Assembly: GCF_001436775.1 (NCBI RefSeq)
Contig: NZ_AYZC01000001.1
Coordinates: 1-64,000 of the forward strand
DNA length: 64,000 nucleotides
From: Lactobacillus acetotolerans DSM 20749 = JCM 3825
Lineage (GTDB): Bacteria > Bacillota > Bacilli > Lactobacillales > Lactobacillaceae
Direction of reading: 5' to 3'
Position numbers and translations under genes: made by a program. Each line of letters starts with the position of its first letter. The first letter of the stretch is position 1. Under the pieces are notes generated by a model that saw only the letters and a program-made list of their open reading frames with translations, had not been told where the DNA came from and ran no database searches. This document shows positions 1 through 64,000 of the stretch, piece after piece.

Positions 1-40
1 TGCTTGGTTAACTCCTTAGCCTCACCGGCGACAGTTAATT

Positions 41-69
41 ATATTACCAACTTTACCGCCCTTTTGCAA
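41..69 (-). promoter_or_regulatory. Leftward promoter for a gene beyond the left edge
   Basis: On the minus strand TTGCAA (64-69) and TAATAT (41-46) are 17 bp apart, a good sigma-A pattern. An AAGGAG ribosome-binding sequence lies at 12-17, so the start codon of a leftward gene should lie just outside the window. Nothing can be said about its product. Confidence 0.55.
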
Positions 70-123
70 GTGCTTTTCATTATAAATTTTAAAAATGCCT
101 ATTACATAAATTCGTGTTAAAGT

Positions 124-132
124 TGGTATATT
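124..132 (+). promoter_or_regulatory. Extended -10 promoter for the reductase gene
   Basis: TG at 124-125 followed by TATATT at 127-132 forms an extended -10 element. No good -35 is seen. It lies 9 bp before the ribosome-binding sequence GAAGGGAG (141-148) of the reductase gene. Confidence 0.4.
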
Positions 133-157
133 AGTATTTAGAAGGGAGTTTTTTATT

Positions 158-1111
158 ATTAAAAAATTTGATTTAGCTATCATAGGTGCCGGTCCAGTTG
201 GCTTATTTACTGCCAATTTTGCACACTTACACGGCTTAAAAACTATTATATTCGACTCACTAGCAACTGTTGGTGGTCAACCCGAATTACTTTACCCATT
301 TAAAAAAATCCTTGATATACCAGTTTTTAACACAATTACCGGTACCGAATTAATTAAACGTCTCAAAAACAATATTTTAAATAAAAGCACAATTAAATTA
401 AATCACCGGGTCAATAAAATTGAAAAATTGGATGATGGTTTTCATATTGATAATGAATTTTTAACTAAAACTGTCATTATTGCCACAGGGACAGGTTCTT
501 TTAAGCCAAAAAAATTTCCTCTAAAAATGAATCAGGAAATTGAAAAAAAGGTTCACTACTATATAAATGATCCAAATAAATATGCAAATCAAACAGTGGG
601 TGTCTTTGGTGGAGGTGATTCTGCTCTCGATTGGGCAGTCGAATTAGCCAACCGAAGCCAAGTCAAATTAATTCACAGGCGAAAAGAATTTCGTGGACTA
701 GAATCTAACGTCAATAAGTTAAAAAAATTAAAAAATGTTGAAATTTTAACTCCTTATCTTCCCAAAAAGATATCTTTATCGGATAATCAGCTTACTGTTG
801 AACTTAAGGAAACTGGTTCATCAGAAATTAATTACCAAAAATTTGACCAAATTATAGTTGCTTATGGTTTTCGAGCTGATAATCGCTTTGTACGAAATTG
901 GAGAGTCAATCTCAAGGGAACCCATATTACTGTCGGCCCTGAAATGAATACTAATGTCCCCGGAATTTATGCAATAGGCGATGCTATTGATTACGAAGAC
1001 CGCGTTCCTTTAATTGGTTTAGGTTTTGGTGAAGCACAAATTGCAATTAATGCAATTATGCGCAAACTTTTCCCAGAAAAAACGTTAACAATCCATTCAA
1101 CCAGTATTTAG
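158..1111 (+). CDS. Thioredoxin reductase-like ferredoxin-NADP+ reductase, apparent ATT start
   Basis: The product is an FAD/NAD(P)H flavoprotein of the YumC type, expected to pass electrons between NADPH and ferredoxin or flavodoxin in the cytosol. The FAD-binding GAGPVG is at residues 10-15, a second Rossmann motif GVFGGGDSA at about 148, and the C-terminal GDAID motif binds FAD. There is no redox-active CxxC, which separates it from true thioredoxin reductase. The frame is open from a stop at 107, but no ATG, GTG or TTG occurs before codon 425. The only reasonable start is ATT at 158 (or 155), 6-9 nt after GAAGGGAG. Either AUU initiates, or the start codon was lost. Starting at ATG 428 would remove the FAD site. 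Length from 158 is 317 aa, near the family norm. Confidence 0.8.
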   Translation: MKKFDLAIIGAGPVGLFTANFAHLHGLKTIIFDSLATVGGQPELLYPFKKILDIPVFNTITGTELIKRLKNNILNKSTIKLNHRVNKIEKLDDGFHIDNEFLTKTVIIATGTGSFKPKKFPLKMNQEIEKKVHYYINDPNKYANQTVGVFGGGDSALDWAVELANRSQVKLIHRRKEFRGLESNVNKLKKLKNVEILTPYLPKKISLSDNQLTVELKETGSSEINYQKFDQIIVAYGFRADNRFVRNWRVNLKGTHITVGPEMNTNVPGIYAIGDAIDYEDRVPLIGLGFGEAQIAINAIMRKLFPEKTLTIHSTSI

Positions 1112-1119
1112 GAGAAAAC

Positions 1120-1770
1120 ATGGCTATAATCGACTTCATTCTTCACATTGATGGCCACTTAGTCACAATTGTAAATCAATTTGGCAACTGGACCTACTTA
1201 ATTCTCTTCGCAATCATCTTTATTGAAACAGGAATGGTTATTTTCCCATTATTGCCAGGAGATTCATTAATCTTCGTTGCTAGTGCAATGGCAGCTAATC
1301 CGCGTTACCAATTAAACATTTGGCTAATTTATCTAGTCGTTTCGATTGCCGCTATCCTTGGTGATAGTGTCAATTATGAAATCGGGGCTTGGTTTACCAG
1401 AGCGGGTGAAAAACACGCCTGGTTTAATAAACTGATTAACCAAAAGAACAGATTAGCTGCAGAAAGATTCTTTGAACGGCATGGTCCAATTACCATTGTT
1501 GTTGGAAGGTTTGTTCCTTTCATCAGGACATTTGTTCCATTTATTTCTGGAAGCAGCAAAATGCATTATGGAAAATTCATTACGTACAACATTGTCGGTG
1601 GATTACTGTGGACAGGGCTTTTCTCTATAATTGGATTTTATTTTGGTAACATCCCTCTTATAAAAGATCACTTTGCCATTATAATTGTAGCTATAATCTT
1701 TATATCAGTTGTTCCAATTGCTATTGTTGCTTTGAAAAAGCATATAGAAACTAAAAAGGAATCCCATTAA
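1120..1770 (+). CDS. DedA family membrane protein
   Basis: This is a polytopic inner-membrane protein of the DedA/SNARE-associated family (216 aa), now linked to lipid carrier or phospholipid flipping. Visible family motifs are FPLLPGDSL (42-50), GDxxNYxIG (81-89) and the arginine segment RFVPFIRTFVPF (130-141) followed by GSSKM. It starts 8 nt after the reductase stop with AGGAG before the ATG, so the two are probably cotranscribed. The stop codon sits inside the terminator stem shared with the convergent neighbour. The substrate cannot be read from sequence. Confidence 0.9.
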   Translation: MAIIDFILHIDGHLVTIVNQFGNWTYLILFAIIFIETGMVIFPLLPGDSLIFVASAMAANPRYQLNIWLIYLVVSIAAILGDSVNYEIGAWFTRAGEKHAWFNKLINQKNRLAAERFFERHGPITIVVGRFVPFIRTFVPFISGSSKMHYGKFITYNIVGGLLWTGLFSIIGFYFGNIPLIKDHFAIIIVAIIFISVVPIAIVALKKHIETKKESH

Positions 1771-1785
1771 TGGGATTCCTTTTTT
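1754..1785. terminator. Bidirectional terminator
   Basis: A 13-bp stem (AAAAGGAATCCCA, TTAA loop, then its complement) ends in T runs on both strands. It overlaps the stop codons of the convergent genes at 1770 and 1784. Confidence 0.85.
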
Positions 1786-2392
1786 AACGCTGTAATAATT
1801 TCTCAGCAAAATACAATTCGTAAATAATACCAGCTACTGCAAAACAGGATGCAAAAAAGCCTTCTGTCAAAACATTAATTATAGGATCAGTGTCCGGATT
1901 AAACAACCAATCGCTATTAGTAAAAAGCAAATGATGAAATACAACAAAGAAACTATCAAAATTAGTTAAAGCAAACGGTAATATTGCTATTGGTAACAGT
2001 AAAAATAGTAAAGCCCATGTTTTATCTAATTTTAATAATTTCTTATTTTTTTGTCTTTTTGCAACAAGATAAATAATAAAACAGCAAAGAAATGCAATGA
2101 TAGCCAAAACAAGCAACTTTTTCACGTCAGCAAAATGTTGTGCTGCCATGCTAGAAGTTGGAAAGTTATCCATCTTCAATTTCTTTTTAAATGGCCATAC
2201 CAAGTACCACATTAGCTGGTTATAATTATGCATAATTTTGGGCAATGACATGTTAACCGTTTCGTTAGTCTTCTGAACTAAAATAAATACGGCAAGCAAT
2301 GGCCAACTAGCAATAATTGCACCAACTACACTACTTGTAAGTGCAAAAATAAAATGATAAATAATAGCAAAAACGTTATTTCTTTTACTCAT
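1784..2392 (-). CDS. TIGR01906 (DUF1461) family integral membrane protein
   Basis: The 202-aa protein has several hydrophobic segments (about 8-37, 90-112, 125-143 and 177-192) with a soluble stretch at 60-90. It matches the lactobacillal and streptococcal TIGR01906 family, which is regularly encoded next to a NagD-like phosphatase, as here. Its ATG overlaps the stop of that phosphatase gene by 4 bp, so the two are translationally coupled. The family has no established function. Confidence 0.8.
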   Translation of the reverse strand: MSKRNNVFAIIYHFIFALTSSVVGAIIASWPLLAVFILVQKTNETVNMSLPKIMHNYNQLMWYLVWPFKKKLKMDNFPTSSMAAQHFADVKKLLVLAIIAFLCCFIIYLVAKRQKNKKLLKLDKTWALLFLLLPIAILPFALTNFDSFFVVFHHLLFTNSDWLFNPDTDPIINVLTEGFFASCFAVAGIIYELYFAEKLLQR

Positions 2393-3159
2393 AACTCAAA
2401 TTCATCCAAATTATTAACCAAAATAGTTGGCTGCCTTTTCCCTTTTATATCCTTTGCTTTAGTTACACCAGTTAATACAAGTAGCTGATCAACCTGGCTA
2501 TTAAATCCAGCCTTAATATCTGTATCATAATTATCGCCAACTAAAACTGATTTAGATTTAGTATAACCTACTTTAGCTAAAGCCATATTGACTATAATTG
2601 ATTCTGGTTTACCAATATACAGCGGTTTTTGGCCACTAGCAGCGGCGATCATAACACATTGGGAACCATTACCAGGAATTAATTCATCCTCCGTTGGCAG
2701 GTTCATATCGGCATTAGTACCAATAAAAGTCGCACCATGACGAATTGCATAAGTTGCAACTCGAACCTTGTGATAAGTTAAATCTGTATCCATACCAACA
2801 ATAACGTAATCTGGATTCTTTTCATTTAACTCAAACTCCGGGTGTTTTAACAGTTCACGCCATAATCCTATCTGGCCAATAATATAAATACCAATCTTCT
2901 TTTTATGAGATTTTTCAAGAATATAACTTGCTGTTGCCATACTTGGTGTATAGATATGAGCAATATCTGTATCTACACCATGGCCGTGCAATTTATCTAC
3001 CACCATTTGCGGTGTTCTTGTCGTGTTATTAGTTAAAAATAAGTAATTTTTATTAGCCTTATCGAGGCGGTGAACAAACCTAACTCCAGACTCAACAGTA
3101 TCTTTTCCACGATAAATAGTGCCGTCAAGGTCTATTAAAAATAAGCTGTAATCTTTCAC
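2389..3159 (-). CDS. NagD/YutF-like HAD phosphatase (TIGR01457 type)
   Basis: A 256-aa haloacid dehalogenase-superfamily hydrolase. Motif I with the nucleophile aspartate is FLIDLDGTIY (7-16), motif II is TNN (43-45), the lysine motif is GKP (183-185) and motif III is GDNYDTDI (208-215). Members dephosphorylate small sugar phosphates or nucleotides in the cytosol; the substrate here is not known. The start is GTG at 3159, which overlaps the TAG stop of the yutD-like gene by one base (TAGTG), with an upstream AAAGGGCGG. The arrangement yunD-yutD-yutF is conserved in Bacilli. Confidence 0.9.
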   Translation of the reverse strand: MKDYSLFLIDLDGTIYRGKDTVESGVRFVHRLDKANKNYLFLTNNTTRTPQMVVDKLHGHGVDTDIAHIYTPSMATASYILEKSHKKKIGIYIIGQIGLWRELLKHPEFELNEKNPDYVIVGMDTDLTYHKVRVATYAIRHGATFIGTNADMNLPTEDELIPGNGSQCVMIAAASGQKPLYIGKPESIIVNMALAKVGYTKSKSVLVGDNYDTDIKAGFNSQVDQLLVLTGVTKAKDIKGKRQPTILVNNLDEFEL

Positions 3160-3770
3160 TAATTACCGCCCTTTCTTTTCTTAATTACAAAGGAATGATG
3201 ATGTCCCTGTTCTTTTTTAACTGCAACTGTCTTTTTCTTTTTAAACCTAGTTTTATGAACTTTACGCTTTTTAAAATTATTATTGTAATTGCTTTTTCTT
3301 CTAGAATATTGCCTGCGACGTCCACGTGTATGTTCACGTCCTTTACGTGTATGCGCGGTGTAATGATGTTCTGGACTAAGTAATTGCAAAACAAAATAGG
3401 CTCCACCAGGATTACAATATTCAGTTAAATAATCCGCAATTGCCTGTTCTTTGCGATCAATTGCTGTGCGCACAATATCCTTATAAAAGCCTTTTAAACG
3501 CAAGTGATCACTAGAAATATCACCTACTAAAAAATCATATTGGTCCAAGTAAGGATCATATTTTTTACGTAAAGTTTCTACATCAATTGCATCATTTTTA
3601 TTAACTAAAATTTTATATAATTGGTCATTAATTTTTAATTGATCATCATCTTGGACAACTTTAGCCAATGGATGTCTAATAGGTTGCTCTTTTTGAAATC
3701 GATTTTCCTTCTTATCAGCAGAAGGTTCTTTTTTATCCTTTAAGTCTTTATTTTTAGTATTTTGTGTCAT
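3159..3770 (-). CDS. yutD: YutD family protein with long basic C-terminal tail
   Basis: The central part (about 40-130) is the YutD-like domain (DUF1027), recognisable by the LYKILVNKND and LVGDISSDHLRLKGFY segments. It is flanked by a charged N-terminal stretch and by a tail of about 60 residues rich in Arg, Lys and His. The tail is unusual and looks suited to binding RNA or another polyanion; this is inference. I choose ATG 3770 over GTG 3779 because AAGAAG is correctly spaced for it. The 3' end of yunD overlaps by 17 bp. The function of YutD is not established. Confidence 0.8.
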   Translation of the reverse strand: MTQNTKNKDLKDKKEPSADKKENRFQKEQPIRHPLAKVVQDDDQLKINDQLYKILVNKNDAIDVETLRKKYDPYLDQYDFLVGDISSDHLRLKGFYKDIVRTAIDRKEQAIADYLTEYCNPGGAYFVLQLLSPEHHYTAHTRKGREHTRGRRRQYSRRKSNYNNNFKKRKVHKTRFKKKKTVAVKKEQGHHHSFVIKKRKGGN

Positions 3771-5148
3771 TTGATTCACTTCTTGCGTTCACCGGATACT
3801 TTTTAGCTAAGTAATTACCTACGACTTCACGTAAGAATTGCGGAAATAAAAATTTATTTTCACCCACAATTGCTAAAGTGGGGAAAAATGGTACCAAAAT
3901 ATAATGGTCTAATCCAGCTATCTGATATTCCCTATTAGGATCAATTTCTTTGCCATTAACATACACAATTCGTGTACGCGGATCAAATTTAATTCCTTTA
4001 TAATACATCTGTCCAAATATTTTCCCTCTGAAACTCATACCTTTTAAGGGAAAATGATCTAGATAATGCCGATTTTTTTCAATTTCCATAACTAAACGCC
4101 ACAGATCACTACCCTTTAAGGTAGAACGCACTACATGCATTGAATGTGGCAATGCTTTTTGCAAATCATACTTAGTCAAGATTCTTTTCTTAAAAGGTAC
4201 TAAAAACAAACCTGAACTGAGCATAGCAATATCAGTCCCAGCAAAATCAGCAATTGCGTCCAAGGAAGCCTGGATTGCAGCTTCCTTATCATCCGCAAAC
4301 TTCTCAGGTAAATCAGCAACTTTATGGGCTTTTAATAATTCCTTACCCTTATCACGGTAACCTTGAATGATGGCGTTATCCCCCGACTTAGCCGGCATAG
4401 AAGCCGTAGGAACAGTTGTAGGGCTAATTTTTTGTACACAGTGTTGATCATTTATTTCAAGTTTAATATCACCAACATAGTTGCCCCATTTACCTGTTTG
4501 GGTAATCCAGACGCCATTATCTTCTTCACCCTTTTTAAGCAAATCATGACTATGACCCCCGATGATTAGATCAATTCCAGGATAATTCTTAGCTAGCCAA
4601 CGATCCATATTTAAACCAATATGCGTAATCATAATCAAAACATCGTATTTGCCCTTTAATTTGGGTAATAAATCATCCATTGTTTCTTTTAACATCATAA
4701 TATGCCAGTGATTAGGCCCATAAGACATAGGATAAGCGGCTGTTAATCCAATTAAGGCAATTCGTGTACCCTTTTTGGTATTAATAATTTTATCCTTGAT
4801 GGCCCATTTAGGCATAGAGCCATCTTCCTCACGTAAATTCGCTAAAATCACTGGAAAATTTGCGTGGTCAAATAAGTGTTCTAAAACTTCATGTGAATTA
4901 GAAATTCCTTCATTATTTCCAATCGTAACCGCATCGTAGTTAAAATTATTCATTAACTTAACATTAGCTTGGCCTTTTGTAGCATCTGTAAGCGGGTGTG
5001 AACGATCCATAAAATCACCCGCATCAAAAGTATAAACTTGATCTACAGATTTATCGGCTTGTGCTTTTTTAAGATAGCGCCCTATTTTAGGGAAATGTTC
5101 GAAATGTGAATGAAGGTCATTTGTATGTAAAATTCGAATTGTTTCCAT
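3754..5148 (-). CDS. YunD-like metallophosphatase/5'-nucleotidase
   Basis: A 464-aa two-domain protein. The N-terminal calcineurin-like domain has TNDLHSH (9-15), GDFMDRS (44-50), GNNE (77-80), THIGLN (175-180) and GGHSHD (197-202) for binding two metal ions. The C-terminal half is the 5'-nucleotidase substrate domain. GNNE replaces the more usual GNHE of secreted 5'-nucleotidases. No signal peptide is present, so it should be cytosolic and act on a nucleotide or related phosphoester. It is the first of a coupled set leading to yutD, the HAD phosphatase and the DUF1461 gene. Confidence 0.88.
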   Translation of the reverse strand: METIRILHTNDLHSHFEHFPKIGRYLKKAQADKSVDQVYTFDAGDFMDRSHPLTDATKGQANVKLMNNFNYDAVTIGNNEGISNSHEVLEHLFDHANFPVILANLREEDGSMPKWAIKDKIINTKKGTRIALIGLTAAYPMSYGPNHWHIMMLKETMDDLLPKLKGKYDVLIMITHIGLNMDRWLAKNYPGIDLIIGGHSHDLLKKGEEDNGVWITQTGKWGNYVGDIKLEINDQHCVQKISPTTVPTASMPAKSGDNAIIQGYRDKGKELLKAHKVADLPEKFADDKEAAIQASLDAIADFAGTDIAMLSSGLFLVPFKKRILTKYDLQKALPHSMHVVRSTLKGSDLWRLVMEIEKNRHYLDHFPLKGMSFRGKIFGQMYYKGIKFDPRTRIVYVNGKEIDPNREYQIAGLDHYILVPFFPTLAIVGENKFLFPQFLREVVGNYLAKKYPVNARSESNDTKY

Positions 5149-5164
5149 TTATACTTTCTGCTTT

Positions 5165-5497
5165 CTAACCTATCCGATTGGATTTAAGAATCATGTGGTA
5201 AGCATCTAAAACTTTTCCTTTAGGTTTCTTCCATTCAACCCACTTAGGGTGTTTCCAATCATCCTCATTAGTTAGGGTTTCAAGGTCATAATTCTCATTA
5301 ATATACTTTTCATACGTCAATAAAGCTTGGGTACGCGGTATATTCAATTGTAAAATTTTAACATTTTTGATCATTCCATGGTTAACCGCGAGTTCAGCAA
5401 TCCCATTTTGATCAATATTAGAAATTTCAAAGTACTTACTGCCATCGTTGCGGGTAATTTCTTCAATTAAATCTAACGCTTCGTATTTATCGCTCAT
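5165..5497 (-). CDS. Conserved hypothetical protein, 110 aa, upstream of yunD
   Basis: I do not recognise this protein. It is small and acidic, with mixed alpha/beta character and no membrane segment or cysteine motif. The start at 5497 is preceded by AGGTGTG. A longer reading from 5554 adds 19 hydrophobic, unlikely residues. It ends 16 bp before yunD on the same strand and is probably the first gene of that operon. The position corresponds to that of small yun genes in Bacillus, but I cannot equate it with any of them. Confidence 0.7.
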   Translation of the reverse strand: MSDKYEALDLIEEITRNDGSKYFEISNIDQNGIAELAVNHGMIKNVKILQLNIPRTQALLTYEKYINENYDLETLTNEDDWKHPKWVEWKKPKGKVLDAYHMILKSNRIG

Positions 5498-5584
5498 TAA
5501 ATCACACCTAAATGAAATAAAAATTTGGAATATATAGAAAAAATGTACAACCATGCTATTGTATTATGCGATAGAGGTGTACAC

Positions 5585-6046
5585 ATGAAATTTAAAAGCC
5601 ATCTTCTTTTGGCTCTTTTTTTAAGCTTAATCTTTTTAACAACTAGCGGTTTTACCGTAGTCGGCCACCGGGGCGATCCTACCAAATACCCTGAAGAAAC
5701 TATTCAGAGTGACAACTCTGCTTTCGATTCCGGTGCTGATTATGTTGAACTGGATCTTCATTTATCTGAAGATGGGGTCTTAGTTATCTCACATGACGAG
5801 GACCTTTCACGAGTCACTCATACACCTGCAATTGTATCACAAAATACTTTTCAATCGCTCAATCAGCTAAAGTATGACAACGGGGAACATGTTATGTCAC
5901 TCGACCAATTATTTGAACATTATAAAAATAGGCCAAATACAAAATTCGTCTTAGAAACAAAAATTGATCATAGTTTAGATCCTTCTTATGAGTTGGAAGA
6001 GAAAGATGCGGTTTACAAAGAAAAATCCTTAAGCTGTGCAGCTTAA
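5585..6046 (+). pseudogene. Truncated glycerophosphodiester phosphodiesterase (GDPD), C-terminal half missing
   Basis: A signal-like hydrophobic N-terminus (about 5-25) is followed by GHRGDPTKYPEET, VELDLHLSEDG, ISHDEDLSR and FVLETKID, the metal and active-site motifs of the GlpQ/UgpQ barrel. Homology stops at about residue 140. The last residues are read from unrelated sequence, including the hairpin that terminates ccpA. Intact GDPDs need roughly 230-300 residues, so half of the TIM barrel is absent and the product is unlikely to hydrolyse glycerophosphodiesters. A 3' deletion that joined the gene to the ccpA terminator explains the structure. The start has GAGGTG before the ATG. Confidence 0.75.
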
Positions 6047-6048
6047 GG
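6019..6048 (-). terminator. Terminator of ccpA
   Basis: CCTTAAGCTG and CAGCTTAAGG form a perfect 10-bp stem with a 2-nt loop (6027-6048). On the minus strand it is followed by ATTTTTCTTT. It lies about 85 bp after the ccpA stop, and inside the end of the truncated GDPD reading frame on the other strand. Confidence 0.8.
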
Positions 6049-6131
6049 GCTTCCTTTACTAAACCTTTATTCATTAATTTAGTCTTGTTTTAAATTTTCT
6101 ATCACCAGCGATTGACACAGAGCCATAAAAA

Positions 6132-7133
6132 TTAATGATTTAAAGTACTCTGCTTCTTTAACAATTCATACGGTAATTCCATATGGATATTATCGACTTT
6201 TTCACTATTCATGAGTTTAGTCAACATTCTCATTGCAACAGCCCCCATATCATACAGTGGTTGTCTAATTGCAGTTAAAGCTGGGCAAACTACGGAAGCA
6301 ATTTGGGTAGCACTAGCCGTTACTATTTCTAAATCTTCTGGGATCTTCTTACCAGCATCCATCGCTGAATTTAAAATACCAACGGCAGTAATATCACGCG
6401 TTACAACGACACCATCGATTCCATCTTTCACAAGTTGTGAATAGATATTATAGCCATCTGAATGGTCCTTGATGCCAGTATAAACATGCCCAGCACCTAA
6501 ATTATGTTCTTTCATGAATTGCTTGTATGCCGGAATCCTATTTTCATCGTTAACCACGGCTTTAGGATCACCGATTACTAACGCTAAGTTCTTTTTTCCA
6601 TCGTTATACATTAAATTGAAAGCCTCAGTATCGGCTTTCTTATAATCAATAGTGACAGACGGGAATTCTTCTCTATTATCCTTTGTGCCAGCTAAAACGA
6701 CCGGGGTATCTGTCCGCTTAAAAGCGTCTGCAGCCTCTCTAGGCAAACGGTTAGACATATAAATTACACCATCAACCTGTTTGTTAAGTAAACTCTGAAT
6801 CGCTTGATCTTCTTTCATCAAACGATTTTCTATGCTGGTCATAATAATATTGTATTTATACAGAAGCGCAATATCATCAATTCCCTTTGATAATTCCGCA
6901 AAGTATAGATTAGTCAGATCAGGCACAATCAACCCTACTGTGGTAGTCCTTTTAGAAGCAAGTCCTTGTGCCACAGCATTTGGTTGGTAGTGCAAACGGT
7001 TAATGACCTTCATTACCCGATCGCGTGTTTCTTTCCGTACATTATTATTCCCATTTACAACTCGTGAAACCGTAGCCATTGAAACTTTAGCTTCACGAGC
7101 AACATCATAAATAGTTACTTCTTGTTTATGCAT
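6132..7133 (-). CDS. ccpA: Catabolite control protein A, LacI family
   Basis: CcpA is the global carbon regulator of low-GC Gram-positive bacteria. With HPr-Ser46-P it binds cre sites to repress or activate carbohydrate genes. The 333-aa protein has an N-terminal LacI helix-turn-helix (VTIYDVAREAKVSMATVSRV, about 6-25) with hinge helix, then a periplasmic-binding-protein-like core. Divergent pepQ across a cre-bearing intergenic region is the classic lactobacillal arrangement (PepR1 of L. delbrueckii). The ATG is preceded by GGGGA at good spacing. Autoregulation through the cre near its promoter is likely. Confidence 0.95.
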   Translation of the reverse strand: MHKQEVTIYDVAREAKVSMATVSRVVNGNNNVRKETRDRVMKVINRLHYQPNAVAQGLASKRTTTVGLIVPDLTNLYFAELSKGIDDIALLYKYNIIMTSIENRLMKEDQAIQSLLNKQVDGVIYMSNRLPREAADAFKRTDTPVVLAGTKDNREEFPSVTIDYKKADTEAFNLMYNDGKKNLALVIGDPKAVVNDENRIPAYKQFMKEHNLGAGHVYTGIKDHSDGYNIYSQLVKDGIDGVVVTRDITAVGILNSAMDAGKKIPEDLEIVTASATQIASVVCPALTAIRQPLYDMGAVAMRMLTKLMNSEKVDNIHMELPYELLKKQSTLNH

Positions 7134-7159
7134 CTTTGATTCCCCAATTCTAAAAAATA

Positions 7160-7198
7160 TTCAATATAAAATTTAACATGCTTTGCAATAATTTGCAA
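7160..7198 (-). promoter_or_regulatory. Probable ccpA promoter
   Basis: On the minus strand TTGCAA (7193-7198) is followed after 17 bp by TAAATT. The -35 hexamer lies inside the cre sequence, so CcpA bound there should block RNA polymerase at its own gene. A second TTGCAA at 7183-7188 is an alternative -35. Confidence 0.45.
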
Positions 7199-7207
7199 GC
7201 GCTTACA
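7194..7207. promoter_or_regulatory. cre operator between ccpA and pepQ
   Basis: TGCAAGCGCTTACA fits the catabolite-responsive element consensus TGNAANCGNWNNCA at every defined position. It overlaps the presumed ccpA -35 and lies about 36 bp upstream of the pepQ -10. It can therefore affect both divergent genes. Confidence 0.85.
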
Positions 7208-7239
7208 GTTATTCTTTCATTTTTTTCAGACTTAAAACA

Positions 7240-7248
7240 TGCTATAAT
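7240..7248 (+). promoter_or_regulatory. pepQ extended -10 promoter
   Basis: TGCTATAAT, a perfect extended -10, starts at 7240 with the TATAAT hexamer at 7243-7248. The -35 region is only a T-rich stretch, which is acceptable with an extended -10. It lies 38 bp before the pepQ start. Confidence 0.7.
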
Positions 7249-7285
7249 TTGCTTACTAAAATCTATTTATATGAAAGGATTATAT

Positions 7286-8392
7286 ATGAATCTAGATAAA
7301 TTACAGCAATGGTTACAAGCTTCTAACAACGACTTAGCTTACATTTCAAATCCAACAACTATTTCTTATTTCACTGGTTATTCAATGGACCCACATGAAA
7401 GAATTTTCAGTTTAATTGTTTTCAAAGACAAGGATCCTTTCATTTTTGTACCAGCCCTTAATGTAGAAGAAGCAAAGAATTCCAAATGGGACGGCGATGT
7501 TTACGGCTATTTGGATTCAGAGAATCCATGGCAAATTATCGCCGAAAATATCCGCAAGAGAAGTAATGAGTACCAAAAATGGGCAATAGAAAAGAACAAT
7601 CTATCAGTTGCACATTACCAAAATTTACATAATGAGTTCCCTGACTCTAACTTTTCTAGTGATGTCTCCCCATTTATACAAAAAATTCGACTTTATAAAA
7701 CGCCAGCAGAAATAAAAGAATTAAAGGCTGCTGGAGCAGAAGCCGACTTTGCCTTTCAAATTGCATTTAATGCAATTAAAACGGGTGTAACAGAAAGAAA
7801 TATTGCCGGTCAAATCGATTACCAATTAAAATTGCAAAAAGGAGTAATGCACGAAAGCTTCGAAACTATTGTCCAAGCTGGTGCCAATGCTGCTAATCCC
7901 CATCTTGGTCCAACAATGAACCAAGTTAAGCCTAACGAACTTATTTTATTCGATTTAGGCACAATGCATAACGGATATGCATCAGATTCTAGCAGAACGG
8001 TCGCATATGGTCAACTTAATGATAAGCAAAAAGAAATCTATGAAGTTGTCCGTAAAGCCCAACAAAAGGCAGTTGACGCTGCTAGACCTGGCATGACAGC
8101 GGAAGAATTAGATAGCGTAGCCCGTAATATCATCAAAAAGGCTGGATACGGAAAATACTTCATTCACCGTTTAGGGCATGGCATTGGCAAAGAAGCACAT
8201 GAATTTCCGTCAATAGTGCAAGGAAATCACTTAATACTTCAAGAAGGAATGTGTTTTTCCATTGAACCGGGTATCTATATACCAGGATTTGCAGGTGTTA
8301 GAATTGAAGATTGCGGTGTTGTAACCAAAGATGGTTTTGAACCCTTTACTCATACTGATAAAAAGCTGAGAACTTTACCATTAAAAGATTAA
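7286..8392 (+). CDS. pepQ: Xaa-Pro dipeptidase (prolidase) PepQ
   Basis: PepQ hydrolyses X-Pro dipeptides in the cytosol and completes casein-peptide use. The 368 aa match known lactobacillal PepQ. An N-terminal creatinase-like domain (1-130) precedes the M24 pita-bread domain. The two-metal ligands are visible: D223 (FDLG), D234 (SDSSR), H298 (GHGIG), E327 (SIEPG) and E341 (RIEDCG). The start at 7286 has GAAAGGA 6 nt upstream. The open frame reaches back to 7178, but those codons overlap the promoter and cre. CcpA control is expected from the cre site. Confidence 0.95.
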
Positions 8393-8407
8393 TTTAACAA
8401 GAAACAA

Positions 8408-8446
8408 AAATGCACCTTGAGGATTAAATCACTCAAGGTGCATTTT
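8408..8446. terminator. Bidirectional terminator after pepQ and ytxH-like gene
   Basis: AATGCACCTTGAG and its complement form a 13-bp stem with an A/T-rich loop. T-rich tails follow on both strands. It separates convergent pepQ and the YtxH-like gene. Confidence 0.85.
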
Positions 8447-8464
8447 ATTTTATTAATCTAATGC

Positions 8465-8830
8465 TTAGGCTTCTGAATCTGGATCAACAGAAGTATCATC
8501 ATTCTTTTCAGCATTGTTTAAATCATCAACTGATTTTTGTGCATTATCATCTTTTGCAACATCATCATTCTTTGAATCATCAATAACAATGTCATCAAAG
8601 TCTTTTAACTCTGAATCATCTTCTACATTTTTAGCAGATGTAGATAATTGATTTTTAACTACTTCGGTACCATTATCATATTTTTTCTTTAAATCCTGAA
8701 TGGTATCGTTATCTTTAACTTTCTTTTTTAAATCTTCAAGCTGTTCATCACTAACTAATAATGAACCGGCAACAAAACCAGCTGCAGCACCAACAACAGT
8801 ACCAACTAAGAAACTTGTAAATTTACTCAT
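8465..8830 (-). CDS. YtxH domain protein
   Basis: This 121-aa protein has a glycine/alanine-rich hydrophobic N-terminal segment (about 5-27) typical of YtxH. A lysine-rich amphipathic stretch and a highly acidic, Asp/Asn-rich tail follow. It is probably membrane-attached. It sits directly after a DUF948 gene and beside ccpA, as ytxG-ytxH do in Bacillus, where the cluster is stress-related. No biochemical function is known. Confidence 0.8.
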   Translation of the reverse strand: MSKFTSFLVGTVVGAAAGFVAGSLLVSDEQLEDLKKKVKDNDTIQDLKKKYDNGTEVVKNQLSTSAKNVEDDSELKDFDDIVIDDSKNDDVAKDDNAQKSVDDLNNAEKNDDTSVDPDSEA

Positions 8831-8850
8831 AATGAAATAATCCTCCTTTA

Positions 8851-9282
8851 TTAATCCTCACCCTTGCGACGCTTGCGTCTAGCTAATGATGATGCAGATG
8901 CCAGCATTGAAGAAATTATACCAGCATGCCTAATATGAGCACTGCTAAAGCGCTTAGCCATTTTTCTTGATGAAGTATTCACATCAGAAACACTTTCTCC
9001 AAGATCAGCTGCAGCCTTCACTACTGGATCTAATGTTTTCATTTTACCATTAACATCTGCTAACAACGTGTTAGTTTTATCTAATAAATCACCTGTTTGA
9101 CCCATCAAACCATTTAGATCTTTGGATATCTTTTGAACTGATTCATTAGCAGTTTGTACCGTCTTATCGGTTTCTTTAATAACCTTTGACGTGTGTACAA
9201 GCATCGGAATTGTAAAGAGTACTAAAATTAGAAATGCAACCGCAGCAATTAAACCTGCAAGTGCACCATAAGAAATTACCAT
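8851..9282 (-). CDS. DUF948 (YtxG-like) membrane protein
   Basis: The 143-aa protein has one N-terminal transmembrane segment (about 7-29). A heptad-rich helical region (32-95) resembles the coiled coils of methyl-accepting receptors, and the end is basic with RRKRRK. It belongs to the DUF948 family found with YtxH. Its ATG is preceded by GGAGG, and the YtxH-like gene follows 20 bp later, so they form an operon. A structural or scaffolding role at the membrane is possible but unproven. Confidence 0.8.
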   Translation of the reverse strand: MVISYGALAGLIAAVAFLILVLFTIPMLVHTSKVIKETDKTVQTANESVQKISKDLNGLMGQTGDLLDKTNTLLADVNGKMKTLDPVVKAAADLGESVSDVNTSSRKMAKRFSSAHIRHAGIISSMLASASSLARRKRRKGED

Positions 9283-9392
9283 CTTTTACCTCCAATTCTA
9301 CATCTAAAAAAAGTTTAGCATGAAAATACTTTTATCTCAATCTATATATAATCTTCTGATATAGTAAAATACATGTAAGAAAGGTGAATAAA

Positions 9393-10253
9393 ATGCAACC
9401 AGCACTACATATAAATAAAAAAGCTGTCGAAATTAATTGGGATAAAATTAGCGAAAATTTATTATCAATTTTGTGGCAACTAGTTATCACTACCATAGTA
9501 TTTTACCTTATTTCTCATTTTGGTAAAAAAATACTTAATCATTATCTAAAAAGCAAGAGAAGGCCGCACAGTAAAAGATCACGTACAATTACGGCGCTGA
9601 TTAACAGTATCTTTCAATATACCGTTATTTTCTTTTACCTATTCGGCGTTCTCTCTATTTTAGGCATCCCCATTGGGACACTCCTGGCCAGTGCTGGGAT
9701 CTTTTCCCTAGCTATAGGTATGGGAGCCCAAGGTTTTGTTAGTGACCTTGTCAACGGCTTCTTTATTCTCAGTGAGGATCAATTCGACGTGGGTGACGTT
9801 GTCCAAATCAACCAACAAATAGGTACGGTTATTCAGTTGGGGCTAAGAACTACAAGATTAAAGGGTACAGACGGATCGATTATCTACATCCCCAACCGTA
9901 ATATTTCGGTTGTCCAGAATCTGGCTCACGGTGGTATTGCCCTCAATATCGACCTTGAACTAGATGCCAACAATAATTTTGAAGAGGTAAATAACCTAAT
10001 CAAAAGAACAAATTCTATAATTCAACCAGAGAAGAATGCTATTGTCAGTGGACCGTCTATTACTGGCATAACAAAGCAAACCGACAAAGCAGTCACTTTT
10101 TCCGTTCACTTTCAGGTTAATCCTGGTAAAGAAGGCTCTATCCGCAATCTCTACCTCACAAGTTATATCCAAATCCTACAAGAAAATAATATTGTATTTG
10201 CTAACACAACAAACATAAACAAATTTAATGATTCTAAAATAAAAAAACTTTGA
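9393..10253 (+). CDS. Small-conductance mechanosensitive channel (MscS family)
   Basis: A 286-aa channel that opens under membrane tension during hypoosmotic shock. Hydrophobic segments occupy about 25-45, 70-92 and 95-130. The last contains the Gly/Ala-rich pore helix (GIFSLAIGMGAQGFVSDLV), followed by the beta domain (DQFDVGDVV, IPNRNISVV) typical of MscS. GTG 9384 lies inside the GAAAGGTG ribosome-binding sequence, so ATG 9393 is chosen. The stop codon is inside the downstream terminator stem. Confidence 0.9.
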   Translation: MQPALHINKKAVEINWDKISENLLSILWQLVITTIVFYLISHFGKKILNHYLKSKRRPHSKRSRTITALINSIFQYTVIFFYLFGVLSILGIPIGTLLASAGIFSLAIGMGAQGFVSDLVNGFFILSEDQFDVGDVVQINQQIGTVIQLGLRTTRLKGTDGSIIYIPNRNISVVQNLAHGGIALNIDLELDANNNFEEVNNLIKRTNSIIQPEKNAIVSGPSITGITKQTDKAVTFSVHFQVNPGKEGSIRNLYLTSYIQILQENNIVFANTTNINKFNDSKIKKL

Positions 10254-10284
10254 GCAAGTAGTTTGATTACTAACTCAAAGTTTT
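10244..10284. terminator. Bidirectional terminator between mscS-like gene and rdgB
   Basis: AAAACTTTGAG and CTCAAAGTTTT form an 11-bp stem around a 19-nt loop. It serves the convergent channel and rdgB genes. Confidence 0.75.
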
Positions 10285-10292
10285 GCTTATTT

Positions 10293-10910
10293 TTAATTAA
10301 ATTGCTTTAACCAACCAGGTAATTCTTTAATTAACTTTCGAACCGCCTTTCCACGATGAGAAATTTTATTTTTTTCATCAGTGGTCATCTGCGCAAAAGT
10401 TTTATCCTGTTCAGGAATATAAAATAATGGGTCATAGCCAAATCCATCTTCTCCACGCGGTGCAGCTAAAATCAAACCTGAACACTGACCGTTAACGATT
10501 AAATCTTTATCAAAATGGCCCGGCATTGAAACTATAATTGTTGTATTAAATTTAGCAGTTCTTTCTTTAAGTGGAACACCACCCAGTTCAGCCAAAAGCT
10601 TTGCATTATTTTTGGCATCATTATGGTCTCCTGCATAACGAGCTGAACGCACACCTGGTTCACCATTTAATTTATCAACCATCAAGCCAGAATCATCAGC
10701 GACGGTTAAAAATCCACTAAATCGGGCCATTTCATGTGCCTTCAATTCAGCATTTTTTTCAAAAGTGCGGCCATATTCAGCAACTTCAGGAGGATTATTT
10801 AAATCAGCATCGGTTTTAATATCAATGTTAATACCGGCCTGTTTGAAAGCTTCTTTTAATTCCTTCGCCTTACCACGATTGGTAGTTGCAAATAAAAGTT
10901 CCTTAACCAT
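10293..10910 (-). CDS. rdgB: XTP/dITP diphosphatase (HAM1/RdgB family)
   Basis: This enzyme removes non-canonical purine nucleotides by hydrolysing dITP and XTP to the monophosphate and pyrophosphate. The 205-aa protein has the nucleotide-binding LLFATTNRGKAKEL at the N-terminus, VADDSGLMVD in the middle and FGYDPLF near residue 150, all family signatures. ATG 10910 has GGAG 7 nt upstream and overlaps the end of murI by 8 bp. The 15 extra residues possible upstream are inside murI and unlikely. murI-rdgB pairing is conserved in Bacilli. Confidence 0.95.
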   Translation of the reverse strand: MVKELLFATTNRGKAKELKEAFKQAGINIDIKTDADLNNPPEVAEYGRTFEKNAELKAHEMARFSGFLTVADDSGLMVDKLNGEPGVRSARYAGDHNDAKNNAKLLAELGGVPLKERTAKFNTTIIVSMPGHFDKDLIVNGQCSGLILAAPRGEDGFGYDPLFYIPEQDKTFAQMTTDEKNKISHRGKAVRKLIKELPGWLKQFN

Positions 10911-11712
10911 TATCTTTCTCCGAATCAATATGCTTAGCAATAAAAGATGGGTCATTCAAAAATGAACGTCCCAACTTATCAACCTTCTTTTCATCCCCAG
11001 TAGTGTAATAGGCATGAACAGGTTTAACAGAATCATCACTAAACAACCCGTCACGACGCATCACATTGAATGTATATTGAGCGACTTGATCAGCAGGATC
11101 AACAATTTGCACATTTTTATTAACTGTTTCAGCAAATTCTTTGCGAATAATTGGATAATGGGTACAGCCCAAAACTAAGGTATCAAAATCTTTGCCTTTT
11201 AGTGAAAGTAATGATTCTTGCACCGCTTTTAAGCAGCTTTCATAATCAGCTCCATTTTCAACTAGTGGCACTAATTTAGGTGCAGCTAATTCTGTTACCT
11301 GAATATTTGGATCACGAAATCTTATTTCTTTTTTGTATGCGTGCGAAGCAACCGTTACGTTAGTTGCAACCACAGCAACTTTCTTATTTTTAGTTGTTCT
11401 TGCTGCAGCTAAACTACCAGATTGAATCACACCAATAATTTGTGGTTTGATTTCATCCTGAATAACATCCATCGCAGCAGCTGTGGCGGTGTTACATGCA
11501 AAAATTATTAACTTAACATTTTTATTTAATAAAAACTTAACACTGCGCCGAGTTAACGCAATAACCTCTTCGTTGGTTTTATCACCATACGGGATATGTG
11601 CGTTGTCACCAATGAATACGGTCGATTCATTCGGTAATTTTTGAATAACTTTTTTGACGACCGTCAAGCCGCCAACACCGGAATCTAAAAGACCAATAGG
11701 ACGATTATCCAT
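10903..11712 (-). CDS. murI: Glutamate racemase
   Basis: MurI converts L-glutamate to D-glutamate for peptidoglycan. The two catalytic cysteines are in ACNTATAA (C73) and LGCTHYP (C183). The N-terminal GLLDSGVGG contains the conserved Asp-Ser pair at 10-11. Length is 269 aa, as usual. It is divergent from a YslB-like gene and translationally coupled to rdgB. Confidence 0.96.
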   Translation of the reverse strand: MDNRPIGLLDSGVGGLTVVKKVIQKLPNESTVFIGDNAHIPYGDKTNEEVIALTRRSVKFLLNKNVKLIIFACNTATAAAMDVIQDEIKPQIIGVIQSGSLAAARTTKNKKVAVVATNVTVASHAYKKEIRFRDPNIQVTELAAPKLVPLVENGADYESCLKAVQESLLSLKGKDFDTLVLGCTHYPIIRKEFAETVNKNVQIVDPADQVAQYTFNVMRRDGLFSDDSVKPVHAYYTTGDEKKVDKLGRSFLNDPSFIAKHIDSEKDNG

Positions 11713-11800
11713 ATTAAAAGCACTTCCTAAAGAAAAAATTATTTTCTACTTCTACTAGTTTACGGTAAAATAATAAAGAATAAAAGGGATGAACAATTTT

Positions 11801-12211
11801 ATGCAAAAGAATAATAAGCACATTAACGAACACGTATATTTTATTAACCAACTCTACCGTGATTTTCTCCTGCCAACTATTCTAGGAGACGATGACGCAA
11901 CTATTCTCTATTGGGCTGGGAAAAGAATCTCTCGACACTATGACTTGTCTTCTTTCGATGACATAGTTAGTTTCTTTAATACTGCGGAATTCGGGACTTT
12001 AACAAAAGTTAAGGAGAGGAGAACATCAATCACCTTTGAATTAAGTGGGCAAACCGTAACCGACCGCCTAAACAGTGACAGCCGAGAATTTTCAATCGAA
12101 GGTGGAATGATCGCCGAAGCCGTTCAAAAAGGAATAGGCAAAGCCACTGAGAGTGAGATTACAATCTTAGACAAAGAAAAGAAAGTACAAATTGTCGCAC
12201 GCTTTGACTAG
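11801..12211 (+). CDS. YslB-like DUF2507 protein
   Basis: The 136-aa product fits the DUF2507/YslB family: ILYWAGKRISRHY, FGTLT, and a final IEGGMIAEAVQ segment line up with the Bacillus protein from memory. YslB also neighbours the glutamate racemase gene in Bacillus. The start at 11801 suits the AAAGGGATGA sequence better than ATG 11789, which is part of it. A cytosolic V4R-like fold is probable, but the function is unknown. Confidence 0.75.
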   Translation: MQKNNKHINEHVYFINQLYRDFLLPTILGDDDATILYWAGKRISRHYDLSSFDDIVSFFNTAEFGTLTKVKERRTSITFELSGQTVTDRLNSDSREFSIEGGMIAEAVQKGIGKATESEITILDKEKKVQIVARFD

Positions 12212-12272
12212 GTGCCACATTTTTTGTATACTCCCACTGTTATTACTTTAAAAAGAACAGGAGAAATATGGG

Positions 12273-12644
12273 ATGTTAAAGGAATTCAAAGAATTTATAG
12301 CACGTGGCAATGTGATTGACTTGGCCGTTGGGGTCATTATCGGTGGTGCTTTCACGTCGATTGTGAATTCTCTTGTCACCAATATTATTAACCCGCTGCT
12401 TGGTTTATTCATCGGCCAAATCGATCTTTCTAATTTAGTCGTAAAAGTCGGCAGTGCAACTTTCAAATATGGCAGTTTTATTAATGCCATCATCAACTTT
12501 TTAATTATTTCTTTCATCGTTTTCCTTATTGTCAAAGCAATCAATAAAGTCACTAAACGCGAAAAGAAAGAAAAACCGGCAGCACCAACCGCTGAAGATT
12601 ACTTAAAAGAAATTCGCGATCTACTCAAAGAAAAAGATGCTTAA
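12273..12644 (+). CDS. mscL: Large-conductance mechanosensitive channel
   Basis: MscL is the pentameric emergency valve opened by extreme membrane tension. The 123-aa sequence has the N-terminal [20 protein letters not shown] (first helix, about 5-45), a second transmembrane helix at 66-90 and a charged C-terminal bundle. AGGAG lies 9 nt before the ATG. It follows the YslB-like gene by 61 bp on the same strand. Together with the MscS-like gene, the cell has two tension classes of channel. Confidence 0.96.
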
Positions 12645-12656
12645 GACACTTAAGAA

Positions 12657-12688
12657 AAAAGACTTCTTGCAATTGCAAGAAGTCTTTT
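12657..12688. terminator. Bidirectional terminator between mscL and trxA
   Basis: A perfect 14-bp stem, AAAAGACTTCTTGC with AATT loop, has T tracts on both strands. It serves convergent mscL and trxA. Confidence 0.9.
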
Positions 12689-12706
12689 AATTTACCTAAT
12701 TATTTA

Positions 12707-13018
12707 CTAATCGGTATATTGATTTAAAATTTGGTCAAGTTTAGCTTTAGGTGTATAACCAGTAATGCGATCAACGATCTTACCATCTTTCTTTACCAGT
12801 AAAGTTGGAATAGCCATTATTCCTAAAGCCTTTGCTGTGTCTTGATTTTGATCAACATCCATTTTAGTAAACTTAACGTCCTGACGTTCCTTTGCAAGTT
12901 CATCCACTACGGGTGATTGCATCTTACATGGACCACACCAAGTAGCCCAAAAGTCAGTTAAGACAACGCCATTTTTTGTTTCTTCATCAAAGTTTTTATC
13001 TGTGATTGCGTCAACCAT
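12707..13018 (-). CDS. trxA: Thioredoxin
   Basis: A small cytosolic disulfide reductase of 103 aa with the active site WCGPC (cysteines 28 and 31), the cis-proline motif MAIPT near residue 75 and the buried aspartate in VVLTDFWA. GAGAGG precedes the ATG. It has its own promoter directly after mutS2, a neighbourhood conserved in Bacillus. Confidence 0.96.
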   Translation of the reverse strand: MVDAITDKNFDEETKNGVVLTDFWATWCGPCKMQSPVVDELAKERQDVKFTKMDVDQNQDTAKALGIMAIPTLLVKKDGKIVDRITGYTPKAKLDQILNQYTD

Positions 13019-13069
13019 GATTTTTACCTCTCAATCAAAAATAAAAGATTTATATCTTTTTATAATTTT

Positions 13070-13098
13070 ATAATAGCAAAGCTACTTACTTTTTACAA
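13070..13098 (-). promoter_or_regulatory. trxA promoter
   Basis: TTGTAA (13093-13098) and TATTAT (13070-13075) are 17 bp apart, with a TGC extension before the -10. The -35 lies inside an imperfect 10-bp inverted repeat (13082-13106) right after the mutS2 stop, which could be a weak mutS2 terminator. Confidence 0.6.
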
Positions 13099-13107
13099 GT
13101 AAATAGC

Positions 13108-15465
13108 TTATTTTAATTGGACAATGGTTGCACCATTGCCGCCTTGGTTAGCTGGAGCATAATTAAAACTCTTAACGTGGTTGCTATTACGCAAATATTT
13201 CCAGACACCTTTTCTTATGGCACCAGTACCAATCCCGTGAATAATCGTAACTGTATCAAGTCCTGCCAAAAGAACAGAATCAATGTAACGATCAAGGTTG
13301 GTCATAGCCTCGTTATAGCGCTGGCCACGTAAATCAAGCTCACTGTGAACATTATTACGTCTTAAGGCAGTGGTAGTTCTAGCCGTTGCTTTCTGTTTAC
13401 CGGCAGAACTACTTTTACTAACCTTCTCGATATCACGATCACTTACCTTAACTTTAATGATACCTAATTGTACTTCATATTCATGCTCAGATAATTTCTT
13501 TGTGACTGTGCCAGTTTGTCCATATGAGAGGACTTTTACACGATCCCCTACACTTACATGATGACGACGTTTTTCACGCTGTAAGACCTTATTATGTGCT
13601 AAATTATCGTTTTGACGTTCTAGGCTGTTTAACTTACCTTTTGCGTCAATGATTTTATTTTCTTTAGCATTGGTACCCTGCTTTTCAAGTTGATCGATAA
13701 TCCGATCGGCTTGTTTACGCTTTTTAGAAACAACCTCATTGGCTCGATCTTGGGCAAATTCAAGCTGTTTTTGTACTCGTTGGTTATACCAATCTAAAGC
13801 GTGCTGTAATTTTTGTTCTAATTTTTCACTTCGATCAAGACTGGTTTCCAAATGATTACGCGCATCAGTCGCAGCCTTAGTCTGCTTGTTTAAGCGCTCG
13901 ATCATTTTATTAATATCAGAATTAGAATCTGACATTAACCCTTCAGCATTCTTAACAACATCTTCACGCATCCCTAACCGACGGGCAATTGCAAATGCGT
14001 TACTGTGGCCGGGAATTCCAATCTGTAAATGATAAGTCGGGGACAAAGTCTTCAAATCAAATTCCATTGAAGCATTGGTTGTTCTTGGCCGGTTATAACC
14101 GTAAAGTTTTAATTCTGGGTAGTGCGTGGTAATCATGATCTTAGCTTTTTTCTTACGCAAAAAGTCTAGGATACTAATAGCTAAACTAGCACCTTCCTCT
14201 GGATCGGTTCCAGCACCAATTTCATCAATTAGTACTAACGTTTGGTCATCCACATTTTTCATAATGGCAATAATGTCATTAATATGTGAAGAAAAAGTAC
14301 TAAGAGATTGTTCAATCGACTGTTCATCACCAATATCGGCGCAAATATCCCTAAATACACCAACTTGACTACCCTCTTCAGCGGGAATAAACAATCCTGA
14401 CTGAGCCATCAATTGAATTAATCCTGCAGTTTTCAAGGTAATAGTTTTACCACCAGTATTAGGACCGGTGATCAACATCGTATCGAAACTACTGCCTAAT
14501 CTGATATCATTTGGTACTACCTTTTTAGGATCAATTAATGGGTGTCGGGCTTTAAGCAAGTTAAGTGAATGATCCTTAGTTAATTTAGGCTCACTCGCAT
14601 GCATTTCTTTTGCTAATTTAGCTTTCGCTTGTAAAAAGTCAAGTTCAGTTAAAGTGGAAGCAATCGAGTTTAAACTAGTTACCTCTTCACGAGCCATGTT
14701 CGACAAGTGCTTTAAGACACGACGTACCTCCTGCCGTTCTTTTGCAAGCAAATTTTGCTGCCGGTTGTTTAAGTTTAAAACTGCACCCGGTTCAACAAAC
14801 AGAGTCTGACCACTGGCACTTTGGTCATGGACAACTCCACCAAATTTAGCTCGGTATTCCTGCTTAACCGGAATAACGTAACGGTCATCCCGAATAGTAA
14901 CAATTTGTTCAGATAAATATTTGCTACTGTTTCCTTTAATGTAGGCATCCATCCGGTTTTTAATGTCTTCCTCATTACTCTTCATATCATGACGAAGGCG
15001 GGCTAAATTACTAGAAGCCGTATCAAGAACAGTACCATCATAATCAACAGATTTTTTTAATTCACTGAAAAGTAAATCTGGAACATCCAATTCATTTAAA
15101 ATTGAATCAATTGCAGCTAAATTTAATTTTTCTTCATCAATATCATCAAGAAAATCATTAACAGAATTAGCCAAACTAAGAACCAATAACAAATTACCTA
15201 ATTCTTTTGCGTTTAAATTTGCCTTTACAGATAACCTCTTAGTACTTGGGCGCACATCATTAAAATCAGTTAAAGGAAGCTGCCCCTTTATCCTAAGTAA
15301 ATTGGCCAAAGCAAGAGTTTGTTGCAAGTTTAACTTTACTTGGTCAAAATTATTGCTAGGTACTAATTTTTCTGCCCTTTTTTTAGCAGGAGCAGTAATT
15401 GCTAGTTCACTTAACCTGTGGGTAATTTTCCCAAATTCTAAAGTTTTTAATATCTTATTATTCAT
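13108..15465 (-). CDS. mutS2: Endonuclease MutS2 / ribosome-collision ATPase
   Basis: MutS2 is a MutS-like ATPase without the mismatch-recognition domain. It acts in suppressing recombination and, in Bacillus, in splitting collided ribosomes. The 785-aa protein has the core and lever regions, Walker A GPNTGGKTIT, the DEIGAGTDP Walker B, a long coiled coil (about 510-630) and a C-terminal Smr nuclease domain with SELDLRGQR and IIHGIGTGAI. ATG 15465 is the family start; the upstream 17 residues run into a terminator hairpin. The ribosome-binding sequence is poor (AGAGAA), suggesting low expression. Confidence 0.95.
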   Translation of the reverse strand: MNNKILKTLEFGKITHRLSELAITAPAKKRAEKLVPSNNFDQVKLNLQQTLALANLLRIKGQLPLTDFNDVRPSTKRLSVKANLNAKELGNLLLVLSLANSVNDFLDDIDEEKLNLAAIDSILNELDVPDLLFSELKKSVDYDGTVLDTASSNLARLRHDMKSNEEDIKNRMDAYIKGNSSKYLSEQIVTIRDDRYVIPVKQEYRAKFGGVVHDQSASGQTLFVEPGAVLNLNNRQQNLLAKERQEVRRVLKHLSNMAREEVTSLNSIASTLTELDFLQAKAKLAKEMHASEPKLTKDHSLNLLKARHPLIDPKKVVPNDIRLGSSFDTMLITGPNTGGKTITLKTAGLIQLMAQSGLFIPAEEGSQVGVFRDICADIGDEQSIEQSLSTFSSHINDIIAIMKNVDDQTLVLIDEIGAGTDPEEGASLAISILDFLRKKKAKIMITTHYPELKLYGYNRPRTTNASMEFDLKTLSPTYHLQIGIPGHSNAFAIARRLGMREDVVKNAEGLMSDSNSDINKMIERLNKQTKAATDARNHLETSLDRSEKLEQKLQHALDWYNQRVQKQLEFAQDRANEVVSKKRKQADRIIDQLEKQGTNAKENKIIDAKGKLNSLERQNDNLAHNKVLQREKRRHHVSVGDRVKVLSYGQTGTVTKKLSEHEYEVQLGIIKVKVSDRDIEKVSKSSSAGKQKATARTTTALRRNNVHSELDLRGQRYNEAMTNLDRYIDSVLLAGLDTVTIIHGIGTGAIRKGVWKYLRNSNHVKSFNYAPANQGGNGATIVQLK

Positions 15466-15485
15466 TATTAAAAATTTTTCTCTAT

Positions 15486-15513
15486 TAATAAAAAGAGACT
15501 GGCTTAGCCAGTC
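15486..15513 (-). terminator. Terminator of the alaS-ireB-ruvX-DUF1292 operon
   Basis: GACTGGC, TTA loop, GCCAGTC (15497-15513) is followed on the minus strand by TCTTTTTATT. It lies only about 20 bp before the mutS2 start codon, so mutS2 may depend partly on readthrough. Confidence 0.75.
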
Positions 15514-15521
15514 CACTTTCT

Positions 15522-15836
15522 TTATTTACCACTTAAACGATCATCATCCAAGAAAGTATTTAAAACTCCCTGAACCATGTTCCATTCATCATCTGAAGTA
15601 ATCTCATGCAAGTCACTGCTTGTTACGTCACCTGCATCGTCTGCATCATAACTAAATGCTTGAACTTCAATTTCTTCATTATCTCCAACCGCTGACGGAT
15701 AAAGAAGAACATAAGATTTATTATAATCATCAGAATGAAATGTAAATAAAACCTCGTACAATTCTTCATTACCCTTGTCATCGACTAGAGTAATTTGGCG
15801 ATCCTTATCACCATTACCATGAACTTGTTCTGTCAT
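15522..15836 (-). CDS. DUF1292 (YrzB-like) protein
   Basis: A 104-aa acidic protein with the DUF1292 core ITLVDDKGNEELYEVLFTF and a segment around YVLLYPS. It follows ruvX by 1 bp, and ireB-ruvX-yrzB is the usual Firmicutes order after alaS. The function is unknown. A transcription terminator follows directly. Confidence 0.85.
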   Translation of the reverse strand: MTEQVHGNGDKDRQITLVDDKGNEELYEVLFTFHSDDYNKSYVLLYPSAVGDNEEIEVQAFSYDADDAGDVTSSDLHEITSDDEWNMVQGVLNTFLDDDRLSGK

Positions 15837-15837
15837 A

Positions 15838-16266
15838 TTAATCCTTTCGGTGTAGATCTAGATAATTCTGTAAAATCAAAACCGCAGACATTTGATCAAC
15901 GACTTTTTTCCGTTTTTTACGGTCATGTATACCGGCTTCTTCAATCAATACCCGGTTTGATTCCACTGTTGTTAACCGTTCATCAGAATAATAAACCGGC
16001 AAGCCAAATTTCTTCTTCAGTCGTTCTCCATATGCTTTACTTCTGGCAACTGAAGGGCCAGAAGTTCCATTCATATTCTTAGGTAACCCTAAAACAAATC
16101 CCTCTGGATCATATTTACGGACTACCTTCTTTAGAGGACGCATGCCAAAATTATATTTTGTTTCATCAATCGGGATTGTTTCAATTTTTTGCGCGGTATA
16201 GCCTAATTCATCACTAACTGCTACACCCACAGTCTTTGATCCTACATCTAAACCTACAAGTCTCAT
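15838..16266 (-). CDS. ruvX: RuvX/YqgF pre-16S rRNA nuclease
   Basis: This RNase H-fold nuclease is the Holliday-junction-resolvase-like YqgF family, shown in E. coli to mature the 16S rRNA 5' end. The 142-aa protein has [14 protein letters not shown] (4-17) with the catalytic aspartate, GLPKNMNG near residue 60 and SDERLTT near residue 95. It begins directly at the ireB stop. The name ruvX reflects an older resolvase proposal. Confidence 0.93.
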
Positions 16267-16524
16267 TTATTTATCTTTACCAAGATAGCTCTTTACAAGC
16301 TCTTCAATAATTTCATCACGCTCGTGTTTAAGTATTAAATTACGGGCATCATTGTGTCTTGGGATATAAGCAGGATCGCCAGAAAGTAAGTAACCTACAA
16401 TCTGGTTAATTGGATTATAGCCTTTTTCTTCAAGAGCATTATAAACATCTTGCAGAGTATCATAAACATTTTTTCCTTTATTTTGGTTAAAGTCAAAATG
16501 CATTGTCTTATCTAGCGAACTCAT
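16267..16524 (-). CDS. ireB: IreB family regulatory phosphoprotein (UPF0297)
   Basis: An 85-aa protein with the family signature [28 protein letters not shown] and RHNDAR. In Enterococcus IreB is the substrate of the Ser/Thr kinase IreK and affects cephalosporin resistance. AGGAGGAAT precedes the ATG at 16524; the longer upstream reading runs through this ribosome-binding sequence and is rejected. It lies between alaS and ruvX as in other Firmicutes. Confidence 0.93.
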
Positions 16525-16576
16525 AATTATTCCTCCTGTCACAATTTTACTTGAAAAAAGCCTTAAACTCAATTAA

Positions 16577-19216
16577 TTAATTTTTAGAAATTTCATCAAT
16601 TAGGGTATTGATGGCTTTTTGTAAGCCTTCAGGTTTTTTACCACCGGCTTGGGCCATGTTGGGACGGCCACCGCCGCCACCACCAAAGATTGGTGCGGCC
16701 TTTTTAATCAAATCGCCAGCCTTTAAGCCTTTATCCAAGGCTTTTTTACCTAAACTGACGATCATATTAGCTTTACCATTACTCTCTGTTGCTAAAATCA
16801 GAACGTCTGATTTATTACTACTCTTCCAGTTATCAGCAAGCTCTCGTAAATCATTCATACCTTTAGCATTAACCTTTTGAGCAATGACAGTTAAATCGCC
16901 GGCTTGTTTAACATTGTTAAATAATTCACTGGCTTTTGACTGGTTAATCTTTAAGTTTAACTCATCAACTTGTTTTTGGCTATCACGTAAATCACTTTCG
17001 AGTGAATTAATTTTATCAATAATCTTTTCTGGTTTAGTTGACTTAACTTTCTCTTGAACATCATCGAGAATATTTGACCGGTTAGCCAAATATTCGTAAG
17101 CTTTCTTGGAAGTAACAGCTTCAATTCTTCGCGTACCAGCACCGACAGCCGATTCAGATATGATCTTAAATACACCTATTTGGCTAGTATTTGAACAATG
17201 AGTACCACCACAAAATTCACTTGAAAAGTCATCCATTTGAACAACTCTAACTTTATCACCGTATTTACTATTGAAAAGTGCAATGGCTCCCATTTTCTTA
17301 CCAGTTTCCTGGTCAGTAACGATAGTCTTGACATCGATTGCTTCCCAAATCTTTTGGTTGACTAATTCTTCAGTTGCTTGAAGTTCACGGGTTGTCATCG
17401 GATCCATCGCTGTGAAGTCAAAACGCAAGTAATCTGGTTCTACTAAACTACCAGCCTGGTGAGTATGTTTACCTAAAACTTTTCGTAATGATGCATCAAG
17501 AAGGTGGGTAGCTGAGTGAGCATGTTCCAAACCACTGCGGCGTTTTTGATCAATCTTTAAGACATATTCCTGACCCTTTTTTAGAGGCAGAACAATATCA
17601 ACAAAATGTAAATTTTGATCATTTGGGGCATGTTGAACGTCGGTTACCTTAGCAACTAATTCACCATCTTGGTTATAAATATTACCATGATCGGCAACTT
17701 GACCACCACGTTCAGCATAAAATGGTGTCTTATCAAAAATCAAGGCAGCATGTTCACCGTCAGCCGTATCCACTAATTTATCATCAACGACAATATCTAA
17801 TAATTTAGCGTGCTTTTCTTCATTAACACCATATTCAAACTCTGACTTATCCTTAATATTCATTAAGGTTACATCTTGTGAACCCATTGATTGAAGGTTA
17901 CCACGTGCCTTACGCGCACGATCCTTTTGAGCCTGCATTTCTGCATCGAAGCCCTTCTTATCCACCTTAAGACCGGCATCGTGGGCAGATTCAAATGTTA
18001 ATTCATATGGGAATCCATAAGTATCAAATAACTTAAATGCATCCTTACCAGAAATAGTCTTCTTATTTGATTTTTTAGCCTTATCAATCAAACCATCAAG
18101 TAAAGTTAAACCAGAATCAAGTGTTAATTGGAACCTCTTCTCTTCATTTTTAATAACGTTAGAAATGAAGGATTTTTGATCAGTAACTTCTGGATAATGA
18201 CTTTCCATAATTTTACCAACTACTGGCACTAATTTATACAAAAAGGCACCTTTGATACCTAAGCGTTGCCCATTTAAATCGGCCCGGCGAATCAAACGCC
18301 TTAAAACATAACCACGACCAGAGTTGGATGGAAGTGCACCATCAGCAATGGCAAAACTTACGGCACGAACATGGTCTGCAATAATTTTGAATGCGGTGGT
18401 ATCCTTCTTATTTGTCCCATACTTCTTGCCCGGAGTCATCTTTTCGGTTGCATGAATGATTGGCAAAAACAGGTCGGTTTCAAAGTTAGTTGGTGCATCT
18501 TGCAAGATTGAGAGTACCCGTTCTAAGCCCATACCGGTATCAATATTCTTATGCGGTTGATCAACGTACTTGCCATTTGGTAAGTGGTTATACTGTGAGA
18601 AAACAATATTCCAAATTTCAAGGTAGCGGCCATTTTCTCCACCCGGATAATTTTCTGGATCATCTTCGGCTACATTATTGTTTTTTTGCCCACGATCATA
18701 GAAAATTTCTGAATCGGGTCCACAAGGTCCCTCACCAATATCCCAGAAGTTTTCTTCTAACTTAACGATATGGTCTTTAGGCATCCCTGCTTTTTCCCAA
18801 AGTTTTTGGGCATCGGTATCTTTAGGATAAACGGTACAGTATAACTTACTCTTATCAAAACCTAACCACTTAGGGCTGGTTAAAAATTCCCATGCCCAAT
18901 TTATGGCATCTTTTTTGAAATAATCGCCAACGGAAAAGTTCCCCAACATCTCAAAGAAAGTTTGGTGACGGGCAGTTTTACCAACATTTTCGATATCATT
19001 AGTTCTAATTGATTTTTGTGAACTAGCAATCCTATGATTCTTAGGAACAACAGAACCATCAAAATACTTTTTCATAGTAGCAACACCAGAGTTAACCCAA
19101 AGAAGAGTTGGGTCATCCTGTGGAATAAGTGAGGCACTCGGTAAAATCATATGTCCATGCTCTTTAAAAAAGTCTAAAAACATTTGCCGAAACTGTGAAC
19201 TAGTTAGTCTCTTCAT
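16577..19216 (-). CDS. alaS: Alanyl-tRNA synthetase
   Basis: AlaS charges tRNA-Ala and edits mischarged Ser and Gly. The 879-aa protein has the class II catalytic core at the N-terminus, an editing domain with zinc-binding HSATH and CGGTHC, and a C-terminal glycine-rich C-Ala domain ending in FGGGGGGRPNMAQAGG. AGAGGAG precedes the ATG. Expression is controlled by an alanine T-box leader just upstream. It leads an operon with ireB, ruvX and the DUF1292 gene. Confidence 0.98.
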   Translation of the reverse strand: MKRLTSSQFRQMFLDFFKEHGHMILPSASLIPQDDPTLLWVNSGVATMKKYFDGSVVPKNHRIASSQKSIRTNDIENVGKTARHQTFFEMLGNFSVGDYFKKDAINWAWEFLTSPKWLGFDKSKLYCTVYPKDTDAQKLWEKAGMPKDHIVKLEENFWDIGEGPCGPDSEIFYDRGQKNNNVAEDDPENYPGGENGRYLEIWNIVFSQYNHLPNGKYVDQPHKNIDTGMGLERVLSILQDAPTNFETDLFLPIIHATEKMTPGKKYGTNKKDTTAFKIIADHVRAVSFAIADGALPSNSGRGYVLRRLIRRADLNGQRLGIKGAFLYKLVPVVGKIMESHYPEVTDQKSFISNVIKNEEKRFQLTLDSGLTLLDGLIDKAKKSNKKTISGKDAFKLFDTYGFPYELTFESAHDAGLKVDKKGFDAEMQAQKDRARKARGNLQSMGSQDVTLMNIKDKSEFEYGVNEEKHAKLLDIVVDDKLVDTADGEHAALIFDKTPFYAERGGQVADHGNIYNQDGELVAKVTDVQHAPNDQNLHFVDIVLPLKKGQEYVLKIDQKRRSGLEHAHSATHLLDASLRKVLGKHTHQAGSLVEPDYLRFDFTAMDPMTTRELQATEELVNQKIWEAIDVKTIVTDQETGKKMGAIALFNSKYGDKVRVVQMDDFSSEFCGGTHCSNTSQIGVFKIISESAVGAGTRRIEAVTSKKAYEYLANRSNILDDVQEKVKSTKPEKIIDKINSLESDLRDSQKQVDELNLKINQSKASELFNNVKQAGDLTVIAQKVNAKGMNDLRELADNWKSSNKSDVLILATESNGKANMIVSLGKKALDKGLKAGDLIKKAAPIFGGGGGGRPNMAQAGGKKPEGLQKAINTLIDEISKN

Positions 19217-19240
19217 TAATTTTCTCCTCTTTATTGCAAA

Positions 19241-19428
19241 ATAAAAAACACCGTTGCTTTACTCAAGGACGCTACGTGCGCGGTACCACCTCAATTGCAA
19301 CTGTGTTTGTTACCTCTTAATTATTATCATGTTAAAAAACTTGAAGGAGCATTTTTTGAAAAACAGTAAGCTTTTTCAGCGCTTGGCTCTCTCTTTGAAC
19401 TATTAAATCAAAAAACATATCTTAAGCT
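19241..19428 (-). promoter_or_regulatory. T-box leader of alaS (alanine specific)
   Basis: The antiterminator T-box AGGTGGTACCGCG is at 19279-19291 on the minus strand. A terminator hairpin (ACACAGTTGC with GCAACGGTGT, then TTTTTT) ends near 19243. The AGAGAGCC element of stem I is present near the 5' end. A GCT triplet at 19349-19351 is the likely specifier codon for alanine. Uncharged tRNA-Ala would stabilise the antiterminator and allow alaS transcription. Confidence 0.9.
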
Positions 19429-19434
19429 GAAATA

Positions 19435-19462
19435 ATTGTACTACATGCTGAACGTTTGTCAA
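19435..19462 (-). promoter_or_regulatory. alaS promoter
   Basis: TTGACA (19457-19462) and TACAAT (19435-19440) are separated by 16 bp. The TGA inside the -35 hexamer is also the stop codon of the upstream helicase gene. Confidence 0.8.
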
Positions 19463-20820
19463 CGTCCACGATCGCGCCGACGCTTACGCAAACGTTTAGC
19501 TTTACGAACTTCATGCCGCTGTTCAAGTTTACGCTTCTGCATTTTATCTTCTTGAATAGCCCGCTTAATCTTCTTCTTATAGCCAGGCTTACGCTTGCGT
19601 TTTTCTTTTTTGACGTAACCATTAAGCTTAGTGTCAATCTTATGATTTTTGGCCTTGCGGTTATTGCGCCTGTGATAGTGCTTGCGCGGAACCAGTTCAC
19701 CATTTTTAATTTCAACAAAATCAAAGTGAAGGCCCATCTTTTCGAGTTCTTCAATCCGGTCCATCTCTTCTTCCCGAATCAAAGTAACGGCATGACCAGA
19801 TAAGCCATTTCGACCGGTTCGGCCAATTCGGTGAATAACAAATTCAAGGTCACGAGGAATTTCATAGTTAATAACTAGACTGACCCCGTTAATATCAAGA
19901 CCACGAGCCGCTAAGTCCGTCGCAACTACGTATTGAAATTGTCCGTTTTCAACTTCACGCAACGTACGTTTACGTTGCCGCTCCGTGATGCCACCATGAA
20001 TTTTAGCAACCTTCATGCCTTGATTTTGCAAAAATTCAGTTAACTCATCAACTTTTTGCTTAGTATTAGCAAACACTAACGCTAAATACGGTTGGCCCAT
20101 CGTTAATAATTGATAAAGAATTTTCTTACGATTTTTTGAACCAATGTCAATTAAATCATTCTTAATCGTTGGTGCAATAATGGTTTTACTGCCAATCACA
20201 ATTTGCTCAGGATGATCCATATACTTCCGCAAAAAATTGGATAATTTAACCGGAATTGTAGCTGAGAATGCAGCAAACAAGGTGTCTTTAGGCAGCCGTT
20301 TGGCAACGTAATCAATATTTTCCAGGAATCCCATATCTAAAGTCATGTCGGCTTCATCAATAATAAAAGCTTTTACATGATCAATCGCAAAATTTTTCTT
20401 TTGGACGAAATCATACAAACGTCCTGGTGTAGCAATTACTAGCTGTGGCTTCCGATTTTCAAGCTTTTTTAATTGCCGCTCACGGTCAGTTCCGCCTGCA
20501 AAGTGTGCAATTGAAATATTCAAACCAGAGGCATCCCGCAATTGACGTGCTACCTGATAAAGCTGCTCGGCCAATTCCCTACTTGGTGCAGTGATAATTG
20601 CTTGAACATACTCCTTTGTGGTATCAATTTCATTTAAAACTGGTACTAAATAGGCATGGGTTTTGCCCGAGCCTGTCACAGCCTGCACAACCGCATTTTT
20701 ATGTGTCAGAAGCACAGGAATTACCTTTTCTTGTACCTCGGTCGGTTTAGTAAAATGAATTTTCTCTAGGCCAGCCTGAATTTCAGGCTTAATCCTAGGA
20801 TCTTTAAAAATATTATTCAT
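19459..20820 (-). CDS. cshB: DEAD-box RNA helicase, CshB-like
   Basis: An ATP-dependent RNA helicase for RNA remodelling, ribosome assembly or cold adaptation. The 453-aa core shows the Q motif region, Walker A TGSGKTH, DEAD (IIDEADMTLDMGF), SAT (FSATIP) and HRIGRTGR. A strongly basic C-terminal tail of about 80 residues probably binds RNA. Its ATG (20820) overlaps the nrnA stop by 8 bp; ATG 20832 in the same frame is possible. The subfamily name is from resemblance and context. Confidence 0.9.
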   Translation of the reverse strand: MNNIFKDPRIKPEIQAGLEKIHFTKPTEVQEKVIPVLLTHKNAVVQAVTGSGKTHAYLVPVLNEIDTTKEYVQAIITAPSRELAEQLYQVARQLRDASGLNISIAHFAGGTDRERQLKKLENRKPQLVIATPGRLYDFVQKKNFAIDHVKAFIIDEADMTLDMGFLENIDYVAKRLPKDTLFAAFSATIPVKLSNFLRKYMDHPEQIVIGSKTIIAPTIKNDLIDIGSKNRKKILYQLLTMGQPYLALVFANTKQKVDELTEFLQNQGMKVAKIHGGITERQRKRTLREVENGQFQYVVATDLAARGLDINGVSLVINYEIPRDLEFVIHRIGRTGRNGLSGHAVTLIREEEMDRIEELEKMGLHFDFVEIKNGELVPRKHYHRRNNRKAKNHKIDTKLNGYVKKEKRKRKPGYKKKIKRAIQEDKMQKRKLEQRHEVRKAKRLRKRRRDRGR

Positions 20821-21769
20821 GATCTTTATCATACTTTTTAGTAACTTGGACTAGTTCCGCAAAAATCTGCTTAACTTCATCCATATCTTTGGCATTAGCA
20901 CCACTGGCTAAATCATGGCCACCGCCATTATGTTTAGCAGCCAATTTATTGATAACCGGACCCTTTGAACGGTAGTGAACCCGAAAAGTACCATCAGGCT
21001 TTTCAACAAAGACGTTCCAAGCAATAACATCCTTAATTCTACCCGGAGTAGAAACGGTACAATCGGTTTGCTCAGAATTAACACCTAATTTTTTTAGCCT
21101 ATCCTGGGTCAAGATTGCACAAGCAGCACCACTGGGATCCACCTTCATATAGTTCATAACACTGGCTTGTAACTTGGCTTGCGCAAAACTCACATCACTG
21201 ATATTCCTAGCAATTTTACTGATATCAATGCCGGTTTTTGTAAGTTGAGCGACAATTTCAAAAGTATGAGCGCTGGTTGCTGGATACATAAAGCGACCCG
21301 TATCACCAACAATTCCAGCATAAAGTGGGAAGGCAACCTCTTCAGTCAGCGGTATATCCTCTTTATTGATAAAATCAGCGATAATTTGTGAAGCAGAAGA
21401 AGCATTAGGATCTACATAACTCATGTCTGCATACGGATCCACATCAGGGTGGTGGTCGATTTTAATTAAGAAATCGCCACGATCATATAACTTATTAGAG
21501 ATCCGTTCAGTGTTGGCCGTATCCGTAGTAATAACCAAAGCACCTTGGTAATCATCAGCCTTAACCTGATCCATTCGGTTGATCCAAGCCAGGTCGCCTT
21601 CATCATTTTCCCCAGCACATAAAATTCGTTTCTCTGGGAATTTTTCGCTGAGTGATCTTGCTAAGCCTGCTTGAGAACCAAGTGCATCGGGATCAGGACT
21701 AGTGTGGCGGTGAACGACAATAGTTGGGTATTGTAATATTTCTTCATAAATATCATCAAAAGTGCTCAT
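20813..21769 (-). CDS. nrnA: Bifunctional oligoribonuclease/PAP phosphatase NrnA
   Basis: A DHH/DHHA1 phosphoesterase that degrades nanoRNA and can dephosphorylate 3'-phosphoadenosine 5'-phosphate. The 318-aa protein has HRHTSPDPDALGSQ at about 20-33, VITTDTANTERIS, the DHHPD motif at about 107-111 and the DHHA1 motif HNGGGHDLASGA near the C-terminus. It substitutes for E. coli Orn in Firmicutes. GGAG lies upstream of the ATG. It is coupled to the helicase gene. Confidence 0.93.
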   Translation of the reverse strand: MSTFDDIYEEILQYPTIVVHRHTSPDPDALGSQAGLARSLSEKFPEKRILCAGENDEGDLAWINRMDQVKADDYQGALVITTDTANTERISNKLYDRGDFLIKIDHHPDVDPYADMSYVDPNASSASQIIADFINKEDIPLTEEVAFPLYAGIVGDTGRFMYPATSAHTFEIVAQLTKTGIDISKIARNISDVSFAQAKLQASVMNYMKVDPSGAACAILTQDRLKKLGVNSEQTDCTVSTPGRIKDVIAWNVFVEKPDGTFRVHYRSKGPVINKLAAKHNGGGHDLASGANAKDMDEVKQIFAELVQVTKKYDKDHE

Positions 21770-21819
21770 AATTTTTCTCCTTAAAAGCTAATCATTATCT
21801 ATTTTAACAGAAAACATAA

Positions 21820-22956
21820 TCAATCAGAAAATAAGTTTAAATCTACTGCTTGAAAATCCGCCTTGGAGAAATCTGTCGCCGTTACACCCAACAATCTTAT
21901 GCCTTCACTAAGATACCGATTAGAAATTGGCTCAAACAAAGCACGTGCTGCTTCATATATTTCTCTTTTATTATTTATGGCGTGTTTCAATTTCTTCCGC
22001 TTGGTTACCGTTTCAAAGTCAGTGTTTCTAACCTTTAAAACTATCGTATTCGCATAGAAATTACGCTGCTGCAACTTTTCTTCCAGGCTATCACAATAAT
22101 CGTGTAACTTTGATAATGCTTTTTGTTTTGAATAAATACTAGGTTCGTAAGTTCTTTCTATCCCGATCGATTTACGATTTTGTTCTGAATCAGGGACCAC
22201 CCGTGAAAGATCAATTCCATTAGCATGCTCCGCTATAATATAGCCCATGCGGTGGAAGTACTTAATTAAAGCACGAACCGGCATTGCTTGCAATTCTTTA
22301 CCGGTGTAAACACCCATATCATGCAACTTTCTCTGCGTTTTGGGTCCAATTCCATGAAATTTTTCAATCTTTTGCTTTGCTAAAAATGCTTTAGCTTCAC
22401 TTGGCAAAATGACCGTTCGACCAAAAGGCTTAGAATATTCTGATCCCATTTTCGCTAAGAATTTATTATAAGTAGCACCAAAAGAGCAATTCAATCCTGT
22501 TTCATGGCGAATTTTTGTTTGTAATACTACGCCAATTTGTGCAATAGAAGTAGCACCAATTTTATTATTAGTTACATCTAAGTACGCTTCATCAAGCGAA
22601 ATTGATTGAACCATATCAGTTATTTCGTGCATTATCCCGTGAATCTCAGCCGAAACCGCACGGTATTTTTTAAAATTAGGTTTAATAAACACTAAATTTT
22701 GCTTTGGAATCAAGCGTAACGCCTTAATTGATGGCATGGCCGAATGAACTCCATATTTTCTTGCAACGTAATTGGCCGTTGCAACAACCCCATGTCCGTG
22801 GTGCTCCCTCGGATCTTGACCAACAACCAAAGCCCTAGTTTTATATTCGGGATGATCCCGCATTTCTACTGAAGCATAAAAGGCATCCATATCCAGATGA
22901 ATAATCCGGCGATGGATGTCATTTTTAGGCAACAAATTTTCTTGTTTATTATTCAT
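21820..22956 (-). CDS. dinB: DNA polymerase IV
   Basis: A Y-family error-prone polymerase for lesion bypass. The 378-aa protein has LDMDAFYASVE near residue 20 and SLDEAYLD near residue 110, which hold the three catalytic carboxylates, followed by helix-hairpin-helix and little-finger domains. ATG 22956 overlaps the zwf stop by 8 bp (ATGAATAA). A longer start at 22983 is inside zwf and less likely. No LexA-type operator is seen, and expression is probably tied to zwf. Confidence 0.94.
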   Translation of the reverse strand: MNNKQENLLPKNDIHRRIIHLDMDAFYASVEMRDHPEYKTRALVVGQDPREHHGHGVVATANYVARKYGVHSAMPSIKALRLIPKQNLVFIKPNFKKYRAVSAEIHGIMHEITDMVQSISLDEAYLDVTNNKIGATSIAQIGVVLQTKIRHETGLNCSFGATYNKFLAKMGSEYSKPFGRTVILPSEAKAFLAKQKIEKFHGIGPKTQRKLHDMGVYTGKELQAMPVRALIKYFHRMGYIIAEHANGIDLSRVVPDSEQNRKSIGIERTYEPSIYSKQKALSKLHDYCDSLEEKLQQRNFYANTIVLKVRNTDFETVTKRKKLKHAINNKREIYEAARALFEPISNRYLSEGIRLLGVTATDFSKADFQAVDLNLFSD

Positions 22957-24400
22957 AAATCCAATGTTCAGTTGGAGTTTCAAAGATATTGGAAGCTTCT
23001 TTAGGTCCCATTCTGTAAGGCAAGTATTGGGCTATCTGCGGATTACCCGTCTTATCTTCTTTTCTCCAATCGTCTTCGACAGCATCAATAAATTGCCAAT
23101 AACGCTTAAGCTCGCTCCAATGAGTAAAGTTAGTTGAATCATTAACAAAAATATCGTGAAGCAGCCTCTCATACCCATCTGGAATTAATGCCTTTTCTTC
23201 TTTAGAAAAAGTATAAGCTAAGTTTTCTCGGCGAATACCGGTTTCAGTAATTTTTTTACCATTAATCGTGATAAAAATCTGCATATTAGGTTCAATTTCA
23301 ATTGTAATATTATTGGAATGAGCTTGCCCATACAAATTTGATCTGTGCTTTAAAACTATATCGATGCGGCTCTTCTTTTCTTTAAATTCTTTTCCAGTTC
23401 TAAAGTAAATCGGTACCCCAGCAACCGGACCCTTTTTGAATTTAATTTCACCAGCAGCAAAGGTTTCAGTAGTAGAATTCTTATCAACATTAGGTTCTTG
23501 CTTGTAAGCAAAAGTAGAATCGCTACCTAAGTATTGACCACGGACAAAGTGCTTCTTAATTTCGTCATCATCTGGAATAATCAAGCTATCTAATAGTTCT
23601 TGCTTAGCCTTATGAATGCTTGTTGAAGAAAGATCCTTTGGCTCCGGCATTGCAAGCAAAGTGACAATTTGAAAAATATGATTTTGCACCATATCACGCA
23701 TTGCACCAGAAGTTTCATAGTAACCCCCACGTGCCTCAACACCCAAACGTTCAGCTAAAGTAACTTGGATATTTTTAATTGATTTTGGATTCCAAATATT
23801 CTTAATCAGCGGATTGGTAAAGCGGAGGGGTAAAATATTCTGCACCATTTCTTTACCCAAATAATGGTCTATTCTGAAGACATCCTCTTCTTTAAATGAA
23901 GCATTGATCTGCTTATTTAACTTCTCAGCAGATTTAAGATCGTGTCCAAATGGCTTTTCAACAACAACCCGGTTGAAACCGGTGCTGGTTAAATGCTGAT
24001 CATTGATATGCGTTGCAATTGTACCAAAGAAACGTGGGGACATTGCCATGTAAAAGATCCGATTTCCTTGTGCACTATAACGATCATCGAGCTCTTGAGC
24101 CAGCTTCTTAAGGGTTACGTAGTGTTCAACGTTAGTAACATCATGTGATTGATAATAAAAATGACTGGCAAAATCCTTCAAATCACTTTCATTAACTTGG
24201 GTATGTGTTTCATGAACTGCATCACTAACTTGTCCACGCAAATATTCGTGTGACCACGGACGGCGAGCAGTAGCAATTACTGCAAAATTATCATGAATCA
24301 GATTTTGTTCATACAAATTGAATAAAGCTGGATATAACTTTCGGTGGGCTAAATCACCGCTTCCACCAAAAATAATCATTACGACAGGAATATTTTTCAT
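22949..24400 (-). CDS. zwf: Glucose-6-phosphate 1-dehydrogenase
   Basis: The enzyme oxidises glucose-6-phosphate to 6-phosphogluconolactone and makes NADPH. The 483-aa protein has the nucleotide-binding IIFGGSGDLAHRKLYPALF near residue 10 and the catalytic RIDHYLGKE near residue 180. ATG 24400 follows AAGGAAGGTG; the ORF opens 21 bases earlier, inside that region. Together with the gluconokinase at 59803-61299 it indicates an active 6-phosphogluconate route. Confidence 0.96.
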   Translation of the reverse strand: MKNIPVVMIIFGGSGDLAHRKLYPALFNLYEQNLIHDNFAVIATARRPWSHEYLRGQVSDAVHETHTQVNESDLKDFASHFYYQSHDVTNVEHYVTLKKLAQELDDRYSAQGNRIFYMAMSPRFFGTIATHINDQHLTSTGFNRVVVEKPFGHDLKSAEKLNKQINASFKEEDVFRIDHYLGKEMVQNILPLRFTNPLIKNIWNPKSIKNIQVTLAERLGVEARGGYYETSGAMRDMVQNHIFQIVTLLAMPEPKDLSSTSIHKAKQELLDSLIIPDDDEIKKHFVRGQYLGSDSTFAYKQEPNVDKNSTTETFAAGEIKFKKGPVAGVPIYFRTGKEFKEKKSRIDIVLKHRSNLYGQAHSNNITIEIEPNMQIFITINGKKITETGIRRENLAYTFSKEEKALIPDGYERLLHDIFVNDSTNFTHWSELKRYWQFIDAVEDDWRKEDKTGNPQIAQYLPYRMGPKEASNIFETPTEHWIYE

Positions 24401-24465
24401 AAAGGACACCTTCCTTAACATTGTTTATACACAAGTTCTATTTTACAGTAAGCTTTTTTTAAGCA

Positions 24466-24494
24466 AAATAAAAGGCGTCTTTCGACGCTTTTTT
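24466..24494 (-). terminator. Terminator of the mutS-yajC operon
   Basis: GCGTC, TTTC loop, GACGC with flanking A and T runs forms a short stem just after the yajC stop. The minus-strand tail is CTTTTATTTT. Confidence 0.75.
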
Positions 24495-24508
24495 CTAAAT
24501 AATAAAAA

Positions 24509-24979
24509 TTATTCTTTATCAGAATCATCTTTCTTTTCAGCAGTATCATCTGCTTTTGTTTCTGCAGGTTTATCTTCAGGCTTTGTCTCAGCAGTATCTG
24601 CTGGCTTATCCGTATCTTTTACAACAGGTTTATCTGTTGAAGTCGTGTTTGTTGTAGCACTTGCTTCTTTAGGAGCAGCGGTTGCAGAAGGAAGAATTTG
24701 ACGAACGGCCATCCTGCTAAATGTCAGATAAATACCATCGGCATCAATCACAATAGTTTTGTCTTTACTGTTAATTGAATCAATCTTAGCGTGCAAGCCA
24801 TCAACTAAGATAACCTGATCGCCCTTTTTCAATTTGTCCATCATTTGGACCCGTTTTTGTTGTTGCTTTTTTTGTGGACGAATCATCGTAAAGTACATAA
24901 GTACCATCAATCCAACAAACAAAAGAAGAATAAGCATATTATTACCGCCACCGGCAGCTGCTAAAAATAAAGTATTCAA
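24509..24979 (-). CDS. yajC: Preprotein translocase subunit YajC
   Basis: YajC is an accessory subunit of SecDF-YajC. The 156-aa protein has one transmembrane helix (about 14-33), the signature YFTMIRPQKKQQQKR and a small soluble domain (about 45-95). A tail of about 55 residues rich in Thr, Lys, Asp and Glu follows, extending it beyond the usual 90-115 residues. It closes the mutS-mutL-ruvA-ruvB operon; queA and tgt, often present between ruvB and yajC, are absent. Confidence 0.93.
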   Translation of the reverse strand: MNTLFLAAAGGGNNMLILLLFVGLMVLMYFTMIRPQKKQQQKRVQMMDKLKKGDQVILVDGLHAKIDSINSKDKTIVIDADGIYLTFSRMAVRQILPSATAAPKEASATTNTTSTDKPVVKDTDKPADTAETKPEDKPAETKADDTAEKKDDSDKE

Positions 24980-25051
24980 ATTTTACACCTCATCAAATCA
25001 TTTAATAAATAGTCAATACATCAATTATACAAAAAATAAAGTACTTTTACA

Positions 25052-26068
25052 CTAGTCCTCATTAGGAACAGGCAAACCAAGTTGCAAATAAGCCTTATCT
25101 GTTGCCATTCGACCACGTGGAGTAAGCAAGATAAAACCATGCTGTAAAAGGTATGGTTCATATAACGATTCAATCGTTTCTACATCTTCACTGACATTTG
25201 CAGCCAATGTACGAACACCAACTGGACCGCCACCATAGCTTTCGATCATTGTCCGCAGAATCTTGCGGTCAGTCTGATCAAGCCCAGCATCATCAACCTG
25301 TAACTGCTTTAAGGCTCGTTCAGTAGTTTCAAGTGAAATAACCTTCTCACCCTTTACCTCAGCAAAATCACGCACCCTGCGTAAAAGCCGGTTGGCAACA
25401 CGTGGTGTCCCTCTGGACCTTCTTGCCAATTCATGGGCCGCTTCTGGTGCAATTTTTGTATGGAAAACCGCACTGGAACGAAGAATTATTTGTTCAAGTT
25501 CATCAACATTATAATATTGTAAATGCTCAACAATACCGAAACGATCACGTAATGGTGCTGACAACTGCCCAGCTAAGGTAGTTGCACCAACCAACGTAAA
25601 CGGTGGTAACGGAACATGGACAGCGTGGGTGGTCTGTCCTTCGCCAATCACAATGTCAATATAATAATCTTCCATTGCAGAATAAAGCACTTCTTCAATT
25701 GGTTTAGCTAAGCGGTGAATCTCATCAATAAATAAAACATCACCCGGATCAAGATCCGTAAGCAAAGCTACCAGATCACCGGCTTTTTCAATTGCAGGCC
25801 CACTCGTGCTCTTTAAGTGCACACCAAGTTCATTGGCGATAACAAAGGCTAAAGTAGTTTTACCAAGACCTGGTGGCCCGTAAAGTAAAACATGATCTAA
25901 AGCCTCATCACGCTGCTTAGCAGCTTTAATATAGACAGCCATTTCTTTCTTCACACGTTTTTGGCCCAAATACTGTTTTAAAGTCCGCGGACGAAGAGAA
26001 AATTCTGCCTTTTCTTCCTTAGGACCTTCAACTTGTCCCGAATTTACCGAATCATCTTTATCTGCCAC
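25052..26068 (-). CDS. ruvB: Holliday junction branch migration helicase RuvB
   Basis: The hexameric AAA+ motor of RuvAB. Walker A is GPPGLGKT (64-71), followed by a DEIHRL Walker B, an arginine finger region (APLRDRFG) and a C-terminal winged helix with RTPRGR. The start is GTG 26068, correctly spaced after AAAGGGAAG; GTG 26077 sits on that sequence. Length 338 aa is normal. It is followed by yajC and preceded by ruvA. Confidence 0.97.
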
Positions 26069-26115
26069 CAGTTTCACTTCCCTTTAAAAACAAATCATCT
26101 TCATTATAGCAAGAA

Positions 26116-26700
26116 TTACTTCTTAAGTAGAAGCGCCAGCCCTTTTTTAATATATTGGTCTGCACTTTCGGCATCTGCCTTTTCTAATTCAGGTGTGATA
26201 CGCTTAACTTCTTTTTTGGTATAACCCAATGCTATTAGTGCGAGAAGGGCATCATTTAAAGCTGGGGAAATTCGTTTGCTATCTACACGATCAATTTTTT
26301 GAACATAATCTCCTAACTTACCCTTTAAATCAAGCACAATTTGCGAAGCCGTCTTTTTACCAACTCCTGGGAAACGAGTTAAATACGTAACCTTTCCCTG
26401 CTGAATCGCCTCAGCTAACGAGTCGCTATCTTCAGCTGCCATAATCGCTATTGCGGATTTAGGGCCAATACCACTAACACTAAGTAGTTTTAAAAATAAG
26501 CCTTTATCATCCTCATTTTGGAAACCATAAAGCGTCACGCCCGTATCACGCACAATTTGTTCAATATAAACGCATACTTTCTGCCCTTCTTTATAGGCAA
26601 AGGGCGTAGGGCTATATACTTTATAGCCAACCCCACTTACATCAACGACGATGTAATTTGGTGCAATTTTAGTAACGGTCCCTTTCAGGTATTCATACAT
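26116..26700 (-). CDS. ruvA: Holliday junction DNA-binding subunit RuvA
   Basis: RuvA binds the four-way junction as a tetramer and loads RuvB. The 194-aa protein has an OB fold (1-65), helix-hairpin-helix motifs ([24 protein letters not shown]) and a C-terminal RuvB-contacting domain. It begins 3 bp after mutL. Confidence 0.97.
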
Positions 26701-26703
26701 TAT

Positions 26704-28599
26704 TTATTCATCCTTTTTAAACATTTTTCGTAATTCATTCTGCCTAATTCGAACTATTATCAAATTGCCTTCGGCATCGTGGTATGGATCGGAGGTCTTA
26801 CGCAAATCATTTAGAATTTCACTACACTCCGCAGCTGACAACTTAGTCCGGCCACCAATTTCTCTTTTAGCCTGTTTGGCTGCAATCCGCTTAAACAAAC
26901 TGGCAAAATCGCCGTGATCCAGATTTAAGTAACTGTCTAAGATCCCCCGAACTGAATCTTCAACGTCGCCCTTAATCCAGGTTGGATACGAACGCATGAT
27001 AAAAGTGTTGTGGCCAAAATCATCTAGAAAAATACCAATTTTCTTAATATCATCTAATTTGGCTTTAATCTGGATAAAATCCAAATTGCCAAACTCTAAC
27101 ACAATCGGACTAAGTAAACCTTGCTGGGTAATCTTTTTATTAGAAATCATTTTCACGATTTTTGCAAAAGCAAGTCGTCGCCTTGCCGCAACCTGATCGA
27201 CCAAAAATAGGTCACCCTTATTATCAGCCAAAATATAAGTATCTGTCTGACCAATAAAAGTCAATTCGGGTAAGTTATTGGCTAAAGTTTCATCCCCAGA
27301 AGAGATTATCTCAGCGTTAGCCTTACTATCAGAAAATGGCATGAGCTGCTCCTGCTTTACTACGTTCTCATCCCAAGTTTTAGTTAAAATATAGCGATCG
27401 TCTTCACGAGGGGTATTCAGATCAACATACTTTGTGCTGCCTTTTTTTCTTGGTTCAGCTGTACTTACTTTTTCAGCAGCAGCTTCATGAACTTCGGCAT
27501 CGTCACTTGCACGTTTTGTATTAACTACATCCTTATTTAAGTTAAATTTTAGTTGATCAACTAGCGTATCCTGATTATTAGCTATATTACTAAACGCGTC
27601 AGACTGCTGCTCAATATTATTTACCAAAGCCTCGCTTACCGCACTTGTAATTAAACGGCTCAATGCTTTTTCTTTAGATAAACGGACCTCGCGCTTGGTT
27701 GGGTGCACATTAACATCCACAAGCAGCGGGTCAACGTGAATCGCAATAACCGCAACGGGATAATGCTTAGCAGCCAAGCGTGAACCATAACCATCCATTA
27801 CAGCTGAAGCCAGCTTAAAATTCCTAATATAGCGGCCATTGAGTAAAATTGAAATAAAATTACGGGTTGATCTTGTCAATTCTGGTTTAGACAGTAACCC
27901 ACTAACTTCAAAATCATTATCAGCCTTCTTAAACGGCAACATCTTTTCCGCAATGTGACGGCCATAAACATTGGCTACGGTTTGTTGAAGGTTACCATTT
28001 CCTGCGGTTCTGAGCAAAACTCTACCATTATTGGCTAAGGTGATTGAAATCTGTGGGTATCCCAGTGCAATTCTATTAACGATATCCACAATTTTCATAA
28101 TTTCAGTTCTAGGGCTGCGCAAATACTTTAAACGAGCAGGCGTATTATAGAACAAATCTTTAACAATTACCTGTGTTCCCTTACGTGCAGAAGCTTCTTC
28201 CTGGCTCTTCTTTACACCACCACTAAAACTAGCGTGTGTACCTATATCACCCTTAGTACTGGTTAAAATATCAACATGGGCAACCGCAGCGATTGAAGCC
28301 AGGGCCTCGCCTCTGAAACCTAAAGTAGCAACATTAAACAGATCATGTTCATTATTAATCTTGCTGGTTGCATGCCTGGTAAAAGCTAAATCAATTTGAT
28401 CACTGGCTATTCCAGAGCCATTATCCTGAACAATAATCTGTTTCAAGCCAGCGTCAACAAAGTCGATTCGGATTCTCGTGCTTCCAGCATCAATTGCGTT
28501 TTCAACTAATTCTTTAACAACACTGGCAGGACGTTCGATAACTTCCCCAGCCGCAATTTGGTTGGTTAAAGTTTCGGATAATTCATGAATTTGCGCCAT
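26704..28599 (-). CDS. mutL: DNA mismatch repair protein MutL with degenerate endonuclease motif
   Basis: MutL couples mismatch recognition by MutS to downstream repair. The N-terminal GHKL ATPase is intact, with VENAIDAGS, DNGSGI and GFRGEAL, and the RGTQVIV-like lid region. The C-terminal dimerisation domain is present. The endonuclease motif DQHAxxE, general in bacteria lacking MutH, reads DQVAARRR at residues 468-475. The late Cys/His-Gly-Arg-Pro metal motif is replaced by a DPYHDAEG sequence. Nuclease activity is therefore doubtful. The start overlaps the mutS stop by one base (TAATG). Length 631 aa is normal. Confidence 0.95.
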   Translation of the reverse strand: MAQIHELSETLTNQIAAGEVIERPASVVKELVENAIDAGSTRIRIDFVDAGLKQIIVQDNGSGIASDQIDLAFTRHATSKINNEHDLFNVATLGFRGEALASIAAVAHVDILTSTKGDIGTHASFSGGVKKSQEEASARKGTQVIVKDLFYNTPARLKYLRSPRTEIMKIVDIVNRIALGYPQISITLANNGRVLLRTAGNGNLQQTVANVYGRHIAEKMLPFKKADNDFEVSGLLSKPELTRSTRNFISILLNGRYIRNFKLASAVMDGYGSRLAAKHYPVAVIAIHVDPLLVDVNVHPTKREVRLSKEKALSRLITSAVSEALVNNIEQQSDAFSNIANNQDTLVDQLKFNLNKDVVNTKRASDDAEVHEAAAEKVSTAEPRKKGSTKYVDLNTPREDDRYILTKTWDENVVKQEQLMPFSDSKANAEIISSGDETLANNLPELTFIGQTDTYILADNKGDLFLVDQVAARRRLAFAKIVKMISNKKITQQGLLSPIVLEFGNLDFIQIKAKLDDIKKIGIFLDDFGHNTFIMRSYPTWIKGDVEDSVRGILDSYLNLDHGDFASLFKRIAAKQAKREIGGRTKLSAAECSEILNDLRKTSDPYHDAEGNLIIVRIRQNELRKMFKKDE

Positions 28600-31211
28600 T
28601 ATTTATCTTCATCCTTTAAATCTTCTTGCCAATTTTCGACCATCTGCATTACCTGCAGCGGCGTTTTATCTGCCAAATAAAGGTTAGAAATTTCATCTAC
28701 AACATCTTTTTCAGCACTCGAAACTTCTGGCTCATTATCGTCTTCATCTTGTGCTGCTTCTTGTTCGTCGTCATCATTTGAACTAGCAGAAAACAAGTCA
28801 AGCTGTTTACTCGTTGGTCCTAATTCACTACCTTGAGCCTCAAGTCGTTTAAGTAATTTAGTGGCTTCACGCAAAACCTTATTTGGCAAACCAGCTAATT
28901 GAGCTACGTGAATACCATAACTTTGGTCTGCCGGACCAGGTAAAACTTTATGTAAAAAGATCAACTTGCCATTTTCTTCGGTTGCACCAACGTGAATATT
29001 CTTCAAATGATCTAAAGTTTTATCAAGATCAGTCAATTCATGGAAGTGGGTTGCAAACAAAACTTTGGCACCAACTTCATTATTTAAATACATAACAATA
29101 GCTCCTGCTAGAGCCATCCCATCATAAGTTGCAGTACCACGGCCAATTTCATCAAACAAAACCAAACTTCTCTTAGTAGCATATTGCAAAGCATCATTAG
29201 CTTCGTTCATTTCTACCATAAAAGTACTTTGTCCAGAAATCAGGTCGTCGGCTGCACCGATTCGGGTAAAAATTTGGTCAAAGATCGGTAAATCGGCACT
29301 ATCTGCTGGAACAAAAGAACCAACCTGAGCCATTATGGCAATCAGGGCTACCTGCCGCATATAAGTACTCTTACCTGACATATTGGGACCGGTAATTAGA
29401 TAAATATCGGTATCAGAATCCATATGCGTATCATTTGGAATATAGGCTCCTGCCTTCATTACCTTCTCAACTACCGGGTGGCGCCCACCAACAATCTTAA
29501 TATCCTGGTTATCGGTGTGGAAACTTGGACGACAATAGTTATTCTGTTCAGCCACAGTCGCAAAGCCACAATACACATCTAGTGCGGCCAATTGACTAGC
29601 CAACTTTTGTAAGGCCGGGATATACTTCTTTACTTCTTCACGTAACTTGACAAACAAGTCATATTCAAGGTCTGTCGACTTCGATTGTGCTTCCAAAATC
29701 AAATTCTCGTGTTCCTTCAATTCAGGAGTAATGTAACGCTCTGCGTTTGCTAAAGTTTGTTTACGTGTATAGCGATCTAAAGGCACCTTATCCTTATTCG
29801 AATTAGTAACTTGAATATAGTAGCCAAACACCTTGTTATAGCCAACTTTCAAAGTCTCAATTCCGGTTTTCTTACGTTCTTCAGCCTCCATCTGGGCCAA
29901 CCATTTCTTACCATTATTCATTGCATCCCGGTAACGATCCAGTTGCTTATCTACGCCTGCACGAATTAAGCCACCTTCACTTGTCAAAACGGGCGGATCT
30001 TTAATTATGGTGGTAGTAATCATTTCAGCGACGCCCTTTAACGGATCAATTTTACTAGCAAAATCCTTTAAAGTTTTACTATCAGATTGGTTTAATGCGT
30101 CTAAAATAACCGGAACTGCCTGCAAGGAATGAGCAAGTTGTAATAATTCACGGGCATTAACATTGCCAAAAGCAATTCTCCCGGTTAATCGTTCCAAATC
30201 ATAAACACCTTTAAGGGCATCAATTACATTTTCTCTAGTAAAATAACCATCAAGCAAAGCTTGAACCATTTCTTGCCGGTGATTAAGACGATTGGTCGAT
30301 AAAAGTGGCCGGGCAAGCCATTGTTTAAGCAACCTGCCACCCATTGCAGTATGAGTTTTGTCTAAAACCCAAAAGAGGGAACCCATCTTTTTACCGTTTT
30401 TAGCAGAAGCAGTCAGTTCCAGATTATTTTGCACAGTATGCGACATCTGTAAGTATTGACTAACTTCGTAACTCTTAGCAATCTGCAGGTGGGCTAAACT
30501 GCGTTTTTGGGTCGTCAAGAGGTAGCCAACCAGCTGTTTAACTGCTTCTTTTTCTGCACCGTTGGTTAACTTTTGCTCAACGTAAGAAACTTCGGCATGT
30601 TTACCCTTAAGCTGAATGGGTTTTGAAACGGTAATATTGGTCTTGTGCATAAAATCCTTATCTTTATCAGTTAATGGGCCGTTATACACAACTTCTTTGG
30701 TTCTTAATGACAATAATTCATTAGAAACCGCAGCAAAACTCTTTAGGTGGGTAGCATAAATTTCACCGGTAGATAAATCACTATAGGCTAAGCCAAAACC
30801 GCTCTTGGTTGTTACAACCGATGTTAAATAATTAGAATCCTTAGCATCATTTGGATTGTCATTCATCATCGTTCCCGGCGTAACCAATTGAATGATGCCA
30901 CGCTTAACCATGCCCTTAGCTTTTTTCGGATCTTCTAGTTGCTCACAAAGTGCAACCTTATAACCCTTTTCTACTAAAGTATTCACATAGGTTTCCACAG
31001 CTGCATGCGGCACACCAGCCATTGGAATCGGATGTTTGGTCTTGTTAGAACGGTGCGTCAAAGTTAACTCTAGAAGTTGAGCCCCTTTAACCGCATCATC
31101 TTCAAATAATTCGTAAAAATCACCGACGCGATAAAAAAGAAAGGCATCAGGATACTGCTTTTTAATTTCATAATATTGCTCCATCATCGGAGTCGTACTT
31201 GATTTAGCCAT
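28599..31211 (-). CDS. mutS: DNA mismatch repair protein MutS
   Basis: MutS recognises base mismatches and small loops. The 870-aa protein has the mismatch-contacting RVGDFYELFEDD near residue 30, connector, lever and clamp regions, Walker A GPNMSGKST and the DEIGRGTATYDG Walker B. An acidic linker precedes a C-terminal helix. It is the first gene of the operon mutS-mutL-ruvA-ruvB-yajC. Confidence 0.97.
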   Translation of the reverse strand: MAKSSTTPMMEQYYEIKKQYPDAFLFYRVGDFYELFEDDAVKGAQLLELTLTHRSNKTKHPIPMAGVPHAAVETYVNTLVEKGYKVALCEQLEDPKKAKGMVKRGIIQLVTPGTMMNDNPNDAKDSNYLTSVVTTKSGFGLAYSDLSTGEIYATHLKSFAAVSNELLSLRTKEVVYNGPLTDKDKDFMHKTNITVSKPIQLKGKHAEVSYVEQKLTNGAEKEAVKQLVGYLLTTQKRSLAHLQIAKSYEVSQYLQMSHTVQNNLELTASAKNGKKMGSLFWVLDKTHTAMGGRLLKQWLARPLLSTNRLNHRQEMVQALLDGYFTRENVIDALKGVYDLERLTGRIAFGNVNARELLQLAHSLQAVPVILDALNQSDSKTLKDFASKIDPLKGVAEMITTTIIKDPPVLTSEGGLIRAGVDKQLDRYRDAMNNGKKWLAQMEAEERKKTGIETLKVGYNKVFGYYIQVTNSNKDKVPLDRYTRKQTLANAERYITPELKEHENLILEAQSKSTDLEYDLFVKLREEVKKYIPALQKLASQLAALDVYCGFATVAEQNNYCRPSFHTDNQDIKIVGGRHPVVEKVMKAGAYIPNDTHMDSDTDIYLITGPNMSGKSTYMRQVALIAIMAQVGSFVPADSADLPIFDQIFTRIGAADDLISGQSTFMVEMNEANDALQYATKRSLVLFDEIGRGTATYDGMALAGAIVMYLNNEVGAKVLFATHFHELTDLDKTLDHLKNIHVGATEENGKLIFLHKVLPGPADQSYGIHVAQLAGLPNKVLREATKLLKRLEAQGSELGPTSKQLDLFSASSNDDDEQEAAQDEDDNEPEVSSAEKDVVDEISNLYLADKTPLQVMQMVENWQEDLKDEDK

Positions 31212-31264
31212 TTTTCCTCTTTTTCTTTCCTCTTTTACTGCTAACTATTATACGCTAAAGAATA

Positions 31265-31298
31265 GAACAAAAAAAAGATCGCTTCACGCGATCTTTTT
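31265..31298 (-). terminator. Terminator of groESL
   Basis: AAAAAGATCGC, TTCAC loop, GCGATCTTTTT forms an 11-bp stem about 30 bp after groL. A strong T tract follows on the minus strand. The other strand would also terminate. Confidence 0.85.
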
Positions 31299-31325
31299 AG
31301 AATTATTTTGATCAGTAATCTTTAA

Positions 31326-32963
<1,638 letters not shown>

Positions 32964-32967
32964 TTAA

Positions 32968-33252
32968 TTATTTAACAATTGCTAAAATATCTTTTTCATG
33001 AAGGACTAAGTACTTCTGACCCTCGTATTTAACGTTAGTACCTGAATACTTATCGTATAAAACGACGTCGCCCTTCTTAACAGTCATAGGTATTCTTTTA
33101 CCATCATCGGCATAAGCGCCTTCACCTACAGCGACAACTTCGCCTTCAGTTGGCTTTTGTTTAGCATTAGATGCAAGGACGATTCCGCCAACAGTCTTTT
33201 CTTCTTCTTCTTTAACTTTTACGATCACGCGATCACCAATTGGTTGTAACAC
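32968..33252 (-). CDS. groS: Co-chaperonin GroES (10 kDa)
   Basis: The lid of the GroEL chamber. The 94-aa protein has [11 protein letters not shown] at the N-terminus, the mobile loop around [10 protein letters not shown] and the ending [11 protein letters not shown]. The start codon is GTG at 33252, 7 nt after AGGAGG. It precedes groL by 19 bp. Confidence 0.98.
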
Positions 33253-33295
33253 GTTTGTCCCTCCTAAAAATATTTTTATATATCATTTATTATGA

Positions 33296-33322
33296 TTAGC
33301 ACTCCATTTGGTCAAGTGCTAA
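33296..33322. promoter_or_regulatory. CIRCE operator 1 (HrcA site) of groESL
   Basis: TTAGCACTC, a 9-bp spacer and AAGTGCTAA match the CIRCE consensus with one change. It lies between the promoter and groS. HrcA itself is not encoded in this window. Confidence 0.93.
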
Positions 33323-33334
33323 CTTACAAATATT

Positions 33335-33363
33335 ATAGTACCCCCTTTTTGAAGATAATGCAA
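33335..33363 (-). promoter_or_regulatory. groESL promoter
   Basis: TTGCAT (33358-33363) and TACTAT (33335-33340) are 17 bp apart. A TATAAT overlaps just downstream. The promoter is enclosed by the two CIRCE operators. Confidence 0.65.
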
Positions 33364-33370
33364 GAGAAAA

Positions 33371-33397
33371 TTAGCACTTTTCTACTTTAAGTGCTAA
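33371..33397. promoter_or_regulatory. CIRCE operator 2 (HrcA site) of groESL
   Basis: TTAGCACTT, 9-bp spacer, AAGTGCTAA is a perfect 9-bp inverted repeat. It lies just upstream of the -35, also about 90 bp before the divergent scrB pseudogene. Confidence 0.93.
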
Positions 33398-33484
33398 TTT
33401 CTACTAAATAAAAGATCAAAAATAACTAATAATTAAGGTAGAATATTAATCATAAGAATATAAATTCTAAATGGAGAATAAATC

Positions 33485-34943
33485 ATGAATTGGACCACAG
33501 AGAAAAGATACTTACCATATGACAAATGGCCAAAAGAAGTTTTAAAGCAGTTGCAAAAACAAGCTGCTAGATCTAAATACCAAATGCACTATCATTTGCA
33601 TCCCATCTCCGGTTTGATCAATGATCCCAACGGCTTTTCTTACCTTTAACGGTAAATACCACTTATTTTGCCAATCATATCCTTTTGGACCTGTTCACGG
33701 CCTTAAATCTTGGGTACATTTTAAGTCAAAGGATTTAGTCCATTGGAAATATTTAGGCTTAGCTATCAAGCCAGATACCATGGCTGATTCACACGGTGCC
33801 TATTCAGGTTCTGCCAAAACAATTGGTAATAAACTTTTCATCATGTATACGGGTAATCACCGTGACAAAAACTGGAAAAGAGTTCCATACCAAATTGGAG
33901 CCTGGATGGATAAAAATGGTACGGTTCAAGATAAACATATTCTTTTTAAAAATCCTAGTTATATTACTGAACACTTTCGTGATCCCCAAATACTAAAAGA
34001 AAATGGACATTACTATGCCCTCGTCGGCGCTCAAGATTCTGTAAACAAACACGGACACATCGACCTTTGGCAATCTGATGATCTAAAGGATTGGCATGAA
34101 TTAGGTTTCTTAAAATTTAGTAAACACAACATGGGTTACATGATTGAGTGCCCTAACTTAGTAAAATTTAACGGCAAAGTTATCTTAATTTTCTGCCCGC
34201 AAGGATTAGATAAGAAAGTCGCTGAATATGACAATATTTATCCTAATATGTATGTCATTGGCGACAAAATTGATTGGGAAAATCATAAAATTATCAATTC
34301 AGGCAAGTTAAAAAATTTAGACGACGAATTTGATGTTTATGCTAGCCAAGCTTTCAATGCTCCTGATGGCAAAGTGTATGAAATCAGCTGGGTAGGCTTG
34401 CCTGATACTACTTACCCCACTGATAGTGAAAATTGGGCAAACTGCCTAAGCCAGGTTAAGGAATTAACTATCGAAAACGGCAAATTAATGCAAAGGCCTG
34501 TACCTGCAATGAAATCACTCCACTATGACGAAGAGAAAATAAGCAGGGATTTTGTCAAAAATAATGTTAGTGGACAATATGAACTAAAAATTACCATCCC
34601 AGCAAATAAACAGGGAACTTTACACTTAGCAGCAAACGAGGATTTAAGCCAAAGCCTGCAAATAATTTTCGATACTGAAAATGGCTCATTGACCTTAGAT
34701 CGATCTAAAGCTGGTAAGCCAGTTTCAGTCAAATACGGTCAAAGCAGGATCATCAAATTTGCAGAAAAGAAAGAATTAAAGCTCGACATTTTCGTCGACC
34801 ATTCTTTAATAGAAATTTTTGCAAATGATGGTGAACACGTCATGACTGGCCGTTACTTTTCTAATCCTGAAGATCAAAAAATTGTTTTGGATAAAAATAG
34901 TGAATGCCAGGGCAAATTTTGGAAAATAAAATCTATTTTATAG
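33485..34943 (+). pseudogene. scrB: Sucrose-6-phosphate hydrolase (GH32), inactivated by a +1 frameshift
   Basis: A GH32 invertase that would split sucrose-6-phosphate or a related beta-fructoside. The first frame from ATG 33485 (GGAGAA upstream) covers about 53 residues and contains the nucleophile motif NDPNG. One extra C at 33643-33644 brings a TAA at 33647. The second frame continues from 33645 with YHLF, FRDPQIL, the acid/base motif IECPNL and a C-terminal beta-sandwich. Removing one C restores a continuous GH32 protein of about 485 aa. The ATG at 33621 in the second frame would leave out the nucleophile, so no active enzyme is expected unless it is a sequencing error. No PTS or regulator gene is adjacent. 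Confidence 0.88.
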
Positions 34944-34978
34944 ACAAAAAAATTCTCAAAAGCCAAACACTTTTGAGA
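34942..34978 (-). terminator. Terminator of rex
   Basis: TCTCAAAAG and CTTTTGAGA form a 9-bp stem (34954-34978). On the minus strand it is followed by a run of seven T after AA. It lies about 35 bp after the rex stop. Confidence 0.75.
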
Positions 34979-35012
34979 CATATTATGGTTATTAAAATAA
35001 ATTATTAGCGTA

Positions 35013-35666
35013 TTACTTTGATTTATCCGTTTTATCAGACTTATCTGAATTCAAGAAGTAAATCAATGTCTGTAATTCTGTAGCCAAATCAACATTTTGA
35101 ACACGAATATTTGAAGGAGCAGAAAGCCGAATTGGCGTAAAGTTCATGATTCCTTTAATTCCTGCTTCTACCATATCATCAGCTGTTTTCTGAGCAGCAG
35201 TAGATGGAACAGTTAAGATAGCAATTGAAATTTGCTGATCACTTAACTGCTTCTTTAATTCACTCATGTCATAAACTGGTACACCACTTAAAATTTTACC
35301 AGTGATATCTTTATTAATATCAAATGCACACGAAATGCGAATATTGTTGCTCCGCTTAAAATTATAATTAAGCAAAGCGTGACCCAAATTACCTACCCCA
35401 ACTAAAGCAACGTTAGTTAAAGTATCTTGGTTTAGAATCTTCTTAAAAAATGTTAACAGATTTTTTACATCATAACCGTAACCACGTTTGCCTAAGGCAC
35501 CGAAATAAGAAAAATCACGCCGAATTGAAGCACTATCTACTTGTACTGCTTCAGATAACTCAGTTGAAGAAACTTTTTCTTTGCCTTCATCATTTAAAAT
35601 AATGAGATAACGATAATAAAGCGGCAAGCGCTTCGCTGTTGCCTTGGGAATTTTTATTTTTTCCAT
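35013..35666 (-). CDS. rex: Redox-sensing transcriptional repressor Rex
   Basis: Rex senses the NADH/NAD+ ratio and represses fermentative and electron-transfer genes when NADH is low. The 217-aa protein has an N-terminal winged helix ([30 protein letters not shown]) and a Rossmann fold with [10 protein letters not shown] (89-98). ATG 35666 is preceded by GGAGG; the ORF opens 18 codons earlier, but those overlap this site. Location near groESL and the ABC-F and tsaD genes matches Bacillus ydi order. Confidence 0.95.
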
Positions 35667-35824
35667 TGTACAATCCTCCAGTAAGTATTCCATGTTTGTG
35701 AATGAGCAATTAAGTACCACTATCTTACCTACAAAGCAACGGCATTTGCAAGTATTTTTTTCACAATCTTTGAGATTTCACTAAATCATAATATTTGGTT
35801 AATAAATTAGAAATTTGGAGTATA

Positions 35825-35833
35825 TGATAGAAT
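35825..35833 (+). promoter_or_regulatory. Extended -10 promoter of the ABC-F gene
   Basis: TGATAGAAT forms an extended -10 with TAGAAT at 35828-35833. The -35 is weak. It lies 19 bp before the ABC-F start codon. Confidence 0.45.
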
Positions 35834-35851
35834 GTTTTTAGGTGAAAAATA

Positions 35852-37774
35852 ATGATTATTGCACAAGGACACAACTTAGAAAAACAATTTGGCGCTAATA
35901 CTCTATTCAGCAAAGTTAACTTTTCAATTGACTCAAATGCGCGAATCGGGTTGGTTGGCCCTAATGGTGTTGGCAAAACCACCCTGCTGAAAATTATGAT
36001 GGGTGAAGAAGAACCGACCCACGGACAATTTACGGTTAACAAGGGAATTGATGTTGGCTATATCGCGCAGGAAAATGCACTAAATGAAGATAAAAGCATT
36101 TGGGATGAGATGCTTTCTGTTTTTAATCCACTCATTAAAGCGGGCAAGAAGATGCAGCAGATGCAAGAAGACATTGCTGATCATCCTGAAGACAAGAAAT
36201 TACTTAAACAGTATGACCAAATGCAGTTCAACTTTGAACAACAAGGCGGGTATACCTACCAATCAGACATCAAGAGTATTTTGAATGGATTTAACTTTCC
36301 AGAAAAAACTTGGAGCAAAAAGATAGCAAGTCTTTCTGGTGGTGAGAAGACACGTTTGGCCTTTGTTAAGCTGCTTTTACGCAAACCGGCACTACTCTTA
36401 CTTGATGAGCCTACCAACTACTTAGATCTTGATACGTTGGACTGGTTAGAGAATTTCCTTAAAGGTTATTCCGGTGCCATCTTATTTGTTTCCCACGACC
36501 AATATTTCTTAGACCACTTGGCAAGCCAAATCTTTGAGTTACAATTCGGCAAACTAACTGCCTTTAAAGGAAATTATTCTCAATATGTCGCCGAGCGGGA
36601 ACTACGTAATCGCCAGCAGGAAGAAGCTTACGAAAAACAACAGGAAAAAATTAAGAAGGATCAAGAATTTATCCAAAAGAACCTGGTTCGGGCCACAACA
36701 ACTAAGAGGGCGCAAAGTAGACGCAAACAATTAGAAAAAATTGACCGCATTAAGCCGCCTAAGCATAAGAATAAAGTAAGAATTCAATTTAAGAGTGAAA
36801 GACCATCTGGCAAAGAAGTTTTGATTTTAAATAATTTAATCATCGGTTACCCCAATAAGACGATGGTTAAAGATATTTCTTTTCAAATCAATAAAGGTGA
36901 CCGCGTAGCCGTAATTGGTCCCAACGGGATCGGCAAGTCTACTTTACTTAAAACCATTATGAAGCAGCTTACCCCTAAAGGCGGATCCATTAAGTACGGT
37001 GCATCCCTCGATATTGGTTACTATGACCAAGAGTTACAGCGGTTAGATCCAAGTAAAACCGTTTTGGACACCATTTGGGATCGTCACAAAACCATGCCTG
37101 AACGCAATGTTCGCTCAATTTTGGCGAGTTTTCTTTTTACGGCGAAAGATATCGATAAAACCGTGGGGCAACTATCCGGTGGACAAAAAGCCCGGTTAAC
37201 CCTAACTGTCCTCTCACTTGAACACAACAACTTCTTACTAATGGATGAACCGACCAACCATTTAGACATTGAGGCTAAAGAAGTCTTAGAAAAAGCCCTG
37301 CAAAAATTTGATGGTACCATACTATTCGTTTCTCACGACCGTTACTTCATTAATCAGTTGGCAAACAAGGTCGTCTCGATTAACCACCAACGCGCCAAGA
37401 TTTATAATGGCGATTATTCATACTATTTGGATGAAAAAGCTAAACAGGCTGCGGCAACCCAGAAAGATGCCGACACGCAAGATACCCAACCGGTTAAGAA
37501 AGTTAACAAACAGAAACTTTCTTATCAAGAGCAAAAGCAACATGAATCACAGAAACGAAAATTAAAGAGAAAAGTTGACCAGGTTGAAAAACAAATTGAG
37601 CAACTAGAACAAAAACAGAAAGAGATTCAAAAGCAAATGGCGAATCCTGAGATTGCCACTAATTTTAATAAATTAGGTCCTCTCCAAGAAAAATTATCTA
37701 CTGTTAAAAAGCAAATAGATAGTGCAAATGATGATTGGGGACAGGCAATTGACGAATTAGATAAATTTGAATAA
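35852..37774 (+). CDS. ydiF: ABC-F family ATPase (YdiF-like)
   Basis: A 640-aa soluble protein with two ABC ATPase domains and no membrane domain. Walker A motifs are GPNGVGKT (36-43) and GPNGIGKS near 356; signatures are LSGGEKTRLA and LSGGQKARLT, each followed by LLLDEPTNYLD or LLMDEPTNHLD. An inter-domain linker of basic helices and a C-terminal coiled coil (about 555-640) are present. ABC-F proteins act on the ribosome E site to rescue or regulate translation. Subfamily assignment is by context next to rex and tsaD. AGGTGA precedes the ATG. Confidence 0.92.
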   Translation: MIIAQGHNLEKQFGANTLFSKVNFSIDSNARIGLVGPNGVGKTTLLKIMMGEEEPTHGQFTVNKGIDVGYIAQENALNEDKSIWDEMLSVFNPLIKAGKKMQQMQEDIADHPEDKKLLKQYDQMQFNFEQQGGYTYQSDIKSILNGFNFPEKTWSKKIASLSGGEKTRLAFVKLLLRKPALLLLDEPTNYLDLDTLDWLENFLKGYSGAILFVSHDQYFLDHLASQIFELQFGKLTAFKGNYSQYVAERELRNRQQEEAYEKQQEKIKKDQEFIQKNLVRATTTKRAQSRRKQLEKIDRIKPPKHKNKVRIQFKSERPSGKEVLILNNLIIGYPNKTMVKDISFQINKGDRVAVIGPNGIGKSTLLKTIMKQLTPKGGSIKYGASLDIGYYDQELQRLDPSKTVLDTIWDRHKTMPERNVRSILASFLFTAKDIDKTVGQLSGGQKARLTLTVLSLEHNNFLLMDEPTNHLDIEAKEVLEKALQKFDGTILFVSHDRYFINQLANKVVSINHQRAKIYNGDYSYYLDEKAKQAAATQKDADTQDTQPVKKVNKQKLSYQEQKQHESQKRKLKRKVDQVEKQIEQLEQKQKEIQKQMANPEIATNFNKLGPLQEKLSTVKKQIDSANDDWGQAIDELDKFE

Positions 37775-37775
37775 C

Positions 37776-37818
37776 AAAAATGGCTTAAGAGAATGATTCC
37801 TTCTTAAGCCATTTTTTA
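37776..37818. terminator. Bidirectional terminator between the ABC-F gene and tsaD
   Basis: AAAAATGGCTTAAGA and its complement form a 15-bp stem with an 11-nt loop and T tracts on both strands. Confidence 0.9.
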
Positions 37819-37835
37819 TGCTTTTAAATTGCTAT

Positions 37836-38885
37836 TTACTTTAACATGCTGTCTGCATACGGTAATTCCAACGATGGATCGGCATTCAAAGTTAAGTCTG
37901 AAAACTTGCCAGCATTATATAAATTATACGCAGCTGCTCCGATCATAGCCGCGTTATCACCACATAATTTGATGTCTGGTAAGATAACCTTAGGCTGAAT
38001 TGACTTGGGTAGACGAGCAATTTCCTTGCTCATACGCTCACGCAAACCATGGTTTGCGGCAACCCCACCGCCCATGATAAAGGTCTTGGGACGATACTGC
38101 TTAATTGCCCTAATAGTCTTATGTGCAAGCACATCAATTACTGAAGCCTGGAAACTTGCAGCCAGATCATATTTATTTAACTTTTTGTGAATTTGATCAG
38201 CGTGGTGGCAGGTATTAATAAAGGCACTCTTTAAGCCAGAAAATGAAAAATCATAATCATTATCTTCCATCATAGCTCTTGGAAAATGAAAAGTATCTTT
38301 ACCCTTATGAGCCCAATTATCAACGGTTTTACCAGCTGGATATTTTACACCCATAACCCGGCCGATTTTGTCATAAGCCTCGCCAGCCGCATCGTCACGG
38401 ATATCACCAATAATCTCAAAATGAATTGGATCCTTTAACAAGACAATCTCAGTATGTCCACCGGAAACCTGTAAGGCCAAGGCAGGATACTCGATCTCAT
38501 CCTTTAATTGGGCAGCCATAATATGTCCCATAATATGGTCAACCCCAATTAACGGAATACCCGTTGCCATCGATGCTGCCTTAGCAGCACTGACACCAAT
38601 TAAGAGCGCACCAACAAGGCCTGGACCATAGGTAACCGCAATTGCGTCAATATCTTTCCACCCAACTTTTGCCTCATCTAATGCTTCTTTGGTAATTTGG
38701 CTAATCACCTCAATGTGGTGACGGCTGGCTACTTCAGGAACAACCCCACCGAAACGTTGGTGGCTTTTTATCTGGGTTGCCACAATTAAGCTTTCAACCT
38801 CACGGCCATTTTTAACCACGGCGGTCGAAGTTTCATCACATGAACTTTCATAAGCTAATATGCGAATATCCTTTTTATTATTCAA
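37836..38885 (-). CDS. tsaD: tRNA t6A threonylcarbamoyltransferase TsaD
   Basis: TsaD transfers the threonylcarbamoyl group to A37 of ANN-reading tRNAs, with TsaB and TsaE. The 349-aa ASKHA-fold protein has ESSCDETS (13-20), the metal ligands H117 and H121 in VDHIMGHIM and a [10 protein letters not shown] nucleotide-binding segment. The start codon is TTG at 38885, which overlaps the rimI TGA by 4 bp (TTGA), with AAGGAAGAAG upstream. It is the last gene of folT-tsaB-rimI-tsaD. Confidence 0.96.
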
Positions 38886-39466
38886 AACTTAAGCTTCTTC
38901 CTTTTGTTAACCTGATGAGGTTTTAGCCATAAAACCATATTTAACGCATCAGTAGCAATATCCTGATAATAATTTTTCCTTATAAATGTGGCTTCAAAAC
39001 CCAACAACTGATAAAATTTCTGTGCTAATTCATTATCAACGCGAACCTCTAAGCTCACACATTCACTGCCATTCTGCCTTGCACGCTCGATCATCAATTG
39101 CATTAAAAATGTCCCGACATGCTGATGCTGAAACTCAGGTGCAACCGCAATATTAGTAATATGAGCCTCACGAGAACGGAAACGCACACCGATAAAGGCA
39201 ATTAACGTTGAAACGTGATAAACAACCAGGTAAAGAGTATTCTTCTTTTTATTTAATTCCGTTCGAAAAGAAAGCTCATCCCACGGCATATAACCAGAAT
39301 ACACTTTCTGCTCCAACATCAATAAATTAGGAATATCATCGTCACTGGCCTGCATTACTTGCAGAACCTGTTTATCAATCGTCACGACAAATGGTGAAAA
39401 AGTCAGGTTAACCTTATTTTGCGCCAAATGAAAAAATTGATTTAATCCTTTAAACTTCTTCAACAT
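38882..39466 (-). CDS. rimI: Ribosomal-protein-alanine N-acetyltransferase RimI
   Basis: A GNAT acetyltransferase expected to modify the N-terminus of ribosomal protein S18. The 194-aa product has an N-terminal extension of about 50 residues, then the GNAT fold with acetyl-CoA loop [13 protein letters not shown] and the late [10 protein letters not shown] 39466 overlaps the tsaB end by 17 bp. rimI between tsaB and tsaD is the usual Firmicutes arrangement. Confidence 0.9.
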
Positions 39467-40193
39467 AATTACTATCCGGTCCAAATGGTTTACCGGTCTT
39501 CTTGTGCCAATCGACCTCTGCTTGGGTTCTGCGCAAGTAACGCGGCAATAATTTATCCGGATCAACTGCTTTCTCATCTAGAGCCAATTTCCCAATTATT
39601 CCGGCATGAACGACATTTTGATCAGCAGTTCCGTAAGTAAACGGCACGTGTAAATCCTTAATTAATTTTTCCTGTTTATTAAAACCAGAACCAATAAAAA
39701 TCAGCTTTGCATACTTGCTCTGCTCTAAATAATCATGAACGGCATTCAATAATGTATCAATATGGTAATGTCCGTCAGGAATCACATTAACCAGTTTACC
39801 GGCACTATCAATAATATAAGCTCCGGCAAAGTAATTATCATTTCTGGCATCAATCCCAGCCACAATCAAACTCTTTTGATCGCTACAGCTAGCAGCCAAA
39901 GCTTTTAAGGTTGAAATCCCAACTACATCTTTTTTCAAGATGCTAGCAAACATTTTAACGGTCGTAATACCAATTCTTAAGCCGGTATATGAACCAGGCC
40001 CGATTGCAACCGCAAAGCGATCAATATCCTTCAGCTTTAAATTATTATTAACTAAAATTTCATTGATTAACGGATCAAGGTGTTCACTGTGATTGCGCTC
40101 ATCATGTTCGTTCTTCTCAACAATTATTTTCTTATCTTCATTTAAAGCAACACTTAAATGATTGGTAGCCGTTGATACACTTAAAATTTTCAT
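39450..40193 (-). CDS. tsaB: t6A biosynthesis dimerisation subunit TsaB
   Basis: TsaB is an inactive TsaD paralogue that scaffolds the t6A complex. The 247-aa protein has STATNHLSVAL at the N-terminus and the GPGSYTGLRIG signature near residue 68. The C-terminal part is somewhat longer than in E. coli, as in other lactobacilli. It precedes rimI and tsaD. Confidence 0.94.
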   Translation of the reverse strand: MKILSVSTATNHLSVALNEDKKIIVEKNEHDERNHSEHLDPLINEILVNNNLKLKDIDRFAVAIGPGSYTGLRIGITTVKMFASILKKDVVGISTLKALAASCSDQKSLIVAGIDARNDNYFAGAYIIDSAGKLVNVIPDGHYHIDTLLNAVHDYLEQSKYAKLIFIGSGFNKQEKLIKDLHVPFTYGTADQNVVHAGIIGKLALDEKAVDPDKLLPRYLRRTQAEVDWHKKTGKPFGPDSNYVEEV

Positions 40194-40221
40194 GTCTAAT
40201 TATTTTCCCTTTTTATTAAAA

Positions 40222-40740
40222 CTACTTTTTTATTTTAACACGAGAAATAGCCTGCAAAACAAAGTAATCGATAAACATTTGAATCCAAGGAACAATCAAC
40301 TCCTTAGGCGCGCGTTGAATTAATGCCGCCTTAAGGTTCATGCCATAAAGAAAGTGCACCCATAACGTATTCATACCAATATTTACAATCAGAGTAACTA
40401 ATAAGGTAGCCACGATAATTCGCCAAATTTTAACTGGTTTTTGGTAGAAAAAAAGACCATAAATAAAAGGTCCGGCCATTGCAGTTAAAGTAAAGCCAAT
40501 AAAGAAGCCACCCTGATTACCAAAGAGGGCAGATGAAACCAGATCACTAATGCAGCCACCAACGGCACCCCAAATTGGGCCAAAAAGATAACCTAACATA
40601 ACACTACCAATGAAACCTAATCCGACCTTAACTATTGCTGGTCCAAAAGAAAAGCGTCCTAATATGATTTTCATAGCAATAACTATACCTAACATGACCA
40701 ATCCTTGTAAGTCGATCTTTAATAACTTTTTTATAGTCAT
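40222..40740 (-). CDS. folT: Folate-family ECF transporter S component
   Basis: The substrate-binding membrane subunit of an energy-coupling-factor vitamin transporter. The 172-aa protein has about six hydrophobic helices, with GPAIVKVGLGFIGSVMLGY and GPIWGAVGGCISDL typical of the folate group (TIGR04518 type). The shared EcfA and EcfT subunits are not in the window. ATG 40740 follows GGGAG; the longer reading runs through the terminator hairpin. Specificity for folate is by family resemblance. Confidence 0.85.
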   Translation of the reverse strand: MTIKKLLKIDLQGLVMLGIVIAMKIILGRFSFGPAIVKVGLGFIGSVMLGYLFGPIWGAVGGCISDLVSSALFGNQGGFFIGFTLTAMAGPFIYGLFFYQKPVKIWRIIVATLLVTLIVNIGMNTLWVHFLYGMNLKAALIQRAPKELIVPWIQMFIDYFVLQAISRVKIKK

Positions 40741-40753
40741 TCTAACCACTCCC

Positions 40754-40785
40754 TCAAAAAAAGCATGACTAACTGTCATGCCTTT
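40754..40785 (-). terminator. Terminator before folT
   Basis: GCATGAC, AGTTA loop, GTCATGC (40763-40781), extended by A/T pairs, is followed by seven T on the minus strand. It ends the thioesterase operon, only 14-16 bp before the folT start codon. No promoter fits in between, so it may act as an attenuator of folT. Confidence 0.85.
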
Positions 40786-40791
40786 ATTAAA

Positions 40792-41529
40792 TCATATTTT
40801 GCGCCATGTTAGCTCACATACTGCTTGGTCTTTTCCCTTTTCATCCTCAATTGCGTGATAAGATTTGTATTGATTATCCTCTTTTTTTAAGGTCATACAT
40901 GAATATGGCATCTGTGCATAGCGCACTTCTTTATTGAATTTGATGTCGATTGCTTGGACCATAAATTTTTTCATAAAATCACGGTCTAGCATATCAATAA
41001 ACCAGTTAAAGTAGTGACTATTGGTTAAATGGTGGTTAGTATCGAGGTCATCATATCGTACCCGGTATTGCCGTTTATGGTCATAACTTTTCAGCGCACG
41101 AAGACGGGGAAAACGTGGCAATTTCTTTAAAAGCGGTACTTCCAAATTTGCCATTAATTTTTCGTCAGTTGGCAACATCTTGCGTTTCTGCAAATCAAAC
41201 AATACCCATTCACTACGAACCGTAACTAAACGATTGCCGTCTTTATCGTCAAACATAAAATCACGGTATTCAAAGAAGCGGTTATACCCACTCGCCTCCG
41301 TAATTAGGTTTATTTCATCCCCTGGCTTAGGCAAATTCTCAATATCAAAGTGGTACTGGGTCACAACCCAGCCTTCACCATGTTTAACTAAAGTATTTGT
41401 ACCTATACCGCGCTTGTCAAGTTGGTGTTCAGACACCTGCATCATCAGGTCTACCAGAGACGGTAACTTCAAATGCTCATTTTCGTCACATTCGTAAAAT
41501 TCAACTTGGTGCTTCTCACTATATTTCAT
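40792..41529 (-). CDS. Acyl-ACP thioesterase
   Basis: A 245-aa double hot-dog protein that releases fatty acids from acyl carrier protein. The C-terminal hot dog carries DLDTNHHLTNSHYFNW at about 175-190, including the Asn-His pair of bacterial acyl-ACP thioesterases. The N-terminal hot dog has EFYECDENEHLKLPSLVDLM. It is the last gene of the tmk-darA-holB-yabA-rsmI operon and would affect membrane lipid chain supply or release. Confidence 0.9.
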   Translation of the reverse strand: MKYSEKHQVEFYECDENEHLKLPSLVDLMMQVSEHQLDKRGIGTNTLVKHGEGWVVTQYHFDIENLPKPGDEINLITEASGYNRFFEYRDFMFDDKDGNRLVTVRSEWVLFDLQKRKMLPTDEKLMANLEVPLLKKLPRFPRLRALKSYDHKRQYRVRYDDLDTNHHLTNSHYFNWFIDMLDRDFMKKFMVQAIDIKFNKEVRYAQMPYSCMTLKKEDNQYKSYHAIEDEKGKDQAVCELTWRKI

Positions 41530-41549
41530 TTTTTAATCCTTTAATCCAC

Positions 41550-42404
41550 TTATTTTTGGTGGTATTTATCATAAAGCTCATTTTTAGAAACATGATAGTT
41601 TTTGGCTATCTGTTTAATAGCGTCTTTTTTACTTTTACCTTGCTTTACCACATTATTAACCAATTGAATCAATTCCGGCCACGCCAATTGCTTTGGCTTT
41701 TCAGTATTCGCTGAAACTAAAATTACAAATTCACCACGCGGCTTTGTTTTAGCAAAATAACTATTTAATTCGGCAACTGTCCCACGAATAAATTCTTCGT
41801 GAATTTTAGTTAGCTCGCGTGCCGCCACAATTTTCCTGTCTGCCGGAAAAACTTGAGCCATATTCTTCAATGTTTTAACTAACCGGTGTGGCGCTTCATA
41901 AAAAATCGAAGTTGCTTTGGCTTTATTCATTTCTTCAAAGTATGGTTTTTGTTCAGACTGCTTTCGCGGCAAAAAGCCATAGTAAGTAAAAGGCTGTGCA
42001 TCAAAGCCTGACCCGATAAGAGCCGTGGCAAAAGCAGACGGTCCCGGAAGAGGAACGACTGGAATATCATGCTTAATGCAGTCTTCCACTAAAATGTAAC
42101 CAGGATCTGAGATAACCGGCATCCCAGCGTCACTAATTTCAGCGATTGTCACTCCATCCTGCATTAATTTAATCAACTCAGGAGCACGTTCTTTAGAATT
42201 ATATTTATGAAAAGATAACATGCGATTATGCACGCCAATCTTTTCTAGCAAGATCCCACTGGTACGGGTATCCTCAGCCGCAATATAATCTGCATTTGTT
42301 AAAACTTTTTTTGCACGAATCGTAATATCATCTAGGTTACCAATCGGGGTTGGGACTAAGTACAGCTTCCCACTATCCTTGGCATAACTACTCTGTCTCT
42401 GCAT
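41550..42404 (-). CDS. rsmI: 16S rRNA (cytidine1402-2'-O)-methyltransferase RsmI
   Basis: RsmI methylates the 2'-O of C1402 at the 16S decoding centre. The 285-aa protein has LYLVPTPIGNLDDIT near the N-terminus, AAEDTR near residue 45 and PGPSAF in the tetrapyrrole-methylase-like fold. ATG 42404 starts one base after the yabA stop, with AAGGA inside the yabA end. yabA-rsmI adjacency is general in Firmicutes. Confidence 0.95.
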   Translation of the reverse strand: MQRQSSYAKDSGKLYLVPTPIGNLDDITIRAKKVLTNADYIAAEDTRTSGILLEKIGVHNRMLSFHKYNSKERAPELIKLMQDGVTIAEISDAGMPVISDPGYILVEDCIKHDIPVVPLPGPSAFATALIGSGFDAQPFTYYGFLPRKQSEQKPYFEEMNKAKATSIFYEAPHRLVKTLKNMAQVFPADRKIVAARELTKIHEEFIRGTVAELNSYFAKTKPRGEFVILVSANTEKPKQLAWPELIQLVNNVVKQGKSKKDAIKQIAKNYHVSKNELYDKYHQK

Positions 42405-42405
42405 C

Positions 42406-42753
42406 TTATTTATCCTTCTTAATATTCTTTTTTTCACCAAAATTATCAAGAATATCTAAACAAAACATGCAATCTGAACTTGGATCTCGGTGTGAACCAT
42501 AATACATGTTACAAATATGGTAACCCGACTTATAGATTTGTCTTAAAGATTCAAGTCCACTCTGAGTCTTAACTGCAGGTTCACTATGACTACTATTTAA
42601 TTTATCCAGTTTCTCCCGCAAAAGTTTATTTTCTACTTTTAACTCAGTATTTTCTTTGAGCGTATCCAAAATATTATTTTCTAAACTTTCAACTGTTTTA
42701 GTCATATTTGCCATTGCATCATGCAATTGTTGCAACTTTGAATAAGGATCCAC
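42406..42753 (-). CDS. yabA: Replication initiation control protein YabA
   Basis: YabA restrains DnaA and binds the DnaN clamp to prevent over-initiation. The 115-aa protein has an N-terminal leucine-zipper-like coiled coil (about 3-55) and a C-terminal zinc site with HICN and CMFC. The start is GTG 42753 (MDPYSKL), 6-7 nt after GGTAGGTG; the longer start at 42762 lies on that sequence. It follows holB directly. Confidence 0.94.
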   Translation of the reverse strand: MDPYSKLQQLHDAMANMTKTVESLENNILDTLKENTELKVENKLLREKLDKLNSSHSEPAVKTQSGLESLRQIYKSGYHICNMYYGSHRDPSSDCMFCLDILDNFGEKKNIKKDK

Positions 42754-42762
42754 TATAAACAC

Positions 42763-43623
42763 CTACCGTTTCCACTGCAAAGCAAGGTAATCTAACAGAT
42801 TACGGAAGTTGACGTTACTGTAACGCATTTTATCAACCTCTATTAAACATTTTAACATCCTTGCCCCGGCTTGCCGTTTAAGCTCATCATTTACATCTTT
42901 CTGCGCCATGAGTTTTAAATTAATTAAAACATAGCGCTGCTGGGTTACTCCCCTAGCTTCATCGGCCAAACGGTGTGCACTAACTAAAGCCAATGAATTT
43001 TTCTCTAACATTTCTTGATAAAAGTACTTAATCATTTGGTCTAAATTGTTGGTATCACCCAATTCAGTAATTTCATCTTGTGAAAAGCCATTTTTAATTA
43101 AGATAGCCGTTTTACCCTCGATTTTCTTCCCATCATCAAAATTAACAATCTGAGTACGAGAACGAACGGTTGGAAGAATCTGGTCGCTATTATTGGTTAT
43201 CAGTATTGAAACCACTGGCGCAATCGGTTCTTCAAGTAAATTAAGAAGTGCATTGGCTGCAGGTAAAGTCAGCCTCTCCGCTTCGTTAATAAAGAAAAAG
43301 CGACGAGTACTTTCAACCGGGCTTTTTGCTAATTCTTCTTTTAATGGCCGAATCTGGTCAATTCCTAAAGTCTGCTTTCCCTCTGGTTCAACCAACAACA
43401 CATCGGGATGGTTACCCGAAATAATCTGCCGACAATTTTGACATTTACCATCAGGCTTATTTTGACCGGTACAATTAAATAAACATGCAAGCCAATAAGC
43501 TGTATTAAGTGCCTCTTCTTCATCACTATCTACAAATAGATAACTTTGGGCTAATTGTTTATTATTATAAGCTCTATATAAAAAATTGGCTTGGGCTTTA
43601 CCAATTTTATTAATATTTACCAT
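42763..43623 (-). CDS. holB: DNA polymerase III subunit delta'
   Basis: A clamp-loader subunit. The 286-aa AAA+-like protein lacks a working Walker A motif, as expected for delta'. It has the zinc cluster CTGQ...CQNC near residues 50-65 and the LLNLLEEP sensor region. It begins at the last base of the darA stop (overlap of one base). Confidence 0.93.
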   Translation of the reverse strand: MVNINKIGKAQANFLYRAYNNKQLAQSYLFVDSDEEEALNTAYWLACLFNCTGQNKPDGKCQNCRQIISGNHPDVLLVEPEGKQTLGIDQIRPLKEELAKSPVESTRRFFFINEAERLTLPAANALLNLLEEPIAPVVSILITNNSDQILPTVRSRTQIVNFDDGKKIEGKTAILIKNGFSQDEITELGDTNNLDQMIKYFYQEMLEKNSLALVSAHRLADEARGVTQQRYVLINLKLMAQKDVNDELKRQAGARMLKCLIEVDKMRYSNVNFRNLLDYLALQWKR

Positions 43624-43946
43624 CAGAAGCGTTTAAACTCTTCAACAGGTAAGACGAAACAAGTTGCACCGCCAACGGTAATTTTCACGGGCTGGCTGCC
43701 CATATCGAAGCCGGTCGTAACCATATTAGGATTCATATACTCTTCACGTGCTTTAGATTCACCTTTGATAACTTTTAGAACCTTATCAACGGATTCGTCT
43801 GCGGTTCCAACCATAAAGGTGGTGTTACCTTGACTCAAAAAGCCACCGGTTGTCGACAGCTTAGTTGCTCGGATATTATTCTTAACAAAAGCACGTTGTA
43901 ATTTATTCGAATCTTCTTTTTGTACAATAGCGATTATTAATTTCAT
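43623..43946 (-). CDS. darA: Cyclic-di-AMP receptor DarA (PstA/YaaQ)
   Basis: A PII-like trimeric c-di-AMP binding protein of 107 aa. Visible are LIIAIVQKED at the N-terminus, the glycine-rich TTGGFLSQGNTTFMVG loop and the C-terminal VGGATCFVLPVE. Its partners are not known. tmk-darA-holB is the conserved order. Confidence 0.93.
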   Translation of the reverse strand: MKLIIAIVQKEDSNKLQRAFVKNNIRATKLSTTGGFLSQGNTTFMVGTADESVDKVLKVIKGESKAREEYMNPNMVTTGFDMGSQPVKITVGGATCFVLPVEEFKRF

Positions 43947-43950
43947 AAGA

Positions 43951-44598
43951 TCAGTCCTTTAAAAATTTCTCTGGTAAACGATTTTCAATAATTTTAATAC
44001 AATCAGCTACTACTTGACCAAATGGCTGGTTAGCATTCACAATTTTTATCCGATCAGGATAAAGTTGTTTGATCTTCTGATAGCCGCCATAAACTCTTTT
44101 ATGAAAAGCTAATTTTTCTTGTTCCAACCGATCTTCACCATTAGGCCGCTGTTTCTGAATCCGCGCCAAACCAACTGCTGGATCAATATCTAAAAAAATC
44201 GTTAAATTTGGTTCAATCCCGCTCGTCGCAAAATCGTTGATTTGTTTAATTTCTTTAATTCCTAAGTTCCGGCCAGCACCCTGATAAGCTAAAGAACTAT
44301 CAACAAAACGATCGGAAACCACTAATTTTCCTGCTTTCAGCGCTGGTATAATCACCTCGGCCATGTGCTGACTGCGTGAAGCTGCATAAAGCAAGGCCTC
44401 CGTTTTAGCGGCCATCTTAGAATTATTAGGATCCAAAATGATTTTACGAATCTTCTCTGCAATCACTGAACCACCTGGCTCACGTGTCACAAGATATTGT
44501 GTTTGCAACTTAGGGGTTATTTGCGCCATTACCTGCTTGAGAACAGTACTTTTGCCTGCCCCATCTGGGCCTTCAAAACTAATAAAAAAACTCTTCAT
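43951..44598 (-). CDS. tmk: Thymidylate kinase
   Basis: Tmk phosphorylates dTMP to dTDP. The 215-aa protein has the P-loop [10 protein letters not shown] (9-18), the DR motif [10 protein letters not shown] near residue 90 and a lid region around [12 protein letters not shown] 44598 is preceded by GGAGAG; ATG 44610 lies on this ribosome-binding sequence. It is the first gene of its operon, after a terminator. Confidence 0.95.
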
Positions 44599-44673
44599 AA
44601 AACTCTCCATGTGTCTATTCTACAGAAATTTCTGTTACTTTAACAGTGCAAAATATTTTAAACTTAGCCAAAA

Positions 44674-44712
44674 TAAAAAGCCTATTCACTGATGTGAACG
44701 GGCTTTTTTTAC
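44674..44712. terminator. Terminator of dnaX-ybaB-recR-yaaL
   Basis: AAAAAGCC with ATTCAC pairs to GTGAA and GGCTTTTTTT around TGAT, with a small internal mismatch. T tracts occur on both strands. It overlaps the yaaL stop. Confidence 0.8.
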
Positions 44713-44942
44713 TGCGTAATTGCATTAGTCAAACCACTAAATCTTGTATGCCGGTAACGAGCCTCATCATACAAAAATGAATACTTAGCACGTAAAATTT
44801 TACCTGCTACTACGTTATCTTCTGACATATCCAAAGTAGTTTGGTCAAGGTCTTTTTGAAGAGCAATTTCATCTTGCAATTTTTCGATCAGTGCTATCAG
44901 CTTTTGATCGCCTTGCTCTTTTATCTTATTTCTCTTTGCCAT
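44709..44942 (-). CDS. yaaL: YaaL family DUF2508 protein
   Basis: A 77-aa charged helical protein (KRNKIKEQGDQKLIALIEKL, then RAKYSFLYDEARYR). It directly follows recR with a one-base overlap, the position of yaaL in Bacillus. Function unknown. Confidence 0.8.
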   Translation of the reverse strand: MAKRNKIKEQGDQKLIALIEKLQDEIALQKDLDQTTLDMSEDNVVAGKILRAKYSFLYDEARYRHTRFSGLTNAITQ

Positions 44943-45541
44943 TATAATGAGGTTCTCCCTTGTACTGCTCGTTTTAGAGTAATGGAATTAGCGTATTCAA
45001 TATCACTACCAACAGCAAGACCAGCCGCCAAGTGCGTAACTTTAATACCAGATGGCTTAATCAACTTACTGATATACATAGCCGTTGATTCACCTTCAGG
45101 TGTGGAATTAAGCGCTAGAATAACCTCTTTAACTTTATCCTGCTTTTGCAAACGGGTAATCAAGGATTTAATGTTAATTTCTTCTGGTCCAATTCCATCC
45201 ATTGGCGACAAGACACCATGCAAAACATGGTAAAGGCCATCATATTCGCCCATTTCCTCAAATGCCATCACATCTTTGGGCTGTTCAACAACCATAATGG
45301 TAGTTTGATCTCGTTCAGGGTTAGAACAAATATCACACGGATCTTTTTCTGTAACATTGCCACAAATTGAACAACGACGCAGTTTTTGCTTCACTTCTTT
45401 AAGCGATTTAGCAAAATCTTGAACATCGTCTTCAGGCATATCTAACGTATAAAATGCTAGCCTTGTCGCAGTTTTTTCACCAATTCCAGGTAACTTCATA
45501 TAAGAATCAATTAAATGAGCAATTGGTAATGGATATTGCAA
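44942..45541 (-). CDS. recR: Recombination mediator RecR
   Basis: RecR acts with RecO/RecF to load RecA on gapped DNA. The 199-aa protein has an HhH segment ([14 protein letters not shown]), a C4 zinc finger (C57, C60, C69, C72) and a Toprim domain with [12 protein letters not shown]. It follows the YbaB gene directly. Confidence 0.95.
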
Positions 45542-45871
45542 TTATCTCATACCTTTCGTGTACTTGCCTAAACTTTCTTGTGTTGCCTTATCAATCTCTG
45601 CAAGTCCTTTATTGACCGCATCAATGACTAAATCCTGCAACATATCAGGATCGTCTGGATCGATAGCTTCTTTATTAATTGCTAAATCTTTTAATTTTCT
45701 ATCACCAGTAAAGGTAGCAACCACAAGATCATCAGCAGATTTGCCCACAAATTCCTTAGCAGTAATATTTTCCTGCTCTTCAGTCATTTGTTGTTGCAAT
45801 TTTTTGGCTTGCTTCATCATTTGTTGCATGTTTACGCCACCCATACCACCAAAATTAGGTCTTCCACTCAT
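45542..45871 (-). CDS. ybaB: YbaB/EbfC nucleoid-associated protein
   Basis: A small dimeric DNA-binding protein of 109 aa with a glycine-rich start, a MQQMMKQAKKLQQQM helix and FTGDRKLKDLAI strand segment. It lies between dnaX and recR as in most bacteria. The DNA-binding role is from homologues. Confidence 0.93.
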   Translation of the reverse strand: MSGRPNFGGMGGVNMQQMMKQAKKLQQQMTEEQENITAKEFVGKSADDLVVATFTGDRKLKDLAINKEAIDPDDPDMLQDLVIDAVNKGLAEIDKATQESLGKYTKGMR

Positions 45872-45914
45872 ATTTTATCTCCTTTAAAAAAATATATCTT
45901 ATATTTTACTGCAA

Positions 45915-47729
45915 TTAATCTTTAATATTAACCGTATCACCAAAAAGTTCCTTAGCCTTATCAATCACCTTAGAATCATCTTTAGGTTCTTTCTTTTCTT
46001 CCGGTTCTTCTTGAACTATATCTGATACTTTTTGCTTTTTCTTAGCCAAAAATTCTTTTTTATGGCTTTCAATAAATTCTTTCCTAACGGCTAACCAATC
46101 ATCATCCGGCACTAATACAATATCATATTTATGCTTAGCAAACTTCTCAATCTCACTGGTTAACTTATTCATTAAATCGCTATCAGAACTGGCATTTTCA
46201 AACCAGAGGGTGTATTTACACTTCATGACCACTTGATCATGACTGGCAGCGACAGGCTCAAGTACATCTAACAAGGCGCGTTCAGAAACAGCTAGGCCTG
46301 ATTGTAAGTCAGGCCAAACATTTTTAATCGTTTCAAGGTCTTTTTTAGTTGCGTTCGCAAGAACATGATAAACCTGTTTCCGATTTTGTTCATTAGTATG
46401 CTTGGTTCGCTTAACAACTTTCTTAGGTTTAACCTCGTTTTCTGCTTTTTCAGCACGAGTTTTCTTGTTTTTACTTGACTTAGCTGTATCCAAATGAAAG
46501 ACCTGATTGCTTGAATTTGAGGGTGGCTCATTAGCAACATTAGCAACTTGCTGGGTTAAATCAACCACTTGCTTCTTTAACGCGGCAATTTCAGCCTGTA
46601 AATCAGAATCAGAGTTTACAGAAGTAGTTTTAACAGTTTCTTGCTTCACTGGCTTTTCATTAGAACTCGCTTCCACTAAAAATACTTCTAGGGGTATTTG
46701 CTGCTGGTTAGTGTAGCGCAAATCATTTAACGCATTATTTGCTAAAGTAATCAAATGAAAATAGCGCGTACTAGGAATATCCTTTATTTTTTGAACAAGT
46801 TCATCACTTATAAAACCACTTTCATCACTACCACCTGCTTTACTAATCATTAGAGCATTGGTAGCCATATCAATTAATTCATCTAAAATATTCTTAGAAC
46901 TCGCGCCAGACCGCAGTTCCTTTTGTGTCTCTTTAAGAGCATTACCTGCATCTTTATTAAGCAAAGCAAGCAAGATTTTTTCAATATTTTCTTTAGCTGC
47001 AAAACCAGTTATTTGTAAGGCATCGTTATAATTAACGCTACCCTTTTCATAACTCAATAATTGATCCAGGATACTTAAGGCATCCCTCATCCCGCCATCA
47101 GCTACTTGAGCAATAACCGCAAGCGCCTTATCGTCATATTTGATTTTTTCTTGATCAAGAATATACTTCATTCTTTTTTCAAGATCAGCCTTGGAAATAC
47201 GCTTAAAGTTATAACGTTGCGTCCTCGAAATAATCGTAGCGGGGACTTTTTGCAACTCCGTGGTCGCCAAAATAAAGACAACATGCTCTGGTGGTTCCTC
47301 TAAAGTTTTAAGTAAAGCATTGAAAGCACCAATCGATAGCATGTGGACTTCATCGATAATATAAACTTTGTACTTACCCTGAGTAGGAGCATATTTTGCC
47401 TTGTCTCGGATATCACGAATTTCATCAACGCCGTTATTAGAAGCGGCATCAATTTCGATAATATCAGGCATTGAGCCATTATCAGCAGCACGACAGTTTG
47501 CACACTTATTACATGGTTCACCATCTTGCAGATTAGTACAGTTTAAGGCTTTGGCAAAAATCTTTGCACACGAAGTTTTCCCTGTACCGCGTGGACCAGC
47601 AAATAAAAAGGCATGCGAAATAGTACCGCGTTTAATAGCATTCTTTAAGGTATCTGTAATATCTTTCTGACCAACAACACTATCAAAAGTACGTGGCCGC
47701 CATTTACGATATAACGCTTGATAAGCCAT
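45915..47729 (-). CDS. dnaX: DNA polymerase III subunits gamma/tau
   Basis: The clamp-loader ATPase. The 604-aa protein has Walker A GPRGTGKTS (44-52), a four-cysteine zinc cluster (CTN to CANC), the DEVHML Walker B and TTELQKVP sensor region. A charged linker (about 365-445) and a C-terminal tau domain follow. I see no clear frameshift cassette for a gamma form. The start lies 17 bp after the terminator hairpin of the SRP RNA gene, so readthrough or a promoter within that region must drive it. Confidence 0.95.
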   Translation of the reverse strand: MAYQALYRKWRPRTFDSVVGQKDITDTLKNAIKRGTISHAFLFAGPRGTGKTSCAKIFAKALNCTNLQDGEPCNKCANCRAADNGSMPDIIEIDAASNNGVDEIRDIRDKAKYAPTQGKYKVYIIDEVHMLSIGAFNALLKTLEEPPEHVVFILATTELQKVPATIISRTQRYNFKRISKADLEKRMKYILDQEKIKYDDKALAVIAQVADGGMRDALSILDQLLSYEKGSVNYNDALQITGFAAKENIEKILLALLNKDAGNALKETQKELRSGASSKNILDELIDMATNALMISKAGGSDESGFISDELVQKIKDIPSTRYFHLITLANNALNDLRYTNQQQIPLEVFLVEASSNEKPVKQETVKTTSVNSDSDLQAEIAALKKQVVDLTQQVANVANEPPSNSSNQVFHLDTAKSSKNKKTRAEKAENEVKPKKVVKRTKHTNEQNRKQVYHVLANATKKDLETIKNVWPDLQSGLAVSERALLDVLEPVAASHDQVVMKCKYTLWFENASSDSDLMNKLTSEIEKFAKHKYDIVLVPDDDWLAVRKEFIESHKKEFLAKKKQKVSDIVQEEPEEKKEPKDDSKVIDKAKELFGDTVNIKD

Positions 47730-47743
47730 GAATTATCTTCCCT

Positions 47744-47783
47744 AGTAAAAAAACTCCTAACTCTTGGAAAGAGTTAAGAGTTT
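47744..47783 (-). terminator. Terminator after the SRP RNA gene
   Basis: ACTC-TAACTCTT pairs with AAGAGTTA-GAGT in an imperfect stem of about 13 bp (47752-47782) with a short loop. On the minus strand it ends in seven T. The dnaX start codon is about 15 bp downstream. Confidence 0.8.
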
Positions 47784-47795
47784 GTAAATGTCTAA

Positions 47796-47881
47796 TAAAA
47801 GGCACATGCCTGGGCAACCTTAGTGCTGCTACCTTCCGGTCCTGACACAATTTGGAAGCCAAACATTGCCCACAAAACATA
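47796..47881 (-). ncRNA. ffs: Small SRP RNA (4.5S-like)
   Basis: On the minus strand the signature GTCAGGACCGGAAGGTAGCAGC (split here as GTCAGGACC and GGAAGGTAGCAGC) is the Ffh-binding tetraloop and internal-loop region of bacterial SRP RNA. GGGCAA near the 5' side pairs with TTGCCC near the 3' side, extended by ATGTT/GGCAT. It lies between tadA and dnaX, its usual Firmicutes position. End points are approximate. Confidence 0.9.
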
Positions 47882-47891
47882 ATAACGTATT

Positions 47892-48407
47892 TTACTCATT
47901 TTTACCACTATTTTGCCGCATTTGCTTAGCTAATTTTTGCTTTTTACGAATTGATTGGAAAAAGGTTTTTAGCATTTTGCTAGATTCATCCCGATATATT
48001 CCCCTAATCACATGAACATGGTGATTGAATTTCTTCACTGCAAATAAATCAACTACACTTCCAGCAGCTCCAGCCTTAGGATCAAGGGCACCATAATAGA
48101 GGTTAGCTATACGAGAATTAATAATTGCACCCGCACACATAGGGCATGGCTCTAAAGTTACAAATAAACTGCAATCAATTAACCGCCATGTGCCTAATTT
48201 TTTACATGCCTGGCGAATTGCGATCATTTCAGCATGCTGGCTTACATCTTGATCAAGTTCCCTACGATTATACCCTTTACCGATAATTTGACCTTGAGGA
48301 TCAATCAATATCGCACCTATTGGCACTTCTCCTTGCTTCTGAGCTTTTTTTGCTTCTGCAAAGGCTAATTGCATGTATTTCTTTTTATCTTCACTAGATA
48401 AAGCCAT
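47892..48407 (-). CDS. tadA: tRNA-specific adenosine deaminase TadA
   Basis: TadA makes inosine at position 34 of tRNA-Arg(ACG). The 171-aa protein has the zinc and catalytic motif HAE (58-60) and PCPMC (cysteines 88 and 91). The C-terminal tail is longer and basic. AAGAGGAA precedes the ATG. It is followed by the SRP RNA gene and dnaX. Confidence 0.95.
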   Translation of the reverse strand: MALSSEDKKKYMQLAFAEAKKAQKQGEVPIGAILIDPQGQIIGKGYNRRELDQDVSQHAEMIAIRQACKKLGTWRLIDCSLFVTLEPCPMCAGAIINSRIANLYYGALDPKAGAAGSVVDLFAVKKFNHHVHVIRGIYRDESSKMLKTFFQSIRKKQKLAKQMRQNSGKNE

Positions 48408-48424
48408 GTATTCCTCTTACAAAA

Positions 48425-49045
48425 TTACTTCTTTATTGCCTTTAAAATATAATATCCCTTATCCCGTTTGAGAATTGCACAATTCCCATAAGTTGACTTT
48501 AAAAGCTTGCGTGCACTAGGTTCACCCTACTTTTTCTGAATAACTGTTAACAATACCCCATTATTTACAAGGAAATTTTTAGCGTTAGCCAAAAATTGAC
48601 TAACAACTTTTTTACCAGCCCGAATTGGTGGATTAGTTATAATTAAACCAAACTTTTTGTCTTCGTCTATTTTTGAATAAATATCTGAACTATAAATATG
48701 TACATTATCAACGTGATTTAACTCAGCATTTTCTCTAGCGAGTTGTAATCCCCTTTCGTTGACATCAACCATATCAACCATTTGCTTAGGCCAAAACTTA
48801 GCCGCAAATAAACCAATTGGGCCATAACCAGTGCCAACGTCAAGAATATTATTGGCAGGGAAAGTAACATCAGACATCGTTTTAATTAATACACCTGAAC
48901 CATAATCTACCCGTAATTTAGAAAATACACCGGCGTCAGTATTAAATTTTAAATCAATTCCATTAACGTGATAATCAATGACGTGCTCATCATGTTCACT
49001 ATCAGGATTACTTGCAAAGTACATTTGATTTTTTTCGACAGACAT
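48425..49045 (-). pseudogene. RsmC/YbxB-like class I methyltransferase, broken by an in-frame amber codon
   Basis: An rRNA guanine-N2 methyltransferase-like protein with the SAM motif DVGTGYGPIG (69-78) and catalytic NPPIRAGK (138-145). After residue 172 (TVIQKK) a TAG stop occurs at 48527-48529. The same frame then continues for 33 codons (GEPSARKLLK, YGNCAIL, KGYYILKAIKK) to TAA at 48425, which is the normal family ending. A single C-to-T change, CAG to TAG, explains it, as family members usually read KKQGA there. The truncated 172-aa form lacks the last strand region and is probably impaired. In Bacillus ybxB also follows rplL. Confidence 0.85.
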
Positions 49046-49129
49046 TAGTTCTCGCTTCTAAAAAATTATTTGATTATTTTTTACTTAAACTATCTTAAAG
49101 CTTATATATTAATGTTAACAAAATAAGAA

Positions 49130-49172
49130 AGGAAAAGACGAGCATTTGCAATTGCAAACACTCGCCTTTTTA
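49130..49172 (-). terminator. Terminator of rplJ-rplL
   Basis: AAAAGGCGAGTGTTTGC, AATT loop and a nearly complementary arm with G-U pairs form a 17-bp stem (49133-49170) after rplL, followed by a T-rich tail on the minus strand. Confidence 0.8.
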
Positions 49173-49197
49173 AATAACTTGCCCAGTTGGGCTGTAA

Positions 49198-49560
49198 CTA
49201 CTTAAGGGTTACAGTAGCACCAACGTCTTCAAGCTTAGACTTAATGTCGTTAGCTTCGTCTTCTGAAACGCCTTCCTTGACGTTCTTAGGAGCAGCATCA
49301 ACAAGGTCCTTTGAGTCCTTAAGGCCAAGGCCAGTGATATCACGAACAGCCTTAATAACCTTAACTTTTTCTTGACCTGATTCAGTCAATTCAACATCGA
49401 ACGTTGACTTTTGAGCAGCTTGATCACCAGCACCTGCAGCAGCAACTGGGGCAGCAGCTGAAACGTCAAATTCATCTTCAATAGCCTTTACAAGGTCGTT
49501 TAATTCAAGAATTGAAGCACCTTTTAAGTCTTCAATGATCTTATCTTTATCTAAAGCCAT
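49198..49560 (-). CDS. rplL: Ribosomal protein bL12 (L7/L12)
   Basis: The stalk protein that recruits translation factors. The 120-aa protein has an N-terminal helical domain, an Ala-rich hinge (about 34-47) and the C-terminal factor-binding domain with [26 protein letters not shown] lies before the ATG. It follows rplJ by 46 bp. Confidence 0.98.
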
Positions 49561-49606
49561 TTAAGTATCCTCCGAAAAATTAGAATTTAGATATTAATTA
49601 CAATAT

Positions 49607-50134
49607 TTATTTTGTTGCATCCTTAGAATCTGAATCATCAGATTTTGAATCAGCAACAGCTTTAACAGCGTATGCAAAGTCACGAATAGGTGCTTGCAAT
49701 ACAGAAACAAGCATTGAAAGCAATCCATCGCGTCCCGGAATAGAAGCAAGTTCTTTGATTTCATCTTTAGAAGTCAACTTGCCTTCAAGCATACCACCTT
49801 TAATTTCCATGACATCGTAGTCATCTTCGTATTTAGAAACAATACGAGCAGGCTCAGTAATGTCATCGGCATCATCAGTGTAAACAACAGCGGTTGGACC
49901 AACGAAAGTATCGTCAAGGCCTTTAACGCCAGCTTTAGCAGCAGCACGCTTTAAGAAAGTATTCTTGATAACTCTCATCTTAACGTTGTTATCACGAAGT
50001 TCATCACGCATCTTGGTGACTTCCTCAACGGATAAGCCTAAGTAGTTAATCACTAAGATAGCCTTAGCATCCTTAAGTTCATCAGCAAATGCATCAACAA
50101 GCTTCTCTTTTTCAGCAATAGCAGTTTTACTCAA
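49607..50134 (-). CDS. rplJ: Ribosomal protein uL10
   Basis: L10 anchors the L12 stalk. The 175-aa protein has KLVDAFADELKDAKAILVINY at the N-terminus in split segments, the RNA-binding NNVKMRVIKNTFLKRA stretch and a C-terminal L12-binding helix. The start is TTG at 50134, 6 nt after GGAGGTGA. An L10 leader controls it upstream. Confidence 0.97.
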   Translation of the reverse strand: MSKTAIAEKEKLVDAFADELKDAKAILVINYLGLSVEEVTKMRDELRDNNVKMRVIKNTFLKRAAAKAGVKGLDDTFVGPTAVVYTDDADDITEPARIVSKYEDDYDVMEIKGGMLEGKLTSKDEIKELASIPGRDGLLSMLVSVLQAPIRDFAYAVKAVADSKSDDSDSKDATK

Positions 50135-50292
50135 TCGAATTCACCTCCATAATCAATTACATTGATAAATTCTATAAGGCCTAATAAAAAAGCTCCATGC
50201 CATAAGACATGGAGTTATAAAATCTTCATTATCTTCTGGCCTCGGCGGGATTTTGAGGTGTTATACCACCCGAGTCTTAGGTAGAATTTACT
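50135..50292 (-). promoter_or_regulatory. L10 leader (autoregulation by L10-L12) with terminator hairpin
   Basis: The leader contains the conserved CCTAAGAC, GGTGGT and GCCGAGG segments of the Firmicutes L10 leader. A hairpin CTCCATG/CATGGAG follows (50193-50214), then TTTTTT, which is a terminator. Binding of L10(L12)4 is expected to favour termination. Confidence 0.85.
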
Positions 50293-50298
50293 TTAACT

Positions 50299-50327
50299 AG
50301 TGTAACAGGCTATTTAACCTTATGCAA
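50299..50327 (-). promoter_or_regulatory. rplJ promoter
   Basis: TTGCAT (50322-50327) and TACACT (50299-50304) are 17 bp apart with a TG extension before the -10. The -35 lies just after the phoU stop, with no terminator between. Confidence 0.75.
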
Positions 50328-50337
50328 GTATCATTTT

Positions 50338-51009
50338 TTACAAAGCATCATTTGGATCAATTAATTCTGTTAATTTACCCGTAGTTTTATAAATTACCCA
50401 ACTAGCAATGTTAACAATATGATCGGAAATTCTTTCTAGCAACCTGATAACCACGAAGTAACTAGAGGCAGCAACTGCAGTATCTGGATTCTTTTCTACT
50501 CCTTTAACGATTAACTTCCTAGCTTTAATGTAGTCAGAATAAATGCCGTTATGATTATTATCTACATCCCTAGCCATTTTTTTATCATCCTGAACGTAAG
50601 CTGTCAAAACTTTAATCAGCATGTGCCGAACATTATGAGTCATTTCAGAAATAGTATCTTCTACAGGTTCGATTCTAGCATTTCCTTTAACCCTAATAGT
50701 TTCTAGAGCAATACTTAAGGCATTTTCGCCAATTCGTTCAAGGTCAGTTACCGCCTTCAAAATACTAATAACAATCCTAAAATCAGTTGCTACTGGCTGC
50801 TGTAAGGCCATTAATTCCAGAGCTTTTTTTTGAATTCGTAACGATTCCTTGGGAACCTTTTCTTGGTCATCAACCATTGATTGGGCAGCTTTCTTATCAT
50901 GATCAACAAAGGCTCTTGTAGCCTGATCAATTTGATCATTTACGTAAACACCCATCTCCATAAATTCTTCGTTTAATTTTTTTAATTCATCTAAAAATAT
51001 TTCGTGCAT
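50338..51009 (-). CDS. phoU: Phosphate signalling protein PhoU
   Basis: PhoU connects the Pst transporter to the phosphate two-component system and limits phosphate uptake. The 223-aa protein has two three-helix PhoU repeats, with DLERIGENALSIAL in the first and RLLERISDHIVNIASW in the second as the metal-binding E/D-x-x-R motifs. It ends the pst operon. Confidence 0.95.
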   Translation of the reverse strand: MHEIFLDELKKLNEEFMEMGVYVNDQIDQATRAFVDHDKKAAQSMVDDQEKVPKESLRIQKKALELMALQQPVATDFRIVISILKAVTDLERIGENALSIALETIRVKGNARIEPVEDTISEMTHNVRHMLIKVLTAYVQDDKKMARDVDNNHNGIYSDYIKARKLIVKGVEKNPDTAVAASSYFVVIRLLERISDHIVNIASWVIYKTTGKLTELIDPNDAL

Positions 51010-51027
51010 TTTTTTACCTCAAACAAC

Positions 51028-51783
51028 TTAACCAAAACGACCATTAAGATAATTACTAGTAACTTTATTCTTAGGTGAAATAAACATTTTTTCAGTTGGT
51101 CCCGTCTCAATCAAGTTACCATTCATCAAAAAAGCCACCTGATCCGCAACTCGGCTAGCCTGCTGCAAATTGTGTGTCACCATAATAAAAGTATATTTAT
51201 GTTTTAAGCTCATTAGTGTTTTTTCAATTTCCATGCTAGAAATTGGATCGAGCGCACTAGTCGGCTCATCAAGCAAGACAACTTCTGGACGAATAGCTAA
51301 AGTTCGAGCGATACAAATTCTTTGCTGCTGACCACCAGAGAAAGCCTGTGCATTCCGTTTTAAATTATCTTTAGTTTCATCCCAAATTGCTGCTTGCTTA
51401 AGACTCTCTTCAACCCTTTGTTCAATCAACTTTTTATCTTTGACACCGGCAATTCGAAGACCATACGCAACGTTATCATAAACAGAAAAAGGAAACGGTG
51501 TTGGCTGCTGAAATACCATTCCTACATGTTTACGAAGTGCGACTAAATCCATTTTTGGACTGTAAATATCTTTCCCATTAAAACGAATATCACCAGAAAT
51601 TTTTACACCAGTAATATCATCATTCATCCGGTTAAGACAACGTAAAAAAGTCGATTTACCACAGCCTGATGGTCCAATAAGAGCCGTTAATCTTTTCTCG
51701 GGAAAATCTAAGTCAATACCATGAAGCGCTTCAAAATTTCCGTAACTAAGTTTAACGTTTTTAGCCGTCATAATTTCTTTCAT
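51028..51783 (-). CDS. pstB: Phosphate ABC transporter ATPase PstB (copy 1)
   Basis: Powers phosphate import with PstCA. The 251-aa protein has Walker [10 protein letters not shown] (37-45), the signature FSGGQQQR and [11 protein letters not shown]. Twelve bp separate it from the second pstB. Two tandem pstB genes also occur in other Firmicutes. Confidence 0.96.
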
Positions 51784-51794
51784 AAATATTTCCT

Positions 51795-52595
51795 TTAACC
51801 AAAACTACCTTGAATGTACTTTTCAGTAATTCTTCCTTTAGGATTAGTAAAGACATTACTTGTAACGTCATATTCTAATACATGTCCTAAATGGAAAAAG
51901 GCCGTATACTCACTAATTCTTGAAGCCTGCTGCATATTATGAGTAACCATCACCATTGTGTACCTACTACGTAACTGCTTTAATGTATCTTCCAATTTAG
52001 CAGTAGAAACAGGATCCAAAGCACTTGCTGGCTCATCTAAGAGCAATATCTCTGGCTTCAATGCAATTGCCCGTGCAATACAAAGACGCTGCTGCTGACC
52101 ACCAGACAATGCAAGAGCACTTTTATCAAGTTTATCCTTTACTTCATCCCATAATGCGGCCGCACGCAAACTCTCTTCTACAATCTGATCTAGTTTTTGT
52201 TTATCTTTTTGTCCATCAGCTTTTAAAGTGTAAGTAATATTTTCTCGAATTGACTTTGGAAATGGATTAGGTTTTTGAAACACCATCCCAATATTTTTAC
52301 GCAACTCATAAACATTGATGTTGGGCTTATTTACATCCAAGCCATGGAAAATAATATTGCCCTTAACCGTAGCTACCTTGTCATTCATTCTGTTTAAAGA
52401 ACGCAGAAAAGTGGATTTCCCTGATCCCGAAGCACCAATTAAAGCCGTAATTGCATTCTTTTTAAAACCTAAACTAACATTAAAGAGCTTTTGAATTGTA
52501 CCACCATACAAGACACTCAAATTTTTAGTTGAAAGTGCAAGCTCATCTGACGAGAAAGTCTTAATATAAGTCGGTTCTTTTTTTAAATCATCCAT
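51795..52595 (-). CDS. pstB: Phosphate ABC transporter ATPase PstB (copy 2)
   Basis: A paralogue of the neighbouring pstB, 266 aa, with a 15-20 residue N-terminal extension. Walker A is GASGSGKST (54-62), the signature LSGGQQQR and [15 protein letters not shown] in place of DEPT is a mild change. Either copy, or a heterodimer, may serve PstCA. Confidence 0.95.
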
Positions 52596-52607
52596 TATAG
52601 AATACCT

Positions 52608-53501
52608 TTATTTCGTATTTGAAGCTGTTAACTTGCGATAAAGCATATTGCCTAAAGCACGTGCACCAAAATTAAATATGATCACAACTATCACTAACAG
52701 GGCTGACGTAGCCGCTGAAACTATGGTTGCATCCGGTATAATACCTTCCGTATTTACTTTCCAAATATGAACAGCAAGGGTTTCAGCAGGACGCATTACG
52801 TTCAAAAAGCTAGTTGGGCTAAACGCGTTCCAGTTAGAATAATCAATTGTTGAACCACTTTGTCCTGCAGTATAAATAAGGGCAGCTGCTTCACCAAAAA
52901 CTCTCCCGGCACTCAGTACAATACCAGTCAGAATACCTGGTAAGGCAGCAGGTAAAACAATTCCACGAATTGTCTTCCAGTTAGAAAGGCCCAATGCCTG
53001 ACCAGCCTCACGTTGTGATTGCGGAACCCCCTCAAGGGCTTGCTCAATATTACTAGTAAGGATCGGCAAGTTGAAAAAAGTTAAGGCTAAGGCACCTGAG
53101 ATAATCGAGAAGCCAAGATTAAACTGAATAACAAACAGCAAATAGCCAAACAAGCCCACCACAATTGAAGGCAATGAACTTAAGATTTCAATTGAAGTTC
53201 TAATTGTATTCGTAATCCAATTATCTTTAGCATATTCAGATAAATAAATTGCCGCTCCCAAGGCAATCGGTAAGGAAATTGCAATTGTTAGGATCAGTAA
53301 ATAAACGGAATTAAAGAGCTGATCACGGACACCACCACCGGCTTGAAAAGAAGAGGCAGATGATGATAAAAAATGCCACGAAAGGTGAGGCAATCCTGTG
53401 ATCAGGATCTCACCTAAAATTCCAGCTAAAATACAAATAACAATCGCTACAAAAATATAAATAAAAACAGTGGCAATTTTATCATTTCTTTTTGCATGCA
53501 T
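52608..53501 (-). CDS. pstA: Phosphate ABC transporter permease PstA
   Basis: One of the two membrane subunits. The 297-aa protein has six predicted helices and the EAA-type loop QREAGQALGLSNWKTI. ATG 53501 follows AAAGGAAAG and starts one base after pstC; the ORF opens 8 codons earlier within that sequence. Confidence 0.95.
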   Translation of the reverse strand: MHAKRNDKIATVFIYIFVAIVICILAGILGEILITGLPHLSWHFLSSSASSFQAGGGVRDQLFNSVYLLILTIAISLPIALGAAIYLSEYAKDNWITNTIRTSIEILSSLPSIVVGLFGYLLFVIQFNLGFSIISGALALTFFNLPILTSNIEQALEGVPQSQREAGQALGLSNWKTIRGIVLPAALPGILTGIVLSAGRVFGEAAALIYTAGQSGSTIDYSNWNAFSPTSFLNVMRPAETLAVHIWKVNTEGIIPDATIVSAATSALLVIVVIIFNFGARALGNMLYRKLTASNTK

Positions 53502-53502
53502 T

Positions 53503-54501
53503 TTATTTCTTTCCTTTCTTTCCAATCAAATGTACTAAGAAGTTAAAGAGTAGTGACATTAGTAAAAGAAGCAAAGCCAATGACCACAAAGCGTTATTAG
53601 GCAAAGTCCCCATAACTGTGTTCCCCATTTGACTAGTTAATTGACTGGTTAAAGTTGCCGACGGACTAACCAAGTTATATGGCATAAGAACGGCATTACC
53701 AATCACCATTTGAACGGCTAGTGCCTCACCAAAGGCTCGAGCCATTCCAAAAATAATTGCTGTTAATATTCTTGATGTCGATGCACGTAAAATTACGTGG
53801 TAAATCGTTTGCCAGCGTGTTGCTCCCAATGCCGCTGAAGAATTTCTTAATTCAGTTGGCACAGCTTTCAAGGCATCAACGGTTAGCGAGGTAATGGTTG
53901 GCAAAACCATTACAAAGAGCACTAACGTTGCAGCTAAAATACCAAAGCCAGTACCACCAAAAACATTTCTAATAGTCGGAACAATAATTGTTAAGCCTAA
54001 GAAGCCATAAACAACAGAAGGAATACCTACCAACAATTCGGTTACTGATTGTAAAAACTTTGCACTTCTTTTGGATGAATATTCGGTCATAAATAGGGCA
54101 ACTGCAATAGCAAAAGGTGCAGCAATCAACGCAGAAATTAAAGTAACCAAGAAAGAAGTTACAATCATGGCTAACGCGCCAACATGATTTTCGCCTTGAG
54201 TTGGATCCCAGTTAGTTGATGTTAAGAAATGAATAATATTAACATGGTCACTGAAGAAAGTCGCTAACCCATGCTCACCGACAAAGCCAATAATCGAAAC
54301 AACTAACAAAATAATTAAAATAATTGCTAAAAAGGTTAAGCCTTTCCCCCAATATTCTTGGTGTGTTTCTTTTGAAGGCTTGGTCAACTTATCAATATCG
54401 ACCGTGCTGGGCTTCATCTTATCTAATTTTACATGGGGAACTTTTTGCTCAGCTAGCGCCTGATTAACTACCTTTTTTAAATCATCATTTTTCTCACTCA
54501 T
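53503..54501 (-). CDS. pstC: Phosphate ABC transporter permease PstC
   Basis: The other membrane subunit, 332 aa with six predicted helices after a charged cytosolic N-terminus of about 45 residues. The coupling loop is LRNSSAALGATRWQTI. It follows pstS by 3 bp. Confidence 0.95.
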   Translation of the reverse strand: MSEKNDDLKKVVNQALAEQKVPHVKLDKMKPSTVDIDKLTKPSKETHQEYWGKGLTFLAIILIILLVVSIIGFVGEHGLATFFSDHVNIIHFLTSTNWDPTQGENHVGALAMIVTSFLVTLISALIAAPFAIAVALFMTEYSSKRSAKFLQSVTELLVGIPSVVYGFLGLTIIVPTIRNVFGGTGFGILAATLVLFVMVLPTITSLTVDALKAVPTELRNSSAALGATRWQTIYHVILRASTSRILTAIIFGMARAFGEALAVQMVIGNAVLMPYNLVSPSATLTSQLTSQMGNTVMGTLPNNALWSLALLLLLMSLLFNFLVHLIGKKGKK

Positions 54502-54504
54502 AAC

Positions 54505-55374
54505 TTATTTACCCAATTTCGTAACTTTATTATGACTATCACGTTTAACATGCATCTGGTTAACACTAAGATATCCTGTTTTTGGTATTAAGCCGGTTTG
54601 AATCTTTTTACTTAACATGTATTTAAGAAAAGAAGCTGTAGCCTTATTCGGTTTGCCTTTAGTGTACATATGCTCATAAGACCATAATTTCCATTTATTA
54701 TCAGGGATATTTTTATTAGTTGGGTATACGTGATCAATACTTAACTTTTGAATATTGTTATCCGTAGCGTATGGAAAAGAAATGTAAGAAATTGTTCCTG
54801 GGGTCGAATTAACAATTTTCTTAACGGTACCGTTAGAATCTTGCTCTTGCGACTTAACTGCTTGTTTACCCCTTAAAACTAAATCTTCAAAAGTAGCTCT
54901 GGTACCACTACCTTTAGAACGATTAATTACGATGATGGCACCTTTTTTACCACCAACTTGTTGCCAATTAGTAATTTTACCGGTGAAAATTTCTTGTAAC
55001 TGTTTAATAGACAAATTTTTCACACCGACACCTTTATTAACAATAGGAACTACCCCAACTACTGCAACCAAATAATCTTTAAGCAGGTGGGCGTTAATGC
55101 CTTTTTGTGTATCTGCGAAAACATCGGAAGAGCCAATTTGAACCGCACCAGCTTGTATCTGACTCAGGCCAGTACCGGAACCGCCTCCTTGGACAACTAT
55201 ATTACTACCAGAATGAGACAGTCGATAATCATTCCCCGCTTGTTCTGCCAAGGGTTGAAGTGCACTAGAACCTACAATTGTAATTTTAGAACTATTATTA
55301 TTGGCACATCCCGTTAAAAAAGTCACTATAAACAAAAACAGAATGGTCAATTTTTCTAACAGATGTTTATGCAT
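54505..55374 (-). CDS. pstS: Phosphate-binding lipoprotein PstS
   Basis: The extracellular phosphate receptor. A lipoprotein signal ends in LTGC (C23), so the mature protein is lipid-anchored. The binding loops include GSSALQPLAEQ, GGGSGTGLSQI and RSKGSGTR. Length is 289 aa. It is the first gene of the pst operon. I see no convincing PhoP box upstream; the region is only A/T rich. Confidence 0.95.
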   Translation of the reverse strand: MHKHLLEKLTILFLFIVTFLTGCANNNSSKITIVGSSALQPLAEQAGNDYRLSHSGSNIVVQGGGSGTGLSQIQAGAVQIGSSDVFADTQKGINAHLLKDYLVAVVGVVPIVNKGVGVKNLSIKQLQEIFTGKITNWQQVGGKKGAIIVINRSKGSGTRATFEDLVLRGKQAVKSQEQDSNGTVKKIVNSTPGTISYISFPYATDNNIQKLSIDHVYPTNKNIPDNKWKLWSYEHMYTKGKPNKATASFLKYMLSKKIQTGLIPKTGYLSVNQMHVKRDSHNKVTKLGK

Positions 55375-55461
55375 AATCGTTCCCCTTTAGCTATTATTAA
55401 ATTATCAAACTAATTTCATTACCAAATTAAGCCTTTTCATTTTGAAATTAATTAATTATAC

Positions 55462-55503
55462 CATCAAAAAAAGCACCTTGCTATACGCAAAGTGCTTTTT
55501 TAC
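55462..55503 (-). terminator. Terminator of rplK-rplA
   Basis: AAAAAAGCAC-TTGC pairs with GCAA-GTGCTTTTTT across TATAC (55466-55501) and has T tracts on both sides. It lies about 20 bp after rplA. Confidence 0.85.
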
Positions 55504-55520
55504 ATTTAATTAATTTTAAA

Positions 55521-56213
55521 CTACTTTAAGTTTAGTGGATCCAACTTAATCCCAGGACCAAAAGTTGCAGCAACTGCAACACTTTCAATATATTGGCCCT
55601 TAGCTGATGCAGGACGCGCACGTAAGATGACGTCACGTAAAGCATCAAAATTTTGTACCAATTGCTCATCAGTAAAGGATACCTTACCGATAGCGGCATG
55701 AATAGCTGCTTGACGATCAACCCGGTATTCAACTTGACCGGCCTTAACGTTCTTAACAGCCTTTTCAATATCCATAGTTACAGTACCAGTCTTAGGGTTT
55801 GGCATCAAACCTTTAGGCCCAAGAATACGACCTAAACGACCAACCTTAGCCATCATCATTGGTGTAGCAATAACAACGTCAAAGTCCAAATAACCATTTT
55901 GAATCTTTTGTACTAAGTCATCTGAACCAACTTCGTCAGCACCAGCTGCTTTGGCTTGATCAGCTTGAGCACCTTCAGCAAAGACAATAACCTTTTGGGT
56001 CTTACCTGTACCGTTTGGTAAAACAAGTGAACCACGAATTTGTTGGTCAGCTTGCTTGGGGTCAACACTCAAATTATATGAAACTTCAACTGAAGCATCA
56101 AAGTTTGCATATGAAGTTTCCTTAACAAGTTTCATAGCATCTGCTACAGAGTACAATTTCTTTGGATCTACTTTTTTAGCAGCTTCTAAATATTTCTTAC
56201 CATGCTTTGGCAT
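55521..56213 (-). CDS. rplA: Ribosomal protein uL1
   Basis: L1 of the 50S L1 stalk, and commonly a translational repressor of its own operon. The 230-aa protein has the [20 protein letters not shown] start and the signature [20 protein letters not shown] region in adjacent segments. A hairpin resembling the one before rplK lies just upstream. Confidence 0.98.
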
Positions 56214-56232
56214 GTGATTTCCTCCTTAATAT

Positions 56233-56265
56233 GTGGTCAAACGAGCTTCTCTATAGCTCTCCCAC
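56233..56265 (-). promoter_or_regulatory. Candidate ribosomal protein (L1-type) hairpin before rplA
   Basis: On the minus strand GTGG, GA, a GAGC/GCTC hairpin, GTTTGA and CCAC form a stem with an asymmetric internal loop 20-50 bp before rplA. The same layout occurs before rplK. Assignment to L1 is inference. Confidence 0.45.
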
Positions 56266-56288
56266 CTAAATTGTTATAAATAACAGGA

Positions 56289-56714
56289 TTAGTCTTCGAC
56301 TTCGATACCCATGCTTCTAGCAGTACCTTCAACCATACGCATAGCTCCGTCGACATCGGCAGCATTAAGATCCTTCATTTTAGTTTGGGCAATTTCCTTA
56401 ACTTGGTCCTTGGTAACCTTACCAACTTTCTTGGTATTAGGTTCACCAGAAGCCTTCTTGATCTTAGCAGCTTTCTTTAAAAGAACTGGAGCTGGTGGAG
56501 TCTTAGTAACGAAATCGAACGAACGATCTTCATATACTGTAATGACTACAGGAATAATCATGCCTTTTTGATCAGCGGTTCTAGCATTGAAGTCTTTAGT
56601 AAAGCCTACAATGTTAATACCAGCTTGACCCAAAGCAGGACCAACTGGGGGTGCAGGTGTTGCAGCACCGGCTGGAATTTGTAATTTGACTACGTTAATA
56701 ACTTTCTTTGCCAC
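56289..56714 (-). CDS. rplK: Ribosomal protein uL11
   Basis: L11 of the GTPase-associated centre. The 141-aa protein begins [15 protein letters not shown] and has [11 protein letters not shown] and the basic RNA-binding C-terminal domain. GTG 56714 lies 8 nt after AAGGAGG; TTG 56720 is too close. Length is standard. Confidence 0.97.
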
Positions 56715-56740
56715 GGTCAAAACCTCCTTGATTCCGTGAT

Positions 56741-56779
56741 GTGGTTAAAATGGAGAGGTAACTTACTTCTCCTCCCACA
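56741..56779 (-). promoter_or_regulatory. Candidate ribosomal protein (L1-type) hairpin before rplK
   Basis: GTGG, GA, a GGAGA/TCTCC hairpin, ATTTTAA and CCAC repeat the architecture seen before rplA. It precedes the rplK ribosome-binding site. Confidence 0.45.
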
Positions 56780-56799
56780 CTAATAAAAGTACTGTTGTA

Positions 56800-56828
56800 T
56801 CTTATCATCGTTTGATGATAATTTCAAT
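56800..56828 (-). promoter_or_regulatory. rplK promoter with inverted repeat
   Basis: TTGAAA (56823-56828) and TAAGAT (56800-56805) are 17 bp apart. TTATCATC, a 4-bp loop and GATGATAA (56803-56822), a perfect 8-bp inverted repeat, fills the spacer and reaches into the -10. Confidence 0.6.
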
Positions 56829-56846
56829 ATTTACTTATTCGTATTT

Positions 56847-57395
56847 TTAATTTATTTTCTTTACCTGATCATAATCAAGTTCTGTTGTAGTAGCTCTACC
56901 AAACATGTCAACAGAAACAAATAACTTGTATTTATCTGGTTGAACTTCGGTAACTTTGCCTACAACACCATTAAAGGCGCCATCAATAATGGTAACCTGT
57001 TCACCAACTTTAAAGCTAGTGGTCGGCCGCTTAGCTGGTTCACCCTGTTGACGTAAAAGTCGATTAATCTCTTCGTCGAGAAGTGGGGCTGGTTTAGAAC
57101 CACCGCCATGAGAACCAACAAAGCCGGTAACGTTAGGCGTATTACGAGCGACAAACCAACTTTCATCGGTCATTACCATTTCAACTAAAACATAACCGGG
57201 GAAGATTTTCTCCTCAACGTCTTGTTTCTTACCACGAACTTTTTCAACCTTTTCTTGTTCAGGTACCATGACACGAAAGATGTAATCTTGCATCCCCATA
57301 CTTTGCGCACGTGATAATAAATCTGATTTAACCTTATCTTCATAACCGGAATAAGTGTGTAAAACGTACCATTTCTTTTTAGTTGTTTCGACCAT
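56847..57395 (-). CDS. nusG: Transcription termination/antitermination factor NusG
   Basis: NusG binds RNA polymerase and modulates pausing and Rho. The 182-aa protein has the NGN domain (WYVLHTYSGYEDKVK, IFPGYVLVEM) and the C-terminal KOW domain (GEQVTIIDGAFNGVVG). The secE gene is about 100 bp upstream. Confidence 0.97.
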   Translation of the reverse strand: MVETTKKKWYVLHTYSGYEDKVKSDLLSRAQSMGMQDYIFRVMVPEQEKVEKVRGKKQDVEEKIFPGYVLVEMVMTDESWFVARNTPNVTGFVGSHGGGSKPAPLLDEEINRLLRQQGEPAKRPTTSFKVGEQVTIIDGAFNGVVGKVTEVQPDKYKLFVSVDMFGRATTTELDYDQVKKIN

Positions 57396-57424
57396 TTTTC
57401 AAATATATCTCCTTAAATTTTGGC

Positions 57425-57456
57425 AAACAAAAAAGCCTCCATGCAGAGGTCTTTTA
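57425..57456 (-). terminator. Weak terminator or attenuator between secE and nusG
   Basis: CCTC and GAGG with flanking A and T tracts form a hairpin around TGCATG, followed by TTTTTT on the minus strand. It leaves about 30 bp before nusG. Confidence 0.6.
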
Positions 57457-57496
57457 TGATCATTTAAATTATACCACGTAAAAATAATTATTTCTA

Positions 57497-57667
57497 TTAC
57501 ATAACCATTTGGGTCAAGCTGGTAAATACCCAGTCAAGTGCACCCAAATATACGGCAAACAAGATTGAAGTTACGATAACTGTTATCGTATCACGACGAT
57601 TTTGTTTAGGAGTTGGCCATGTTACTAATTTCATTTCATGAACAACACTTTTGAAAAACTTAATCAT
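57497..57667 (-). CDS. secE: Preprotein translocase subunit SecE
   Basis: The single-helix SecE of Gram-positive bacteria, 56 aa. The start MIKFFKSVVHEMK precedes TWPTPKQNRRDT and a transmembrane helix (about 28-48). It was found by reading the gap between rpmG and nusG; the order rpmG-secE-nusG is conserved. Confidence 0.93.
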   Translation of the reverse strand: MIKFFKSVVHEMKLVTWPTPKQNRRDTITVIVTSILFAVYLGALDWVFTSLTQMVM

Positions 57668-57674
57668 TTACTTC

Positions 57675-57824
57675 CTACCTCGTTTCCTTATGTAAAGTCA
57701 TTTTACCGCAATGCTTACAAAATTTTCTTAATTCTAGTCGCTGAGTGCGATTCTTACTTGCCGTGATTGAGTAGTTACGAGAGCCACATACACTGCAGGC
57801 CAAAGCTGCCTTTTTCACTGCCAT
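57675..57824 (-). CDS. rpmG: Ribosomal protein bL33 (zinc form)
   Basis: A 49-aa ribosomal protein starting [17 protein letters not shown] and ending [14 protein letters not shown]. The two CxxC pairs identify the zinc-binding form. It is the first gene before secE. Confidence 0.95.
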
Positions 57825-57846
57825 AATCTCACTTCCAAACCCCTAT

Positions 57847-57875
57847 ATTTTAGCAAATTTTTTTTACTTAAGCAA
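57847..57875 (-). promoter_or_regulatory. rpmG-secE-nusG promoter
   Basis: TTGCTT (57870-57875) and TAAAAT (57847-57852) are 17 bp apart with a TGC extension before the -10. A second candidate, TTGACG with TATAAA 16 bp later, lies further upstream. Confidence 0.65.
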
Positions 57876-58001
57876 TTCATTTTATAACCTTTAATATCGT
57901 ATCGTCAATAACTTTTAATTATTGAAAGCAATTAAAACAAAATGTTTTATAATTGGAAATATAAAATCTATAATAATCTCATAATTAATAAGGAAGTTCA
58001 T

Positions 58002-59744
58002 ATGAACAAGCATCCAGATTATTTATTAAATAAGATTTCTGGTCCAAAAGATCTCAAGAAATTGAGTATCCCAGAAATGGAAAAATTAGCAAAAGAAATT
58101 AGAACTTTAATCTTAGAAAAAGACGCAGCAAAAGGTGGTCACCTTGGCCCAGACTTGGGTATTGTGGAAGCTACAATTGCTTACCATTACGTGTTTGATG
58201 CACCAAAAGATAAGATTGTTTGGGACGTTTCACACCAAACTTATCCACACAAGATGTTAACCGGCCGTGCACAAGCATGGCTTGATCCTAACCACTACGA
58301 TGACGTCACGCCATTTACCAATCCCGATGAAAGTCCCTACGACTACTTCGCTATTGGTCACACCTCAACTTCTGTTGCCTTAGCAACTGGAATGGCTAGG
58401 GCACGTGACTTGATGGGTGGTCATGAAAATATTACGGCTTTAATTGGTGATGGTTCAATGACCGGTGGTCTTGCCTATGAAGGCTTCAACAACGCCGCAA
58501 TTGAAAAGCATAATTTAGTTATTGTTGTAAATGATAACCAGTGGTCTATCGATAAAAACGTTGGTGGTTTAGTCACTGCACTTAAAAAGCTCCGTGATTC
58601 TAACGGTGAAGCTGCAGAAAACCCATTTAAGGCTATGGGCTTTGATTATCGCTACGTTGCAGATGGCAATAATATTCAAGATATGATTAATGCGTTTAAG
58701 GCAGTTAAAGATGTTGATCATCCTATTCTTTTACACATTAATACCCTTAAAGGAAAGGGTTATAGCCCAGCTCTTAAAGATGAAGAGTTCCACCACTGGG
58801 TAATTCCGTTTGACCTAAAGACTGACAAACCACTCACACCAGAGAAAAAGCCAAATCCTAATACTGTAGCTACTGACGTAATTAAGGAACAAATCAAGGC
58901 TGGTAACAAGATAATCGCAATTAATGCTGCTATTCCAAGCAACTTTGATTTAGATGAAATTAAAGATAAGTACCCAGATCATTACAAAGACGTTGGTATC
59001 GCTGAACAAGAATCGGTCGCTTTTGCCACGGGCTTTGCAAAAGAAGGCGGAACTCCTGTCTTATTTGAAAATTCCAGCTTCTTACAGCGTGCCTTTGACC
59101 AATTATCACACGATACAGCTGCTAACGATTTACCAGTAGTTATGATGGTCGGTGCCGGTGGTATTTCAAGTGAATCTAAGACCCACTTGGGTATGTTTGA
59201 CCAAGTACTGATTTCTAACTTGCCAAACTGGATCTACTTAGCTCCAACTAACTTAGCTGAAGAAAAAGCTATGATGCATTGGGCAATCGAACAAAGAAAG
59301 CATCCAGTAGCAATCAAGATGCCGATCAACGATGTACCTGAAGGCGACGATAATAAAGTCATCAAAGATTATTCCAACATTCAATACCAAGTTAAGCCTG
59401 GTAAAGATGTCGCTGTCCTTGCTTTAGGTGACTTCTATCAATTAGGAGCAAAGGTAGCAAGTAAATTAAATGCCACCCTCGTAAATCCTGTCTCTGCTAA
59501 TATTCTTGATAAAGATACCTTAGATAAATTAGCAGCCAACCACAAAGTAATTATCACCCTTGAAGATGACGCACTTGATGGTGGATACGGTGAGAAGGTA
59601 GCATCATATCTTGGCAATAAAGGTGTTAAGGTACTTAACTATGGTCAAAAACGTGTTTACACTGACCAAACGCCACTCAAAGAGATTTATAAGCAAAATC
59701 ATTTAACAGTTGACCAGATTGTTGCTGATGTAAAAGCACTTTAA
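58002..59744 (+). CDS. DXS-like thiamine diphosphate enzyme, Lactobacillus type
   Basis: The 580-aa protein aligns throughout with 1-deoxy-D-xylulose-5-phosphate synthase and transketolases. It has KGGHLGPDLG (44-53), the TPP site GDGS (149-152) with NDNQ (177-180) and the pyrimidine-domain IAEQ (333-336). The DXS signature EQHAV reads EQESV and the substrate loop is rearranged, so DXS activity is uncertain. Lactobacilli make isoprenoids by the mevalonate pathway, and no other MEP gene is seen. ATG 58002 follows AAGGAAG; the ORF opens 20 codons earlier in the promoter region. A thiamine- or pyridoxal-precursor role, or another ketose transfer, is possible. Confidence 0.8.
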   Translation: MNKHPDYLLNKISGPKDLKKLSIPEMEKLAKEIRTLILEKDAAKGGHLGPDLGIVEATIAYHYVFDAPKDKIVWDVSHQTYPHKMLTGRAQAWLDPNHYDDVTPFTNPDESPYDYFAIGHTSTSVALATGMARARDLMGGHENITALIGDGSMTGGLAYEGFNNAAIEKHNLVIVVNDNQWSIDKNVGGLVTALKKLRDSNGEAAENPFKAMGFDYRYVADGNNIQDMINAFKAVKDVDHPILLHINTLKGKGYSPALKDEEFHHWVIPFDLKTDKPLTPEKKPNPNTVATDVIKEQIKAGNKIIAINAAIPSNFDLDEIKDKYPDHYKDVGIAEQESVAFATGFAKEGGTPVLFENSSFLQRAFDQLSHDTAANDLPVVMMVGAGGISSESKTHLGMFDQVLISNLPNWIYLAPTNLAEEKAMMHWAIEQRKHPVAIKMPINDVPEGDDNKVIKDYSNIQYQVKPGKDVAVLALGDFYQLGAKVASKLNATLVNPVSANILDKDTLDKLAANHKVIITLEDDALDGGYGEKVASYLGNKGVKVLNYGQKRVYTDQTPLKEIYKQNHLTVDQIVADVKAL

Positions 59745-59764
59745 AGTAAATATAATTTAAACAA

Positions 59765-59810
59765 AAAGTAGCTATATTCAAATTAATGAATATAGCTGCT
59801 CTTTATTTTT
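59765..59810. terminator. Bidirectional terminator between the DXS-like gene and gntK
   Basis: AGTAGCTATATTCA and TGAATATAGCTGCT form a 14-bp stem (59767-59800), with T-rich tails on both strands. Confidence 0.85.
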
Positions 59811-61299
59811 GCCTTTTTTGAAAAGCAGCTATTTTAGCATAACTCTTTTCTAGGTCTTGTCCTATTTCACAATAAAGCGGAAAAAGATTTTGATAAAGCT
59901 CAGCTTCCTCTTGATCCGGAAAATAAGTCTTATCTTCTTTAATTAAATTTTTTATCTTCTCCCGGTTCTCAGTAAAACCCAATTCTTGCCTTGCTAAGAG
60001 CATCGCCGCCATCGTTCCGCTCTGATCGTTTTTCATAGTTACAACCGGAATAGCAAATATGTTAGCAATCATTTGGCGAACAAAGTTACTACGGACAAAT
60101 CCACCGGTAATACGCAATTCTTTCGGCTTACCTACACTTGCAGTCAACAAATGCGCCGCAGCCCGTAAATTAAAAATAATGCCTTCTAGAACACTACGAG
60201 CCATATAAGCTTTAGTATGTTTTCGGGTTAGGCCAACAAAAGACCCGCGAGCGTTTGAATCCCAAATCGGTGCTCGTTCTCCACCAAGATAAGGATGAAA
60301 AAGTAACCCGTCACTACCGGCCGGAGCAGTTTGTGCTAAGTCTAAAAAATTTTTGGCGGTAGCCTGCGGGCCTAAAAGCATTTTCTTGGCCCATTCAAAG
60401 ATAATGCCACCATTATTCACGGGGCCCCCTAATAAATAATTATTTTTAGAAGACGGGTAGCAGAAAAAACGAGCCTTTTTATCCAGTAATACCTTTTTAC
60501 TAAACATTCTGACTGCCCCAGATGTGCCTATGTTCAGAGCAAATTCGTTTTTATCAACAGCACCAACCCCAACTGTAGATAAATAACCATCACTAGCACC
60601 AGCAATGACTTTGACATCTGCAGGCAAGTCTAACTTATGCACATACTCATCCTTCATTTTGCCAATAACAGCAGTTGGTTGAACTAATTGTGGAAAATTT
60701 CTATCTTTCAATCCAAGCTGATTTAATATAATTTGATCCCAAGCAAGTTTTTTTAAGGAAAATAAACCCGTACCAGCGGCCATTGTTATGTCTTCTTTAA
60801 ATTCTCCGGTCAAGCGATAAAGTAAATAAGTTTTAATATCTACCCATTTATCCACCTGTGTAAACAATTCTGGCTTATTTTCTTTTAACCAAGCCAACTT
60901 ATACACAGGGGCCATTGGATGAACGGGCATCCCTGTCTGCTGATAAATTTTAAGAGCCAGGCCAGATTCTTTATCCCGCAAAACAATATCCTTTGCCCGA
61001 TTATCTGCCCAAGTAATACTATTAGTTAACAGCTCACCATTTTTATCAAGTCCGATTAAGCTATGCATCTGACTTGACCAAGAAATAGCTATAACCTTAC
61101 CCTTAACCATTTTGGATAATTTAAAGATAATCGTTTGAACCGCAGCAAAAATCAAACGTGGATCTTCTTCTGCTTGGTCCTCTTTAAGTTGAATTAAAGG
61201 ATAGCCCTTCTTCAATTCAGCTTTTTTCTTACCATTTATATCATATACGGTACCCTTAGTAGCAGTCGTACCAACGTCTAGTCCGATAATATAATTCAT
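59803..61299 (-). CDS. gntK: Gluconokinase, FGGY family
   Basis: Phosphorylates gluconate to 6-phosphogluconate, entering the pentose phosphate route. The 498-aa FGGY kinase has GLDVGTTATKG (5-15), SSQMHSL near 75 and a GGERAPIWD signature. It matches gluconokinase rather than glycerol or xylulose kinase. No gluconate permease or dehydrogenase gene is adjacent. Confidence 0.9.
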   Translation of the reverse strand: MNYIIGLDVGTTATKGTVYDINGKKKAELKKGYPLIQLKEDQAEEDPRLIFAAVQTIIFKLSKMVKGKVIAISWSSQMHSLIGLDKNGELLTNSITWADNRAKDIVLRDKESGLALKIYQQTGMPVHPMAPVYKLAWLKENKPELFTQVDKWVDIKTYLLYRLTGEFKEDITMAAGTGLFSLKKLAWDQIILNQLGLKDRNFPQLVQPTAVIGKMKDEYVHKLDLPADVKVIAGASDGYLSTVGVGAVDKNEFALNIGTSGAVRMFSKKVLLDKKARFFCYPSSKNNYLLGGPVNNGGIIFEWAKKMLLGPQATAKNFLDLAQTAPAGSDGLLFHPYLGGERAPIWDSNARGSFVGLTRKHTKAYMARSVLEGIIFNLRAAAHLLTASVGKPKELRITGGFVRSNFVRQMIANIFAIPVVTMKNDQSGTMAAMLLARQELGFTENREKIKNLIKEDKTYFPDQEEAELYQNLFPLYCEIGQDLEKSYAKIAAFQKRQK

Positions 61300-61333
61300 T
61301 CGCTCATACCTATTTCTTCATTAACAAACCAAA

Positions 61334-61368
61334 ATAAAAACAGCTACCAAAAAGTAGCTGTTTTTATT
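61334..61368. terminator. Terminator between gntK and the small acidic gene
   Basis: AAAAACAGCTAC, CAAAAA loop, GTAGCTGTTTTT forms a 12-bp stem (61336-61365). T tracts occur on both strands. It ends transcription of the 75-aa gene. Confidence 0.85.
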
Positions 61369-61424
61369 AGTGGTCATAACTTTAAACGTGGCCACCATGC
61401 GTAAGACATTGTTATTAGTTAGAT

Positions 61425-61652
61425 TTACTTCTTAAGATTGTCGTTAACAAAGGCTTCGATCTTATCGTCATCGTCCTTTAAGAACGGAAGCATATCTTGC
61501 TCAGTCTTCATGGTATCTCTACCATTCTTTTCCATGAAGTAGTCCCAAAGGGCATCTCTAACTGGTACGTTTGAGTCGCTCCAGTCAAATACTTCTTTCA
61601 TATGACGGTCTAATAATGCAGTCTTAAAAATTTTACCTTTTTCTTCTGCCAT
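61425..61652 (-). CDS. Small acidic conserved hypothetical protein, 75 aa
   Basis: I do not recognise this protein. It is acidic, alpha-helical in appearance, with tryptophans at FDWSD and ALWDYFMEK and a C-terminal FLKDDDDK segment. It has no signal, cysteine or membrane segment. A strong AGGAGGT precedes the ATG and a terminator follows, so it is probably a well-expressed independent unit. It lies where yacP/sigH neighbours are rearranged relative to Bacillus. Confidence 0.75.
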
Positions 61653-61724
61653 CTTAAATTACCTCCTAAAATTATTCTACAAATTAAATTATACCGCAAA
61701 TTTAAATTTGCTTCTACAAAAAGG

Positions 61725-62300
61725 TTAATTAAACAATACTTTTCGTAATTTTTGAAGAACTCTCGACCTTGCTCTAAGTAAAGCCATACGGTCTATCTTC
61801 AGTCTTTTCACAATTTTTTCTTGATCTGCTTCTCCCAAAATAGTTAGTAAAGCACTAATTTCTAAAGCAGATAAACTATTAAGGAATTCAGTATAGGTCT
61901 CACTAATCGGCACTTCTAAACAACAACCAGTCGGTTGCTCAATACATTCGGTATTATTTTCAATCAAAGCTTCCAAAGAAATAGATTCCTTAAAAGCCCG
62001 TCTTCTATATGCCAAATCATACCTAACCAAAGTCCTGGCATGGTTATTGAGACGCTTCTTAAAATAGCTACCAAACTTTCCCCTCTTATGCGAATATACA
62101 ATCGCAGATTTATAACACACGATCATTGCATCCTGCTCCCAATCCTGATGATCATAGTGCCGTAAGAAATAATTCTTTTCCACAGCATTAATCATTGGGC
62201 GGTAGTAATAACATAACTCCTGCAAGGCATCATCATCTTCATGACAAATCCTTGCAATCAGATCAGCTTCTATTTTTTCGGTTAATTCAGATACTTTCAT
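61725..62300 (-). CDS. SigH/ComX-like alternative sigma factor
   Basis: The 191-aa protein has a sigma-70 region 2 (about 18-95), with the DWEQDAMIVCYKSAI polymerase-binding and RRRAFKESISLE segments, and a C-terminal region 4 helix-turn-helix (about 140-190). Lactobacillal homologues are called SigH or ComX and relate to competence genes. Position between rlmB and the ribosomal cluster equals sigH of Bacillus. ATG 62300 is preceded by GGGAG; the longer frame from 62411 is rejected. Confidence 0.85.
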   Translation of the reverse strand: MKVSELTEKIEADLIARICHEDDDALQELCYYYRPMINAVEKNYFLRHYDHQDWEQDAMIVCYKSAIVYSHKRGKFGSYFKKRLNNHARTLVRYDLAYRRRAFKESISLEALIENNTECIEQPTGCCLEVPISETYTEFLNSLSALEISALLTILGEADQEKIVKRLKIDRMALLRARSRVLQKLRKVLFN

Positions 62301-62318
62301 TTCTATCCCTACTCCCTT

Positions 62319-62347
62319 TACTGAGTAAGAATATAGAAGTACTGAGT
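62319..62347. repeat. Direct repeat with 21-bp period before the sigma factor gene
   Basis: On the minus strand ACTCAGTA occurs twice (62340-62347 and 62319-62326) with a 13-bp spacer, so on the same DNA face two turns apart. It lies between the promoter and the start codon of the sigma factor. Confidence 0.6.
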
Positions 62348-62382
62348 GCAAAAATAGCGAATCCATGTTCATATAAACATAA

Positions 62383-62411
62383 ATAATCTTTTGTAAGCAC
62401 TTAAATGACAA
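62383..62411 (-). promoter_or_regulatory. Probable sigma factor gene promoter
   Basis: TTGTCA (62406-62411) and GATTAT (62383-62388) are 17 bp apart on the minus strand, just after rlmB. The 5' untranslated leader would be about 75 nt. Confidence 0.5.
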
Positions 62412-62426
62412 TAAAGAAGGTATGTA

Positions 62427-63182
62427 CTATTTTAATGGATTTCTGCTATTCATCATTTGATAAAGTAAAATACCGGTCGCAACACTCGCATTTAAAGATT
62501 GAACGTGTCCAACCATTGGTAAAGTAAGGGTTTGATCCATCTGTTCTTTAAGAAGATGAGAAATCCCTTTGCCCTCATTACCAATAACAAGCACGGTTTT
62601 ACCATTGGCATTCCAACGGCGATAATCCGTACCCTTCATATCTGTGCCAAAAATCCAATAACCCCGTTTCTTCAACAATTTGGTCGTTTGAACTAGGTTA
62701 TTAACACGGGCAACCGGAACATAATCGATAGCACCAGTAGACGTTTTAGCTACTACAGACGTTAAGCCCGTAGCGTGCCTTTTAGGAATAATAATGGCAT
62801 TAACTCCCGTTGCATCAGCGGAACGCAAAATTGAGCCTAAATTATGGGGATCCTCAATTGAATCAAGCATAAGTAAAAAGGCATCTTTATCATTTTTTTC
62901 AAATTGATCAAGCAAAGCATTTAGATCAGCATATTCAAAACTAGAAATTGCTAAAACCAAGCCCTGGTGGTTTTGTCCCTGAACCAGTCGATCTAACTTA
63001 TTTTTAGGAACTGTTTGTACAACCAAACTTTTCTTTTTAGCTAAGGCATACACTTGATTAGCAAAGTTTTCTTGAATGCCATGCTGTAAAAACACCTTAT
63101 TAATCCGGTCCGCATTCTGCGTCCGCAAAAAATCTAAGCCACTATGTCTACCAAATACAAAATCCTTATCATTCGAAGTCAT
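62427..63182 (-). CDS. rlmB: 23S rRNA (guanosine2251-2'-O)-methyltransferase RlmB
   Basis: A SPOUT-class methyltransferase. The 251-aa protein has an N-terminal L30e-like substrate domain and the SPOUT motifs DSIEDPHNLGSILRSAD, VIGNEGKGIS and LNASVATGI. ATG 63182 is the likely start; GTG 63200 lies further inside mrnC. The overlap with mrnC is 14 bp. Confidence 0.93.
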   Translation of the reverse strand: MTSNDKDFVFGRHSGLDFLRTQNADRINKVFLQHGIQENFANQVYALAKKKSLVVQTVPKNKLDRLVQGQNHQGLVLAISSFEYADLNALLDQFEKNDKDAFLLMLDSIEDPHNLGSILRSADATGVNAIIIPKRHATGLTSVVAKTSTGAIDYVPVARVNNLVQTTKLLKKRGYWIFGTDMKGTDYRRWNANGKTVLVIGNEGKGISHLLKEQMDQTLTLPMVGHVQSLNASVATGILLYQMMNSRNPLK

Positions 63183-63612
63183 ATTTACTTGTGCCACCAT
63201 CTTCCACAGTCTTAATACACCACTTGCTAAGATCCGCTACGCGTTCATTTTTGCCTAATAAGTCTAGATAGCCCCAAACAGCTTCAAAACCAGTTGAAAG
63301 CTGGTAAGTCCTTAAAGTAGTATTCTTAGCCTTTGTGTGACTCTTAGAATTACGGCCACGACGAAAAATCGTTAATTCATCTTCAGTTAAACGATTTTCA
63401 TCTTGGAGCTGGGTAATTAACGCTGCTTGAGCTTTAGCAGAAACATAGTGTGTTGCCTCACGTTGCAAAACTTGTGGCCTCACAATGCCACCTTTTACCA
63501 AATGCCGCCGAATAAACACTTCATAAACAGCATCCCCTAAATAAGCTAGAGTCTGTCCACTTAAAACGTTAGGATCAAAATTTTTTTCAGTTAATTTTTT
63601 AATTTTCGTCAC
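63169..63612 (-). CDS. mrnC: Mini-ribonuclease III
   Basis: Mini-III matures 23S rRNA ends in Firmicutes. The 147-aa protein is an RNase III catalytic domain without the dsRNA-binding domain, with [17 protein letters not shown] as signature. The start is GTG at 63612, 4-5 nt after AAGGTGG, overlapping the cysS end by 14 bp. Confidence 0.93.
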
Positions 63613-64000
63613 GAGTCCACCTTGTCCCCTGTGGGGTATCTTGGATGGTAATACCCATCCTCTTTAAACGATCACGGATTTGATCACTGGCTGCCCAGTT
63701 TTTATTCTTACGAGCTTCATCACGCATCTTTATTAAAGTATTTATCTTTTCATTATCTGGAGAGGTTACTTTAGCGGTTAACTTTTTAGTATCAATTCCA
63801 AAGATACTGAGCCAGGAATTCAATAATTCCTTAAAGTGTTTCAATTCACCCTTATCTACTTTGCTAAGATTAGCATTAGCATTAACAACGGGCAAAACAT
63901 CATAAATTGCGGTTAAGGCATTTTGAACATTGAAATCGTCGTCCATCGCTGCTTCAAAATGCTTTTGTGTTTCTTGAACGGCCTGTTTTAATTCTGCAGA
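63599..64000 (-). CDS. cysS: Cysteinyl-tRNA synthetase, C-terminal part (runs off the right edge)
   Basis: The frame is open to the window end. The visible part is the anticodon-binding DALR-like helical domain, [18 protein letters not shown] and the C-terminal [20 protein letters not shown] in split segments. The catalytic HIGH and KMSKS motifs lie outside. mrnC follows with an overlap, as in Bacillus. Confidence 0.93.

Follow-up and report, generated by a model that had tools for sequence, protein, structure and literature searches.

A direct repeat in Lactobacillus acetotolerans lies within the predicted, conserved SOS-like promoter of a competence sigma factor gene

The setting of a 21-bp-period direct repeat of ACTCAGTA upstream of the competence sigma gene is the main finding of this analysis: as judged by comparison across the genus Lactobacillus, the repeat lies in what appears to be a conserved, SOS-like promoter of fixed geometry. 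The window, meaning the whole stretch of 64,000 nucleotides that was analyzed from L. acetotolerans DSM 20749, contains the repeat in a 112-nt interval that we interpret as the core promoter of this gene. The palindrome in this promoter is predicted to be a LexA (SOS) operator, a reading to which we assign a probability of roughly 0.46, a little short of even. The trigger of competence in lactobacilli is unsettled in the literature consulted, and the conserved promoter element offers a testable answer, either LexA or an activator resembling ComR.

The competence sigma gene and its promoter across the genus

The product of the gene has weak matches to the sigma-70 family (18.1 bits against sigma-70 region 2 and 37.2 bits against sigma70-ECF) and to SigH models, all of them below the curated cut-offs, and a match to it is present in 70 of the 75 genomes of the genus, in keeping with its earlier description as SigH/ComX-like. 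Its named relatives come from Lactobacillus species, with distant ones from Levilactobacillus, Lactiplantibacillus, Limosilactobacillus, and Streptococcus. Its upstream neighbor, at 63200-62427 on the minus strand, resembles an rlmB-type methyltransferase gene in translation. On the other side of the sigma gene, a strong terminator-like hairpin (61368-61333, minus strand) lies between a 75-aa ORF (61652-61425) and a sugar-kinase gene. In a single species (genome G015, locus L067) the sigma gene is broken by stops and has no palindrome.

We compared 70 sigma-gene loci from 69 genomes, with G064 contributing 2 loci, G015 counted as one locus, and a weak match in G040 left out. The common plan is a palindrome RAACN4GTTY followed after 25 or 26 nt by a TATTCT −10 element, with no clear −35. 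When spacings of 20 to 30 nt were allowed, palindrome and TATTCT together matched at least 13 of 14 positions in 54 of the 70 loci, 42 at a spacing of 25 and 12 at 26, while 19 of 4,200 dinucleotide shuffles reached this score and 3 of 4,200 did so at a spacing of 25 or 26. A search of the 75 genomes for RAACN4GTTY-N25-TATTCT returned 39 sites in 36 genomes, 35 of the 39 being at the sigma gene by coordinates, and the reversed control gave 12 hits in the same 75 genomes. The exact pattern is absent from the genome of L. acetotolerans itself because of the off-consensus base in the window's palindrome, where the arrangement is GAACATGGATTC-25-TATTCT and the 2 copies of ACTCAGTA flank the −10 element (Table 1).

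Conservation extends slightly beyond the motif. Among 33 non-redundant loci of the 54, a T two bases past the box is present in 32, and an upstream TG in 25 and 23, respectively; these column counts are partly circular, the rows having been picked by the motif, and the new information is in the flanking columns alone. The stretch between box and −10 has little column conservation in these 33 loci, and thus no conserved −35. Outside the genus, 12 loci from other genera or of unplaced origin (L212-L223) were compared, and the box stands exactly 25 nt from a TANACT hexamer in nine Levilactobacillus loci and one locus from a MAG; L212 and L218 have no box at this distance.

These results change the picture given in the earlier note, where the repeat was placed in the leader behind a promoter TTGTCA-17-GATTAT at 62411-62383. 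That promoter is at chance level (6 promoter-like sites in 61200-63300, with 7.1 expected), and the repeat copies lie not behind the promoter but on both sides of its −10, with the start predicted from the −10 inside copy 2. The idea of a promoter between the repeats fared better: a −10 is indeed there, but the hexamer is TATTCT at 62333-62328, two bases from the proposed TATATT.

Table 1. Features of the sigma-gene promoter region in the window
Feature	Position	Strand	Basis or remark
SOS-like palindrome GAACATGGATTC, one base off consensus RAACN4GTTY	62359..62370	(-)	Comparison of genus loci
ACTCAGTA copy 1	62340..62347	(-)	Upstream of −10
−10 element TATTCT, 25 nt downstream of GAACATGGATTC	62328..62333	(-)	Position kept in 54/70 loci at 25 or 26 nt
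ACTCAGTA copy 2	62319..62326	(-)	Downstream of −10; covers predicted transcription start (start inferred)
Ribosome binding site GGGAGTAGGG	62307..62316	(-)	Read from sequence
Competence-type sigma factor gene (SigH/ComX-like), 191 aa, ATG at 62300	61728..62300, stop codon 61725-61727	(-)	Weak sigma matches and genus-wide match

The direct repeat around the −10 element

The direct repeat is real: both copies are exact on the minus strand (62347-62319), the pair ACTCAGTA-N13-ACTCAGTA forms part of the minus-strand sequence GAACATGGATTCGCTATTTTTGCACTCAGTACTTCTATATTCTTACTCAGTAAAGGGAGTAGGGATAGAAATG, and both units are palindromic at their core, ACT-C-AGT. The transcript would include only copy 2. 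An 8-base repeat at a period of 20 to 22 occurred in 0.74% of 5,000 mononucleotide shuffles of the 112-nt interval (P 0.007), and one at any period from 10 to 60 in 10.9% of 5,000 shuffles. Within the window, 20 of 1,141 tiles of 112 nt contain an 8-base repeat at period 20 to 22. In the homologous leaders, defined as the 112 nt preceding the match start at the 70 loci, a repeat at period 10 to 60 is found in 10; at period 20 to 22 the window's leader alone has one and the other 69 have none. The repeat is therefore mildly unusual locally and unremarkable across a 64-kb search.

Conservation in relatives and a second copy in the genome had been named beforehand as the tests that could overturn the earlier interpretation, and both came out negative. 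An exact pair of ACTCAGTA at spacing 12 to 14 is present in 1 of 75 Lactobacillus genomes, which is the window's own site, and no second exact pair at spacing 11 to 15 occurs in the L. acetotolerans genome; the zero expectation for such a pair is an unfair null, the sequence having been picked post hoc. The repeat thus appears to be specific to this species, which is represented by one genome, and it would be either incidental or a putative local operator. As an operator it might serve a lineage-specific repressor covering the −10 and the start site over two helical turns, a reading that draws on the position of the copies around the −10 and over the predicted start, the exact 21-bp period, the palindromic unit core, and the low frequency in interval shuffles. 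We consider it unlikely, since the genome has no other exact pair, the other 74 genomes of the genus have none, and the other 69 leaders lack a repeat at period 20 to 22; with a single genome for the species, no conservation is demonstrable.

A LytTR regulatory system with its own period-21 repeat

A 21-bp period had suggested control by a LytTR protein, which would bind the ACTCAGTA repeat and regulate the sigma gene. LytTR sites consist of two 9-bp units with a 12-bp gap, so the period fits, and LytTR systems control competence in Streptococcus mutans, as described in PMC6193735. The L. acetotolerans genome has one LytTR match, a 154-aa protein (L171:1249-1713, minus strand) with no receiver domain that adjoins a LiaF-TM protein; by its domain content the pair is predicted to be a LytTR regulatory system and not a LytTR response regulator. 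Its own leader contains CCTCTTAGT-N12-CCTCTTAGT, again at a 21-bp period.

An orthologous LytTR/LiaF-TM pair was found in 16 of 20 regions fetched from relatives (L251-L265 and L269), while L266, L267, and L270 gave no match and L268 a distant match without the partner. Pairs of CCACTTAG-type units at 21-bp spacing could be placed in all 16 orthologue leaders, with 14 to 24 of 26 consensus matches; because they were picked as best matches to the consensus, their mutual likeness is partly by construction. In an unbiased scan, a period-21 repeat was detected in 9 of the 16 orthologue leaders, as well as in L. acetotolerans. The repeat in these leaders is probably the autoregulatory site of the LytTR regulatory system in Lactobacillus; the LytTR-system repeats of S. 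mutans are described as serving autoregulation (PMC6193735).

The repeat at the sigma gene does not look like such a site. On a LytTR profile it scores −9.3 bits, a value equaled or exceeded at 376 of the 127,934 positions in the window, against 21.6 bits for the genome's own LytTR site; sigma leaders in relatives show no enrichment for the profile. By hand count, it agrees with CCWCTTAGT-N12-CCWCTTAGT in 13 of the 18 bases, a level reached by 14 of about 128,000 window positions, but both copies of ACTCAGTA have a C in place of the second T of the CTT core, a T that 34 of 34 listed units have. The copies also flank the −10, whereas LytTR-system repeats are described as sitting upstream of the −35 (PMC6193735), and the genome has no LytTR response regulator. 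LytTR control of the sigma gene, as proposed in the earlier note, is therefore very unlikely. Elsewhere in the window, a site at 46540-46573 scores 24 bits on the LytTR-system repeat profile; it lies inside a dnaX-like coding region and is probably due to chance.

The palindrome as a possible LexA operator

The palindrome at the sigma gene is the same as the SOS (LexA) box before lexA and the Y-family polymerase gene of the same genome. In the genus, GAACN4GTTT precedes lexA at 11 of 12 lexA loci, with no box found at the remaining one (L153). The genome encodes a LexA of 207 aa that matches TIGR00498 at 223 bits, above the cut-off, and a LexA regulon, with 13 target operons, is described as universal among the Lactobacillaceae examined in PMC3616900. 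The main text of that study contains neither “comX” nor “sigH”, and among the matches listed in titles and abstract openings, with few subscription journals covered, no LexA box or RAACN4GTTY palindrome is reported at this sigma gene in lactobacilli.

A profile was built from 13 SOS-type sites: 8 lexA entries, two before the Y-family polymerase gene, and three in L180. At 10 bits or more it detects 40 of 70 sigma leaders; 126 of 7,000 shuffles reach that score, as does 1 of 30 comGA stretches. The other 30 sigma loci fall below 10 bits, which weighs against LexA. The window's own box is weak, at 2.9 to 3.0 bits across the profile versions (P 0.089 in 100 shuffles for the 2.9-bit score), another point against. 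A 14-site version that included a site in L178 gave 39 of 70 sigma loci at 10 bits and 1.8% of shuffles. The L178 site had been a candidate parE box and was rejected, as it sits behind a neighboring gene while the intergenic stretch of parE has no box, and its rejection lowers the odds of LexA slightly.

GAACN4GTTYG occurs 9 times in the genome and its reversed control 29 times, so the box is not over-represented, which also argues against LexA. The 9 include sites at lexA, at the Y-family polymerase gene (which has another box besides), at a spot carrying three boxes, ahead of a gene for a DUF2252 protein, and behind the neighbor of parE; four have no evident SOS gene. The three-box spot (L180, about 1453-1545) lies between a gmk-like gene and an ORF of 105 aa, which has no Pfam or NCBIfam match and is probably an unnamed SOS gene. 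The box ahead of the DUF2252 protein (L174, at 1501) is the SOS-type GAACGCAGGTTTG.

The distribution of LexA among the genomes gives a partial parallel to that of the box. A full-length search found no LexA in G008, G014, and G034 (each 99% complete), G056 (85%), or G064 (68%); by domain, G008, G014, and G064 gave weak matches in other proteins of 357 to 385 aa, and G034 and G056 none. The relaxed box RAACN4RTTY is absent from 12 of 70 loci in total, comprising 4 of 4 loci of G008, G014, G034, and G056 versus 8 of 64 loci of LexA-bearing genomes. One of the 8 is the broken gene of G015, and four others (L013, L039, L052, and L060) are one mismatch off; the G056 locus also keeps a one-mismatch box. 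In G064, the incomplete genome where LexA was not found, a box is present at both loci. In a tree of the sigma protein (69 rows, the broken L067 left out), the four LexA-less rows are long-branch proteins, and G034 falls beside G036 and G025 on a weakly supported branch, although these two genomes have LexA and only their loci are without a good box. The apparent parallel between loss of LexA and loss of the box is confounded by the long branches and too few events, and is suggestive only.

LexA or a dedicated activator

The geometry of the promoter favors another explanation, in which a dedicated activator resembling ComR binds the palindrome, at a set distance ahead of the −10, and stands in for the absent −35; the similarity of the palindrome to the SOS box would then be coincidental. 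Constant spacing and a missing −35 are needless for a repressor; an activator would need both. The distance from box to −10 is 21 nt in 9 of 9 lexA loci measured, unlike the 25 or 26 nt at the sigma gene, and the conserved flanks at the sigma gene (the T past the box and the upstream TG) lie outside the SOS profile. In its sigma-gene geometry the element is, moreover, hardly found elsewhere (35 of 39 sites are at this gene), and streptococcal comX promoters are built on a similar plan. Against such an activator, the half-sites are RAAC/GTTY and not GACA/TGTC, and a box with a single target could drift, yet this one is identical in two genera and equal to the box of lexA. We regard the activator as quite possible, if on balance improbable.

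The sequence of the element points to LexA and its geometry to an activator. LexA is slightly favored here, on the ground that two genera and lexA itself share one half-site; a box shared by two genera fits a regulator with many targets. Autoregulation was also considered. In the comGA leaders (L115-L144) a motif TT[GA]CG[TA]A is found in 26 of 30 stretches, often within a sequence like TTTTTTGCGTANTTAATA, and in L. acetotolerans it takes the form TTTTTTACGTACTTAATA. Judging from these leaders, it is likely the sequence that the competence sigma factor recognizes in Lactobacillus. Self-activation by the sigma factor was rejected, the comGA leaders bearing a motif other than the sigma-gene palindrome; this difference makes simple self-activation unlikely.

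If the palindrome is a LexA operator, LexA bound there, adjoining the −35 region, would keep the sigma gene off; DNA damage would lead to RecA-driven LexA cleavage, the sigma factor would be made, and the competence genes would follow. In L. acetotolerans, the half-site base that is off consensus may mean weaker control, and the ACTCAGTA repeat around the −10 would be incidental or a local operator of some repressor. A wider version of this scheme would place the competence sigma gene in the SOS regulon throughout the Lactobacillaceae, with LexA occupying a fixed operator within a promoter that lacks a −35 and damage opening competence, one half-site having decayed in L. acetotolerans and the new −10 repeat perhaps sharing control. 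We consider this wider version possible, though less likely than not. Should the competence switch indeed carry a LexA box, this would link the SOS and competence programs in lactobacilli, and DNA damage could then switch on DNA uptake. The pneumococcus, which is without an SOS equivalent, is said to induce competence upon genotoxic stress (PMC8394987).

Comparison with known systems

LytTR regulatory systems of the HdrRM and BrsRM type share with this locus a direct repeat of 21-bp period, and this genome has a LytTR protein paired with a membrane partner; the sigma-gene repeat fits neither in its unit sequence nor in where it stands relative to the promoter. The LexA operators of Lactobacillaceae share the RAACN4GTTYG palindrome, as found here at lexA and the Y-family polymerase gene. 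They differ in their distance to the −10, and the sigma-gene box has no overlapping −35.

The ComR-box comX promoters of streptococci share the overall plan of a 12-bp palindrome with a 4-nt center, placed at a fixed distance from the −10 with no −35, before a competence sigma gene. Their box is described as a 12-bp inverted repeat GACA-N4-TGTC, with TA following 23 nt on in the published search pattern (PMC4072589), and at two loci of Streptococcus sp. sy004 we find GACATCGATGTC 24 nt from TATACT. The streptococcal −10 is thus at 23 to 24 nt and the half-sites are GACA/TGTC, whereas the Lactobacillus element has its −10 at 25 or 26 nt and half-sites RAAC/GTTY.
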